From Anaeroplasma bactoclasticum (GTDB taxonomy: Bacteria > Bacillota_I > Bacilli_A > Acholeplasmatales > Anaeroplasmataceae), in contig NZ_QXEV01000016.1 of the NCBI RefSeq assembly GCF_003550015.1, positions 1 through 40,594 of the forward strand: a stretch of DNA of 40,594 bases, given 5' to 3'. Position numbers and translations under genes: made by a program. Of this stretch, positions 1 through 40,594 are shown piece by piece. The first letter of the stretch is position 1; every line of letters starts with the position of its first letter. A model generated the notes under the pieces. The model saw nothing but the letters and a program-made list of their open reading frames with translations, searched no databases and had not been told where the DNA came from.

Positions 1-286
1 GATAAAGGTTAGAAGATATAAAAGAATTCAAGTCTTAAATACATTACTAACATATGTAATGTTTTTTAGCAATGTCATAAATATGAAGGCTGTAGGAAAA
101 GCAATAAGAAAAATCAAAAAACAAATAAGAGAAAAGGTACTATTTTGGTTATATAGAATAAGCGATGGAATAAAAGGGGTTATTTCATTTTTTAGCAAGG
201 ACTTAATTTCAATAATTTACCCTAAAAGAAATAAGCGAAGACGAGATTTGTGGACTGTAATGGGGGTCAGATTTGACATCTCCTAA
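1..286 (+). CDS. 3' fragment of an unidentified basic protein (possible transposase remnant)
   Basis: A reading frame is open from base 2, at the left edge, to a TAA at 284-286, so the true start may lie outside the window; an internal ATG at 59 has no clear ribosome binding site. The roughly 94 visible residues are rich in Lys, Arg, Ile and Phe (for example KAIRKIKKQIREK) and end in RRRDLWTVMGVRFDIS. I do not recognise a domain. The stop codon lies within a sequence (262-294) that looks like an insertion-sequence end, as is common for transposase genes, so a transposase C-terminus is one reading. A chance open frame in AT-rich DNA is the other. Confidence 0.3.
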   Translation, partial: IKVRRYKRIQVLNTLLTYVMFFSNVINMKAVGKAIRKIKKQIREKVLFWLYRISDGIKGVISFFSKDLISIIYPKRNKRRRDLWTVMGVRFDIS

Positions 287-294
287 AATTGACA
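262..294. mobile_element. possible insertion-sequence terminal end
   Basis: The stretch starts GGGGGTCAGATTTGACA and holds two TTGACA copies (273-278 and 289-294) spaced 16 bases apart. Read on the - strand it begins TGTCAATTTTAGGAGATGTC and runs to a CTGACCCCC end, which resembles repeated-motif ends of some IS families. No partner inverted repeat is visible because the other end would be left of the window. The remaining bases to 348 hold no gene or clear structure. Confidence 0.25.
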
Positions 295-348
295 AAATTT
301 CGTATGAATTTAAAAATGGGGAAACTCAAATAAAAAATTAAATAATTG

Positions 349-377
349 TTGACATCATATATCGTTTTTGATAGAAT
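349..377 (+). promoter_or_regulatory. rpmH promoter
   Basis: TTGACA (349-354), a 17-base spacer and TAGAAT (372-377). This near-consensus vegetative promoter would start transcription around 384, giving a leader of about 33 bases before rpmH. Confidence 0.8.
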
Positions 378-416
378 GAGATAGCATGGTTTCTTAAAGA
401 AAGGCAGGTAAATGAG

Positions 417-551
417 ATGAAAAGAACTTATCAACCTAATAAAAGAAAAAGAAAAGTAACTCATGGTTTCCGCGCTAGAATGGCAACTAAGAATGGTAGA
501 AAGATTTTAGCTGCTAGACGTAAAAAGGGCAGAAAACAGTTAACAGTTTAA
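417..551 (+). CDS. rpmH: 50S ribosomal protein bL34
   Basis: The 44-residue product begins [19 protein letters not shown] and ends in a very basic tail, the typical bL34 sequence and length. bL34 is a late-assembling protein of the large ribosomal subunit. The start at 417 follows an AAGGCAGG ribosome binding site at 401-408; an ATG at 412 is rejected because TGA follows two codons later. It sits directly upstream of rnpA, the conserved bacterial order near the replication origin. The dnaA gene, commonly located next to rpmH in Firmicutes, is not seen on the left side here. Confidence 0.97.
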
Positions 552-581
552 TTTCATATTTTTAATAATTGACATAACTAG

Positions 582-624
582 TACGACCAGAACAATTATA
601 TTAATTCTTTTGGTCGTATTTTTT
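582..624 (+). terminator. intrinsic terminator or attenuator between rpmH and rnpA
   Basis: TACGACCA (582-589) pairs with TGGTCGTA (611-618) across a 21-base loop and is followed by a run of six T. It lies between rpmH and rnpA with no obvious new promoter before rnpA. Partial read-through would give much more rpmH than rnpA transcript, matching the need for far more bL34 than RNase P protein. Confidence 0.7.
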
Positions 625-647
625 ATTGTTAATTGTGGAGATATTCT

Positions 648-1001
648 ATGAAAAAACAATATCGCGTAAAAAAATCAGAAGAAATTGAAAAGATAATTAA
701 GGAAAAGAATTATAAATCTAATCCTTATTTAACATTATATAAAAGGAATAATACAGAAACCGGCCACTTCCGTTATGCGATTAGTGTAGGAAAAAAAATA
801 GGTAATGCTGTTGAAAGAAACCGAATCAAAAGGCTTATAACAGCAGTTATAGATAACCTGAGTATTGATTTGGATTCTTCTACAGATGTTTTTATCATTG
901 CTAGAGTGCAAATTAAGGAATTATCCTATGATGAGCTTAAGAAGCAGCTAGAATATCTATTTAGAAAACAAAAATTAATAAAAGGAGAAAAAAATGGTTA
1001 A
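648..1001 (+). CDS. rnpA: ribonuclease P protein component
   Basis: The 117-residue basic protein carries the family motif VGKKIGNAVERNRIKR, the RNR box that contacts the RNase P RNA and pre-tRNA leader. It assists the catalytic RNA in removing 5' leaders from tRNA precursors. The ATG at 648 is chosen over an upstream in-frame TTG at 633 because GGAG at 637-640 is correctly spaced for 648. The 3' end overlaps yidC by 8 bases, which suggests translational coupling. The rpmH-rnpA-yidC-jag order is conserved in Firmicutes. Confidence 0.95.
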   Translation: MKKQYRVKKSEEIEKIIKEKNYKSNPYLTLYKRNNTETGHFRYAISVGKKIGNAVERNRIKRLITAVIDNLSIDLDSSTDVFIIARVQIKELSYDELKKQLEYLFRKQKLIKGEKNG

Positions 1002-1989
1002 TTTTTTCTATAAGCATAGACATAAATTAATTCTTATTGCTCTTTGTGCATTTTTGGCGGTAGGTTTATCAAGCTGTCGTTGGGATTCATCCACATGGTA
1101 TGTTAAAGCTTATACTTCCTATGGTCAAGAATGGATTGATCTTTGGGATGGAGGAAAGGGATTTTGGAATACCCTATGGGCATGGCCAATTAACTTACTT
1201 TCTTGGCCAATTGCATGGCTTTGTTCTACCATTGGTAAAGGAATTGGAAATTCTTATTTTTGGGGTATCCTATTTACTACATTAATTGTAAGAACTTTAG
1301 CATGGCCTATTTACTCAAGACAAAATAGCTCTTCTTTAAAGATGCAGTTGATGCAACCTGAAATGGCTAAGATTCAGGCAAAGTATCAAAACCGCAAGGA
1401 TCAAAGAAGCCAGCAGATGATGCAACAGGAAATGATGAAATTGTATAAGAAGCATGGTATGAATCCATTAGGATGCTTAGGTACTATGTTCTTACAATTC
1501 CCAATATTTATGGCTATGTACGAGGTAGTTCAGAGAATTAATGCTACTACTACTGTAGTTGTAAATAATGCAGTAAGCTACACTTATTCTGGTGCTTTTG
1601 CATTAACAAATACTAAAGTATTTGGTTTATTCGAAATGAATACAAGTTTCTTCCAAGCAACAATGTGGTATGATAAGGTATTTGCTGCTGTTGTTGCTGT
1701 TTTATTCGTTGCTATGACAATCCTTTCTCAGAAGCTTAGTCAGCGTCCTCAGAAGTATCAAAAGATACATCCACAGGATAAGAATAAGCAAGCAGATCAA
1801 GGTAAGCAGATGAAATACATGATGGTTATTATGAATGTTATGTTTGGTTTCATGGCATTATCTAATACATCATTAGGTATTTATTGGTTAATTGGTAGTA
1901 TTTATCAGTTATTCCAGTCTCAGGTTGGTCGTTGGATTAATGCATATAAGTGGGAAAAGGCTCAGAAGCAAAATAATATTATTGACTAG
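994..1989 (+). CDS. yidC: membrane protein insertase YidC/OxaA (SpoIIIJ type)
   Basis: This 331-residue YidC-family insertase places proteins into the cytoplasmic membrane, alone or with SecYEG. The N-terminus has a basic stretch, a hydrophobic segment and a lipobox LSSC with Cys28, so it is made as a lipoprotein like Gram-positive SpoIIIJ/YqjG. The conserved 60K_IMP region is visible: the cytoplasmic coiled-coil hairpin rich in Met and Gln (roughly residues 115-155), then GMNPLGCLGTMFLQFPIF entering a membrane segment, and two further C-terminal membrane segments. A hydrophilic Lys/Gln loop separates the last two. It is coupled to rnpA (8-base overlap) and followed 10 bases later by jag. Confidence 0.95.
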   Translation: MVNFFYKHRHKLILIALCAFLAVGLSSCRWDSSTWYVKAYTSYGQEWIDLWDGGKGFWNTLWAWPINLLSWPIAWLCSTIGKGIGNSYFWGILFTTLIVRTLAWPIYSRQNSSSLKMQLMQPEMAKIQAKYQNRKDQRSQQMMQQEMMKLYKKHGMNPLGCLGTMFLQFPIFMAMYEVVQRINATTTVVVNNAVSYTYSGAFALTNTKVFGLFEMNTSFFQATMWYDKVFAAVVAVLFVAMTILSQKLSQRPQKYQKIHPQDKNKQADQGKQMKYMMVIMNVMFGFMALSNTSLGIYWLIGSIYQLFQSQVGRWINAYKWEKAQKQNNIID

Positions 1990-1999
1990 GTGAAAAAGT

Positions 2000-2605
2000 A
2001 TGCAGAAAAAATTTGAATTTATTGCTCCAAGTGCTGATGAAGCTATGGATACCGCAGTTCAGAAATTACATATTGCTAGTGATAAAATTTACGTTAATGT
2101 TCTTGGTGAGACTGAAGATGGTGTAAACTGTGAAGCTTTAGTTGATGTTAATTTAACATTAGAAGGTAAAAAATACCTAGAAGGTATTTTAAAAGCTTTA
2201 GGAATTGGTTATCAAATTGAAGCTAGAAGCATCAACGGTGAAGAACAAATTTATTATATGATTGATTCTTATGAGAATTCTTTATTAATCGGAGTTAAGG
2301 GTAAGACTTTAGAAGCATTACAAATTCTTCTTCGTAATTTAATTTCTACATATACAAAGGATCATGTAATTACTTCCCTAGATATCGGTGGATATAGATC
2401 TAATCGTGCTCGTCAGCTTGAAATTTTAGCTACAAAGACAGCTAAGGAAGTTGTAAAAACTAAAGTTCAAGTTAAGCTACAGCCTATGAATTCATATGAA
2501 CGTAGAATCATCCATGAAAAGCTTGCTGATTGGAGAGATGTTTATACTGAATCTGAAGGCGAAGGCGAAAATAGAGCTATCGTTATTAAGCCAAAAACAA
2601 AGTAA
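2000..2605 (+). CDS. khpB: RNA-binding protein Jag/KhpB (EloR)
   Basis: The 201-residue protein has the three parts of Jag: an N-terminal Jag_N domain (about 1-52, starting MQKKFEFIAPSADEAMDTAV), a KH domain (about 75-145, with LLIGVKGKTLEALQILLR) and a C-terminal R3H domain with the R-x3-H signature in SYERRIIHEKLADW. In streptococci the homologue binds RNA with KhpA and influences cell elongation and division. Its place immediately after yidC is the usual one. It ends the rpmH-rnpA-yidC-jag unit, with a strong terminator 16 bases downstream. Confidence 0.93.
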   Translation: MQKKFEFIAPSADEAMDTAVQKLHIASDKIYVNVLGETEDGVNCEALVDVNLTLEGKKYLEGILKALGIGYQIEARSINGEEQIYYMIDSYENSLLIGVKGKTLEALQILLRNLISTYTKDHVITSLDIGGYRSNRARQLEILATKTAKEVVKTKVQVKLQPMNSYERRIIHEKLADWRDVYTESEGEGENRAIVIKPKTK

Positions 2606-2620
2606 TATATAATAAGTAGA

Positions 2621-2650
2621 AAATTGTCAGTTAACTGACAATTTTTTATT
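2621..2650 (+). terminator. intrinsic terminator after khpB
   Basis: The perfect palindrome AAATTGTCAGTT/AACTGACAATTT (2621-2644) is followed by TTTATTTTT. It ends the ribosomal/insertase operon. Confidence 0.85.
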
Positions 2651-2670
2651 TTTCATTTTGCTACAAATTA

Positions 2671-2679
2671 TGATAAAAT
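2671..2679 (+). promoter_or_regulatory. extended -10 promoter placing transcription at the start codon
   Basis: TG at 2671-2672, one base, then TAAAAT (2674-2679) makes an extended -10 element; no good -35 is seen. A start about 7 bases downstream would fall on the ATG at 2686. No Shine-Dalgarno sequence lies between, so the first gene of the dnaX operon may be translated from a leaderless transcript. Confidence 0.5.
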
Positions 2680-2685
2680 AGTATT

Positions 2686-3447
2686 ATGAGAAAAATTTTA
2701 AAAATTTCTTGGCATATTCTAAGAAGTATTATAATACTTATACTTCTATCCTATACTACTTGTGTTATTGTAGAACATGTTGCTAAAGATGTTCTAGTCA
2801 ATAATTTCATAAGTAAAGGTGTATACCAAGAAGAACTTTCCACTTCAAATATCAAGTATTATAAAATTGCATATGATGGTGAAAAATCTATGTATTATGA
2901 AGAAAGTACACATGATTGTTATCCGGGTGGAAAGGGTGATATTCTTGTTAGTCCGGATCAATTAACAATCGCTCCAATAGTGAATGAAATTGTTAGCTTC
3001 TATGCTGGTGGACATGCAGGATATTCTATTGGAAATTATGAAGATTATGAGGTTCAGTCTGATGATTACAATACCTTAGAAATCACTCAAACCTTAGAGG
3101 TTCATAATGCAAGACTTTATCATAAAAAGGATTGGGCATCTAACGAATATTTTAATGTTGTTATTGGTCTTAGAGTAGATATGACACAGGAAGAATATGA
3201 GAAGGTTACTTCTGTTATTCTATCTTATTATGATGATCCATATAATAGTTCATTTTTATTTAACACGACCAATTCAAAATATTGTACAGACATAATGTCT
3301 CAAGCTTTTTCTTATATTGGTAAAAATCTAAACAGAGATTCTTTTAGTACTTCTGTTTATGATTTGATTGTATCTCCAGATACATATATATCTTATTATC
3401 ATTATTATGATGGTAATGGTGTTAAACATGTTTATTATCTTGGATAA
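2686..3447 (+). CDS. membrane-anchored YiiX/NlpC-P60-like (permuted papain fold) protein
   Basis: The 253-residue product has one N-terminal membrane segment (about residues 11-30) and an extracytoplasmic remainder. GDIL at 84-87, GGHAGYSIG with His110, and a late KYCTDIMSQAF with Cys200 follow the order of the permuted NlpC/P60 (YiiX/YebB-like) families, where His precedes Cys. If right, it is a cell-surface thiol hydrolase of unknown substrate (peptide, amide or lipid). The assignment rests on motif order only. It lies 12 bases upstream of dnaX and probably heads that operon, which is an unusual position for such a protein. No Shine-Dalgarno site precedes its ATG. Confidence 0.5.
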   Translation: MRKILKISWHILRSIIILILLSYTTCVIVEHVAKDVLVNNFISKGVYQEELSTSNIKYYKIAYDGEKSMYYEESTHDCYPGGKGDILVSPDQLTIAPIVNEIVSFYAGGHAGYSIGNYEDYEVQSDDYNTLEITQTLEVHNARLYHKKDWASNEYFNVVIGLRVDMTQEEYEKVTSVILSYYDDPYNSSFLFNTTNSKYCTDIMSQAFSYIGKNLNRDSFSTSVYDLIVSPDTYISYYHYYDGNGVKHVYYLG

Positions 3448-3459
3448 GGAGGAATAATA

Positions 3460-5337
3460 ATGGCATATGTAGCATTATATAGAGCTTATCGTCCACAAAA
3501 GTTTTTAGATGTTGTAGGACAAGAGCATATAATTAAAACATTGCAAAACGCAATAAAATTAAATAAGGTGGCTCATGCATATTTATTCTGTGGTCCAAGA
3601 GGAACAGGTAAAACTACATTAGCTAAAATCATGGCTAAAGCCATGAATTGTGAAAAAGGACCTACTGTAGAGCCTTGTTGCGAATGTGATATTTGTCAAG
3701 GAATTACAAAAGGAACAATATCTGATGTTGTAGAAATTGATGCTGCATCGAACAATGGTGCAGATGATATTAGAGCCTTAAGAAGTACAGTAAAATTCTT
3801 ACCTTCTCAAGGTAAATATAAGGTTTATATTATCGATGAGGTTCATATGTTATCGGATGCAGCATTTAATGCATTATTAAAAACATTAGAAGAACCACCA
3901 GCACATGTAATCTTTATTTTAGCAACAACAGAACCTTATAAGCTTCCAAATACAATTTTATCTCGTTGTCAAAGATTTGATTTCCAATCTATTTCTATTG
4001 ATGATATTTTAAAGAGACTTAAAATAGTAGCAAATGAAGAAAATGTAAAAATTACAGAAGAGGCATTACATCAAATTGCAATTTCAGCTGAGGGTGGTAT
4101 GAGAGATGCATTATCCTTATTTGATCAATGTATATCCTTCTCTCAAAACCCTGAAATTACCTTAGATGATGTATTATCTGTAAGTGGTAATATTTCTTAT
4201 GTGAAAATCATTGAATTATTAAATGCTTGTATCAGCAAAGATGAAACAAAGGCTATTTCTTTACTTGATAATATTATAAAGGAAGGTAAAGAAGTACCTA
4301 GAATTATTAATGATGTTATTCTATTCTTAAGAGACTTATTATTATATAAGAATAATGCAGTATTAGAAGAAAAATTAATGTTTAAAAATCCAGAATTTAT
4401 GGATTTAGCAAGAAATGTAGAAAAATCCGTAGTTTATCATTGGTTAGATATATTAAATGATGTATCAAATCAAATGAGATTCTCTACTCAAAAAAGAGCC
4501 TATATTGAGCTTGCAGTTTTAAAGATGAATGATAATGAACAAAATGATATTGCAAGCTTTAAATCAAGGTTAGAATCCTTAGAGCAAACAATTCAAATGA
4601 TGAGTCAAAATGGCTTCCAAATGAAGGCGAATGCTCCTGAAAAAAGAGTCGTTAATGTAGCAAATATTCCATCTAGAGAAGAGATGATGGCATATAGAAA
4701 TCAAAAACAAAACGTTGTAAATACAACAAATGATGATGTTACAAATGACCAAAATGATGTAAATATTGTTGTAAGTACAACAAAAATAGAAGAAAAACCT
4801 GTAGTTGTTACTACAAATAATGTTGTAAATACAACAAATAATGGTGGTCCAGAACAGGTAACAATTAAGGATGTTGAGAATATAATTAATAATGCTTCTA
4901 AGGCTAAGCGAGATGCATTATTAAAGGTTTGGCCATTAATTTCAAGCAAGTATGATGGAGTTGGAATTCAAATCCTAGTTCATGGTAATTTACAAGCAGT
5001 AAGTGAGGATTCATTTATTGTAGAATTAAGTGATGTTTCCTTCTGTAATCGTGCAATGCAATATGAAAATTTTGTAAAAATTATTGAAATTTTAAATGAA
5101 TATGGTTTAAATATTAAGGATTACATATGTTTACCAACATCTGTATGGAGAAGAATTATTGCAGATTATAAGAGTAAATATAGTAAGGATAATCCTAAGC
5201 CTGTATTAGAGGATTTCCCACTTGGTGTTGTAAAAAGAGCTGCCCCAAAGGCAAAGATACAAAATAGTGAATCAAATCTAGTAAATCAGGTATTAGAATT
5301 TTTTGATGATAATGAATTAAAAATAGTGGAGGAATAA
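3460..5337 (+). CDS. dnaX: DNA polymerase III subunit gamma/tau
   Basis: This 625-residue clamp-loader ATPase loads the sliding clamp and couples polymerases. Visible are Walker A GPRGTGKT (45-52), a zinc module (Cys64, Cys73, Cys76, Cys79), Walker B IIDEVH (124-129) and the sensor-1 region FILATTEPYKLP. After the clamp-loader domains comes a low-complexity linker (about residues 418-465) made of an 18-residue degenerate tandem repeat, then a C-terminal domain. The start at 3460 has a strong GGAGG. The length fits full-length tau; I see no E. coli-type frameshift site in the right phase. It forms an operon with ybaB (4-base gap) and recR (1-base overlap), the conserved arrangement. Confidence 0.97.
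   Translation: MAYVALYRAYRPQKFLDVVGQEHIIKTLQNAIKLNKVAHAYLFCGPRGTGKTTLAKIMAKAMNCEKGPTVEPCCECDICQGITKGTISDVVEIDAASNNGADDIRALRSTVKFLPSQGKYKVYIIDEVHMLSDAAFNALLKTLEEPPAHVIFILATTEPYKLPNTILSRCQRFDFQSISIDDILKRLKIVANEENVKITEEALHQIAISAEGGMRDALSLFDQCISFSQNPEITLDDVLSVSGNISYVKIIELLNACISKDETKAISLLDNIIKEGKEVPRIINDVILFLRDLLLYKNNAVLEEKLMFKNPEFMDLARNVEKSVVYHWLDILNDVSNQMRFSTQKRAYIELAVLKMNDNEQNDIASFKSRLESLEQTIQMMSQNGFQMKANAPEKRVVNVANIPSREEMMAYRNQKQNVVNTTNDDVTNDQNDVNIVVSTTKIEEKPVVVTTNNVVNTTNNGGPEQVTIKDVENIINNASKAKRDALLKVWPLISSKYDGVGIQILVHGNLQAVSEDSFIVELSDVSFCNRAMQYENFVKIIEILNEYGLNIKDYICLPTSVWRRIIADYKSKYSKDNPKPVLEDFPLGVVKRAAPKAKIQNSESNLVNQVLEFFDDNELKIVEE
4711..4842 (+). repeat. 54-base degenerate tandem repeat inside dnaX
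   Basis: GTTGTAAATACAACAAAT at 4714, GTTGTAAGTACAACAAAA at 4768 and GTTGTAAATACAACAAAT at 4822 are spaced exactly 54 bases apart. The unit encodes 18 residues beginning VVNTTN or VVSTTK. Each copy contains an inverted repeat (GTTGT/ACAAC). It lies in the flexible linker of DnaX, where length variation should be tolerated. Confidence 0.8.
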
Positions 5338-5341
5338 GAAA

Positions 5342-5635
5342 ATGAATCAGCAACAAATGATGAGATTAAAGAAAATGCAAAAACAGATGATGGAGGCTCA
5401 GGAGAAGCTTGAATCTACAGTATTTACTGGTACTGCAGGTGGTGGAGTTGTAACTGTTGAGGTTAAGGGTAGCCACGAGGTAGTAAGTGTTACTGTTGAT
5501 CCTGAGGCTGCAGCTGATGATTTAGAAATGGTACAGGATATGATTGTTTTAGCATTAAATGATGCAAATAAAAAGATTGAAGCTGAATCACAGAAGCTAT
5601 TAGGTGGATTCGGCGGAATGGGATTCGGATTTTAA
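5342..5635 (+). CDS. ybaB: YbaB/EbfC family nucleoid-associated protein
   Basis: The 97-residue protein starts with a Met/Gln/Lys-rich helix (MNQQQMMRLKKMQKQMMEAQ) followed by the family core VEVKGSHEVVSVTVDPEA and ends in a Gly/Phe-rich tail. YbaB-family proteins are small dimers that bind DNA with little sequence specificity. The gene lies between dnaX and recR as in most bacteria; its stop shares one base with the recR start (TAATG), pointing to coupled translation. Confidence 0.92.
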   Translation: MNQQQMMRLKKMQKQMMEAQEKLESTVFTGTAGGGVVTVEVKGSHEVVSVTVDPEAAADDLEMVQDMIVLALNDANKKIEAESQKLLGGFGGMGFGF

Positions 5636-6237
5636 TGAATAAATACCCTACTTCATTGGAAAATTTAATTGAATGCTTTTCCAAGCTTCCTTCAGTAGGT
5701 AAAAAAACTGCAGAGCGTTATGCTCTATATGCATTTTTCCATATGGATGAGGTAGATTTAATAGATTTTTCTAATGCTTTATTAAGTATAAAGAAGGATA
5801 TTCATATATGTCCATCCTGTGGAAATATGACAGAAGATAGTCTTTGTAATATTTGTAGTGATGCATCTAGAAATCATAAGCAGGTATTAGTTGTTGAAAC
5901 AATTAAGGATTTAATTACTATTGAAAGAGTTAATGAATTTAGAGGAATTTACCATGTATTAAATGGTGCAATATCCTTCTCTAAAGGAATTGGCATTAAT
6001 GATTTAAATATAGAATCCTTAACAGAAAAAATTAAAAATAAAGAAATTGAAGAATTAATTTTAGCAACAAATGCCACTATCGAAGGTGAAACTACCGCAA
6101 GATATTTATATGAGCTATATAGAACATATGATGTTAAAATTACAAGAATAGCTCATGGGCTACCTGTAGGATCTGATTTATCCTATGCAGATGAAATGAC
6201 AATCTTAAAGGCCTTTGAAGGACGGAGGGAATATTAA
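5635..6237 (+). CDS. recR: recombination protein RecR
   Basis: The 200-residue protein acts with RecO (and RecF) to load RecA onto single-stranded DNA gaps. It shows an N-terminal helix-hairpin-helix-like region (LPSVGKKTAERYA), a four-Cys zinc finger (Cys59, Cys62, Cys71, Cys74) and a Toprim domain from about residue 80 (VVETIKDLITIE). The C-terminal part keeps the conserved RIAHGLPVGSDLSYADEMT. Length is normal. It overlaps ybaB and the following DUF1934 gene by one base each, so all are probably one transcript. Confidence 0.96.
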   Translation: MNKYPTSLENLIECFSKLPSVGKKTAERYALYAFFHMDEVDLIDFSNALLSIKKDIHICPSCGNMTEDSLCNICSDASRNHKQVLVVETIKDLITIERVNEFRGIYHVLNGAISFSKGIGINDLNIESLTEKIKNKEIEELILATNATIEGETTARYLYELYRTYDVKITRIAHGLPVGSDLSYADEMTILKAFEGRREY

Positions 6238-6623
6238 TGGAGCTTTTATTTTATAGTTTAGATAAAGATTCTAATAAAGTCTTTTTCCGTGCAAATTATG
6301 AAAAAAAAGATAATTTAATTATCTTCCAAGATAAAAGTATGGAAAATACGATGATTTATTTAACTATAAATAGGGATTCCTTAATATTTGAGCGTAAAGG
6401 AAATACCAGTATGACAATGATTCTAAAGGAGAATATAAATACTCCTTTTCATTATGAAAGCTCTACTGGTCTTTTTTTCGATTTTGAGGTTAAAACTAAA
6501 GTATTATCTATAAAAGATAACAAATTAGAATTAGAGTATTCTTTATTAGATTTAGGTGATGAAATCCAAAACGTAAAATTATGGATTACTCTAGATAAAG
6601 AAAACCGTTTTTCTAATATATAA
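6237..6623 (+). CDS. DUF1934 family protein (YwiB-like), putative
   Basis: The 128-residue, beta-strand-rich protein has no signal peptide or membrane segment. Its length, the middle section (TMILKENINTPFHYESSTG) and its place just before rpoE fit the Firmicutes DUF1934/YwiB family, which has a calycin-like fold and no defined function. In Bacillus the ywiB gene lies near argS; argS is absent here. It starts on the last base of the recR stop and is followed by a short hairpin. Confidence 0.65.
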   Translation: MELLFYSLDKDSNKVFFRANYEKKDNLIIFQDKSMENTMIYLTINRDSLIFERKGNTSMTMILKENINTPFHYESSTGLFFDFEVKTKVLSIKDNKLELEYSLLDLGDEIQNVKLWITLDKENRFSNI

Positions 6624-6627
6624 AAAT

Positions 6628-6663
6628 ACTTGCAAATTGCAAGTGTTTTAGGTAAAATATAAT
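6628..6663 (+). promoter_or_regulatory. hairpin and promoter upstream of rpoE
   Basis: ACTTGC (6628-6633) and GCAAGT (6639-6644) form a short hairpin followed by GTTTTA, a weak terminator for the recR operon. TATAAT at 6658-6663 is a good -10 for rpoE; the best -35 candidate (TTGCAA, 6637-6642) overlaps the hairpin and is spaced at only 15 bases. Confidence 0.55.
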
Positions 6664-6690
6664 AGCATTTTTATTATGGAGGCAAAATTT

Positions 6691-7230
6691 ATGGAAAACA
6701 TTTCGCAGATGTCATTATTAGAAGTTGCTTTAAAAATTATGAACGAAAAGGGTACTGTAGTTAATATTTATGATTTAATTAACGAGGTTTTAGCTGCAAA
6801 AGGCATTGATGACCCTGATAATGTATACGCAACTCAGTTATATGTTGACATCACTACTAGTTCGAAATTTGTATATATGGGCGATGACAATTGGGATTTA
6901 AAGTCTCGCCAATCTCTAGATCAGTTCGACAAGGATGGTGCCTTCTTCAATCCTAAGGGCGCAGAAGACGCTTATGATGATGAAGAGGATGAAGAAATCT
7001 TTGACGATGAAGATGATGAGGAACTTGATGAAGAAGATGAAGATGAAGAGTCTGACGATGAGGACGAAGACGAGGATGATGAGTCTGAGGAAGACGAAGA
7101 TGAAGACGAAGAGTCTTATGATGATTTAGATTCTGAGGATGAGGAATCCGATGAGGATGACGATAACTCCATCGACGAGGATAAGTATAACGAATACATG
7201 GATGATTACGAGGATTTATACGAAGCATAA
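6691..7230 (+). CDS. rpoE: DNA-directed RNA polymerase delta subunit
   Basis: The 179-residue protein has the two-part layout of Gram-positive RpoE: a folded N-terminal winged-helix domain (about 1-85, starting MENISQMSLLEVALKIM) and a long disordered tail made almost only of Asp and Glu. Delta binds RNA polymerase, displaces nucleic acid and speeds recycling. The ATG at 6691 is chosen because GGAGG at 6678-6682 is correctly spaced; an in-frame ATG at 6676 overlaps that site. The tail is coded by GAT/GAA/GAC repeats and creates long false frames on both strands. Confidence 0.93.
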   Translation: MENISQMSLLEVALKIMNEKGTVVNIYDLINEVLAAKGIDDPDNVYATQLYVDITTSSKFVYMGDDNWDLKSRQSLDQFDKDGAFFNPKGAEDAYDDEEDEEIFDDEDDEELDEEDEDEESDDEDEDEDDESEEDEDEDEESYDDLDSEDEESDEDDDNSIDEDKYNEYMDDYEDLYEA

Positions 7231-7284
7231 TCTCATAATTTCCCATAAATTTCGTGGAATTTACCGATTTTGTATGATAAATTA

Positions 7285-7428
7285 ACAATAATGTATTGGT
7301 AGACTATAGTTGTCTTAAGAAGACGAATATCTAGTCTCTAAATAGAGGCAGGTACTTTTTCATAAGCAAACTATAACTCTCCCAATTTGCGATAAAGAAC
7401 ATCTGCCCAGATGTTCTTTATTGCTTTT
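7285..7428 (+). ncRNA. unidentified structured small RNA
   Basis: Between rpoE and the response regulator lies a gene-free segment able to fold into a multi-branched RNA. A closing helix pairs GG-AGA-TATAGTT (7298-7311) with AACTATA-TCT-CC (7369-7383). Inside are hairpins GTCTT/AAGAC (7312-7324) and GTCTCT/AGAGGC (7334-7349, loop AAAT). A 13-base-pair terminator follows. The next gene has its own promoter after that terminator, so the RNA is likely independent, or an rpoE 3' leader remnant. It does not match any riboswitch, 6S RNA or SRP RNA consensus that I recall. The 5' end is estimated from a weak promoter (TATGAT, 7273-7278). Confidence 0.5.
7392..7428 (+). terminator. strong intrinsic terminator of the small RNA
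   Basis: ATAAAGAACATCT (7392-7404) pairs perfectly with AGATGTTCTTTAT (7409-7421) around a four-base loop, followed by TGCTTTT. This is one of the longest stems in the window. Confidence 0.85.
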
Positions 7429-7450
7429 ATAGAAAAAATAATGATAAAAT
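7421..7450 (+). promoter_or_regulatory. promoter of the two-component operon
   Basis: TTGCTT (7421-7426), an 18-base spacer and an extended -10 TGaTAAAAT (7442-7450). It begins at the last bases of the preceding terminator, so the two-component genes are transcribed separately from the small RNA. Confidence 0.6.
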
Positions 7451-7476
7451 ATAAGAATAGAAAGGTCGTGTTTTAT

Positions 7477-8148
7477 ATGTACAAAATTGGTTTAGTAGAA
7501 GACGAAAAGAATTTATCTTCTTTAGTTGAAAAATATTTAATTAACGAAGGGTATGAGGTAGAAGTATTTAATAACGGAGAAGATGCAAGTGCGCATATAA
7601 AAGATAACTTTTCCTTATGGATTTTAGATATAATGCTTCCTGGGGTTATCTCAGGATATGATTTAATCAAAAGTATTCGTCAAGAAAATCCAACAATGCC
7701 TATTATTTTTACATCCGCAAGAGATCAAGATATTGATAAGGTAATGGGCTTAGAGCTTGGTAGCGATGATTATGTTGCAAAGCCTTATTCTGTAAGAGAA
7801 TTAATGCTTCGAGTTAAGAATTTATTAAATAGAAGCTATGGAATGGTATCTCCTAAAAAGTCTAATACAGAAGAATTCAATGGATATGAAATAGATTATG
7901 ATAAGAGAATTGTAATGGAAAATGGTGTTAATATTAATTTAACATCCAAGGAGTATGACCTTTTATTATTCTTATTAAAGAATAAATCTAAGGCATTTTC
8001 TAGAGATCAGATATTAGATAATGTCTGGGGAATGGATTATTTTGGCTCAGATAGAGTTGTAGATGACTTAATGAGGCGTTTAAGACAAAAAATGCCAAAT
8101 CTAAGTGTAGAAACCATCTACGGCTTTGGCTATAGATTACTTGTATGA
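7477..8148 (+). CDS. OmpR/PhoB-type response regulator
   Basis: The 223-residue protein has a receiver domain with the acidic pair Glu8/Asp9, phospho-acceptor Asp51 (ILDIMLPG), Thr79/Ser80 and Lys102 (AKPYS). A C-terminal winged-helix DNA-binding domain follows (LTSKEYDLLLFLLKNK ... VDDLMRRLRQKM ... TIYGFGYRL). It would activate or repress genes when phosphorylated by the kinase encoded next. The ATG at 7477 follows GAAAGG; upstream in-frame starts would lack this site. Its TGA stop overlaps the kinase start by 4 bases (ATGA). No target operator is recognisable in the window. Confidence 0.93.
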   Translation: MYKIGLVEDEKNLSSLVEKYLINEGYEVEVFNNGEDASAHIKDNFSLWILDIMLPGVISGYDLIKSIRQENPTMPIIFTSARDQDIDKVMGLELGSDDYVAKPYSVRELMLRVKNLLNRSYGMVSPKKSNTEEFNGYEIDYDKRIVMENGVNINLTSKEYDLLLFLLKNKSKAFSRDQILDNVWGMDYFGSDRVVDDLMRRLRQKMPNLSVETIYGFGYRLLV

Positions 8149-9587
8149 TGAAGAAGTTTTCAATTTCAACCCAGTTATTAGTTTTAGTATTTACTCTTCT
8201 TTTATCTACATCCATTATATTTATTATTATTTCTTATTTTTCTATTCAAAGGGTTGCAGAAGGACAAGCAGTCTTAAGAATGTATTCTCTTGATTCACAA
8301 ATTGTAATAGATCCTACAACAAATGATGCGAAATCCCCTTTCGATGATATGAAGCTTCATTATATTACTTTTGATAAAGATAATACTTTATATAATGAAC
8401 AATTAGGCTATCATATTTCAAAAACGGCCAATGATTATATTTCCTTAGAAGAATTTCAGGAGTATTTTGAGAATTATTTAAAAAATAAAGTTAATTTTGA
8501 ATTTTCTAAAGATGACCAAAAGCCACCGAAAAATCCTGAAGAAACGAATCTTTTAGTTGATAATCAAGATTCAATGGAAAATAACAAAATACCAGAAAAA
8601 AAATATAAAGGTGCTGACTTTTATAAAACAAAAAATGGATATACACTTTATTATGTGTTTTCATGCAATAGAGAGTTTACAAAGTATTCATTCATTTTTA
8701 CAGATGATGCATTCACAAGTAATCTTACAAGAGATGTAGCATTAAGAATGTTTTCAACATTCCTTGCAATATTATTTATTGCAATAATGTGTATTTATGT
8801 ATGGAGTACAAGAATCACTAGAAGATTAAAAAATATTCAATATCATATTATGAATTTACCAAAGAATAAATATGAAAAGGAATATATCGATGATAGTGAT
8901 GATGAAATAGGTGAATTATCAAAATCTGTTGAGGATATGAGAAAAGAAATTGGTCATAATGAGAAGACAAAGCAAGATATGCTTCAAAATATTTCTCATG
9001 ATTTTAAAACACCTATTGCAGTTATTAAATCCTATGCCGAGGCACTACAAGATGGTATGGCAGGTCCTGAGGCTTTAGATACTATTATTGAACAGGCAGA
9101 ATCCTTAAAAAATAAAGTAAATAGATTATTACAATACAATTCACTTGAATACTTAACAAAGGATAAGCCATTTGAAGGAATCAATATGACAGAGCTTGTA
9201 AATCGAGTTATATCGAATTACAAATTCCAAACAAAATTGGATTTTAATTTAGATTTAGAGGATAATGTTATCTTTATGGGATACCAAGAAAATTGGTCTA
9301 CTGTTATTGGAAATATTATTGATAACGCAAAGCGTTATGCAAAAACAGAAATTAAGATTACATTAAGATCTAACTATCTTAAAATTTATAATGATGGTGA
9401 GCACATTGATGAGCAATTCTTAAATTCTATATTTAAACCATATGAAAAAGGCTCTAAGGGTCAATTTGGCCTTGGAATGTCTATTGTTAAAAAGACAGTA
9501 GATTTCTTTGGAATGAATATGATTGTAAGAAATGAAGAGGGTGGAGGAGTATCCTTCATCATTAAAAAGGACGAAGTGCACGAATAA
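8145..9587 (+). CDS. sensor histidine kinase of the two-component pair
   Basis: The 480-residue membrane kinase has transmembrane segments at about 10-32 and 200-221 flanking an extracellular sensor region of about 165 residues. That region contains a Pro/Asn/Glu-rich hydrophilic stretch (about 120-155) and resembles no sensor family I can name. Next come a HAMP-like linker, the H-box NISHDFKTP with His285, an N-box (NIIDNAKRYA) and a G-box (GQFGLGMSIVKKTVDFFG). It should autophosphorylate and pass phosphate to the regulator encoded just upstream, to which it is translationally coupled. The stimulus is unknown. Confidence 0.92.
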   Translation: MMKKFSISTQLLVLVFTLLLSTSIIFIIISYFSIQRVAEGQAVLRMYSLDSQIVIDPTTNDAKSPFDDMKLHYITFDKDNTLYNEQLGYHISKTANDYISLEEFQEYFENYLKNKVNFEFSKDDQKPPKNPEETNLLVDNQDSMENNKIPEKKYKGADFYKTKNGYTLYYVFSCNREFTKYSFIFTDDAFTSNLTRDVALRMFSTFLAILFIAIMCIYVWSTRITRRLKNIQYHIMNLPKNKYEKEYIDDSDDEIGELSKSVEDMRKEIGHNEKTKQDMLQNISHDFKTPIAVIKSYAEALQDGMAGPEALDTIIEQAESLKNKVNRLLQYNSLEYLTKDKPFEGINMTELVNRVISNYKFQTKLDFNLDLEDNVIFMGYQENWSTVIGNIIDNAKRYAKTEIKITLRSNYLKIYNDGEHIDEQFLNSIFKPYEKGSKGQFGLGMSIVKKTVDFFGMNMIVRNEEGGGVSFIIKKDEVHE

Positions 9588-9612
9588 GAGAGGGTAAAAC
9601 CTCTCTTTTCTT
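9586..9612 (+). terminator. intrinsic terminator after the histidine kinase
   Basis: AAGAGAGG (9586-9593) pairs with CCTCTCTT (9600-9607) around a six-base loop, followed by TTCTT. The stem begins within the kinase stop codon. Confidence 0.8.
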
Positions 9613-9642
9613 GTAATATGAGGAATATTATTTTATAATATT
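9611..9642 (+). promoter_or_regulatory. arsR-family promoter with overlapping palindromic operator
   Basis: TTGTAA (9611-9616), 17 bases, TATAAT (9634-9639). A perfect inverted repeat AATATTAT-TTT-ATAATATT (9624-9642) covers the -10 element. SmtB/CzrA repressors usually bind such AT-rich imperfect palindromes at their own promoters, so autoregulation is likely. Confidence 0.6.
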
Positions 9643-9661
9643 TTTGAAATTGGAGGCATGT

Positions 9662-9985
9662 ATGAAAGAACCTATAAAGCTAAATGTTGAGGATTTGGAT
9701 GCTTTTTCTGTAGAAATTGAATTGATGAGTAATTTCTTTAAAATGCTTGCTGATCCAACAAGATTAAGAATTTTATTATTTTTGGGTGATGAAGAAATCT
9801 GTGTAAATGATATTGCATCAGGAATTAATATGACAAAATCAGCAGTATCTCATCAGCTTGCACTTTTAAGAACTGCAAGATTAATTAAAAACCGTAAGGT
9901 TGGTAAAGAGGTATATTATTCCTTAGCGGATGAGCATGTTAAGGTATTAATTGAGGCTGCATTTGAGCATGTTAATGAAAAATAA
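9662..9985 (+). CDS. ArsR/SmtB-family metalloregulatory repressor
   Basis: The 107-residue winged-helix protein has the family core (FKMLADPTRLRILLFL, the recognition region NMTKSAVSHQLALLRTARLI, then the wing VGKEVYYSL). The last helix has D-x-H followed 11 residues later by H-x-x-E (ADEH ... EHVNE), the alpha-5 metal site of SmtB/CzrA zinc sensors. The Cys pair of arsenic/cadmium sensors is absent; only one Cys (EICV) is in that area. The ATG at 9662 is chosen for GGAGG at 9652-9656. No metal transporter lies in the window. The HD phosphohydrolase starts 19 bases downstream and may share the transcript. Confidence 0.88.
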   Translation: MKEPIKLNVEDLDAFSVEIELMSNFFKMLADPTRLRILLFLGDEEICVNDIASGINMTKSAVSHQLALLRTARLIKNRKVGKEVYYSLADEHVKVLIEAAFEHVNEK

Positions 9986-10004
9986 AAATTAGGAGTTGAT
10001 AAGC

Positions 10005-11219
10005 ATGTTTACAAAGCTTTCTAGAGCTAAGGTTTTCCGTGATCCTTTATATGGATATATTCAAGTCAATTATAAAATCATTAGTGATTTAATTGATTCA
10101 AGAGAAGTACAAAGATTAAGAAGAATTCGACAACTTTCTGGAGTTTCTATGGTTTTTCAAACTGCAGAGCATTCTAGATTTACTCATTCTCTAGGTGCAT
10201 ATCAAATGGCAAATTTAGTTATTGATAATGTAGAAGGAATGGATAAAGTTTCTGAATATGAAAGAGTTGTTTTTTTAATTGCGGCTTTATTACATGATAT
10301 TGGTCATGGACCATATTCTCATGCGTTTGAGCATGTTTTAGAATGCTCTCATGAGGATATGACTGTAAAATTAATATTATCTAAGGAAACTGAAGTAAAT
10401 AAAATCTTATCGATTCAAGATGGTCTTGCTGAGGATGTTGCAAGTGTAATTAGACATGATAATAAGCATCCATTAATTGAATCCTTAGTATCAAGTCAAC
10501 TTGATGTTGATCGTATGGATTATTTATCTAGAGATGCTTATATGACAGGCGCAACCTATGGTCATATTGATTATTTCCGTATTTTAAGAAGTATGAAGAT
10601 TATTGATGGTACTGTGTGTGTTAGAGCCTCTGGTGTACATTCTATTGAAGCTTATTTAATGAGTAGATATCATATGTATTTCCAAGTATATTACCATCCT
10701 GTTGCGAGAGCCTATGAGACAATCCTTGAAGGAATATATGAAAGAATTAAGGATTTATCTATGGAAGGTGTAAGAATAGATGCATCTATTGTTTCTTTTT
10801 TAAATGTGCTTAAAAACAATGATGATATTGAATCTTATATTGATTTAGATGATACCAATGTTAATGGCTTTATTAAGCAATTAACCTGGTGTAGTGATCC
10901 GGTATTAAATAAATTAGCTAACGCTTTTGAAAAGCGTCATTTATATAATTTTGTTGAGCTTGTAAATGAACCAGATGAAAAGTTCTTAGATGACTTAAAA
11001 AAGAAATATTCCAATATGGAATATGGTAAATATTTTTATAAGAATGTTAAGGTTTCTGGTGTTGCATATATGCATTCTCCAAAGAGTGATATTAATGCGA
11101 TTCGTGTATTATTACCAGATGGAAGCTTAAAAATATTAGATCAGTATTCTCCAATTATTAAAGGCTTAAAGTCATCAAGCTATAAGGAAATTGAAAGAAT
11201 TTTCTATTTTGAGGATTAA
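10005..11219 (+). CDS. HD-domain phosphohydrolase (YwfO-like)
   Basis: The 404-residue protein has the complete HD metal-binding set: His56 and His61 (AEHSRFTHSLG), His97-Asp98 (LLHDIGHGPYSHAFEH) and a later Asp (QLDVDRMDYLSRD). This pattern matches the dGTPase-like Firmicutes family of B. subtilis YwfO, whose members hydrolyse dNTPs in vitro. A role in nucleotide pool control is inferred. The ATG at 10005 has AGGAG at 9991-9995. The next gene, rnmV, starts one base after its stop codon. Confidence 0.88.
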   Translation: MFTKLSRAKVFRDPLYGYIQVNYKIISDLIDSREVQRLRRIRQLSGVSMVFQTAEHSRFTHSLGAYQMANLVIDNVEGMDKVSEYERVVFLIAALLHDIGHGPYSHAFEHVLECSHEDMTVKLILSKETEVNKILSIQDGLAEDVASVIRHDNKHPLIESLVSSQLDVDRMDYLSRDAYMTGATYGHIDYFRILRSMKIIDGTVCVRASGVHSIEAYLMSRYHMYFQVYYHPVARAYETILEGIYERIKDLSMEGVRIDASIVSFLNVLKNNDDIESYIDLDDTNVNGFIKQLTWCSDPVLNKLANAFEKRHLYNFVELVNEPDEKFLDDLKKKYSNMEYGKYFYKNVKVSGVAYMHSPKSDINAIRVLLPDGSLKILDQYSPIIKGLKSSSYKEIERIFYFED

Positions 11220-11220
11220 T

Positions 11221-11754
11221 ATGGATATTATTGTAGTTGAAGGAACCCATGATGAAATCAAGGTAAAAGCGGCATATCCGAATGCGGAATGCATTATTAC
11301 GAATGGTAGTGAAATTAGTGATGATACCATTGAGCTTATTAAGGAAATGTCTAAAAAGCATAGAATTATTATATTCACAGACCCAGATTCACCAGGGGAA
11401 AGAATTAGAAGCATTATTACTAATGCCATACCTAATGCTTCTCAAGCCTTTTTAAGAAAAAAGGAATGTATTTCAAATAATAAGAAAAAGGTTGGAATAG
11501 AACATGCATCTATTGAAGCTATAAAAGAAGCATTAGATAGCATTTATACACCAAACAAATTAGAAGATACTATCTCTTTAAGGGATTTATATGATTTAGG
11601 CTTAAATGGAAATATAGAATCTAAAAAATTAAGAGATAAAGTATCCGATATATTAAATATTGGTAGGCCAAATGCGAAGACCTTTTTAAAGAGACTTAAT
11701 TTATTACAAATTACAAGAGAGGAGTTAGAAGATCTTTTATGCAAGGTAAAATAG
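11221..11754 (+). CDS. rnmV: ribonuclease M5
   Basis: The 177-residue Toprim protein performs the last maturation cuts of 5S rRNA in Firmicutes. The Toprim residues are present: Glu7 in VVEGTHDE and DPDSPGERIR (Asp54, Asp56). A C-terminal RNA-binding region follows. The ATG at 11221 begins one base after the previous stop, with GAGG just upstream. It overlaps rsmA by 16 bases; the rnmV-rsmA pairing is the normal Firmicutes order. Confidence 0.94.
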   Translation: MDIIVVEGTHDEIKVKAAYPNAECIITNGSEISDDTIELIKEMSKKHRIIIFTDPDSPGERIRSIITNAIPNASQAFLRKKECISNNKKKVGIEHASIEAIKEALDSIYTPNKLEDTISLRDLYDLGLNGNIESKKLRDKVSDILNIGRPNAKTFLKRLNLLQITREELEDLLCKVK

Positions 11755-12608
11755 GAACATCTAGTTATATCAATCAAGCATTAAAGGAAAATGATTTATA
11801 TGCCAAAAAGAAGTTTGGTCAAAACTTCTTAAATGATCAAAATATTCTATCCTCTATTGTAGAGCATGCACATATTGATAAAGATACTTTAGTTATTGAA
11901 GTTGGTCCTGGTCTTGGTAGCTTAACGGAGCATTTAGTTAAGGCTTCGGGCTTTGTTTTGGCTTATGAAATTGATAAGGATTTACTTCCAATATTAGATA
12001 AGAATTTTAAAGATTGTAATAATTTAAAGGTAATTAATAAGGATATCTTGGAAGTAGATATCAATAAAGACATTGATGAATATAAAAAGAACTTTAAAAA
12101 CGTATATTTAGTTGCAAATTTGCCATATTATATTACTACTCCAATAATCTTAGGGTTATTATCTAAAACAGATAAAATCAAAAGATATGTAATGATGATG
12201 CAAGAAGAGGTTGCAGAAAGAATATGTGGTAAGCCTAAGACTAAGGATTATAATGCATTAAGCATTGCGATTGGATATAGAGCAAAGGCTAAGCTCGAGC
12301 TTAAGGTACCAAGAACTGTATTCATTCCTTCCCCTAATGTAGATAGTGCAGTAATCAGCTTAGATTTATATGATAATCCACCTTATAAGGCTAAAAATGA
12401 AGAATTATTTTTTGAATTTATAAGAATTTGTTTTAATCAAAGAAGAAAGACTCTATATAACAATTTAGGTATGGTATATAAAAAGGATTTTGTATTAAAA
12501 ATGCTAGAGGATTTAAATATAAAAGCTACAGCTAGAAGTGAAGAATTAGACATAGTAGATTTTATTAAAATGAGTGACTATATCGAGGATAATTATGATA
12601 AAAATTAA
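11739..12608 (+). CDS. rsmA: 16S rRNA adenine dimethyltransferase RsmA/KsgA
   Basis: The 289-residue enzyme dimethylates two adjacent adenines in helix 45 of 16S rRNA. FGQNFLNDQNI leads into the S-adenosylmethionine site EVGPGLGSLTEHL, and the catalytic NLPY motif is at 127-130. Loss of such enzymes confers kasugamycin resistance in other bacteria. The gene overlaps rnmV (16 bases) upstream and ispE (14 bases) downstream, making a tightly coupled trio. Confidence 0.96.
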   Translation: MQGKIGTSSYINQALKENDLYAKKKFGQNFLNDQNILSSIVEHAHIDKDTLVIEVGPGLGSLTEHLVKASGFVLAYEIDKDLLPILDKNFKDCNNLKVINKDILEVDINKDIDEYKKNFKNVYLVANLPYYITTPIILGLLSKTDKIKRYVMMMQEEVAERICGKPKTKDYNALSIAIGYRAKAKLELKVPRTVFIPSPNVDSAVISLDLYDNPPYKAKNEELFFEFIRICFNQRRKTLYNNLGMVYKKDFVLKMLEDLNIKATARSEELDIVDFIKMSDYIEDNYDKN

Positions 12609-13419
12609 AGCTTACGCAAAGATAAATTTAGCTTTAGAGGTAATGGAAAAAGAGTGTGGCTATCACAGGGTAAATAACTTAATGATACCTATCGATTTAT
12701 ATGATGAAATCACTTTAGAAAAGGATGATAAAATCATCATTTTAAATGATCCATTTCCAGGGGAAAATATCATGGAAAAGGCTGCAAAGCTTTTCTTTTT
12801 AAAGACTAAAATTGATGGTGGGGTGTTTATTACAATAAAGAAGAATATTCCGTCAGCGGCCGGGTTAGCTGGAGGTTCTTCAGATGCGGCAGCCATTTTA
12901 AAGGGGTTAAACGAATTATATTCAACAAACCTAAAAAAAGAAGAGCTAATCGAAATGTCTGCAGAGCTTGGTAGTGATGTTGGATTTTTTATTGAAACAA
13001 AGATTGCCCTATGTACTGGCAGAGGAGAAATTATTCATCCTTTAGATATTGATACACCAAAGCTTAATGTTTTAATTATTAAGCAAGATATTGGACTATC
13101 TACAGCTATGATTTATAAGAATTATAGCTATGATGGTAATAGAAAAGAAGATAAAATTAATAATATTATTCAAGCTTTAAGCACAAGAAATATTCCTATG
13201 CTAGATTTAAATATTTTTAATGATTTAGAGCCTGTAGCACTTAAGGTATCTAAGGTATTAAATGATGGCTTTAATGCAATAAAAAATATGGGTATTTCTG
13301 TACATGTATCCGGTAGTGGACCTACAATGTTTGTCTTAAATCCTACAATGGAAGAAATATTAAAAATAAAAGGTGCCGCTAAGAAGGACACCATTATATT
13401 GCTTACAAACACATTCTAA
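12595..13419 (+). CDS. ispE: 4-diphosphocytidyl-2-C-methyl-D-erythritol kinase
   Basis: The 274-residue GHMP kinase phosphorylates CDP-ME in the MEP isoprenoid pathway. The N-terminal AKINLALEV, the ATP-binding loop NIPSAAGLAGGSSDAAA (85-101), LGSDVGFF and a C-terminal VHVSGSGPTMF are all canonical. The ATG at 12595 is chosen for GAGG at 12585-12588 and because it lines up with the family start; a longer upstream reading is unsupported. Its presence implies that the organism makes isoprenoids by the MEP route. The stop codon is inside the terminator stem-loop. Confidence 0.95.
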   Translation: MIKIKAYAKINLALEVMEKECGYHRVNNLMIPIDLYDEITLEKDDKIIILNDPFPGENIMEKAAKLFFLKTKIDGGVFITIKKNIPSAAGLAGGSSDAAAILKGLNELYSTNLKKEELIEMSAELGSDVGFFIETKIALCTGRGEIIHPLDIDTPKLNVLIIKQDIGLSTAMIYKNYSYDGNRKEDKINNIIQALSTRNIPMLDLNIFNDLEPVALKVSKVLNDGFNAIKNMGISVHVSGSGPTMFVLNPTMEEILKIKGAAKKDTIILLTNTF

Positions 13420-13435
13420 AAGGATGTGTTTTTTT
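13407..13435 (+). terminator. intrinsic terminator after ispE
   Basis: AAACACAT (13407-13414) pairs with ATGTGTTT (13424-13431), followed by TTTT. The hairpin includes the ispE stop codon and abuts the end of the convergent U32 gene. Confidence 0.8.
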
Positions 13436-15671
13436 ATAGTATTTCTTTGTTGAAATGACCTCTAGTTTCTAATTCCTTATTGAAGGTTTTAGTAGTATCT
13501 CCATTAAGCTTATTTTTAAGTGTATTAATAATCTTAACAGATTCATCATAATCCTCAATAGTTAGCTGAATTCTATAGGTATTTATATATGGAATAGAAT
13601 CTAATTCATCCATTAAATTAAGTGTTTTTCCATTTAAAATAGTAGTAGTACAATCCTTGTGATTAATAATTGGGAATTCTCCAAATTCATCTTTTAAAAT
13701 GTATTTATTTTCCCTACATTTACCACATTGTCCCTTTACCTTTAATGGACAATAGTGAGTAAACATCATTAGGGAATGACCATAAACAATCATTTCTAAA
13801 TTTGGATATCCACCAATATTTTTATAATAATCATTTACCAAATCATCGATTTGGTTTTTATTGATTTCTAAGGATAAGCAAACTCTATTTATTCCAAGCT
13901 TGTGTAATATATAAACAGACTTATAATTTACCACATTCATTGTGAAATCGGATGTGATTTTGTTTTTGCCTCTATAGTGGTATATTCCACCATAGCCACC
14001 AACTAAAACCTCTCCATCCATATCTTTATATGTAACTTCGTTTCTTCTAATATAATTGTTGTAGTAAATAATATCTATTCCTAAATCTTTACAAGCCTTA
14101 TATTGTTCTTCTGTTGTACAGAAGACAGAGATATTCTTTTCTTGTTTAAAATCAATTTTTTCAAAAGGAATTTCCTTTTTTAAAACAGGGGTTCTTTTAG
14201 ATAATCTTTCATTATCCATAAGATTTACAATTATTCTTCTTAAATCATTGATTTTACCTACAGGTAAGAAAATATCATAGGCATTAAATTCTAGGCTTGC
14301 TAAAGAATAAATAGAATCATTTAATTTCGATAATTGCTTTAAGAAGGAATTATAATCTGTAGGGCGGGATAATGCCTTATCTAGCTTGTAATCTGTAGTA
14401 TAGGATACTGTTTTTCCTTCACATTCAGCAATTATTGTTAATGGCTCATTTGGATTACCATAAACTGTGATATGAAGAGGGAATCTTTTATATTCCTTTG
14501 GATAGGATTTTTCTAATTCTTCAGTAAATAAGATATCCTTTGTTTTATAAACCTTATCACTTGTGAATAGTTTTTCTTTAATTTGAATATAGAACTTTTT
14601 ATCTGCTTTAGATATTAGATTTTCATTTGCATCAAAGATTTTAGTTAAAGATAAATTAACATCTATACCTAAATGGTCAATTCTTATAATATCTCCTTGA
14701 GTTACTGGCATAGATAAGGTTATTTCATAATAACCATTTTTCTTGCCAGAAACATAACCAATTAAGTATCCATAATTATTTGGCTTATCAATATTGGCTA
14801 TATTCTTTTTATCCTCATGGAAAATATAACCTTTAGTAAATGTACGGTTAAATGTTTTAGTTAAATTGAACTCTTCGCCCTTTAAAAGCTTGCCATCTAA
14901 AGCATCTCTATAGGTTTTAATGATATTTGCAACATAGACTGGCTCCTTCATTCTTCCTTCAACCTTAAGGGAGTCTGCAACCTTTAATTCATTGATATTT
15001 TCTAGGGTTTTTAGGTCCTTCATAGAAAGAATATAAGAAGTACCTAAGGATTCATTTTGGGTTGTATTTATTAGCTCATATGGCTTTCTACAGGAGCCTA
15101 CACATCTACCACGATTACCGCTTCTATAGCCAATTAAGCCAGACATATAGCAACCACCGCTATAGGATACACAAAGTGCTCCATGAACAAAGATTTCAAG
15201 AGGAATTTTACATTCCTTTTTGATTTCTTTGATTTTTTCTATTGGTACTTCTCTAGATAATACAACTCTTTTAGCTCCTAATTCTTTTAGAAGAAGAGTT
15301 CCTTCTTTATCATCAATACCCATTTGAGTAGAAGTATGAGCTTCAAGTAATGGGTAGTTTTCTACTACATAAGAGAATATTGCAAGATCTTGAATGATTA
15401 ATCCATCTACGCCTAAATTGTATAAAATATCGATTTGCTTATATGCATCCTCAAGCTCATTATCAAAGACGATGGTATTCATAGTTACATATATTTTTAC
15501 ATTTCTTAAGTGGCAATAATGAATAGCTTCTTCAAGCTCTTCAAAGCTAAAATTGTTTGCGTAAGCTCTTGCTCCAAAGCGGTTCATACCCAAATAAATG
15601 GCATTTGCACCATTGGAAACTGCAGCAATTAATGCTTCCATATTGCCTGCTGGGGCTAGTAATTCACTCAT
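13434..15671 (-). CDS. U32-family peptidase/hydroxylase (RlhA/TrhP-like) with C-terminal extension
   Basis: The 745-residue protein starts with a U32 domain (MSELLAPAGNMEALIAAV ... GANAIYLGMNRFGARAYA) and carries the family Cys cluster near residues 165-195 (GALCVSYSGGCYMSG ... GRCVGSCRKPYEL). A further Cys set lies near the C-terminus (HYCPLKVKGQCGKCR ... HKDC). U32 relatives RlhA and TrhP hydroxylate 23S rRNA or tRNA wobble uridine using prephenate and an iron-sulfur cluster; older annotations say collagenase-like peptidase. The long form with a middle domain is common in Firmicutes. RNA hydroxylation is therefore more likely than proteolysis, but the substrate is uncertain. It is the only full-length - strand gene here, with its own promoter. 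Confidence 0.88.
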   Translation of the reverse strand: MSELLAPAGNMEALIAAVSNGANAIYLGMNRFGARAYANNFSFEELEEAIHYCHLRNVKIYVTMNTIVFDNELEDAYKQIDILYNLGVDGLIIQDLAIFSYVVENYPLLEAHTSTQMGIDDKEGTLLLKELGAKRVVLSREVPIEKIKEIKKECKIPLEIFVHGALCVSYSGGCYMSGLIGYRSGNRGRCVGSCRKPYELINTTQNESLGTSYILSMKDLKTLENINELKVADSLKVEGRMKEPVYVANIIKTYRDALDGKLLKGEEFNLTKTFNRTFTKGYIFHEDKKNIANIDKPNNYGYLIGYVSGKKNGYYEITLSMPVTQGDIIRIDHLGIDVNLSLTKIFDANENLISKADKKFYIQIKEKLFTSDKVYKTKDILFTEELEKSYPKEYKRFPLHITVYGNPNEPLTIIAECEGKTVSYTTDYKLDKALSRPTDYNSFLKQLSKLNDSIYSLASLEFNAYDIFLPVGKINDLRRIIVNLMDNERLSKRTPVLKKEIPFEKIDFKQEKNISVFCTTEEQYKACKDLGIDIIYYNNYIRRNEVTYKDMDGEVLVGGYGGIYHYRGKNKITSDFTMNVVNYKSVYILHKLGINRVCLSLEINKNQIDDLVNDYYKNIGGYPNLEMIVYGHSLMMFTHYCPLKVKGQCGKCRENKYILKDEFGEFPIINHKDCTTTILNGKTLNLMDELDSIPYINTYRIQLTIEDYDESVKIINTLKNKLNGDTTKTFNKELETRGHFNKEIL

Positions 15672-15691
15672 TTTCTCACATCCTCGGGCAT

Positions 15692-15719
15692 ATTATATAA
15701 TATTTGGGTATAAAAACAA
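15692..15719 (-). promoter_or_regulatory. promoter of the U32 gene
   Basis: On the - strand TTGTTT (15719-15714), a 16-base spacer and TATAAT (15697-15692). A GAGG ribosome binding site follows before the ATG at 15671. The -10 lies in a short AT palindrome. Confidence 0.65.
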
Positions 15720-15800
15720 GTAGACAAAAGGCCTATTTTAATAACAATTATTTTGTAAAATCTCCATTTTATAAAATTCTATTTGATAACGAAGTTTTTA

Positions 15801-15814
15801 TGAAAACGTTTTGA
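15801..15814. promoter_or_regulatory. LacI/CcpA-type palindromic operator candidate
   Basis: TGAAAACGTTTTGA has a central CG in a perfect ten-base palindrome (AAAACGTTTT, 15803-15812) and fits the catabolite-responsive element consensus with one mismatch. It ends 8 bases upstream of the -35 of the transporter operon. Two nearby palindromes ATTTTGTAAAAT (15750-15761) and ATTTTATAAAAT (15766-15777), 16 bases apart, could be sites for another regulator. The remaining non-coding DNA from 15672 to 15881 holds only promoters. Confidence 0.5.
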
Positions 15815-15822
15815 AAAATTTG

Positions 15823-15851
15823 TTGTAATATTGCTCAATATAAATTATAAT
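15823..15851 (+). promoter_or_regulatory. promoter of the nuclease/ABC transporter operon
   Basis: TTGTAA (15823-15828), a 17-base spacer and TATAAT (15846-15851). Transcription would begin near 15858, about 24 bases before the first start codon. Confidence 0.7.
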
Positions 15852-15881
15852 TTATATTATAGAGAACATCGAGGTGATTAT

Positions 15882-16280
15882 ATGTTTTTATTACACGGTT
15901 TTAAAACCGTCGACATCTGGTTCTTTGTTATTTGCGCTATAGCTGTTGCAGTTATAGTCATCATTTATTTCTTAATTCCTGTTTTCAAGCGTAAGCAATT
16001 TGCTGAAGCAAGAAAAAATTTAGCAAGAAGAGAAATATTATTTAAACAAAACCAGAAAACGACTCAAGCTGAGGAAATCTCTATTGATGATTCCTTAAGT
16101 GAGGAGGCTGTAGAAGTTAAGGAAGCTTTAGAAGCTGAACTTGAATCTCCTGAAACTGATTTTACAGCTGAAGAGGTAGTAAGTGCTACCGAACCCCAAA
16201 TGGAGGACGCTTTAAAGGTAGATGAAGCCACTGCCCAAGAAGCACAAGAAGAAGACGAAAAAGCACCTATAGAAGAATAA
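15882..16280 (+). CDS. small single-span membrane protein with acidic tail
   Basis: The 132-residue protein has one membrane segment (about residues 10-30), a short basic stretch (KRKQFAEARKNLARRE) and a long Glu/Ala/Asp-rich tail that is probably cytoplasmic and disordered. I do not recognise the family. The ATG at 15882 is preceded by GAGGTG at 15871-15876; the longer reading from 15831 would start inside the promoter. It is the first gene of the transporter operon, 18 bases before another membrane protein. A scaffold or accessory role is a guess from position only. Confidence 0.7.
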   Translation: MFLLHGFKTVDIWFFVICAIAVAVIVIIYFLIPVFKRKQFAEARKNLARREILFKQNQKTTQAEEISIDDSLSEEAVEVKEALEAELESPETDFTAEEVVSATEPQMEDALKVDEATAQEAQEEDEKAPIEE

Positions 16281-16298
16281 ATTGTAGGTAAATCAAAA

Positions 16299-17570
16299 AT
16301 GAATAAGAAGTTGAAAATTTTTTTAACAATCCTTTATTACATATTTACGATTGGAATTGGTGTTCTAATTGCTTTAGTATCTCCTGGTCTCATAATGACA
16401 AAGGATTTACCAAAGCATTTAGAGGAATACTTAAACAATGGTGAATATGCAAGAAGTGTAAATCTATTAGCTGGATATGACGATAAAGAAATTGCATATC
16501 AAGAAACTTTCCAAGATGGAACAGGAATTGTACTATTTAGAACACTTTCTGTCATTGATAATAAAGAAGAGGATAAGAAGCAAGAAGAAAATGCTTATAA
16601 ATCCTATTCTGGTTTCATCTATAACCTTGGTGGTAGATATAAAGCAAACGGCTTAATTAATAACAGAACCTCATTAGTTATAAATTATGACGAAGCAACA
16701 TATCAGCCTGGCAAGGGAACAGGTGATGGTTTAGTTTCTAATGTCGATATTAGTCTTTTAAATCACGATACTAATGATGATGGAATGTATGATACGGTTG
16801 TTACTCTTGTAAATTACAATTATATTTATTTTGAAATTTTAGAAAAGAGAGTAGCAAATATCGAAAACATTACTTTCTTAGATTGTGATGGAAAGGCTTA
16901 TATTAGCGTAAACACACATTTAGATTTTACAAATGAATTCCATGCATCCTTAACAGAATTCGTTACTGTTTTTAATGAAAATTCAAAGGATTCAAGGCTA
17001 GTAGATTTAGAAAAAGAATTCCTTGCAAAAAATGCTAATTATGAAAAGTGTAGCTATCAAAATGAAAAAGCTCTTGCAAATAAATCAGGAGCAATCATTG
17101 TTTTAATTTATTTCTTAATTATTTACCTTTTAGGAGACATTCTATTATGGCCACGCTTTATCCCAGCTGTTTGTTATTGGGTTTATAAGAAGATTAGAAG
17201 AAAGATGGGCAAGGAAGAAGATAATAATCCAGCCGAACAGGTTAATGTTTATGGCACAGATTATTACACACAGCTTACAGTAACCCTTAAGGTCCCTGAA
17301 GATTGTGGTATTAATATTACCGTCCATTATCATAATGAGACGGATGAAATCAACATGATTTTTTCAAAGGAGAATAATTATTCAGTTACACAAAGAACAC
17401 ATGCTGGTGTTTATATGAATGCATGGCTTGAGGCTCCAGGCTATGAATCTGAAAATTTACCAAAATCCTTGGCTGTTAGAGGCTTTAAGATGAATGTTGA
17501 TGTTAGCTTAAGAAAAGCTTTAAACGAAAATAATCTGGTAGAAGAACCAGACAATAAAAAAGAGGAGTAG
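16299..17570 (+). CDS. two-span membrane protein of unknown function in the transporter operon
   Basis: The 423-residue protein has membrane segments at about 7-31 and 268-290. The 235 residues between them are probably extracytoplasmic. A C-terminal cytoplasmic part of about 120 residues includes a beta-rich section (QLTVTLKVPEDCGINITVHY) and an acidic end. No family is recognised. It ends 5 bases before the ATPase gene, so it is almost certainly co-translated with the transporter. It could be an accessory subunit or docking partner; nothing in the sequence proves this. Confidence 0.75.
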   Translation: MNKKLKIFLTILYYIFTIGIGVLIALVSPGLIMTKDLPKHLEEYLNNGEYARSVNLLAGYDDKEIAYQETFQDGTGIVLFRTLSVIDNKEEDKKQEENAYKSYSGFIYNLGGRYKANGLINNRTSLVINYDEATYQPGKGTGDGLVSNVDISLLNHDTNDDGMYDTVVTLVNYNYIYFEILEKRVANIENITFLDCDGKAYISVNTHLDFTNEFHASLTEFVTVFNENSKDSRLVDLEKEFLAKNANYEKCSYQNEKALANKSGAIIVLIYFLIIYLLGDILLWPRFIPAVCYWVYKKIRRKMGKEEDNNPAEQVNVYGTDYYTQLTVTLKVPEDCGINITVHYHNETDEINMIFSKENNYSVTQRTHAGVYMNAWLEAPGYESENLPKSLAVRGFKMNVDVSLRKALNENNLVEEPDNKKEE

Positions 17571-17575
17571 TTAAA

Positions 17576-18880
17576 ATGAAGATTACTATTAATAACTTAA
17601 CAAAAATCTTCCCTGCTAGAAAAAAGACAGACCATGAAGTTACAGCAGTTAACGACATGTGTATCGAAATTCCTAGTGGAAAACTTGTAGGTTTGCTTGG
17701 ACCTTCTGGATGTGGTAAGTCTACAACACTATTTATGCTATCCGGCCTTGAGGAGCCAACAAGTGGTAGTATTTTCTTTGGTGATGATGACGTTACAGAC
17801 TTAGCACCAGAAAAAAGAGGTATTGGTTTAGTTTTCCAAAATTATGCACTTTACCCACACATGACTGTTGAGCAGAACATTATGTTCCCATTAACAAATA
17901 TGAGAATTCCTAAAGAAGAAGCTAAGCAAAGAGCATTAGAGGCTGCAGGCTTAGTTCAAATTGAAGAATTAATGGGAAGAAAGCCATCTGAGCTTTCTGG
18001 TGGACAGCAGCAAAGAGTTGCCATCGCAAGAGCATTAGTTAAGATGCCTAATGTATTATTACTTGATGAGCCACTTTCTAATTTGGATGCTAGACTTCGT
18101 TTACAAACTCGTGAGGAAATCAAGAGAATTCAGGTTGAAACTGGTATTACAACAGTATTCGTAACCCACGACCAAGAAGAAGCAATGTCTATTTGCGATA
18201 TCATGGTTATTATGAAGCTTGGTGTTGTACAGCAGATTGGTGAGCCACAGGCCATTTATGATGACCCTGCGAACCTATTCGTTGCAAATTTCTTAGGTAC
18301 ACCTCCAATCAATATTTTTACAGGTACTATCCATGATGGTGGAGTTTATATTGGAGATGAAAAAATCTGCGATACAGATAAGGAATTCAAAGATGATTAC
18401 AAGGCTAGATTAGTTCTACTTGAGGATGAAGCTGATAGAAAGCATGAAGAATTCTTACAGGCTAAGAATGCATTTGATGAAAGAACTCAGGATTTAACAC
18501 CTGAAAGAGCAGTTAAGACTCATAAGAAGCTTTATAATGCTGTTAAGCAGTTAGAAACAGAATATGAAGCATTAAAGAATAGAATTAGTCAAATTCAGCA
18601 ATCTATCGATACGAATTGCTATAAGATTTATGTTGGTATTCGTCCTGAAGGATTTATATATGATCCAAAGGGAGTATTAACATTAAGCTTACAGCATGTT
18701 GAAGTAATGGGTAGAGATAAAACCATTGTATCTTCACATATGGATTCAACTAAACCTTCTGTTCGTGCAATTGTAGATGCTGATTTAGCAATTCCTACTG
18801 ATGCAACTGAACTTAAGTTTAATTTAAAGCCTAATAAGTTCTTCTTATTCGATGGCGATACGGAAGAGAGGTTGAGATAG
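17576..18880 (+). CDS. MalK/UgpC-type ABC transporter ATPase with coiled-coil insertion
   Basis: This 434-residue ATPase powers the importer. Walker A is GPSGCGKST (42-50), the Q-loop Gln is 88, the signature LSGGQ is at 140-144, Walker B with LLLDEP is at 161-166 and the H-loop His is 198. The regulatory region begins NFLGTPPINIFTG as in MsmX/UgpC proteins, but is then split by roughly 75-80 charged residues (about 268-347) with coiled-coil character. The usual VGIRPEGF follows at 353-360. Usual family length is about 360-370 residues. Mycoplasma ATPases in nuclease-linked transporter clusters are, from memory, also enlarged. Its stop overlaps the next start by one base. Confidence 0.93.
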   Translation: MKITINNLTKIFPARKKTDHEVTAVNDMCIEIPSGKLVGLLGPSGCGKSTTLFMLSGLEEPTSGSIFFGDDDVTDLAPEKRGIGLVFQNYALYPHMTVEQNIMFPLTNMRIPKEEAKQRALEAAGLVQIEELMGRKPSELSGGQQQRVAIARALVKMPNVLLLDEPLSNLDARLRLQTREEIKRIQVETGITTVFVTHDQEEAMSICDIMVIMKLGVVQQIGEPQAIYDDPANLFVANFLGTPPINIFTGTIHDGGVYIGDEKICDTDKEFKDDYKARLVLLEDEADRKHEEFLQAKNAFDERTQDLTPERAVKTHKKLYNAVKQLETEYEALKNRISQIQQSIDTNCYKIYVGIRPEGFIYDPKGVLTLSLQHVEVMGRDKTIVSSHMDSTKPSVRAIVDADLAIPTDATELKFNLKPNKFFLFDGDTEERLR

Positions 18881-19905
18881 TGGAAAATGGTATTATTCTT
18901 GATGATGAGGCAAGAAAACAAGCAATAGAAGAAGAGAAAAAAAGAAGAAGAAAAAACCACATTAAAAGAGTAGCTAAAGATACTATTGGTGGTTGGTTAT
19001 TCGTCTTACCAGCAGTAATTTTAATGGCTGTATTTACCTTTTATCCTATTGTAATGTCCTTTATTTCAGCATTCATGGAGCATTATGAAAAAGGTAATAT
19101 TACACAAAATATAACTATTGGTTTTGATAATTTCCGTGCAGTAATTTTAGATGATACAGGAACAACAGGTATGAAATTTTTAACTGCATTAGATAATACA
19201 TTGTTCTTTGCGATTGTATCTGTTCCTATTTCTACGCTATTAGCATTATTAATCGCAGTTGCTTTAAATTCGATTAAAGCAGTTCAAAAGGCATATCAAA
19301 CGGTATTATTCTTACCATATTTAACAAACGCATTATCTATGGGTGCCGTATTTGCTACTTTCTTTGATGTAATTGGAACAAAGAAAGAAAGAGAGGTTCT
19401 AGGTACAGCATCCTATGGTTTGGTTAATGATATAATTAGGGCCTTTGGCGGTCAATGGCAGATGTGGCTATCAACAGGAAACCCATGGGGAAATCGACTT
19501 GTTGTTGTTATTTATTCTATTTGGGCAGGACTACCATTTAAGATTTTAATTTTGTTTAGTGCCTTACAAAATGTTAATAAGCAGTATTATGATGCTGCAA
19601 AAATTGATGGAGCCTCCAAAAATACTACTCTTTGGAGGATTACAGTTCCACTAATTTCACCAATGTTATCTTACTTACTTGTTACAGGTATGATGGGTGG
19701 TTTAAAGGTTTATTCTTCTATCATAGGTATTTTTGGCCAAGATATGAATAGTGGTGAAATGGGTACTATGGTTGGTTATGTATATGATTGTATTAATCTA
19801 CAACAAACGGGTTACGCCGCGGCGGGTTCGTTAATTTTGTTTGGTATTATTATGATATTTACGGCAATTAATATGTACGTAAGTAAAAAGAAAGTTCATT
19901 ATTAG
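18880..19905 (+). CDS. ABC transporter permease, MalF/UgpA type
   Basis: The 341-residue inner-membrane permease has a charged cytoplasmic N-terminus (KKRRRKNHIKR), about six membrane segments, and the EAA coupling loop DAAKIDGASKNTTLWRITVPLISP that contacts the ATPase. The start is GTG at 18880, overlapping the ATPase stop by one base, with GAGAGG just upstream; a nearby ATG at 18887 is out of frame. It would pair with the next permease to form the channel. The substrate cannot be read from sequence. Confidence 0.92.
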   Translation: MENGIILDDEARKQAIEEEKKRRRKNHIKRVAKDTIGGWLFVLPAVILMAVFTFYPIVMSFISAFMEHYEKGNITQNITIGFDNFRAVILDDTGTTGMKFLTALDNTLFFAIVSVPISTLLALLIAVALNSIKAVQKAYQTVLFLPYLTNALSMGAVFATFFDVIGTKKEREVLGTASYGLVNDIIRAFGGQWQMWLSTGNPWGNRLVVVIYSIWAGLPFKILILFSALQNVNKQYYDAAKIDGASKNTTLWRITVPLISPMLSYLLVTGMMGGLKVYSSIIGIFGQDMNSGEMGTMVGYVYDCINLQQTGYAAAGSLILFGIIMIFTAINMYVSKKKVHY

Positions 19906-19915
19906 GAGGGGTAAG

Positions 19916-20851
19916 ATGGAAGCTACAAATGTAAAAGCAAGCCCAGAAAAAACCGGTCTTGATATTGAAAAAGAAAAAAGAAAACAAAAGGCATTAGATA
20001 TAACTAAAGCAACAGGAGCTTACCTGTTCTTAACTATTTGTGCATTTTTTGCATTCTTGCCATTCTATTGGATGATTATTTCATCCTTAAAGACAGAAGA
20101 TGAATATAGATTAACAACCCCTACATTCTTCCCTAAAGAATTTAAGTGGCAGAATTATTCTTACATGCTAACAAATGTAAACAATAAATTTGGCCAGGCT
20201 TTATTCAATACTGTTTTAATTGGTGTTGTATCAACAATATTTGGTATAGTTGTAATTATTCTTACAGCTTATGCTTTAGCAAGAATCGAATTTAAGGGTA
20301 AAGGTATACTATTCTCCTTAATGCTTGGTACAATGATGATTCCTGGTGAATTATACACAATTACAAATTATGTTACTGTTTCTAAGCTTGGTTGGACAAA
20401 TACATATATTGTTATGATTTTACCGTTCTTAGTAAGTATTTATTACATTTATCTACTGAGAAACACATTTAAATCGATACCTGAATCGCTATATAAAGCG
20501 GCAAAGGTGGATGGATGTGGCAATATGAGGTTCTTAGTTAAAGTAATGATTCCTCTTGCTGCACCTACATTAATTTCTATTACACTATTAAAGTTTATCG
20601 CAACTTGGAATTCATATATTTGGCCAAGGTTAGTTAATACAGAAGACTATCATTTGATTTCCAACTGGATGACTTCAGGATTCTCAAACGATGGAACTTT
20701 ATATCCAACTAATTTATGGCCTAAGGGAGATTCTTTAACAACATTACGTATGTGTGCCGCATGCTTAGTTTCATTCCCATTGTTTATATTATTTATGTTC
20801 TTCCGTAAATACATCATGCATGGTGTATCTAAGAGTGGAACAAAGGGTTAA
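19916..20851 (+). CDS. ABC transporter permease, MalG/UgpE type
   Basis: The 311-residue permease has about six membrane segments and the EAA loop LYKAAKVDGCGNMRFLVKVMIPLAAP, followed by a typical MalG end (FRKYIMHGVSKSGTKG). It is preceded by GGAGGGG and lies 10 bases after the MalF-type gene. The pair matches the carbohydrate-uptake (CUT1) architecture. Relatives import sugars, glycerol phosphate and, in some mycoplasma clusters, probably nucleic acid products. Confidence 0.92.
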   Translation: MEATNVKASPEKTGLDIEKEKRKQKALDITKATGAYLFLTICAFFAFLPFYWMIISSLKTEDEYRLTTPTFFPKEFKWQNYSYMLTNVNNKFGQALFNTVLIGVVSTIFGIVVIILTAYALARIEFKGKGILFSLMLGTMMIPGELYTITNYVTVSKLGWTNTYIVMILPFLVSIYYIYLLRNTFKSIPESLYKAAKVDGCGNMRFLVKVMIPLAAPTLISITLLKFIATWNSYIWPRLVNTEDYHLISNWMTSGFSNDGTLYPTNLWPKGDSLTTLRMCAACLVSFPLFILFMFFRKYIMHGVSKSGTKG

Positions 20852-20857
20852 AAATTG

Positions 20858-20887
20858 TTAAAATTTGCGTTAAAAACGTAATTTTAA
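20858..20887 (+). other. intra-operonic stem-loop upstream of the binding-protein gene
   Basis: TTAAAATT..CGTT (20858-20871) pairs with AACG.AATTTTAA (20875-20887) with a small mismatch. No T-run follows, so it is not an ordinary terminator. Such hairpins next to binding-protein genes can stabilise a processed transcript and raise expression. Confidence 0.5.
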
Positions 20888-20916
20888 ATAAAGATTAAAA
20901 GGAGAAAAATAAAAAT

Positions 20917-22413
20917 ATGAAAAAGGTTTATTTAGGAGTTGCAACGCTATTTGGTTTTGCAGCACTAGCATTAGCATCTTGTGGTGGAGATTCTAATGCA
21001 ACAAAGACAGGAAACACTGAGACAACAACAGACGGTGGTTCAACAACAACTACTGAGGCTCCAATTCCAACTGGACTTCATGAGGACAAAACTTTAGATT
21101 TAACTGCCACTTTAAATACTTCTAATTTTAGTGGTTCTAGTGAAGACAAGACTATTGTTTTCTATCACACAATGGGTGATTCCTTACAGGAAACATTACA
21201 GGTTGCAATTGATGCATTCAATGCAAAGTATCCTGATTGGACAATTGAGCATTCTCAAATCGGTAGATATAATGATGTACGTTCTAGATGTATCGCTGGT
21301 TTAGCTGCAGGTAATCAGCCAGACTTAGCATACTGCTATGCTGACCATGTTGCACAGTATCTAAAGACTGGTAAGGTAGTTGACATGAGCGATTATGTAA
21401 ATGCAACTGGTACATTAAATGGTGAAAGAATTGGTTATACTGAAGAAGAACTTGCTGACTTCGTTCAGGGTTATTATAAGGAAGGTTTCGCAACAAATTA
21501 TGGTGCATATGCTGAATATGGATACAAAGATGGCGATATCTTAACATTCCCATTCGTAAAGTCAACAGAGGTTTTATATTATAATAAGGATGCATTAGAT
21601 GCAGCAGGTCTTACAGTACCTACAACTTGGGATGAGCTTTGGGCTGCTTGTGAGACTTTAAATGAAGTTTACCCTAAGTGTACTCCTTTAGGATATGACT
21701 CAGAAGCAAACTGGGTAATTACTATGGCAGAGCAAAATGGTTGGGGTTATACTTCAGCAGCTGAACCTCATTTCTTATTCAATAACAATAATCTTGCTAA
21801 CTGGCTAGATGATTTATATGAGAAGTATGAAGATTATTATTTCACAACTCAGACTGAAAACGGCGGATATACATCTGGATTATTCGTTAAGGGTCCTGAA
21901 AATGGTGGAACAGTATTCTCTATTGGTTCATCTGGTGGAGCATCTCATCAGGCAACAGATGACTTTACATGGGGTGTAGCACCAATGCCAGGTTCTGTAC
22001 AGGCAGATGGTACTGTTAATTCTTCAGCAATTTCTCAGGGTCCATCTTTAGTTATGTTCCAGTCTGAGGCTAAGAACGAGACTGAAAGACAGTTAATGAC
22101 TTGGGAATTTGTTAAGTGCTTAGAGGATGCAACATTCCAAGCAGCATTCTCAATGACTTCTGGATATAACCCAACTAGAATTAGCACATTCTCTATTGAT
22201 GAATATGCAGATTTCTTAGAGGGTGAGTCTATCGTTGCTGTTACTGCAGGTGTTGCTGCAACAATGAGTGACAGATTCTATACATCTCCAGCATTCAGTG
22301 GTTCTTCAACAGCCAGAGACCAGATGGAAGCTGCGTTATTATATGTAATTCGTGGTCAGAAGACTGGAGCAGAAGCTTTAGCTGATGCTTACAAGGCTTG
22401 TGGCGGTAAGTAA
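20917..22413 (+). CDS. extracellular solute-binding lipoprotein of the ABC importer
   Basis: The 498-residue protein has a signal peptide and lipobox (ALASC, Cys22), then a Thr/Glu-rich linker (about 27-50) and a mature domain of the family-1 extracellular binding protein (MalE/UgpB) type. Visible family features are the start region IVFYHTMGDSLQETLQVAIDAFNAKYPDW, the segment TFPFVKSTEVLYYNKDALDAAGL and the helix TTWDELWAACETL. It would capture the substrate at the cell surface and deliver it to the two permeases. The ligand is unknown. A GGAG site precedes the ATG and a stem-loop lies upstream. The nuclease lipoprotein gene follows after 2 bases. Confidence 0.92.
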   Translation: MKKVYLGVATLFGFAALALASCGGDSNATKTGNTETTTDGGSTTTTEAPIPTGLHEDKTLDLTATLNTSNFSGSSEDKTIVFYHTMGDSLQETLQVAIDAFNAKYPDWTIEHSQIGRYNDVRSRCIAGLAAGNQPDLAYCYADHVAQYLKTGKVVDMSDYVNATGTLNGERIGYTEEELADFVQGYYKEGFATNYGAYAEYGYKDGDILTFPFVKSTEVLYYNKDALDAAGLTVPTTWDELWAACETLNEVYPKCTPLGYDSEANWVITMAEQNGWGYTSAAEPHFLFNNNNLANWLDDLYEKYEDYYFTTQTENGGYTSGLFVKGPENGGTVFSIGSSGGASHQATDDFTWGVAPMPGSVQADGTVNSSAISQGPSLVMFQSEAKNETERQLMTWEFVKCLEDATFQAAFSMTSGYNPTRISTFSIDEYADFLEGESIVAVTAGVAATMSDRFYTSPAFSGSSTARDQMEAALLYVIRGQKTGAEALADAYKACGGK

Positions 22414-22415
22414 AA

Positions 22416-23804
22416 GTGAAGAAAAAAGTATTTAAGTTTTTGGCAGTGTCTGCAGCAGCTCTTGCTGCAGGCATAAGCCTTGTTGGCTGTGGAGAATCTA
22501 ATCCTACTACAACAAAGGAAATAACTCCAACTACAACAGAAACTACAACTGTAACAACTACAGAAACAACAACAGAAGATCCAACTCCTACTACAACAAC
22601 ATTTGTACCAAAGGATAATTATGATGATATAACAAAGACATTGACTCTTACAAAGAGCTATAGTGATACATCAAGCTTCCTTACCGATGGTATAGAAGAG
22701 GTTACATTACAAACAGCAACCGATGGCGATACTGCTAATTTTAAGTGTAAGCATAGTGGTGAATCCGTAACTATTCGTTTTTATTCTGTAGATACACCAG
22801 AATCTACTGGTGGTGTTGAAAAATGGGGAAAAAGCGCATCTCTTTACACAAAGAAGAAATTAGAAAGTGCTTATGCGCTATTACTTGAAGGATCTCAAAC
22901 TCCTCCAGTAGTTGATTCTTATGGTTCTAGATACCTTGCATATATTTGGTATAAAGAAACAGCAGATTCAGCATGGAAGAATTTGAATCTTGAAATTGTT
23001 GAAAATGGTTATTCTAAATCTAAAGCTTTAGTAGAAGATGCATATTTTGATTATTTTGAAAATGCACAAACATTCGCAAGAAGAGTTCCACTTCATATTT
23101 GGAGTAACGATGAAGACCCATATTTCTCTGAAGATTCAGAATACGTTTCTGTAAAAGATCTTCATGATAATTTTGATAATTATTATGATGCTGAAGAAGG
23201 AGTAGGTAAAAAGGTTTGTTTCGATGGATATGTTTCAAATGTTCAAATTTCTGGATCTGGAACATATACATGGAAGGTAACGGATTATGATTCAGATGGA
23301 AATCAATATACAATAAATGTATATACAGGTTATACAAGCTCTAATGCAACAAAATATATAAAGGTTGGTAGCTTATATACATTTACTGGAACTGTTCAAA
23401 AGTACAGTGGTCAATACCAAGTTTCTGGTATAACTTATGTTCCAATGCAAACTGGTGGAGACTACTTAACTCGTAAAGAAAAGAATTATTATATTCAGTT
23501 TAATTCTAATCTTGAATATAAGGATTATTTCGAGAAAAAGACATTATATAAGGATGCAACCGTAACTGCAGCAGTAGTCGAAGGAAATACATTAACTATA
23601 ACTGCAACAGCTGTAAATACTTATGATTTTAATAAAAATGCAGATGATGCTGAAACTGTAACATTTACCTTCTACACTACTGTTGAAGATGGATTTAATG
23701 CAACATCTCTTGTTGGAAAGAAATTCTCTACAACAGGTATTCAAGAGGAAGATGGCAGTCAAGTAATTCATGTATTACGCTATTCAAACTTTAATTTTAA
23801 ATAA
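22416..23804 (+). CDS. micrococcal-nuclease-type lipoprotein with OB-fold domain
   Basis: The 462-residue lipoprotein (lipobox LVGC, Cys25) has a Thr-rich linker to about residue 62 and a staphylococcal-nuclease (SNase) domain at about 90-232. Aligned with S. aureus nuclease, its catalytic and calcium residues are all kept: Asp105 (DGDT), Arg121, Asp126, Thr127, Glu129 (IRFYSVDTPE) and Arg172 (YGSRYLAY). An OB-fold-like domain follows (about 240-350, GKKVCFDGYVSNV ... GSLYTFTGTVQKYSGQY), then a third beta-rich part. It should be a calcium-dependent, membrane-tethered DNA/RNA nuclease. The start is GTG, 2 bases after the binding-protein stop, so translation is probably coupled. Confidence 0.9.
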   Translation: MKKKVFKFLAVSAAALAAGISLVGCGESNPTTTKEITPTTTETTTVTTTETTTEDPTPTTTTFVPKDNYDDITKTLTLTKSYSDTSSFLTDGIEEVTLQTATDGDTANFKCKHSGESVTIRFYSVDTPESTGGVEKWGKSASLYTKKKLESAYALLLEGSQTPPVVDSYGSRYLAYIWYKETADSAWKNLNLEIVENGYSKSKALVEDAYFDYFENAQTFARRVPLHIWSNDEDPYFSEDSEYVSVKDLHDNFDNYYDAEEGVGKKVCFDGYVSNVQISGSGTYTWKVTDYDSDGNQYTINVYTGYTSSNATKYIKVGSLYTFTGTVQKYSGQYQVSGITYVPMQTGGDYLTRKEKNYYIQFNSNLEYKDYFEKKTLYKDATVTAAVVEGNTLTITATAVNTYDFNKNADDAETVTFTFYTTVEDGFNATSLVGKKFSTTGIQEEDGSQVIHVLRYSNFNFK

Positions 23805-23844
23805 TAATAATATATATAAAAAGGTTTAGGAGGAAATATTTAAA

Positions 23845-26800
23845 ATGAAGAAATTTTTATCCCGCGCTGCACTAGGAGTTGCAGCTGCAGGTGTATTTGC
23901 GCTAGCTTCTTGTGGAAATGATAACCAGACTACAACAACTGACGAAAAGACAACTACTGTACCAGCGCCAACAACTACAACTGATAATAAAGTTAATGAG
24001 GCAGCAGAAAAATTATTAGCTAATTTGATTTTCGAACAGGATGGTACTGCTGTTAGTGGTAATGTTTCACTTCCTGCTTACTTAGCAAGTGGCGAAACAC
24101 AGGTTACTATTGATTGGGAATCTGATAATGAATTAGTTAAAGTTGGTACTACTATCGATGAGACAAAGGGTGTTTTCACTGCAACAGTTGATAGACCAGA
24201 AGAGGAAGCAGTAACAGTTACATTAACTGCATCTATTACTTTTGCTGGTGGAGAAGCAAAAAGACAGTTTACAGTATTAGTTAATCCATATACTATTTCT
24301 GATGCAATCGATTCATTCAAGTTTGCATATAATAATGGAACAGTTGAAGATGATTTTGAAGTTCCAACTTCATTTGAATTCAATAAGCAAACTGTTACAA
24401 TTGAATGGAGCATTCCTGATTCTGCAAAGGAGTATTTAAGTGTTGATGAAGATGGAAAGACAATCCATGTAGTTCAGCAGCAAAATAGAGAAAAGGCTCA
24501 AATCAAGGCTGAATTTACATATAAGAAAGAGAAGTTATCTCGTAATTATAGATTAAATGTTTACCATGTAAGAACTGCATTAGAATTATTACATACATTC
24601 TATGATGAACCAGGTGCAGAAGCATACACATTAAAGGGTTATGTTGCACACAAGGCAGGATTTGATGCTTCTTATGGTAATGGTTATTTATATGTTGTAG
24701 ACCAGACATTAGAAGGAGGTTACTATGTATATCGTGCATATTGTGACCAAGAAACTTGGGATCAATTAGAAATTGGTACACCAGTTGAAATTCCAGCATG
24801 TAAGTCTACAGATTACAATGGCTTAATTGAAGTAGGTCAGAATAAGGAAAATATCGTTAAGGTTTCTACAGAACTTCCTGCACTTACAACAGAGCAATTA
24901 GAATTAGTAACAAAGGGTCTTGCTGCTGATCAGTTATTTGTAAAATATAGCCAGGGCGATAAGGAATTAATGTATCATACAGGCCAAAGAGTAAATCTTA
25001 CTTCTTGGAAGGTTGTTGATATTGATGCAACAACTACAGCTAAGAGCGGTGGTGTATTTGCTACATTAGAAAAGGCTGGCGTACAAGTAAAGGTTCAATT
25101 ATCTAAATATGCTGCAACATTAGATGGCGATATTGCTAAGGCAGCTGAAACACAGGTTAAGACACTTGCTGTTGGTGATTTCGTTAACGTAACTGGTATT
25201 TTATCTAATAATAATGGTTATTGTATTTATGTTTCTGATGAAACAACATTCACTAAGACAACTGATGATGCAAATGCATCTTTAGGCGAATTAAAGAATT
25301 TAGTTGATCCGGTATTTGCTGCACTTGCAAAATTCCCAGATGCAATTACTGAAGTATTTACTTTAGATAAGACTACAATTACAACTGCAGATGGTGTTGA
25401 ACTTACTATTGAGGCATCTAGCTTAGGTGCTTGGGAAGGTAATGTATTAACTATTACTCCAGAAACAACAGAAAAGACAATCAAGGTTACAGTTACTGCA
25501 GCTAAGGATGGCGTTTCATTTGCTAAGGAAATTGAAATCTATACAAAGCAAATGACTGCTGCTGATAAGGTTGCTGCAGAAAAGGAAGCATTAGAATTAG
25601 ATATTGATGATTTAGGAGAATATACTTTACCTACAGCTGGTAAGACATTTGCTGCAGTTCAGATTTCTTATGAATTAGTTGCTTCTGATATTGCTACATT
25701 TGATCCAGCTACTTCTAAATTAATTATTGATTCTGTTGATGAAGATACAAAGGTAACTTTAAATGTAACATTCACTTTAGGTGATGAAACAGATACAAAG
25801 GTAGTTGAATTAACAATTAAGAATCAGCCAAGATATGTTTCTGATAATGTTGCAGTTACTGCTCCAGAAGAAGATAAGGTTTATTTCTTAGGATTAAATC
25901 AGGAAAAGCTTGGTCAAGTATTATATGCAACAGGTGCTATTGCATCTAACAGACTTGCAACTACAACAGCTCCAGCACAGGCTATTACTGTTACAGTTGA
26001 GAAGATGGAATCTTCTTATGCAATTAAGCTTGCTAATGGTAAGTACTTATCATTAACATCTGCTGGTAAGCTAGATCTTGCTGATGAGCAGTTTGCTTGG
26101 GCATATGATTCTGAGCATGGTGCATGGGTTGGTACTGTAGGTGGAAAGAATTATTTCTTTGGTACTTATAATACATATAATACAATCTCAGCTTCTAGTG
26201 ATTCTTATATTGGAAATGATGGTCAGTGGAAGGGTGCATTATATTTAGCAACTGGCTTAACTAAGACAAAAGAAGAAAAGCTTGAGTATGAATTTGAAAG
26301 AACTGCAGCTGCAATTGCTTCTGAAGTAAAATCTGGTGCTACAGTTGTATTACCTACTTCAGGTACTGTATTCAGTGATGTAAAGGCTACATATGCAAAG
26401 AAGACTGAATCTGATAAGGCAACAGTTGATGGTGGCAATATTACATTCGGTATGGTTGGAACAACAACTAGAATTTGGTTCACAGTTACATTAACATGTG
26501 GTGATAAGGAATTAGTAGAAGAATTCTATTTTGATGTACAGCCAGTAGAATTTAAGGATGTTACAGAGTGCATAACTGATGTTAAAGTCGGTGATGAAGT
26601 ATTCATTAAGGGTGTTGTAACTAAGGTTTATACTGAATCAGGTAAAGATCCATATGCAATGATTACAGATGGTATTAATGAATTTGAAGTATTCGGTGCT
26701 GTAAAAGAAGGCTCAACATTAGATTATAGCAATCTTACAGTTGGTCAGGTAATTACAGCTTCTGGAGAGTATGCTTTATATGGTGCTACAAAAGAAACTG

Positions 26801-27549
26801 CAAAAGGAACTGCAGTAATTTATAGTGCTGAAGATGCAACTCCACAAGAAAAGGTAAATGCTACAAGAGTTGAACTTGCAATCGCAGATCAGTTTGCAAA
26901 TGCTACTGATGTACAGTTAGCTACAGCAGGTACAATCTTTACAGATACAACAATTTCTTGGGCAGTTAAGTCTGGAACAGGTGTAACAATTACAGATAAT
27001 AAGATGAGTGTAACATTAGGTGAGACTATTTCTACTGTTACAGTTACTGCAACAGTTAAACTTGGAGATGATGTAACAGCTACTAAGGATATTACATTCA
27101 AGGTATATGATGCAAATACTGCAAACGCACATTCTACAGTTACTTCAAATACTACAGCAGCTGCAGAGGGTATTAATTTGACAACTACTTTAGGTTTAAA
27201 TGATGATATTTTTGAAGTAACATATGCTAAGGGCGATGGTTCAAACGATACTGCAATTAGAACTGATGGCGTTCGTTTATATGGTACAAAAGGAAAAGCT
27301 AATGGAAATAGCTTAACATTTACAACAGAAACAGGTTATAAGATTGATTGGGTTCTAATTCAATTTGATACTGAATCTGATGGCGCATGTGCAGTAGTTA
27401 AGGCTGGCGATACAGTCTTAACTGCCGCTGATGGCGTTTATACAGTTAATGGTACTACATTCACATTAATTGATGATAATTCAAATGTAACTAAAAATAC
27501 TCAGGTACGTTTCCAGAGAATTGTTATTCATTATTCTGTAGTTGAATAA
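23845..27549 (+). CDS. giant multidomain surface lipoprotein with Ig-like and OB-like modules
   Basis: The 1,234-residue lipoprotein (lipobox ALASC, Cys23; Thr-rich linker to about residue 50) is a string of beta modules. Ig-like repeats of the bacterial atypical Ig type lie near 50-245, 490-680, 825-905 and 1005-1100 (for example VSLPAYLASGETQVTIDWESDN). OB-like segments are near 245-350, 380-480 and 905-1000 (VKVGDEVFIKGVVTKV). A beta-rich module at about 664-805 resembles one in the secreted endonuclease at 36534-38987. The C-terminal domain (KGDGSNDTAIRTDGVRLYGTKG) is of a kind I associate with secreted nucleases. It likely binds polymer, perhaps nucleic acid. It is the last gene before the operon terminator. 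Confidence 0.85.
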   Translation: MKKFLSRAALGVAAAGVFALASCGNDNQTTTTDEKTTTVPAPTTTTDNKVNEAAEKLLANLIFEQDGTAVSGNVSLPAYLASGETQVTIDWESDNELVKVGTTIDETKGVFTATVDRPEEEAVTVTLTASITFAGGEAKRQFTVLVNPYTISDAIDSFKFAYNNGTVEDDFEVPTSFEFNKQTVTIEWSIPDSAKEYLSVDEDGKTIHVVQQQNREKAQIKAEFTYKKEKLSRNYRLNVYHVRTALELLHTFYDEPGAEAYTLKGYVAHKAGFDASYGNGYLYVVDQTLEGGYYVYRAYCDQETWDQLEIGTPVEIPACKSTDYNGLIEVGQNKENIVKVSTELPALTTEQLELVTKGLAADQLFVKYSQGDKELMYHTGQRVNLTSWKVVDIDATTTAKSGGVFATLEKAGVQVKVQLSKYAATLDGDIAKAAETQVKTLAVGDFVNVTGILSNNNGYCIYVSDETTFTKTTDDANASLGELKNLVDPVFAALAKFPDAITEVFTLDKTTITTADGVELTIEASSLGAWEGNVLTITPETTEKTIKVTVTAAKDGVSFAKEIEIYTKQMTAADKVAAEKEALELDIDDLGEYTLPTAGKTFAAVQISYELVASDIATFDPATSKLIIDSVDEDTKVTLNVTFTLGDETDTKVVELTIKNQPRYVSDNVAVTAPEEDKVYFLGLNQEKLGQVLYATGAIASNRLATTTAPAQAITVTVEKMESSYAIKLANGKYLSLTSAGKLDLADEQFAWAYDSEHGAWVGTVGGKNYFFGTYNTYNTISASSDSYIGNDGQWKGALYLATGLTKTKEEKLEYEFERTAAAIASEVKSGATVVLPTSGTVFSDVKATYAKKTESDKATVDGGNITFGMVGTTTRIWFTVTLTCGDKELVEEFYFDVQPVEFKDVTECITDVKVGDEVFIKGVVTKVYTESGKDPYAMITDGINEFEVFGAVKEGSTLDYSNLTVGQVITASGEYALYGATKETAKGTAVIYSAEDATPQEKVNATRVELAIADQFANATDVQLATAGTIFTDTTISWAVKSGTGVTITDNKMSVTLGETISTVTVTATVKLGDDVTATKDITFKVYDANTANAHSTVTSNTTAAAEGINLTTTLGLNDDIFEVTYAKGDGSNDTAIRTDGVRLYGTKGKANGNSLTFTTETGYKIDWVLIQFDTESDGACAVVKAGDTVLTAADGVYTVNGTTFTLIDDNSNVTKNTQVRFQRIVIHYSVVE

Positions 27550-27587
27550 TCAGTTTTTGAGAAAAACTAATTGAGAAAATTAACATT

Positions 27588-27617
27588 AAGGGTTTCGAGG
27601 GTTCGAAACCCTTTTTG
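27588..27617 (+). terminator. intrinsic terminator of the nuclease/ABC operon
   Basis: AAGGGTTTCGA (27588-27598) pairs perfectly with TCGAAACCCTT (27603-27613), followed by TTT. A weaker hairpin AGTTTTT/AAAAACT lies just upstream. Together they end the 15.8-27.5 kb transcript. Confidence 0.85.
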
Positions 27618-27687
27618 TTGTTTACAAAACACATTATTTTTGTGAGTTTTCACATAAAGTTTCCTTTAGATACTTGAATTTTTATAG

Positions 27688-27729
27688 TATAATATGCTAT
27701 GTAGTAAAGGAATTGATATCTTTGCTATA
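27688..27729 (+). promoter_or_regulatory. promoter followed by a 5'-end hairpin
   Basis: TATAAT at 27688-27693 (weak -35 TTTAGA at 17 bases) would start RNA near 27700. Precisely there TGTAGTAAAG (27700-27709) can pair with CTTTGCTATA (27720-27729). A hairpin at the extreme 5' end usually protects mRNA from degradation. Confidence 0.5.
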
Positions 27730-27757
27730 GAATAATTAAATAACAGGGAGTGATTTT

Positions 27758-28810
27758 ATGAAGGTTAAAAACCGTTTAGCTGCAGCCATCGCGGCCTTAG
27801 CTACAATGGGTCATACCGCAATGTCATCTCTGCGTAATGAAGATAAAGATAAAGCCCAAGGGGCTCAAGAAAGATATTTAGGATTTCAAGAGGGATTAGA
27901 ATCTGTAGATGAGATTTTATTAAAGAATACCTTAAATTCTATTGAGCTACCTGAAGAGCCAGAGGATACATTTTTACTTGATACATTTATTGATGATATC
28001 ATTATTAATTGGTCATCCTCTAATGAAAGAATAATATCTATCAATGGTGGTACAGCGAATGTACTTCATCCAAGAGGTGGAGTAGATCAAAAGGTAAAGA
28101 TAACAGCAAGTGCATTTTTAAGAGATGCAGCTGTATCTAGAGATTTTGAAATTACAGTAGCTGCTTTAGAAGATGATTCTATGACTATTGCGGATGTTTT
28201 AAATTCTAAGGTTGGTTCAAGGGTTTCAATGCATGGAATTGTTTCAGCATTCCTATATGCTTCTGGAGATCATCCAGAGTATCGTGCAGGCTTTTATGTT
28301 ACAGATTCTACAGGTACAGTGTATGTTTATGGTAATATGGCAGAGGATGTTGAGGTTGGTGATGAGGTTTATGTTTCTGGAATTAAGAGCGTAAGATTTA
28401 ATACCCCTCAGGTATATAATCCTTATAATTTAACGATTATTTCTAGAAATAATACACCATCTTGGGATGCGGTAGACACATCAAAAACTGTAGAAGAAAT
28501 ATATAATTTAGGTAAAGATGCTGTAGGAAATGTATATGAATTTGATGCACATGTATCTAAAAATCAATATGGATTATATACATTAAAGGATATTAATTAC
28601 AAAGAAAATGGTGCAGCATTTAAATATTATTTTGCTGGTACTATAACACCTGATGCTGAAAATTATGCATCAGAATTAAGAGGAAAAGAAAACCAAATTG
28701 TTCGTGTTAAATTTGCTGTAGGAGCAAATCAGGATTGGGATTTACGTGGTGACGTATTAGATATTGTATCTTATGAAAAGGAAGAAGAAAAAGACTCTCA
28801 AGAATCCTGA
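27758..28810 (+). CDS. secreted or surface Ig/OB-fold protein
   Basis: The 350-residue protein has a hydrophobic N-terminus (AAAIAALATMGHTAM) that may be a signal peptide or membrane anchor, without a lipobox or Thr linker. An atypical Ig-like module (about 45-140, INWSSSNERIISINGG) and one or two OB-like modules follow (about 145-230, GSRVSMHGIVSAFLY ... GDEVYVSGIKSV). The module types match those of the giant lipoprotein just upstream, so the two may share a ligand or arise from duplication. It has its own promoter. A GGGAGTG site precedes the ATG and a TGA stop ends it. Confidence 0.75.
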   Translation: MKVKNRLAAAIAALATMGHTAMSSLRNEDKDKAQGAQERYLGFQEGLESVDEILLKNTLNSIELPEEPEDTFLLDTFIDDIIINWSSSNERIISINGGTANVLHPRGGVDQKVKITASAFLRDAAVSRDFEITVAALEDDSMTIADVLNSKVGSRVSMHGIVSAFLYASGDHPEYRAGFYVTDSTGTVYVYGNMAEDVEVGDEVYVSGIKSVRFNTPQVYNPYNLTIISRNNTPSWDAVDTSKTVEEIYNLGKDAVGNVYEFDAHVSKNQYGLYTLKDINYKENGAAFKYYFAGTITPDAENYASELRGKENQIVRVKFAVGANQDWDLRGDVLDIVSYEKEEEKDSQES

Positions 28811-28819
28811 GAGCCTTTT
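28795..28819 (+). terminator. intrinsic terminator at the end of the Ig/OB gene
   Basis: CTCTCA (28795-28800) pairs with TGAGAG (28808-28813), followed by CCTTTTT. It contains the stop codon and ends about 12 bases before tilS, so tilS must rely on read-through or an unseen promoter. Confidence 0.65.
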
Positions 28820-28830
28820 TAAAAGAGTGT

Positions 28831-30138
28831 ATGGAAAAAAAGATTGCAAAGTTTTTAAAGGAACAAAACTTAATAATTGATAAGCCTTTAATTGTTGCAG
28901 TTTCTGGTGGTGCAGATTCTGTAGCTCTTTTATATGTATTATATAAATTAGGATATAAGGTTATCTTAGCTCATGTAAACCACCACAAAAGAAAGGAATC
29001 AGAAATAGAAGAGGCAGAAATGAAGAAATTTGCAGATTCTTTATCTATTCCTTTTGAGCTTTTAAATTATCATTATGATGGAATGGATAATTTCCATAAT
29101 GATTCTCATAATGCAAGATATAATTTCTTTAAAGAATTATGTGCTAAATATAATACAAATATGATTGCAACAGCCCATCATATGGATGACCAAATAGAAA
29201 CTGTATTAATGAAATTAATGGAAGGCTCTAATCTATATGGTTATGGTGGTATTGCAATATTAAATGATGATGGAGAATATAAAATTATAAGACCACTTCT
29301 TTGTGTAGATAAAGAAGAAATATATTCTTATGTTAAAAACAATAATTTAGTTTATTTTGAGGATTCTTCTAATCATCAGGATGATTTTTTAAGAAATAGA
29401 TTAAGACATCATGTAGTTCCTTTATTAAAGGCGGAATGTCCTTCCTTAGGTGAGAAAATTGAGGAATATTCTATTCAAGCACATGAGGCATTTGATTATA
29501 TTAGAAGACAAAGTAAAGCCTATTTAAAGGAAAATAATGATGAAATAAGCTATGAATCCTTTAATGGTTTAGATATCGCTTTAAGAAAGGATATTATCGC
29601 TTTATTATTAGAGAATAATAATATCAGAAAGAATAATGATATTATTCTTAAAATATTAAAAATAATGGAAGAATCTAATGGTTCTAAAGAGATTCATTTA
29701 GAAGGAAAATATCTATTTGTAAGAAGCTATAATATAGGAAAAATTGTTTTAAAAACAGAAATAAGCGATGCTTCTTATCTAATGAATCTAGAGGATACCA
29801 TTACAATTGGAAACTATATGTTTTATTTCACAAAATCACATAATAATATTTTGGCAAAAAGCATTAATTTATGCTATAATGTTTTAGAATTCCCATTTAC
29901 CATTAGATATATAAAGGAAGGGGATAATATTCACCTTAATGTAGGTACAAAAAAGGTATCTAGAATCTTAATTGATAAGAAGGTTCCTAAGGAGAATAGA
30001 TCACAAGTTCCTGTAGTAATTAATGGAAATGGAGAAATACTTTGGGTATATGATTATGCCAAAAGTGATTCTGTTTCAAAACAGAAAAATAGTGGAGATA
30101 TTTATTTAGTTTGTGAGGTTATAAAGCATGATGAATGA
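28831..30138 (+). CDS. tilS: tRNA(Ile)-lysidine synthetase
   Basis: The 435-residue enzyme converts C34 of the AUA-reading tRNA(Ile) to lysidine. The PP-loop SGGADS is at 25-30 and the second conserved region ATAHHMDDQIETVLMKLMEGS is intact; a C-terminal substrate-binding domain of normal length follows. The ATG at 28831 has only a weak GAG upstream. It is followed by hpt with an 11-base overlap; tilS-hpt-ftsH is the conserved Firmicutes order. It ends with TGA, evidence that TGA is a stop in this genome. Confidence 0.95.
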   Translation: MEKKIAKFLKEQNLIIDKPLIVAVSGGADSVALLYVLYKLGYKVILAHVNHHKRKESEIEEAEMKKFADSLSIPFELLNYHYDGMDNFHNDSHNARYNFFKELCAKYNTNMIATAHHMDDQIETVLMKLMEGSNLYGYGGIAILNDDGEYKIIRPLLCVDKEEIYSYVKNNNLVYFEDSSNHQDDFLRNRLRHHVVPLLKAECPSLGEKIEEYSIQAHEAFDYIRRQSKAYLKENNDEISYESFNGLDIALRKDIIALLLENNNIRKNNDIILKILKIMEESNGSKEIHLEGKYLFVRSYNIGKIVLKTEISDASYLMNLEDTITIGNYMFYFTKSHNNILAKSINLCYNVLEFPFTIRYIKEGDNIHLNVGTKKVSRILIDKKVPKENRSQVPVVINGNGEILWVYDYAKSDSVSKQKNSGDIYLVCEVIKHDE

Positions 30139-30664
30139 TGATATTCAGAAGATTAGCGTTTCTGAAGATGAAATTAAACACATTGTTGAAAGACTAGGTA
30201 CACAAATTTCTAAGGATTATCAAGGAAGAAATCCATTATTTATTGGACTTTTAAAGGGATGTATTCCTTTTATGTCTGATTTATTAAAATATGTGGATAT
30301 TGATTGTACATTAGAATATATGAAAGTATCATCTTATGATGGAACAAAGTCTACTGGTGTTGTTACAGTTAAGGGAGGATTACCTATAGTTAAAGATAGA
30401 GAAGTCATTTTAATTGATGATATCTTAGATACAGGTAGAACATTAGATGCTGTAAGAAAAATGTTAGTAGAAGCAGGAGCTAAAAGTGTTACAATATGTG
30501 TTTTATTAGATAAGCCAGAAGGAAGAAAGGTAGATATTACACCTGCTTATGTCGGTGGACTTGTACCTAATGAATTCGTTGTAGGATATGGCTTAGATTA
30601 TAATGAGCATTATCGTAATTTACCATATATTGGTGTATTAAAAGAAAAGGTTTATTCGAAGTAG
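30128..30664 (+). CDS. hpt: hypoxanthine phosphoribosyltransferase
   Basis: The 178-residue purine-salvage enzyme joins hypoxanthine or guanine to PRPP. The PRPP-binding signature VILIDDILDTGRTLDAV is complete and the fold elements FIGLLKGCIPFMSDLL and EYMKVSSYDGTKSTG are typical. The ATG at 30128 overlaps tilS by 11 bases; the next codon is also ATG and either could serve. Salvage of free bases fits a lifestyle that degrades external nucleic acid, although the gene is near universal at this position. Confidence 0.95.
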   Translation: MMNDDIQKISVSEDEIKHIVERLGTQISKDYQGRNPLFIGLLKGCIPFMSDLLKYVDIDCTLEYMKVSSYDGTKSTGVVTVKGGLPIVKDREVILIDDILDTGRTLDAVRKMLVEAGAKSVTICVLLDKPEGRKVDITPAYVGGLVPNEFVVGYGLDYNEHYRNLPYIGVLKEKVYSK

Positions 30665-30673
30665 GAGGTATTT

Positions 30674-32746
30674 ATGCAGGACAATAACCAAAAAGAGCCT
30701 CAGGAAAAGAAGTCAAGAAGAAGATTTGACATTGTCTTTATCCTTGTGGTTGTTATCTTAATTGTTTGTATTTTCTTCTTAATCCGTGGCTTTACTAAGA
30801 GTAATCCGGATACATTAGATTATCAAACATTTGTTAATGCTCTTGATTCTGGTAAGGTAACAGGAACAATTAACGCAACTCCAGTTGGTGGAGATAATTA
30901 TTTAATGTATAACCTAACAGGTACATATATTAATGGAAATGGTGATACTGTTGGATTTACTATTAATGTAACAAATGACATATTATCTTCATTTATTACA
31001 AAATATGCAGGATATAAATTCTATTTAGTTCCTGTACAGGATAATATGTGGTTATCTATTCTAATTAGCTTCCTACCATATATTATTATGGCTATCATTT
31101 TCTTCTTCTTATTTAGAAGCTTAATGAAGAGCCAGGGTGGTGCTGGTGGAGCATTTGATTTTGCAAAATCCACAGCTAAGCTATCTAGAGGTAAGAGTGT
31201 AACATTTAAGGATGTTGCAGGTTGTGATGAAGAGAAGGAAGAAATGGTTGAAATCGTCGACTTCCTTAAAAACCCAAGAAAGTATAATGAAATTGGTGCT
31301 AGAGTACCTAAGGGTGTTATCCTTGTAGGTCCTCCAGGAACAGGTAAAACATTAATTGCTAAGGCAGTAGCTGGAGAAGCAGGAGTACCATTCTTCTCTA
31401 TTTCTGGTTCTGACTTCGTTGAAATGTTTGTTGGTGTTGGTGCTTCCCGTGTACGTGATATGTTTAAAACTGCTAAGGAAAATGCTCCATGTATTATCTT
31501 CATCGATGAAATTGATGCGGTAGGTAGACAGCGTGGTGCAGGACTTGGCGGTGGACACGATGAGCGTGAGCAGACATTAAACCAGCTATTAGTTGAAATG
31601 GATGGTTTCAATGGTAATACAGGTATTATCATTATGGCTGCAACAAACCGTCCAGATGTACTAGACCCAGCTTTACTTAGACCAGGTCGTTTCGACCGTC
31701 AGATTACTATTTCTAATCCAGATGTAAGAGGAAGAGAAGCTATTTTAGCAGTTCATGCTAGAAATAAGCACCTATCTCCAGATGTAAGACTTGGTGATGT
31801 AGCTCAAAGAACTCCAGGATTCTCTGGTGCGGATTTGGAAAACCTATTAAATGAAGCAGCATTACTTGCTGCAAGAGATAACCGTAAGGTAATTACTCCA
31901 AGAGATATCGATGAAGCAACAGACCGTGTAATGATGGGTCCTGCTAAGAAATCTAAGAAGTATACCGAAAAGGAAAGAAGATTAGTTGCATACCATGAAG
32001 CTGGTCATGCAGTTGTTGGTATTAAGCTTGAAAACGCAAGCCAGGTACAAAAGATTACAATTGTACCAAGAGGTCAGGCTGGTGGATATAACCTAATGAT
32101 GCCAAAGGAAGAAACTTATTTCCACACTAAAACTCAGATGCTAGAAACAATTACTGGCTTCTTAGGTGGTAGAGTTGCTGAAGAATTAGTATTTAATGAG
32201 GTTTCAACCGGTGCATCTAATGACTTCCAAAATGCTACAAACCTAGCTAGAAGCATGGTTACACAATTTGGTATGTCTGAGCTTGGTCCTGTTCAATATG
32301 AACAGCAGGGTGGTTCTGTATTCTTAGGTAGAGATTACCTAAAGGAAAAGAATTTCTCTGATCAGGTTGCATTAGAAATTGACCGTGAACAAAGAAGAAT
32401 TATTGAAGAGTGCTATGAAAGAGCTCGTAAGGTAATTTCTGAAAACATGGATTTATTAACAAATATCGCTGAATATCTACTTAAGATTGAAACAATTAAC
32501 AAAAGAGATATTGATGAGATTGTCGCAACAGGTCACTTACAGTGGTGTGATGAAAAATACACTAAGGGTGTAGCACCAAAGGAAGTTAATTCTCCTGTAG
32601 AGACTATAGATACTCCAACAGAGCCTAAAACTGAAGCTTTAGATGAAAAGCCTGAAGAGAATAAGACAGAAGCTTTAGAAGAAAAAGAATTCAACGTAGA
32701 CGATAATCTAGTTGAAACAAATAACGATAATAAAGAGAGCGAATAA
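30674..32746 (+). CDS. ftsH: ATP-dependent zinc metalloprotease FtsH
   Basis: The 690-residue membrane AAA protease degrades misfolded and regulatory proteins. Two membrane segments (about 18-38 and 126-148) enclose a short external domain. Walker A GPPGTGKT (219-226), Walker B IIFIDEID (274-281), the second region of homology ([20 protein letters not shown]) and zinc motif HEAGH (441-445) are present. The last roughly 60 residues are Glu/Thr/Pro-rich and probably disordered. GGAGG precedes the ATG, 9 bases after hpt. Confidence 0.97.
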
Positions 32747-32747
32747 G

Positions 32748-33002
32748 ATGCGTTTAGATAAGTATCTTAAGGTTTCTAGATTAATTAAAAGAAGAACCTT
32801 AGCTAAAGAGGTTGCTGAAGCAGAAAGAATCTTAGTAAATGATAAGCCTGCCAAGCCATCTAAAGAGCTAAAGGTTGGAGATTTAATTACTATCGAATTT
32901 GGAAATAAGATTGTAACTGTTAGAGTTAAGTCTTTAGAAGCTACTGTAAAAAAGAGCGAAGCTTTAGAGCTATATGAGTTCGTAAGTGAGGTTAAAAAGT
33001 AA
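32748..33002 (+). CDS. rqcP: S4-domain RNA-binding protein, RqcP-like
   Basis: The 84-residue protein is a single S4 domain: MRLDKYLKVSRLIKRRTLAKEV ... ILVNDKPAKPSKELKVGDLITIEFG. B. subtilis RqcP (YabO) has this size and works with RqcH to add alanine tails to stalled nascent chains on 50S subunits. HslR/RlbA-type heat-shock S4 proteins are the alternative. The ATG at 32748, one base after the ftsH stop, matches the family start; longer readings extend into ftsH. A strong terminator follows. Confidence 0.88.
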   Translation: MRLDKYLKVSRLIKRRTLAKEVAEAERILVNDKPAKPSKELKVGDLITIEFGNKIVTVRVKSLEATVKKSEALELYEFVSEVKK

Positions 33003-33035
33003 AATCTGCAATTTTTTTGCAGATTTTTTCTTTTT
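33001..33035 (+). terminator. intrinsic terminator of the tilS-rqcP operon
   Basis: AAAATCTGCAA (33001-33011) pairs with TTGCAGATTTT, followed by a T-rich run. It overlaps the rqcP stop codon. Confidence 0.85.
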
Positions 33036-33096
33036 TTGTCAATTTTTTTATCTTTTCTGACTATTTATTTAATGAAAGGGAAAAAAGGTGATAAAA

Positions 33097-34746
33097 ATGA
33101 AAAAGAAGATTCTTTCACTTATTACAGCAATTATGCTATTTTTTGGAATATTTATGATTCCATCTTCCGCAAGTATTGTATCTTGTGGAAATTATGACAA
33201 TGTATCTAGATTAAATTCCTTTAATGTGGTAAAGGGAATGTATTATGTTGATTCTACGTTATTTGATAAATTATATTATGATTTAGGCAGAAATGTAGAA
33301 ACTGGAAAAGTATCCTCTTATTTATATGGAATGATTGATGAGGATAGTCATTATTTATTAGAAAATCAATACTATGAAAATGATTTATTAAAAAGAATAG
33401 AATATTTCTTTGATGAGGAAATGTTTTATAGTATTGATTTTCAAGATGAATTTTCCTATACCATATTGGTAGATAAAGAATTTAATATTGGAGAATATGT
33501 AAATGATTATAGAAAGGTCTTTGTAAAGGAAGATACTCCTATTTATATAGCAGTAAATGATGAAGATTTATTGGAGGATTATTTATCCGTTGCTCAAGCA
33601 TATTCCTTCTCATTTTTAATGGGATTAACTTATACCTATAACGAAAGCTATATTGATAATGATTTACATATTGTAATGAGCTATAAGAATAAGAAAACAA
33701 TGGATGAGATATTAGATGGTTTATCTATTATAGATGCAACGAATACATCTTATGAAATATTAGATAATACTTATGATTATGAAACCTCATCCATTGGTGT
33801 TTATTCCTTTATGCTAGTTGTTTATGACGAAGCTAAAAATGTTACAATTCAAAAGGTATTTATCGATGTAGTTGATTTAGTAATACCTGAAATTCATCAA
33901 ACAAAATCTATAATAACTAAATATGATGAAGTCTTAACAGAAGAGGATATTTTAGCTTGTTTTTCCGTTTTTGATGATTCAGGGGTAGATATTACTTTAG
34001 ATATAACTGACTACCTAAATAGCCCAAATATTGTTGGTGATTATGAATCTAAAATAACTGCAGTAGATAAATCCAATTATCATAATGTGAATACATTTGA
34101 TTTCATAATTACTGTAGAGGATAAGATTCCTCCAATCTTAGCTTATAGTAAAGTAATTCATACAGATTATCATACAAGATATACTATAGATGAAATAAAG
34201 GCATTATTTACTGCAAGAGATGATTATGATGGTGATGTATCTAATTCTATAGAGGTTTCTGATTTAGATGATTATGAGAATAATTATATGAATCTAGGTG
34301 CATATGCATTCTTGGTTTCTGCAAGTGATTCTATAGGAAATAAAGTATCTGTTAATTTTTATGTATATGTAGAAGATCATACATCTCCAGTATTAACTAT
34401 AGATCAATATGTCATATTAACAGAAAGAGGAGAACCACTAAAAAAGGAAGAGATTGTAGCACTATTCCAATCCCTAGGCTATGATATTGATGGTTCTAAT
34501 TTATCTAGCGAAGCATTTAATTTAGATGCCTTAGATGGGGAATATGATTTATATATCGATTTAGGAGATGATGGTATTGAATATGATATTGTCACAACAG
34601 AAAAGAAAAATGATATTTCCTTTGATATTCCAAAAGTTATTGAAGAAGAAAATCATTTACCATTAATTCTATCCTTATCTATAGGTTCTACATTATTAAT
34701 TGCGATTGGAATTATGGGTATTATTGTTTATAAAAAACGTCATTAA
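33097..34746 (+). CDS. surface protein with Ig-like repeats and C-terminal membrane anchor
   Basis: The 549-residue protein has an N-terminal signal (MKKKILSLITAIMLFFGIFMI, cleavage near SSA) and a C-terminal membrane segment followed by KKRH, so it is held in the membrane with its bulk outside. The middle contains at least three Ig-like repeats of bacterial surface type with the start pattern VDLVIPEIHQ, EDKIPPILAY and EDHTSPVLTI, about 85-95 residues apart. There is no LPXTG sortase signal. The ATG at 33097 follows AAAGGTG; a GTG at 33088 overlaps this site. The N-terminal 250 residues are not recognised. An adhesin or cell-surface binding role is plausible. Confidence 0.8.
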   Translation: MKKKILSLITAIMLFFGIFMIPSSASIVSCGNYDNVSRLNSFNVVKGMYYVDSTLFDKLYYDLGRNVETGKVSSYLYGMIDEDSHYLLENQYYENDLLKRIEYFFDEEMFYSIDFQDEFSYTILVDKEFNIGEYVNDYRKVFVKEDTPIYIAVNDEDLLEDYLSVAQAYSFSFLMGLTYTYNESYIDNDLHIVMSYKNKKTMDEILDGLSIIDATNTSYEILDNTYDYETSSIGVYSFMLVVYDEAKNVTIQKVFIDVVDLVIPEIHQTKSIITKYDEVLTEEDILACFSVFDDSGVDITLDITDYLNSPNIVGDYESKITAVDKSNYHNVNTFDFIITVEDKIPPILAYSKVIHTDYHTRYTIDEIKALFTARDDYDGDVSNSIEVSDLDDYENNYMNLGAYAFLVSASDSIGNKVSVNFYVYVEDHTSPVLTIDQYVILTERGEPLKKEEIVALFQSLGYDIDGSNLSSEAFNLDALDGEYDLYIDLGDDGIEYDIVTTEKKNDISFDIPKVIEEENHLPLILSLSIGSTLLIAIGIMGIIVYKKRH

Positions 34747-34747
34747 A

Positions 34748-34776
34748 TTGAAATATACCCCCAAATTTTGTATAAT
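34748..34776 (+). promoter_or_regulatory. mnmE promoter
   Basis: TTGAAA (34748-34753), 17 bases, TATAAT (34771-34776). It follows the previous stop codon by one base. Confidence 0.75.
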
Positions 34777-34803
34777 GAATATGCAAAAAAGGAGGGGACA
34801 ATT

Positions 34804-36144
34804 ATGGTGGATAATATTTGTGCAATCGCAACCCCATATGGTATTGGTGCTATATCAGTAATTCGTGCATCTGGGCCTGAAGCAATTACCCTAGTAAATA
34901 AAATATTTAAGGGTAAGGATTTAACTAAAGTAAAATCACACACCATTCATTATGGTCATATTATGGATAATGAAGAAGAAATAGATGAGGTATTAGCCTT
35001 AGTATATTTAGCCCCAAAATCCTTTGATGGTGAAAACATGGTAGAGATTTCTTGCCATGGTGGTATTTATGTTACAAACCAGGTTTTAAATACATTATTA
35101 AAGAATGGGTTCCGTCTAGCAGAAAGAGGAGAATTCTCTAAAAGAGCATTCTTAAATCACAAAATGGATTTAACTCAAGCAGAATCCATTATGGATATTA
35201 TTTCTTCATCAAATAAGATTGCTTTAAAATCATCTAATGCTTCCTTAAGAAGTCAAACATCGAAATTAATAAAAAGCTTTAGAGATAAAATTTTAGATAT
35301 ATTAGCAAAAATAGAAGTAAATATTGATTATCCTGAATATGAGGATGCAGTAGATGTTACTCATGAATATTTAAAGCCTATTGTTGATGATTTAATTATA
35401 GGAATGCAACAAATATTAAAGAATTCTTTAATAACTACAGTTGCAATCCATGGTATTAAAACTGCGATTATTGGTAAGCCTAATGTAGGTAAAAGTTCCT
35501 TATTAAATATGCTATTAGATGAGGATAAGGCTATTGTATCTAGCTATGCAGGTACAACAAGAGATATCGTAGAAGGTACATTAACCTTAGGTAATGTAAC
35601 CTTACATTTAATAGATACTGCAGGTATTCATGAATCTGTTGATTATGTTGAATCTATTGGTATTGAAAGAAGTAAAAAGGCAATGGATGAGGCAGATTTA
35701 GTTTTACTTGTTGTTGATGCTTCAAAGGAATTAGATGAAACAGATAAAAAGCTTCTTGAAATGACTAAGGACAAGAATCGTATTCTTATTGGAAATAAGA
35801 TGGATTTAAAAGAAGAAATATCCTTACCAGGAATGATTTATATTTCTGCAAAGAACAAGGAAGGATTAGATGCTCTAGCCTTAAGAATTGAAGAAGTAAC
35901 TAAAATAGATTCTATTGATTCTATGAATGGTAATTATTTAAATAATACACGTCAAACAAGCTTAATGGAAAAAGCAATGGAATCCTTAAATTCCGCAAAG
36001 AACGCAATGGATTTAGGATATGATATTTCTTTAATTGAAATAGATATTAAAAATGCTTTTGATTACTTAGGAGAAATAACAGGAGAAGCTAATCCAGATG
36101 AGCTTATTACTGCTTTATTTACTAAGTTTTGCTTGGGAAAATAA
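34804..36144 (+). CDS. mnmE: tRNA modification GTPase MnmE
   Basis: The 446-residue GTPase works with MnmG to place carboxymethylaminomethyl (or related) groups at U34 of tRNAs. It starts DNICAIATPYGIGAISVIRASG, has the G1 motif GKPNVGKSS, G2/G3 region SYAGTTRDIVEG and DTAG, G4 NKMD, and ends in the conserved FCLGK with Cys443. The ATG at 34804 is chosen for GGAGGGG at 34791-34797. mnmG is not in the window. A terminator follows the stop. Confidence 0.96.
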   Translation: MVDNICAIATPYGIGAISVIRASGPEAITLVNKIFKGKDLTKVKSHTIHYGHIMDNEEEIDEVLALVYLAPKSFDGENMVEISCHGGIYVTNQVLNTLLKNGFRLAERGEFSKRAFLNHKMDLTQAESIMDIISSSNKIALKSSNASLRSQTSKLIKSFRDKILDILAKIEVNIDYPEYEDAVDVTHEYLKPIVDDLIIGMQQILKNSLITTVAIHGIKTAIIGKPNVGKSSLLNMLLDEDKAIVSSYAGTTRDIVEGTLTLGNVTLHLIDTAGIHESVDYVESIGIERSKKAMDEADLVLLVVDASKELDETDKKLLEMTKDKNRILIGNKMDLKEEISLPGMIYISAKNKEGLDALALRIEEVTKIDSIDSMNGNYLNNTRQTSLMEKAMESLNSAKNAMDLGYDISLIEIDIKNAFDYLGEITGEANPDELITALFTKFCLGK

Positions 36145-36151
36145 AAAATAG

Positions 36152-36190
36152 AACTGTAAATTGTAATTTTCAACAATTTACAGTTTTTTA
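36152..36190 (+). terminator. intrinsic terminator after mnmE
   Basis: AACTGTAAATTG (36152-36163) pairs with CAATTTACAGTT (36174-36185), followed by TTTTA. Confidence 0.85.
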
Positions 36191-36207
36191 TTTTATACAA
36201 TCTATTG

Positions 36208-36213
36208 TATAAT
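36208..36213 (+). promoter_or_regulatory. -10 element of the mini-lipoprotein/endonuclease operon
   Basis: TATAAT directly preceded by ATTG; the -35 (TTTTTA, 36185-36190) is weak. A small inverted repeat ATACAA/TTGTAT (36195-36210) overlaps it and could be an operator. Confidence 0.5.
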
Positions 36214-36238
36214 TGTTTCGTAAAGGAGAGTTTTTTCC

Positions 36239-36523
36239 ATGAAAAAAAGATATATAATCCCACTATTCATGTTAGGGTTTGGAGTATATTTAGTATCTTG
36301 TAATGGAGGTGCTAATACTTCAACTGCAACAACTACAGTTACTACTACAGTAGAAACAACTACTAGTGTAGAAACTACAACTAAGACAACAACAGAAACA
36401 GTAACTACTGAAACAATAACTACAACAGAAACCACTACAGAAACTCAAACGGAGACAACAACTGAGACAACTACAGCTCCAGTAGAAACCTCTAGTGGTC
36501 AAGCGGATTTACCTTGGGTATAG
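36239..36523 (+). CDS. Thr/Glu-rich mini-lipoprotein
   Basis: The 94-residue product has a lipoprotein signal (YLVSC, Cys21) and then almost only Thr, Glu and Val in irregular TTTET repeats, ending SSGQADLPWV. It has no folded domain. It resembles the N-terminal linkers of the three lipoproteins at 20917-27549, as if the linker exists alone. It could be a surface spacer, a glycosylation scaffold, or the remnant of a larger lipoprotein gene. AAAGGAG precedes the ATG. The endonuclease gene begins 10 bases after its stop, with a strong ribosome binding site that spans the stop. Confidence 0.7.
   Translation: MKKRYIIPLFMLGFGVYLVSCNGGANTSTATTTVTTTVETTTSVETTTKTTTETVTTETITTTETTTETQTETTTETTTAPVETSSGQADLPWV
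36316..36490 (+). repeat. low-complexity ACA/ACT/GAA-rich repeat tract
   Basis: Irregular repeats of ACAACT, ACAGAA and ACTGTA units code the TTTET linker. Similar tracts occur at about 22500-22600 and in the starts of 20917 and 23845 genes, so slippage or recombination between lipoprotein genes is possible. Confidence 0.7.
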
Positions 36524-36533
36524 GAGGTGTTTT

Positions 36534-38987
36534 ATGAGATTACAAAAACCATTACTTGCGCTTGGATTTTTAGGGCTTGGCGCATTATTATTAAATGTTC
36601 ATTCCTATGCATCAAATTCATACTATTTAATGAGCTGTACTGCTCAAAATATTCCAACAGGATATTATGATAGTATTGATACAACAGTAGATGAAGCTAC
36701 ATTTAGAGAAACTCTTCACGATGTTATTTCTGCAAATTATGTAAAAAATCCTTATACTGCTGCATGGAATATTGATTCTTATGCAGATGCAGATCCATAT
36801 AATGAAGGACATATACAGTGCTTATATACGGGCTTATCTATAGAAAATGGAAGCCATCAGTCAAGTGCTGATAAGCTATATTGGAATAGAGAGCACACAT
36901 GGCCAAAATCTCATGGATTTAATAAAGAGACCTGTGAACCATATTCAGATTGTCATCATTTAAGAGCGTCTGAAGGAAAACTAAATATAGGAAAAAGTAA
37001 TAATGATTTTGGAATTGTTACTGGAGACTATATAGAAAATTATGGTAACAAATACGGAAATGGCGTATTTGAACCTAATGATGAAGTAAAAGGCGATGTA
37101 GCCAGAATGCTTCTTTATATGATGATTCGATATGGTGAATATGATGACACTACAATGTCTTGGGAAGAAAATGTTTTAGATGAACAAGGAAACGTTGTAA
37201 AGGATGAAAATAATAAAAATGTAACAGAAACAAAAACAGCGAATATTAATTTAATGCTTGTTGATGATTCTGATACTACATCTATATCTAATGGAAATGG
37301 TAGACTTGCAAAGCTTTCTACTATATTAGCTTGGCATTATCAGGATCCTGTTTCTGATAGGGAAATCTATAGAAATAATGTAGTATATATGTTCCAAAAG
37401 AATAGAAATCCATTTATTGATCATCCAGAATATGTAGAATATGCATTTGAAAATTCTGGTAATTATCAAGGAGTAGATCCTACAGAACCTGAATCACCTG
37501 ATACAGAAGTAAGAACGAATGAATTCTTAGTTGATTCTACAGGCTTTGAGGCAGCAGAAGGCTTTACAGCAACTACCGCTTCCAATGATTATTATAAACA
37601 ATACTCTCATAAAACTAATTTTATGTGGAGTGGGTATCAAGCAGTTGCATCAACAGTAAGTGCAATTTCAGACTCTCAGTCTATGAGATTAACTGTGGCA
37701 AAGAATTCCTTACAACAAGCTCAGTTTTTCATGTTAGAAGATGTATACAACTTATCTAGAATAACCTTTAAAGCTAAAGCTAGCCAAGCAGGAAGTGTAT
37801 TACATGTTATGTATTCCACAGATTCTGGTTTAAGCTGGCAGGAAGGACAATCCTTTAATTTAACTACATCTGCAAAATCATATTCTTTTGAATTAAGCTC
37901 AAATGGTGGATATGATAAGGCAAGAATTGGATTCTTCTTTGAAAAACTAAATACAAGTGGTTTATCTTATGTAAATATTGATGACTTAAATATTTATAGA
38001 TATAAAACAAATGCTCCAACAGAGTTTATTAGAGAAGATACTAAGGCTAGTTTAATGTATAATTACTCCAATAATTATTATGATGAAGAAGATACATATT
38101 ATGAAAAAGTAACAAGTCTTGATGATTTATCTATTGGTAATGAAATAATTATTGGATCTTTAGAAGAAGATTATACAATGGGTGCCTTTAAAACAAGTAA
38201 TTTTGGCGTTGTAGGGCTTGCTGCAGATAATGGAATTATATCTGATCCATTAACTTCAACAGTTATAACTATTGGTGCAGGCGCAACAGAAGGGACAATT
38301 TCTTTAAGAGTTGATAATAAGTATTTAGGCAATGATAAAGAATCTGGTACAGGATTTAAGGCATTAGATGAATTAACAACAAAATCCTCTTTTACTGTCT
38401 CCATTGATGATAACACAAATGCAGTTTCTTTTGTTATTGTTGATACGAAAGTGGCTAGTAATCAAATTGGATTTAATACTACGAATAAATTATTTAATTG
38501 CTATACAGCATCATCATCTTATAGAAAAGATATTGTTGTATATGTAAAGAGAGTTGGAGTTGTTAATAAAGTAGATATTGAAATCAGTAATATGCATATT
38601 CGCTTTGGTGCAATTATTGATAAAGAAATATTTGATGCTTTATTAGAATTAGATGAAAATGCATCCTTTGGTGTTGCATTATCTAAAGATGGTTTAGAGT
38701 TTACTAAATATGAATGTAATCCAGCAATAGTATCTTATGTTGATGGTAAAACTCAAGCTGACCCTAACGGTAATTTTGCGCAGTGGGCAGCAGTAATTCC
38801 TGTTACTGAAGACAAATTTAATACGGTTGTTTATGCTAAGGCATATGTTACCATTAATGGTGTTGATTATTATATGAATAGTTCAAGCTATAGTGTAAGA
38901 GATCTTGTAAGATATTATAAAGATAATGCTTCTAGCTTAGGTATTCAAGGAGAAGACTTAGTATCCCTTGGTGGAATCATTGAATAA
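36534..38987 (+). CDS. secreted endonuclease I family nuclease with C-terminal beta domains
   Basis: The 817-residue protein has a signal peptide (cleavage near SYA, residue 27). Its endonuclease I (EndA/NucM) domain carries YWNREHTWPKSHG with catalytic-type His (117-128) and SDCHHLRAS (138-146), the metal-dependent beta-beta-alpha active site. Middle and C-terminal parts are a jelly-roll-like segment (about 335-500) and a beta module (about 522-675) resembling one in the giant lipoprotein at 23845-27549. Classical EndA is about 235 residues, so most of this protein is accessory. The ATG at 36534 follows GGAGGTG; longer readings lack support. It likely degrades extracellular DNA non-specifically. 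Confidence 0.88.
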   Translation: MRLQKPLLALGFLGLGALLLNVHSYASNSYYLMSCTAQNIPTGYYDSIDTTVDEATFRETLHDVISANYVKNPYTAAWNIDSYADADPYNEGHIQCLYTGLSIENGSHQSSADKLYWNREHTWPKSHGFNKETCEPYSDCHHLRASEGKLNIGKSNNDFGIVTGDYIENYGNKYGNGVFEPNDEVKGDVARMLLYMMIRYGEYDDTTMSWEENVLDEQGNVVKDENNKNVTETKTANINLMLVDDSDTTSISNGNGRLAKLSTILAWHYQDPVSDREIYRNNVVYMFQKNRNPFIDHPEYVEYAFENSGNYQGVDPTEPESPDTEVRTNEFLVDSTGFEAAEGFTATTASNDYYKQYSHKTNFMWSGYQAVASTVSAISDSQSMRLTVAKNSLQQAQFFMLEDVYNLSRITFKAKASQAGSVLHVMYSTDSGLSWQEGQSFNLTTSAKSYSFELSSNGGYDKARIGFFFEKLNTSGLSYVNIDDLNIYRYKTNAPTEFIREDTKASLMYNYSNNYYDEEDTYYEKVTSLDDLSIGNEIIIGSLEEDYTMGAFKTSNFGVVGLAADNGIISDPLTSTVITIGAGATEGTISLRVDNKYLGNDKESGTGFKALDELTTKSSFTVSIDDNTNAVSFVIVDTKVASNQIGFNTTNKLFNCYTASSSYRKDIVVYVKRVGVVNKVDIEISNMHIRFGAIIDKEIFDALLELDENASFGVALSKDGLEFTKYECNPAIVSYVDGKTQADPNGNFAQWAAVIPVTEDKFNTVVYAKAYVTINGVDYYMNSSSYSVRDLVRYYKDNASSLGIQGEDLVSLGGIIE

Positions 38988-38999
38988 AAGAGGTATAAA

Positions 39000-39650
39000 A
39001 TGATACATATTCAAATGGCAGGTATTAGAAATAAAGAAGACGCACTTATGTGTGTCAATGAAGGTGTAGATATTATAGGCTTATTGGTAGGTCAAATGCA
39101 TACATCTGATGATTTTCTTACCAAAGAAAAAGCAAAAGAAATAAAAGATTATCTACCAAAAGATATTAAAACTACATTAATTACTCATCTAGAGGATGGA
39201 GATAAAATTATTGAAATTGCTAAATATATTGATGTAGATTATATTCAGCTTCATTCTCATTTAGATGAGAGTGAAGTAGAAAAAATACATAATGCATTAC
39301 CAAATAAAAAATTATTAAGATTAATTCATATTGATTCAGATGGAAATCTTTTAAATGATATTTCTAAAATGAAATATGTAGATTTCTATTTTACAGATAG
39401 TATTAATTTAAAAACAAACCAATTTGGTGGTACTGGATTATCCCATAATCTAGATACAGATAAAAGATTAGTTGAAACATTAGATAAGCCTGTATTTATT
39501 GCAGGTGGATTAAATCCAGATAACGTATATGATGCAGTAAAATATTGTAATCCTTATGGCGTTGATGTGAATACAGGCTGTAGGGGAAAAGATGGTTTAA
39601 GAGACAAAGAAAAAACAAAGGCATTTGTTCATAATGCTAGAAAGAACTAA
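39000..39650 (+). CDS. phosphoribosylanthranilate isomerase-like (TrpF) barrel protein lacking the catalytic Cys
   Basis: The 216-residue protein follows the TrpF barrel from end to end: start MIHIQMAGIRN, GGTGLSHN, phosphate-loop AGGLNPDNV and GVDVNTGCRGKDGLRD. The catalytic Cys7 of TrpF (in KICGIT) is Ala7 here and Lys5 is Gln; the Ser-Pro-Arg substrate loop near residue 35 is not recognisable. An acidic residue at about 133 remains (FTDS). No other trp gene is present. It therefore may not be the tryptophan enzyme and could act on another phosphosugar. It starts 12 bases after the endonuclease gene and is likely co-transcribed. Confidence 0.75.
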   Translation: MIHIQMAGIRNKEDALMCVNEGVDIIGLLVGQMHTSDDFLTKEKAKEIKDYLPKDIKTTLITHLEDGDKIIEIAKYIDVDYIQLHSHLDESEVEKIHNALPNKKLLRLIHIDSDGNLLNDISKMKYVDFYFTDSINLKTNQFGGTGLSHNLDTDKRLVETLDKPVFIAGGLNPDNVYDAVKYCNPYGVDVNTGCRGKDGLRDKEKTKAFVHNARKN

Positions 39651-39675
39651 AGGCTTCAGCGGAAGCCTTTTATTC
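39649..39675 (+). terminator. intrinsic terminator after the TrpF-like gene
   Basis: AAAGGCTTC (39649-39657) pairs with GAAGCCTTT (39662-39670), loop AGCG, followed by TATTCTTT. The stem starts in the stop codon. Confidence 0.85.
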
Positions 39676-39682
39676 TTTCAAT

Positions 39683-39711
39683 TTGAAATTGCTTTTGTAT
39701 TATGCTAAAAT
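39683..39711 (+). promoter_or_regulatory. promoter of the orphan 39751 gene
   Basis: TTGAAA (39683-39688), 17 bases, extended -10 TGcTAAAAT (39703-39711). Confidence 0.75.
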
Positions 39712-39750
39712 TTTTATTGAATTGTTATATATAACGAGGAGGAGAGAGTT

Positions 39751-40218
39751 ATGAAAAACACATTACCAATAGGAAATTATGGTATTCGACTTGAAGAGTT
39801 TATAAAGAAGCTAGATCAAAGTAGTATTCCATATAAAAGAGAAGGCTCAAAGGTATTTATTAATGAAGAAAGATATAGTGCAATAGTTGCTGCACTTATG
39901 GGCTATGTTAAGGATATTACTATTGAATATAAGAATTTATCTGATGTAGAAATAAAAGCACTTAAAAAAGAATTATCAGATACATGTAGGATTAAGCACC
40001 TTCACACAGAAGAAAATACAATTACATATCATAAATATGATGCAAAAGCAGTATTTGATAAAGATAAAACCACTGTAACTTTTTCATATGGCTTTAATAC
40101 AATGAATAAAGCAGTGTATACTGATCCTAAAGTTCTTACTGAACAAAAATTAAGAAGAACAGATCATATTTTTGAAGGCGTAAATCTTATATTAGATATT
40201 TTAGATGATTTGCTTTAA
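39751..40218 (+). CDS. uncharacterised soluble protein
   Basis: The 155-residue protein has no signal peptide, membrane segment or recognisable motif. It looks mixed alpha/beta, with a start (MKNTLPIGNYGIRLEEFIKKLD) and a final helix (HIFEGVNLILDILDDLL). GGAGGAGAG lies before the ATG. It has a near-ideal promoter and its own terminator, so it is a real single-gene unit. I do not propose a function. Confidence 0.75.
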   Translation: MKNTLPIGNYGIRLEEFIKKLDQSSIPYKREGSKVFINEERYSAIVAALMGYVKDITIEYKNLSDVEIKALKKELSDTCRIKHLHTEENTITYHKYDAKAVFDKDKTTVTFSYGFNTMNKAVYTDPKVLTEQKLRRTDHIFEGVNLILDILDDLL

Positions 40219-40226
40219 TAAGAATA

Positions 40227-40248
40227 GCAGGCGATGCCTGCATTTTTT
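40227..40248 (+). terminator. intrinsic terminator after the orphan gene
   Basis: GCAGGC (40227-40232) and GCCTGC (40236-40241) with a three-base loop, followed by ATTTTTT. Confidence 0.85.
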
Positions 40249-40300
40249 ATTTATTAGGAAATTGTATATTAAGCTTAATTTTATATTTATAACGACAAAG

Positions 40301-40320
40301 AGCCTAGGGTTACCTAGGCT
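40301..40320 (-). terminator. terminator for the convergent - strand gene
   Basis: AGCCTAGG (40301-40308) and CCTAGGCT (40313-40320) form a perfect eight-pair stem. On the - strand it is followed by CTTTG, a modest T-run, 21 bases after the zinc-ribbon gene stop. Confidence 0.65.
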
Positions 40321-40340
40321 TTAAAACAAATTAATTCGAT

Positions 40341-40594
40341 TTAGTATTTCTTATATTTGTTTTTCTTTTTCCAAATATCTAAAGGTACATAATGTGGTTT
40401 ACCACATTTTGGGCAGTATAGAATTGGGTATTTGTTTCCATCCCAAATTTCTTCAATCATTTCCCAGTCAACATCTTGTTCCTCATAATCACATTTTAAG
40501 CATTTTAAATCAATGGTTTCATCATATATTTCTCTTTCAGCAAATTCATAAACTAGAGCCTTTGTCTTATCATCTAGTTTATTTATGTTTTCCT
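40341..40594 (-). CDS. zinc-ribbon protein, C-terminal part (runs off the right edge)
   Basis: The frame is open from the right edge to a TAA at 40343-40341 and gives 83 visible C-terminal residues. Two CxxC pairs, CLKCDYEE and YCPKCGKPHYVP, about 33 residues apart, form a zinc ribbon. The end is Lys/Tyr-rich (KKKNKYKKY). The N-terminus lies outside the window. Function unknown; such small ribbons often bind nucleic acid or act as assembly modules. Confidence 0.7.
   Translation of the reverse strand, partial: ENINKLDDKTKALVYEFAEREIYDETIDLKCLKCDYEEQDVDWEMIEEIWDGNKYPILYCPKCGKPHYVPLDIWKKKNKYKKY

Follow-up and report, generated by a model that had tools for sequence, protein, structure and literature searches.

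The window, a stretch of 40,594 nucleotides from Anaeroplasma bactoclasticum (contig NZ_QXEV01000016.1), contains a segment of non-coding DNA (7285-7428) between rpoE and the gene of an OmpR-type response regulator. The rpoE gene ends at 7230, and the C-terminal tail of its product is very long and rich in Asp and Glu (6950-7230). The start of the response regulator is placed at 7477, while the mechanical list of open reading frames has it at 7411. For this protein, no NCBI model scored above cut-off among the 25 matches listed. The features of the locus are the following.

7229-7249, plus strand: candidate regulator-type tandem-repeat box AATCTCATAATTTCCCATAAA, overlapping the rpoE stop and matching the family box at 17 of 21 positions
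7300-7305, plus strand: -10 element TAGACT, placed by alignment with the family
7305-7310, plus strand: alternative, overlapping -10 element TATAGT with a -35 element TTAACA at 7282-7287, from the window sequence
7312-7428, plus strand: proposed small RNA (sRNA) of about 117 nt, with a covariance-model match at 7306-7428 (86.8 bits)
7312-7324, plus strand: hairpin 1, GUCUU-AAG-AAGAC, from comparison of the arms copy by copy
7328-7354, plus strand: hairpin 2, from the same comparison; diverged in this copy, which is missing the CUCCCU loop of most copies
7354-7386, plus strand: conserved core ACUUUUUCAUAAGCAAACUAUAACUCUCCCAAU, from BLAST and alignment of relatives, with CUCUCCC at 7377-7383
7389-7428, plus strand: intrinsic terminator, a 16-bp stem (7389-7424) and a T-rich tail, from the fold and from pair changes in relatives
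7442-7450, plus strand: proposed own promoter of the two-component genes, TGATAAAAT, of the extended -10 type, from the window sequence
7477-8148, plus strand: response regulator of the OmpR type, proposed to activate the sRNA copies (Pfam Response_reg and Trans_reg_C)
8145-9587, plus strand: sensor histidine kinase, the presumed partner (Pfam HisKA and HATPase_c, with HAMP just under cut-off)

The segment 7285-7428, terminator included, has a minimum free energy of -49.6 kcal/mol, compared with -23.7 +- 3.3 for shuffled sequences (z -7.9), and none of 200 shuffles was equally stable. The initial annotation described a multi-branched RNA closed by a helix between 7298-7311 and 7369-7383 and ending in a terminator of 13 pairs. 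The helix can form in the window DNA, but most of its 5' arm belongs to the promoter, and the helix is not conserved among the 79 copies of the RNA considered below. Its counterpart is as stable as -9 kcal/mol in 6 of these copies and -6 in 18 (median -4.1), and the multi-branched fold with such a helix is not supported. As judged from the copies, the closing helix is a property of the window DNA and not of the sRNA family. The terminator is present, with 16 pairs instead of 13.

When the region 7230-7478 was compared with 60 relatives by BLAST, some match was found in 40. The strong matches, which include another copy in the same genome as the window, have a stretch at about 7355-7387 in common. 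From 31 of the 38 copies first collected an alignment (A1) was made, the diverged ones, among them the window copy, being left out, and a covariance model was built from these 31. RNAalifold found only the terminator on the MAFFT alignment, and hairpin 2 was supplied by hand (model R2). The model gave 87 matches in 49 of the 55 genomes of the organism's own bacterial family (E <= 0.01). For the counts below, 87 copies, presumably the same ones, were taken as non-redundant from listings of 97, 35 and 24 rows, in which many rows are the same copy under several locus identifiers, and no duplicate was flagged. One match was found in 24 of the positive genomes, two in 16, three in eight, and seven in one, so that 25 of the 49 carry at least two. 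Neighbouring or tandem copies occur at G026:C147 24495-24820, G061:C16 21690-22009, G064:C9 18920-19367 and G063:C6 1832-9622, and recall the lhrC1-4 cluster. Of 160 genomes from across the order, the model matched 48 at E <= 0.001, every one within the family, and none of the 105 genomes outside it gave a match. A sample of the class likewise gave 11 positives among 296 genomes, all in the family. Both wider searches used stricter filters, in which weak matches are lost. Named records with the core comprise 51 stretches titled Anaeroplasma, Anaeroplasmataceae, Acholeplasmatales, Mollicutes or, for a few of them, Erysipelotrichaceae, Bacillales or only 'bacterium'. The sRNA family thus appears confined so far to the Anaeroplasmataceae, a family name taken from the titles of the named records.

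The structure of the RNA was compared copy by copy. Eighty of the 87 copies score at least 45 bits, and the seven weaker ones were dropped from the counts for the box, the -10 element, the neighbourhood and sequence motifs. Where counts refer to 79, one further copy with too short an upstream sequence was dropped; counts for hairpins and for unpaired probability are drawn from the 63 copies of at least 75 bits. The elements follow each other from 5' to 3' as box, -10, hairpin 1, hairpin 2, core and terminator. In 61 of the 63 copies the stem of hairpin 1 is 4 bp or longer, and its arms vary yet match. In hairpin 2 the stem reaches 6 bp or more in all 61 copies with a CCCU loop. Examples of matching arms are GUCUU/AAGAC, GUAAUC/GAUUAC and GUACUC/GGGUAC. 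Because only one of the seven pairs of hairpin 2 shows a two-sided change on the MAFFT alignment, support for this hairpin is taken from the arms of the individual copies. In minimum-energy folds of single copies, UAAGC of the core is often the partner of the 5' arm of hairpin 1, and energy does not separate these alternatives. The compensatory changes that the initial annotation proposed to look for are present in the relatives, with two-sided changes at all eight aligned terminator pairs and hairpin arms that change together, so that on the side of sequence the claim of a structured RNA stands.

Between hairpin 2 and the terminator lies a near-invariant strand, CUUUUUCAUAAGCAAACUAUAACUCUCCC, which is largely unpaired. 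Its part AACTCTCC is present in 73 of 80 copies, a conservation that is partly by construction, the copies having been found via the core. Predicted probabilities of being unpaired average 0.92 for CUCUCCC, 0.93 for the CUCCCU loop and 0.74 for the whole core. CCCU occurs ahead of the core in 72 of 80 copies, while the window copy is without a C-rich loop. Overall, the sRNA gene and the family to which it belongs are very probably real.

The RNA fits no Rfam family, in line with the initial annotation, which could match it to no known family. In a search with all 4227 Rfam families, the window gave no match at gathering score, and at the relaxed cut-offs, E <= 10 for the window stretch and E <= 1 for the loci of eight relatives, nothing credible appeared. 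The best relaxed match for the window, ncr1015, reached 23.9 bits against a gathering score of 60; it lies on the minus strand and rests on the terminator. Together with a weaker plus-strand match, it was rejected as an identity. The relatives' loci gave only a weak PreQ1 riboswitch match (L006:1355-1407, minus strand, 25.2 bits against a gathering score of 39). It sits between an sRNA copy and a gene of a QueT cluster, which would suit PreQ1.

The copies also share a promoter region, which lies outside the covariance model by which they were found. Ahead of the model start, 76 of 79 copies have a hexamer that agrees with TATAAT at four or more of six positions, and all 79 have G as the likely first transcribed base. 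Because of the position of the -10 element and this invariant G, G7312 is the likely first base of the RNA in the window. Upstream lies the family box, the tandem repeat TTTCACATAATTTCMCATAAT with a period of 10 bp, usually 50 bp before the -10 element. A match of at least 15 of 21 positions was found in 63 of 79 copies, compared with 3.25 expected from shuffles; the consensus came from these very copies, a circularity that inflates the excess in score but does not explain the fixed position. Relative to the model start, the box begins at -56 in 53 copies, at -57 in one, at -76 or -77 in four, including the window copy, and elsewhere in five. The remaining 16 of the 79 copies, including a group of second copies in one genus, score below 15. 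The window box thus starts 77 bp before the model start where 56 is usual, and the shift of 20-21 bp amounts to two helical turns, as would be expected for an activator that must face the polymerase. The box is kept before 32 of the 43 unlinked copies with enough upstream sequence.

Several observations point to the adjacent response regulator as the protein that binds this box. Its ortholog is present in 51 of the 55 genomes of the family, and 36 of these 51 have an sRNA copy ahead of the regulator gene, in the same orientation and at a distance of 30-127 nt (median 39). In two further genomes the distance is 522 and 1739 nt, the latter at L199 (G034:C20). At the 15 regulator loci without a close match, inspection by eye revealed a degenerate RNA in L186, L190 and L197, and a box with a different hairpin in L193 and L194. 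Some genomes, e.g., G008, G009, G012, G032 and G065, possess the regulator but gave no sRNA match, while G011 and G020, whose assemblies are incomplete, gave sRNA matches and no regulator ortholog. Tandem repeats with a 10-bp period suit OmpR-type regulators. Control of the sRNA by the adjacent regulator is therefore proposed with moderate confidence. It is rather unlikely that the sRNA family is real but that some other regulator binds the box and the neighbouring two-component system is incidental. In favor of this alternative, the genomes hold further OmpR-type regulators. Moreover, when the 55 genomes were searched for the box with at most one mismatch, 56 sites were found, compared with seven for the reversed pattern, and by coordinates 26 of them lie beside an sRNA match and 30 do not. 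However, regulator and sRNA are found side by side in different genera of the family, with changing genes on the other side, and box-like sequences with the same spacing precede orthologs of the regulator outside the family. The sites away from sRNA matches, which include perfect or near-perfect ones at G061:C9:17823 (L172), G035:C4:38565 (L173), G026:C98:8927 (L160) and others, are possibly further members of the regulon. In the organism's own genome a looser search was uninformative, with four sites for the box and four for the control.

The close linkage upstream of the regulator, together with a conserved core that abuts the terminator, also fits a cis-acting leader, in which the RNA would be the 5' part of the two-component operon, acting as an attenuator or in the manner of a riboswitch with conditional readthrough of the terminator, and the other copies would lead other genes. 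The unlinked copies, however, adjoin varied genes, including those for QueT and alanine-racemase-N proteins (Pfam) and, by eye, RidA, acetate kinase and ribosomal protein L19. In 12 of 43 of them the next gene, according to crude gene calls, is convergent, and 11 of these 12 have the box. These 12 copies cannot be leaders of that gene. In addition, the arms of the terminator are variable, and the core was not seen to pair with either of them. The two-component operon probably has its own promoter because an exact TATAAT within 60 nt after the RNA is commoner after linked copies (28 of 36) than after unlinked ones (16 of 42), and the separate downstream promoter of the initial annotation is plausible in the window as well, where TGATAAAAT follows the RNA. 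A leader thus seems unlikely, and the earlier suggestion of a stand-alone sRNA gains support from the one to seven matches per positive genome, many of them away from the two-component genes.

Acting in trans, the RNA would be expected to pair with mRNAs, and its exposed C-rich segments suggest where. Predicted pairing was scanned in about 430 kb of the organism's own genome, the window included, and in about 350 and 387 kb of G017 and G031, with genes and lipoproteins called by crude patterns. In the own genome, the core prefers start regions over gene interiors by -2.85 kcal/mol, whereas 60 shuffled cores averaged -1.59 +- 0.57 and went down to -2.92; in each of the genomes G017 and G031, only one of 60 shuffled cores was as low as the real core. 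At lipoprotein starts, the shuffled cores as low as the real one numbered 1 of 100, 1 of 120 and 0 of 120 in the three genomes, and it is only in this comparison that lipoproteins are favored. By energy alone, the preference for lipoproteins is weak (p = 0.051, 0.092 and 0.17). Once Shine-Dalgarno strength is removed, lipoproteins are not separated from other genes in the own genome (p 0.147), and starts encoding MKK, MKN or MKR stand out (p 0.00023). The idea of lipoproteins came from reading the core, and several groups of genes were tried in the own genome before one fixed statistic was repeated in the two others. Two lipoprotein-like paralogs with the same start, GAGAGGGAGATAAAAAAATATGAAAAAG (G000:C2:227367 and C2:228499), are good candidate targets. 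Lipoprotein mRNAs are the most likely targets, and the role would then be an envelope response, but confidence in this least certain step is low.

It is quite improbable that the RNA instead acts by binding a protein, through titration as in CsrB/RsmZ-type RNAs or in the manner of 6S RNA. The length and invariance of the core probably exceed what pairing seeds usually require, and RNAs of the CSR type are also multicopy and under two-component control (PMC4132741). The exposed motifs, however, are C-rich and not GGA, and in all three genomes the core is predicted to bind start regions better than almost all shuffled cores. A short peptide gene on the minus strand, for which the reverse complement of the core offers a resemblance to a translation start (GGGAGAG and, 13 nt on, ATGAAAAA), can be rejected as extremely improbable, since in 60 copies the frame from the ATG ranges from 3 to 36 amino acids with no common end and the box, -10 element and terminator are all on the plus strand.

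Comparison of the copies establishes the gene, its structure, the shared box and the linkage to the response regulator. The reading that we favor, and consider probable though well short of certain, is that the locus encodes a stand-alone, trans-acting sRNA of a multicopy family that is controlled by the adjacent two-component system and whose C-rich motifs cover ribosome-binding sites. The OmpR-type regulator, once phosphorylated by the neighbouring kinase, would bind the box and activate the dispersed copies together. The CUCUCCC strand and the CUCCCU loop would then pair with Shine-Dalgarno sequences, and CUUUUUCAU of the sRNA with starts of the form AUGAAAAAG, reducing translation of the targets. 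If these are lipoprotein mRNAs, the outcome would be an envelope response.

Two known systems are built in a similar way. LhrC1-5 of Listeria monocytogenes are multicopy sRNAs, all dependent on LisRK, that carry UCCC in both loops and in a single strand, and LhrC blocks translation at the Shine-Dalgarno region of an envelope protein mRNA (PMC4132741). The sRNA family resembles them in its several copies per genome and in its UCCC-type motifs in a hairpin loop and a single strand. It differs in that TCCC occurs in the terminator part of only 7 of 80 copies, whereas LhrC has UCCC in the terminator loop. In addition, one copy here sits beside the regulator gene, and both regulator dependence and targets are predictions. 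LhrC, which has an Rfam model, was absent from the matches to the window, both at gathering score and, for the stretch with the RNA, at E <= 10, and from those to the eight relatives' loci at E <= 1. The streptococcal csRNAs, which are under the control of CiaRH, lie behind the repeat TTTAAG-N5-TTTAAG and are complementary to the Shine-Dalgarno sequence and AUG, and some of them are without the nonamer [A/C]UCCUAAA[A/C] (PMC3091779, PMC8186281). Here, too, several similar sRNAs per genome have a direct-repeat box, a -10 element and two stem-loops, and a region that is predicted to be unpaired is complementary to the Shine-Dalgarno sequence and AUG, the core having both CAU and CUCUCCC. The CiaR box, however, was found in none of 80 copies within 110 nt upstream, the family box having a 10-bp period; the csRNA nonamer was likewise found in none of 80, and a near form, [AC]TCCCTAA, in 11.

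The sRNA family also shares an exposed UCCC-type motif (PMC4132741), expected to cover the Shine-Dalgarno sequence, with RsaE/RoxS, FsrA and other C-rich sRNAs of low-GC Gram-positive bacteria. The Rfam models for RsaE/RoxS and FsrA-type RNAs gave no match for the window copy at E <= 10 or for the eight relatives' loci at E <= 1. We know of no dispersed multicopy sets of these sRNAs linked to a two-component gene. By analogy, the sRNA probably works like LhrC under LisRK and the csRNAs under CiaRH. Because no copy among 80 has the CiaR box or the csRNA nonamer and only 7 carry UCCC in the terminator region, the defining sequence features fail and, judged by these, the family belongs under neither. 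Titles and opening abstract lines of open-licence papers on small RNAs of Anaeroplasma and Acholeplasma show no account of it. It is a new family, without an Rfam match, of a known kind, that of sRNAs present in several copies and controlled by a two-component system.

The box and promoter may be older than the sRNA family. An ortholog of the regulator is found in 65 of the 105 genomes of the order outside the family (E <= 1e-50; 116 of 160 minus 51), a set in which the sRNA model finds nothing. In 20 upstream regions of such orthologs, ten score at least 13 of 21 for a box exactly 50 bp before a -10 candidate, and seven of these at least 15, counts that are without a shuffled control. Many of the regions continue with CTTCATTTTTCTCTC or a close form. 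In L206-L225, about 260-300 nt upstream of the outside orthologs, a box-like sequence, a -10 element, CTTCATTTTTCTCTC and a short hairpin precede the regulator, and this element is possibly a different, older RNA at the same place. A motif search in the outgroup gave mainly single places linked to the regulator and no clear multicopy family. One tentative possibility, which we regard as doubtful, is that box-driven sRNA control linked to the two-component system goes back to the ancestor of the entire order. In genomes outside the family it would be exerted by another short transcript, one that contains CUUCAUUUUUCUCUC and is likewise suited to covering a start region, and in the Anaeroplasmataceae it would have become a dispersed multicopy regulon directed against lipoprotein mRNAs. 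If so, an RNA-based envelope response would exist in relatives of the wall-less mycoplasmas.

In conclusion, the finding places a multicopy sRNA family of this kind in Anaeroplasma-like gut relatives of the mycoplasmas, and the box provides a handle on the targets of the regulator in uncultured bacteria. If the favored reading is true, LisRK with LhrC, CiaRH with the csRNAs and the family in the Anaeroplasmataceae would be separate arrivals at one design, in which a sensor kinase drives several C-rich RNAs and these cover ribosome-binding sites.
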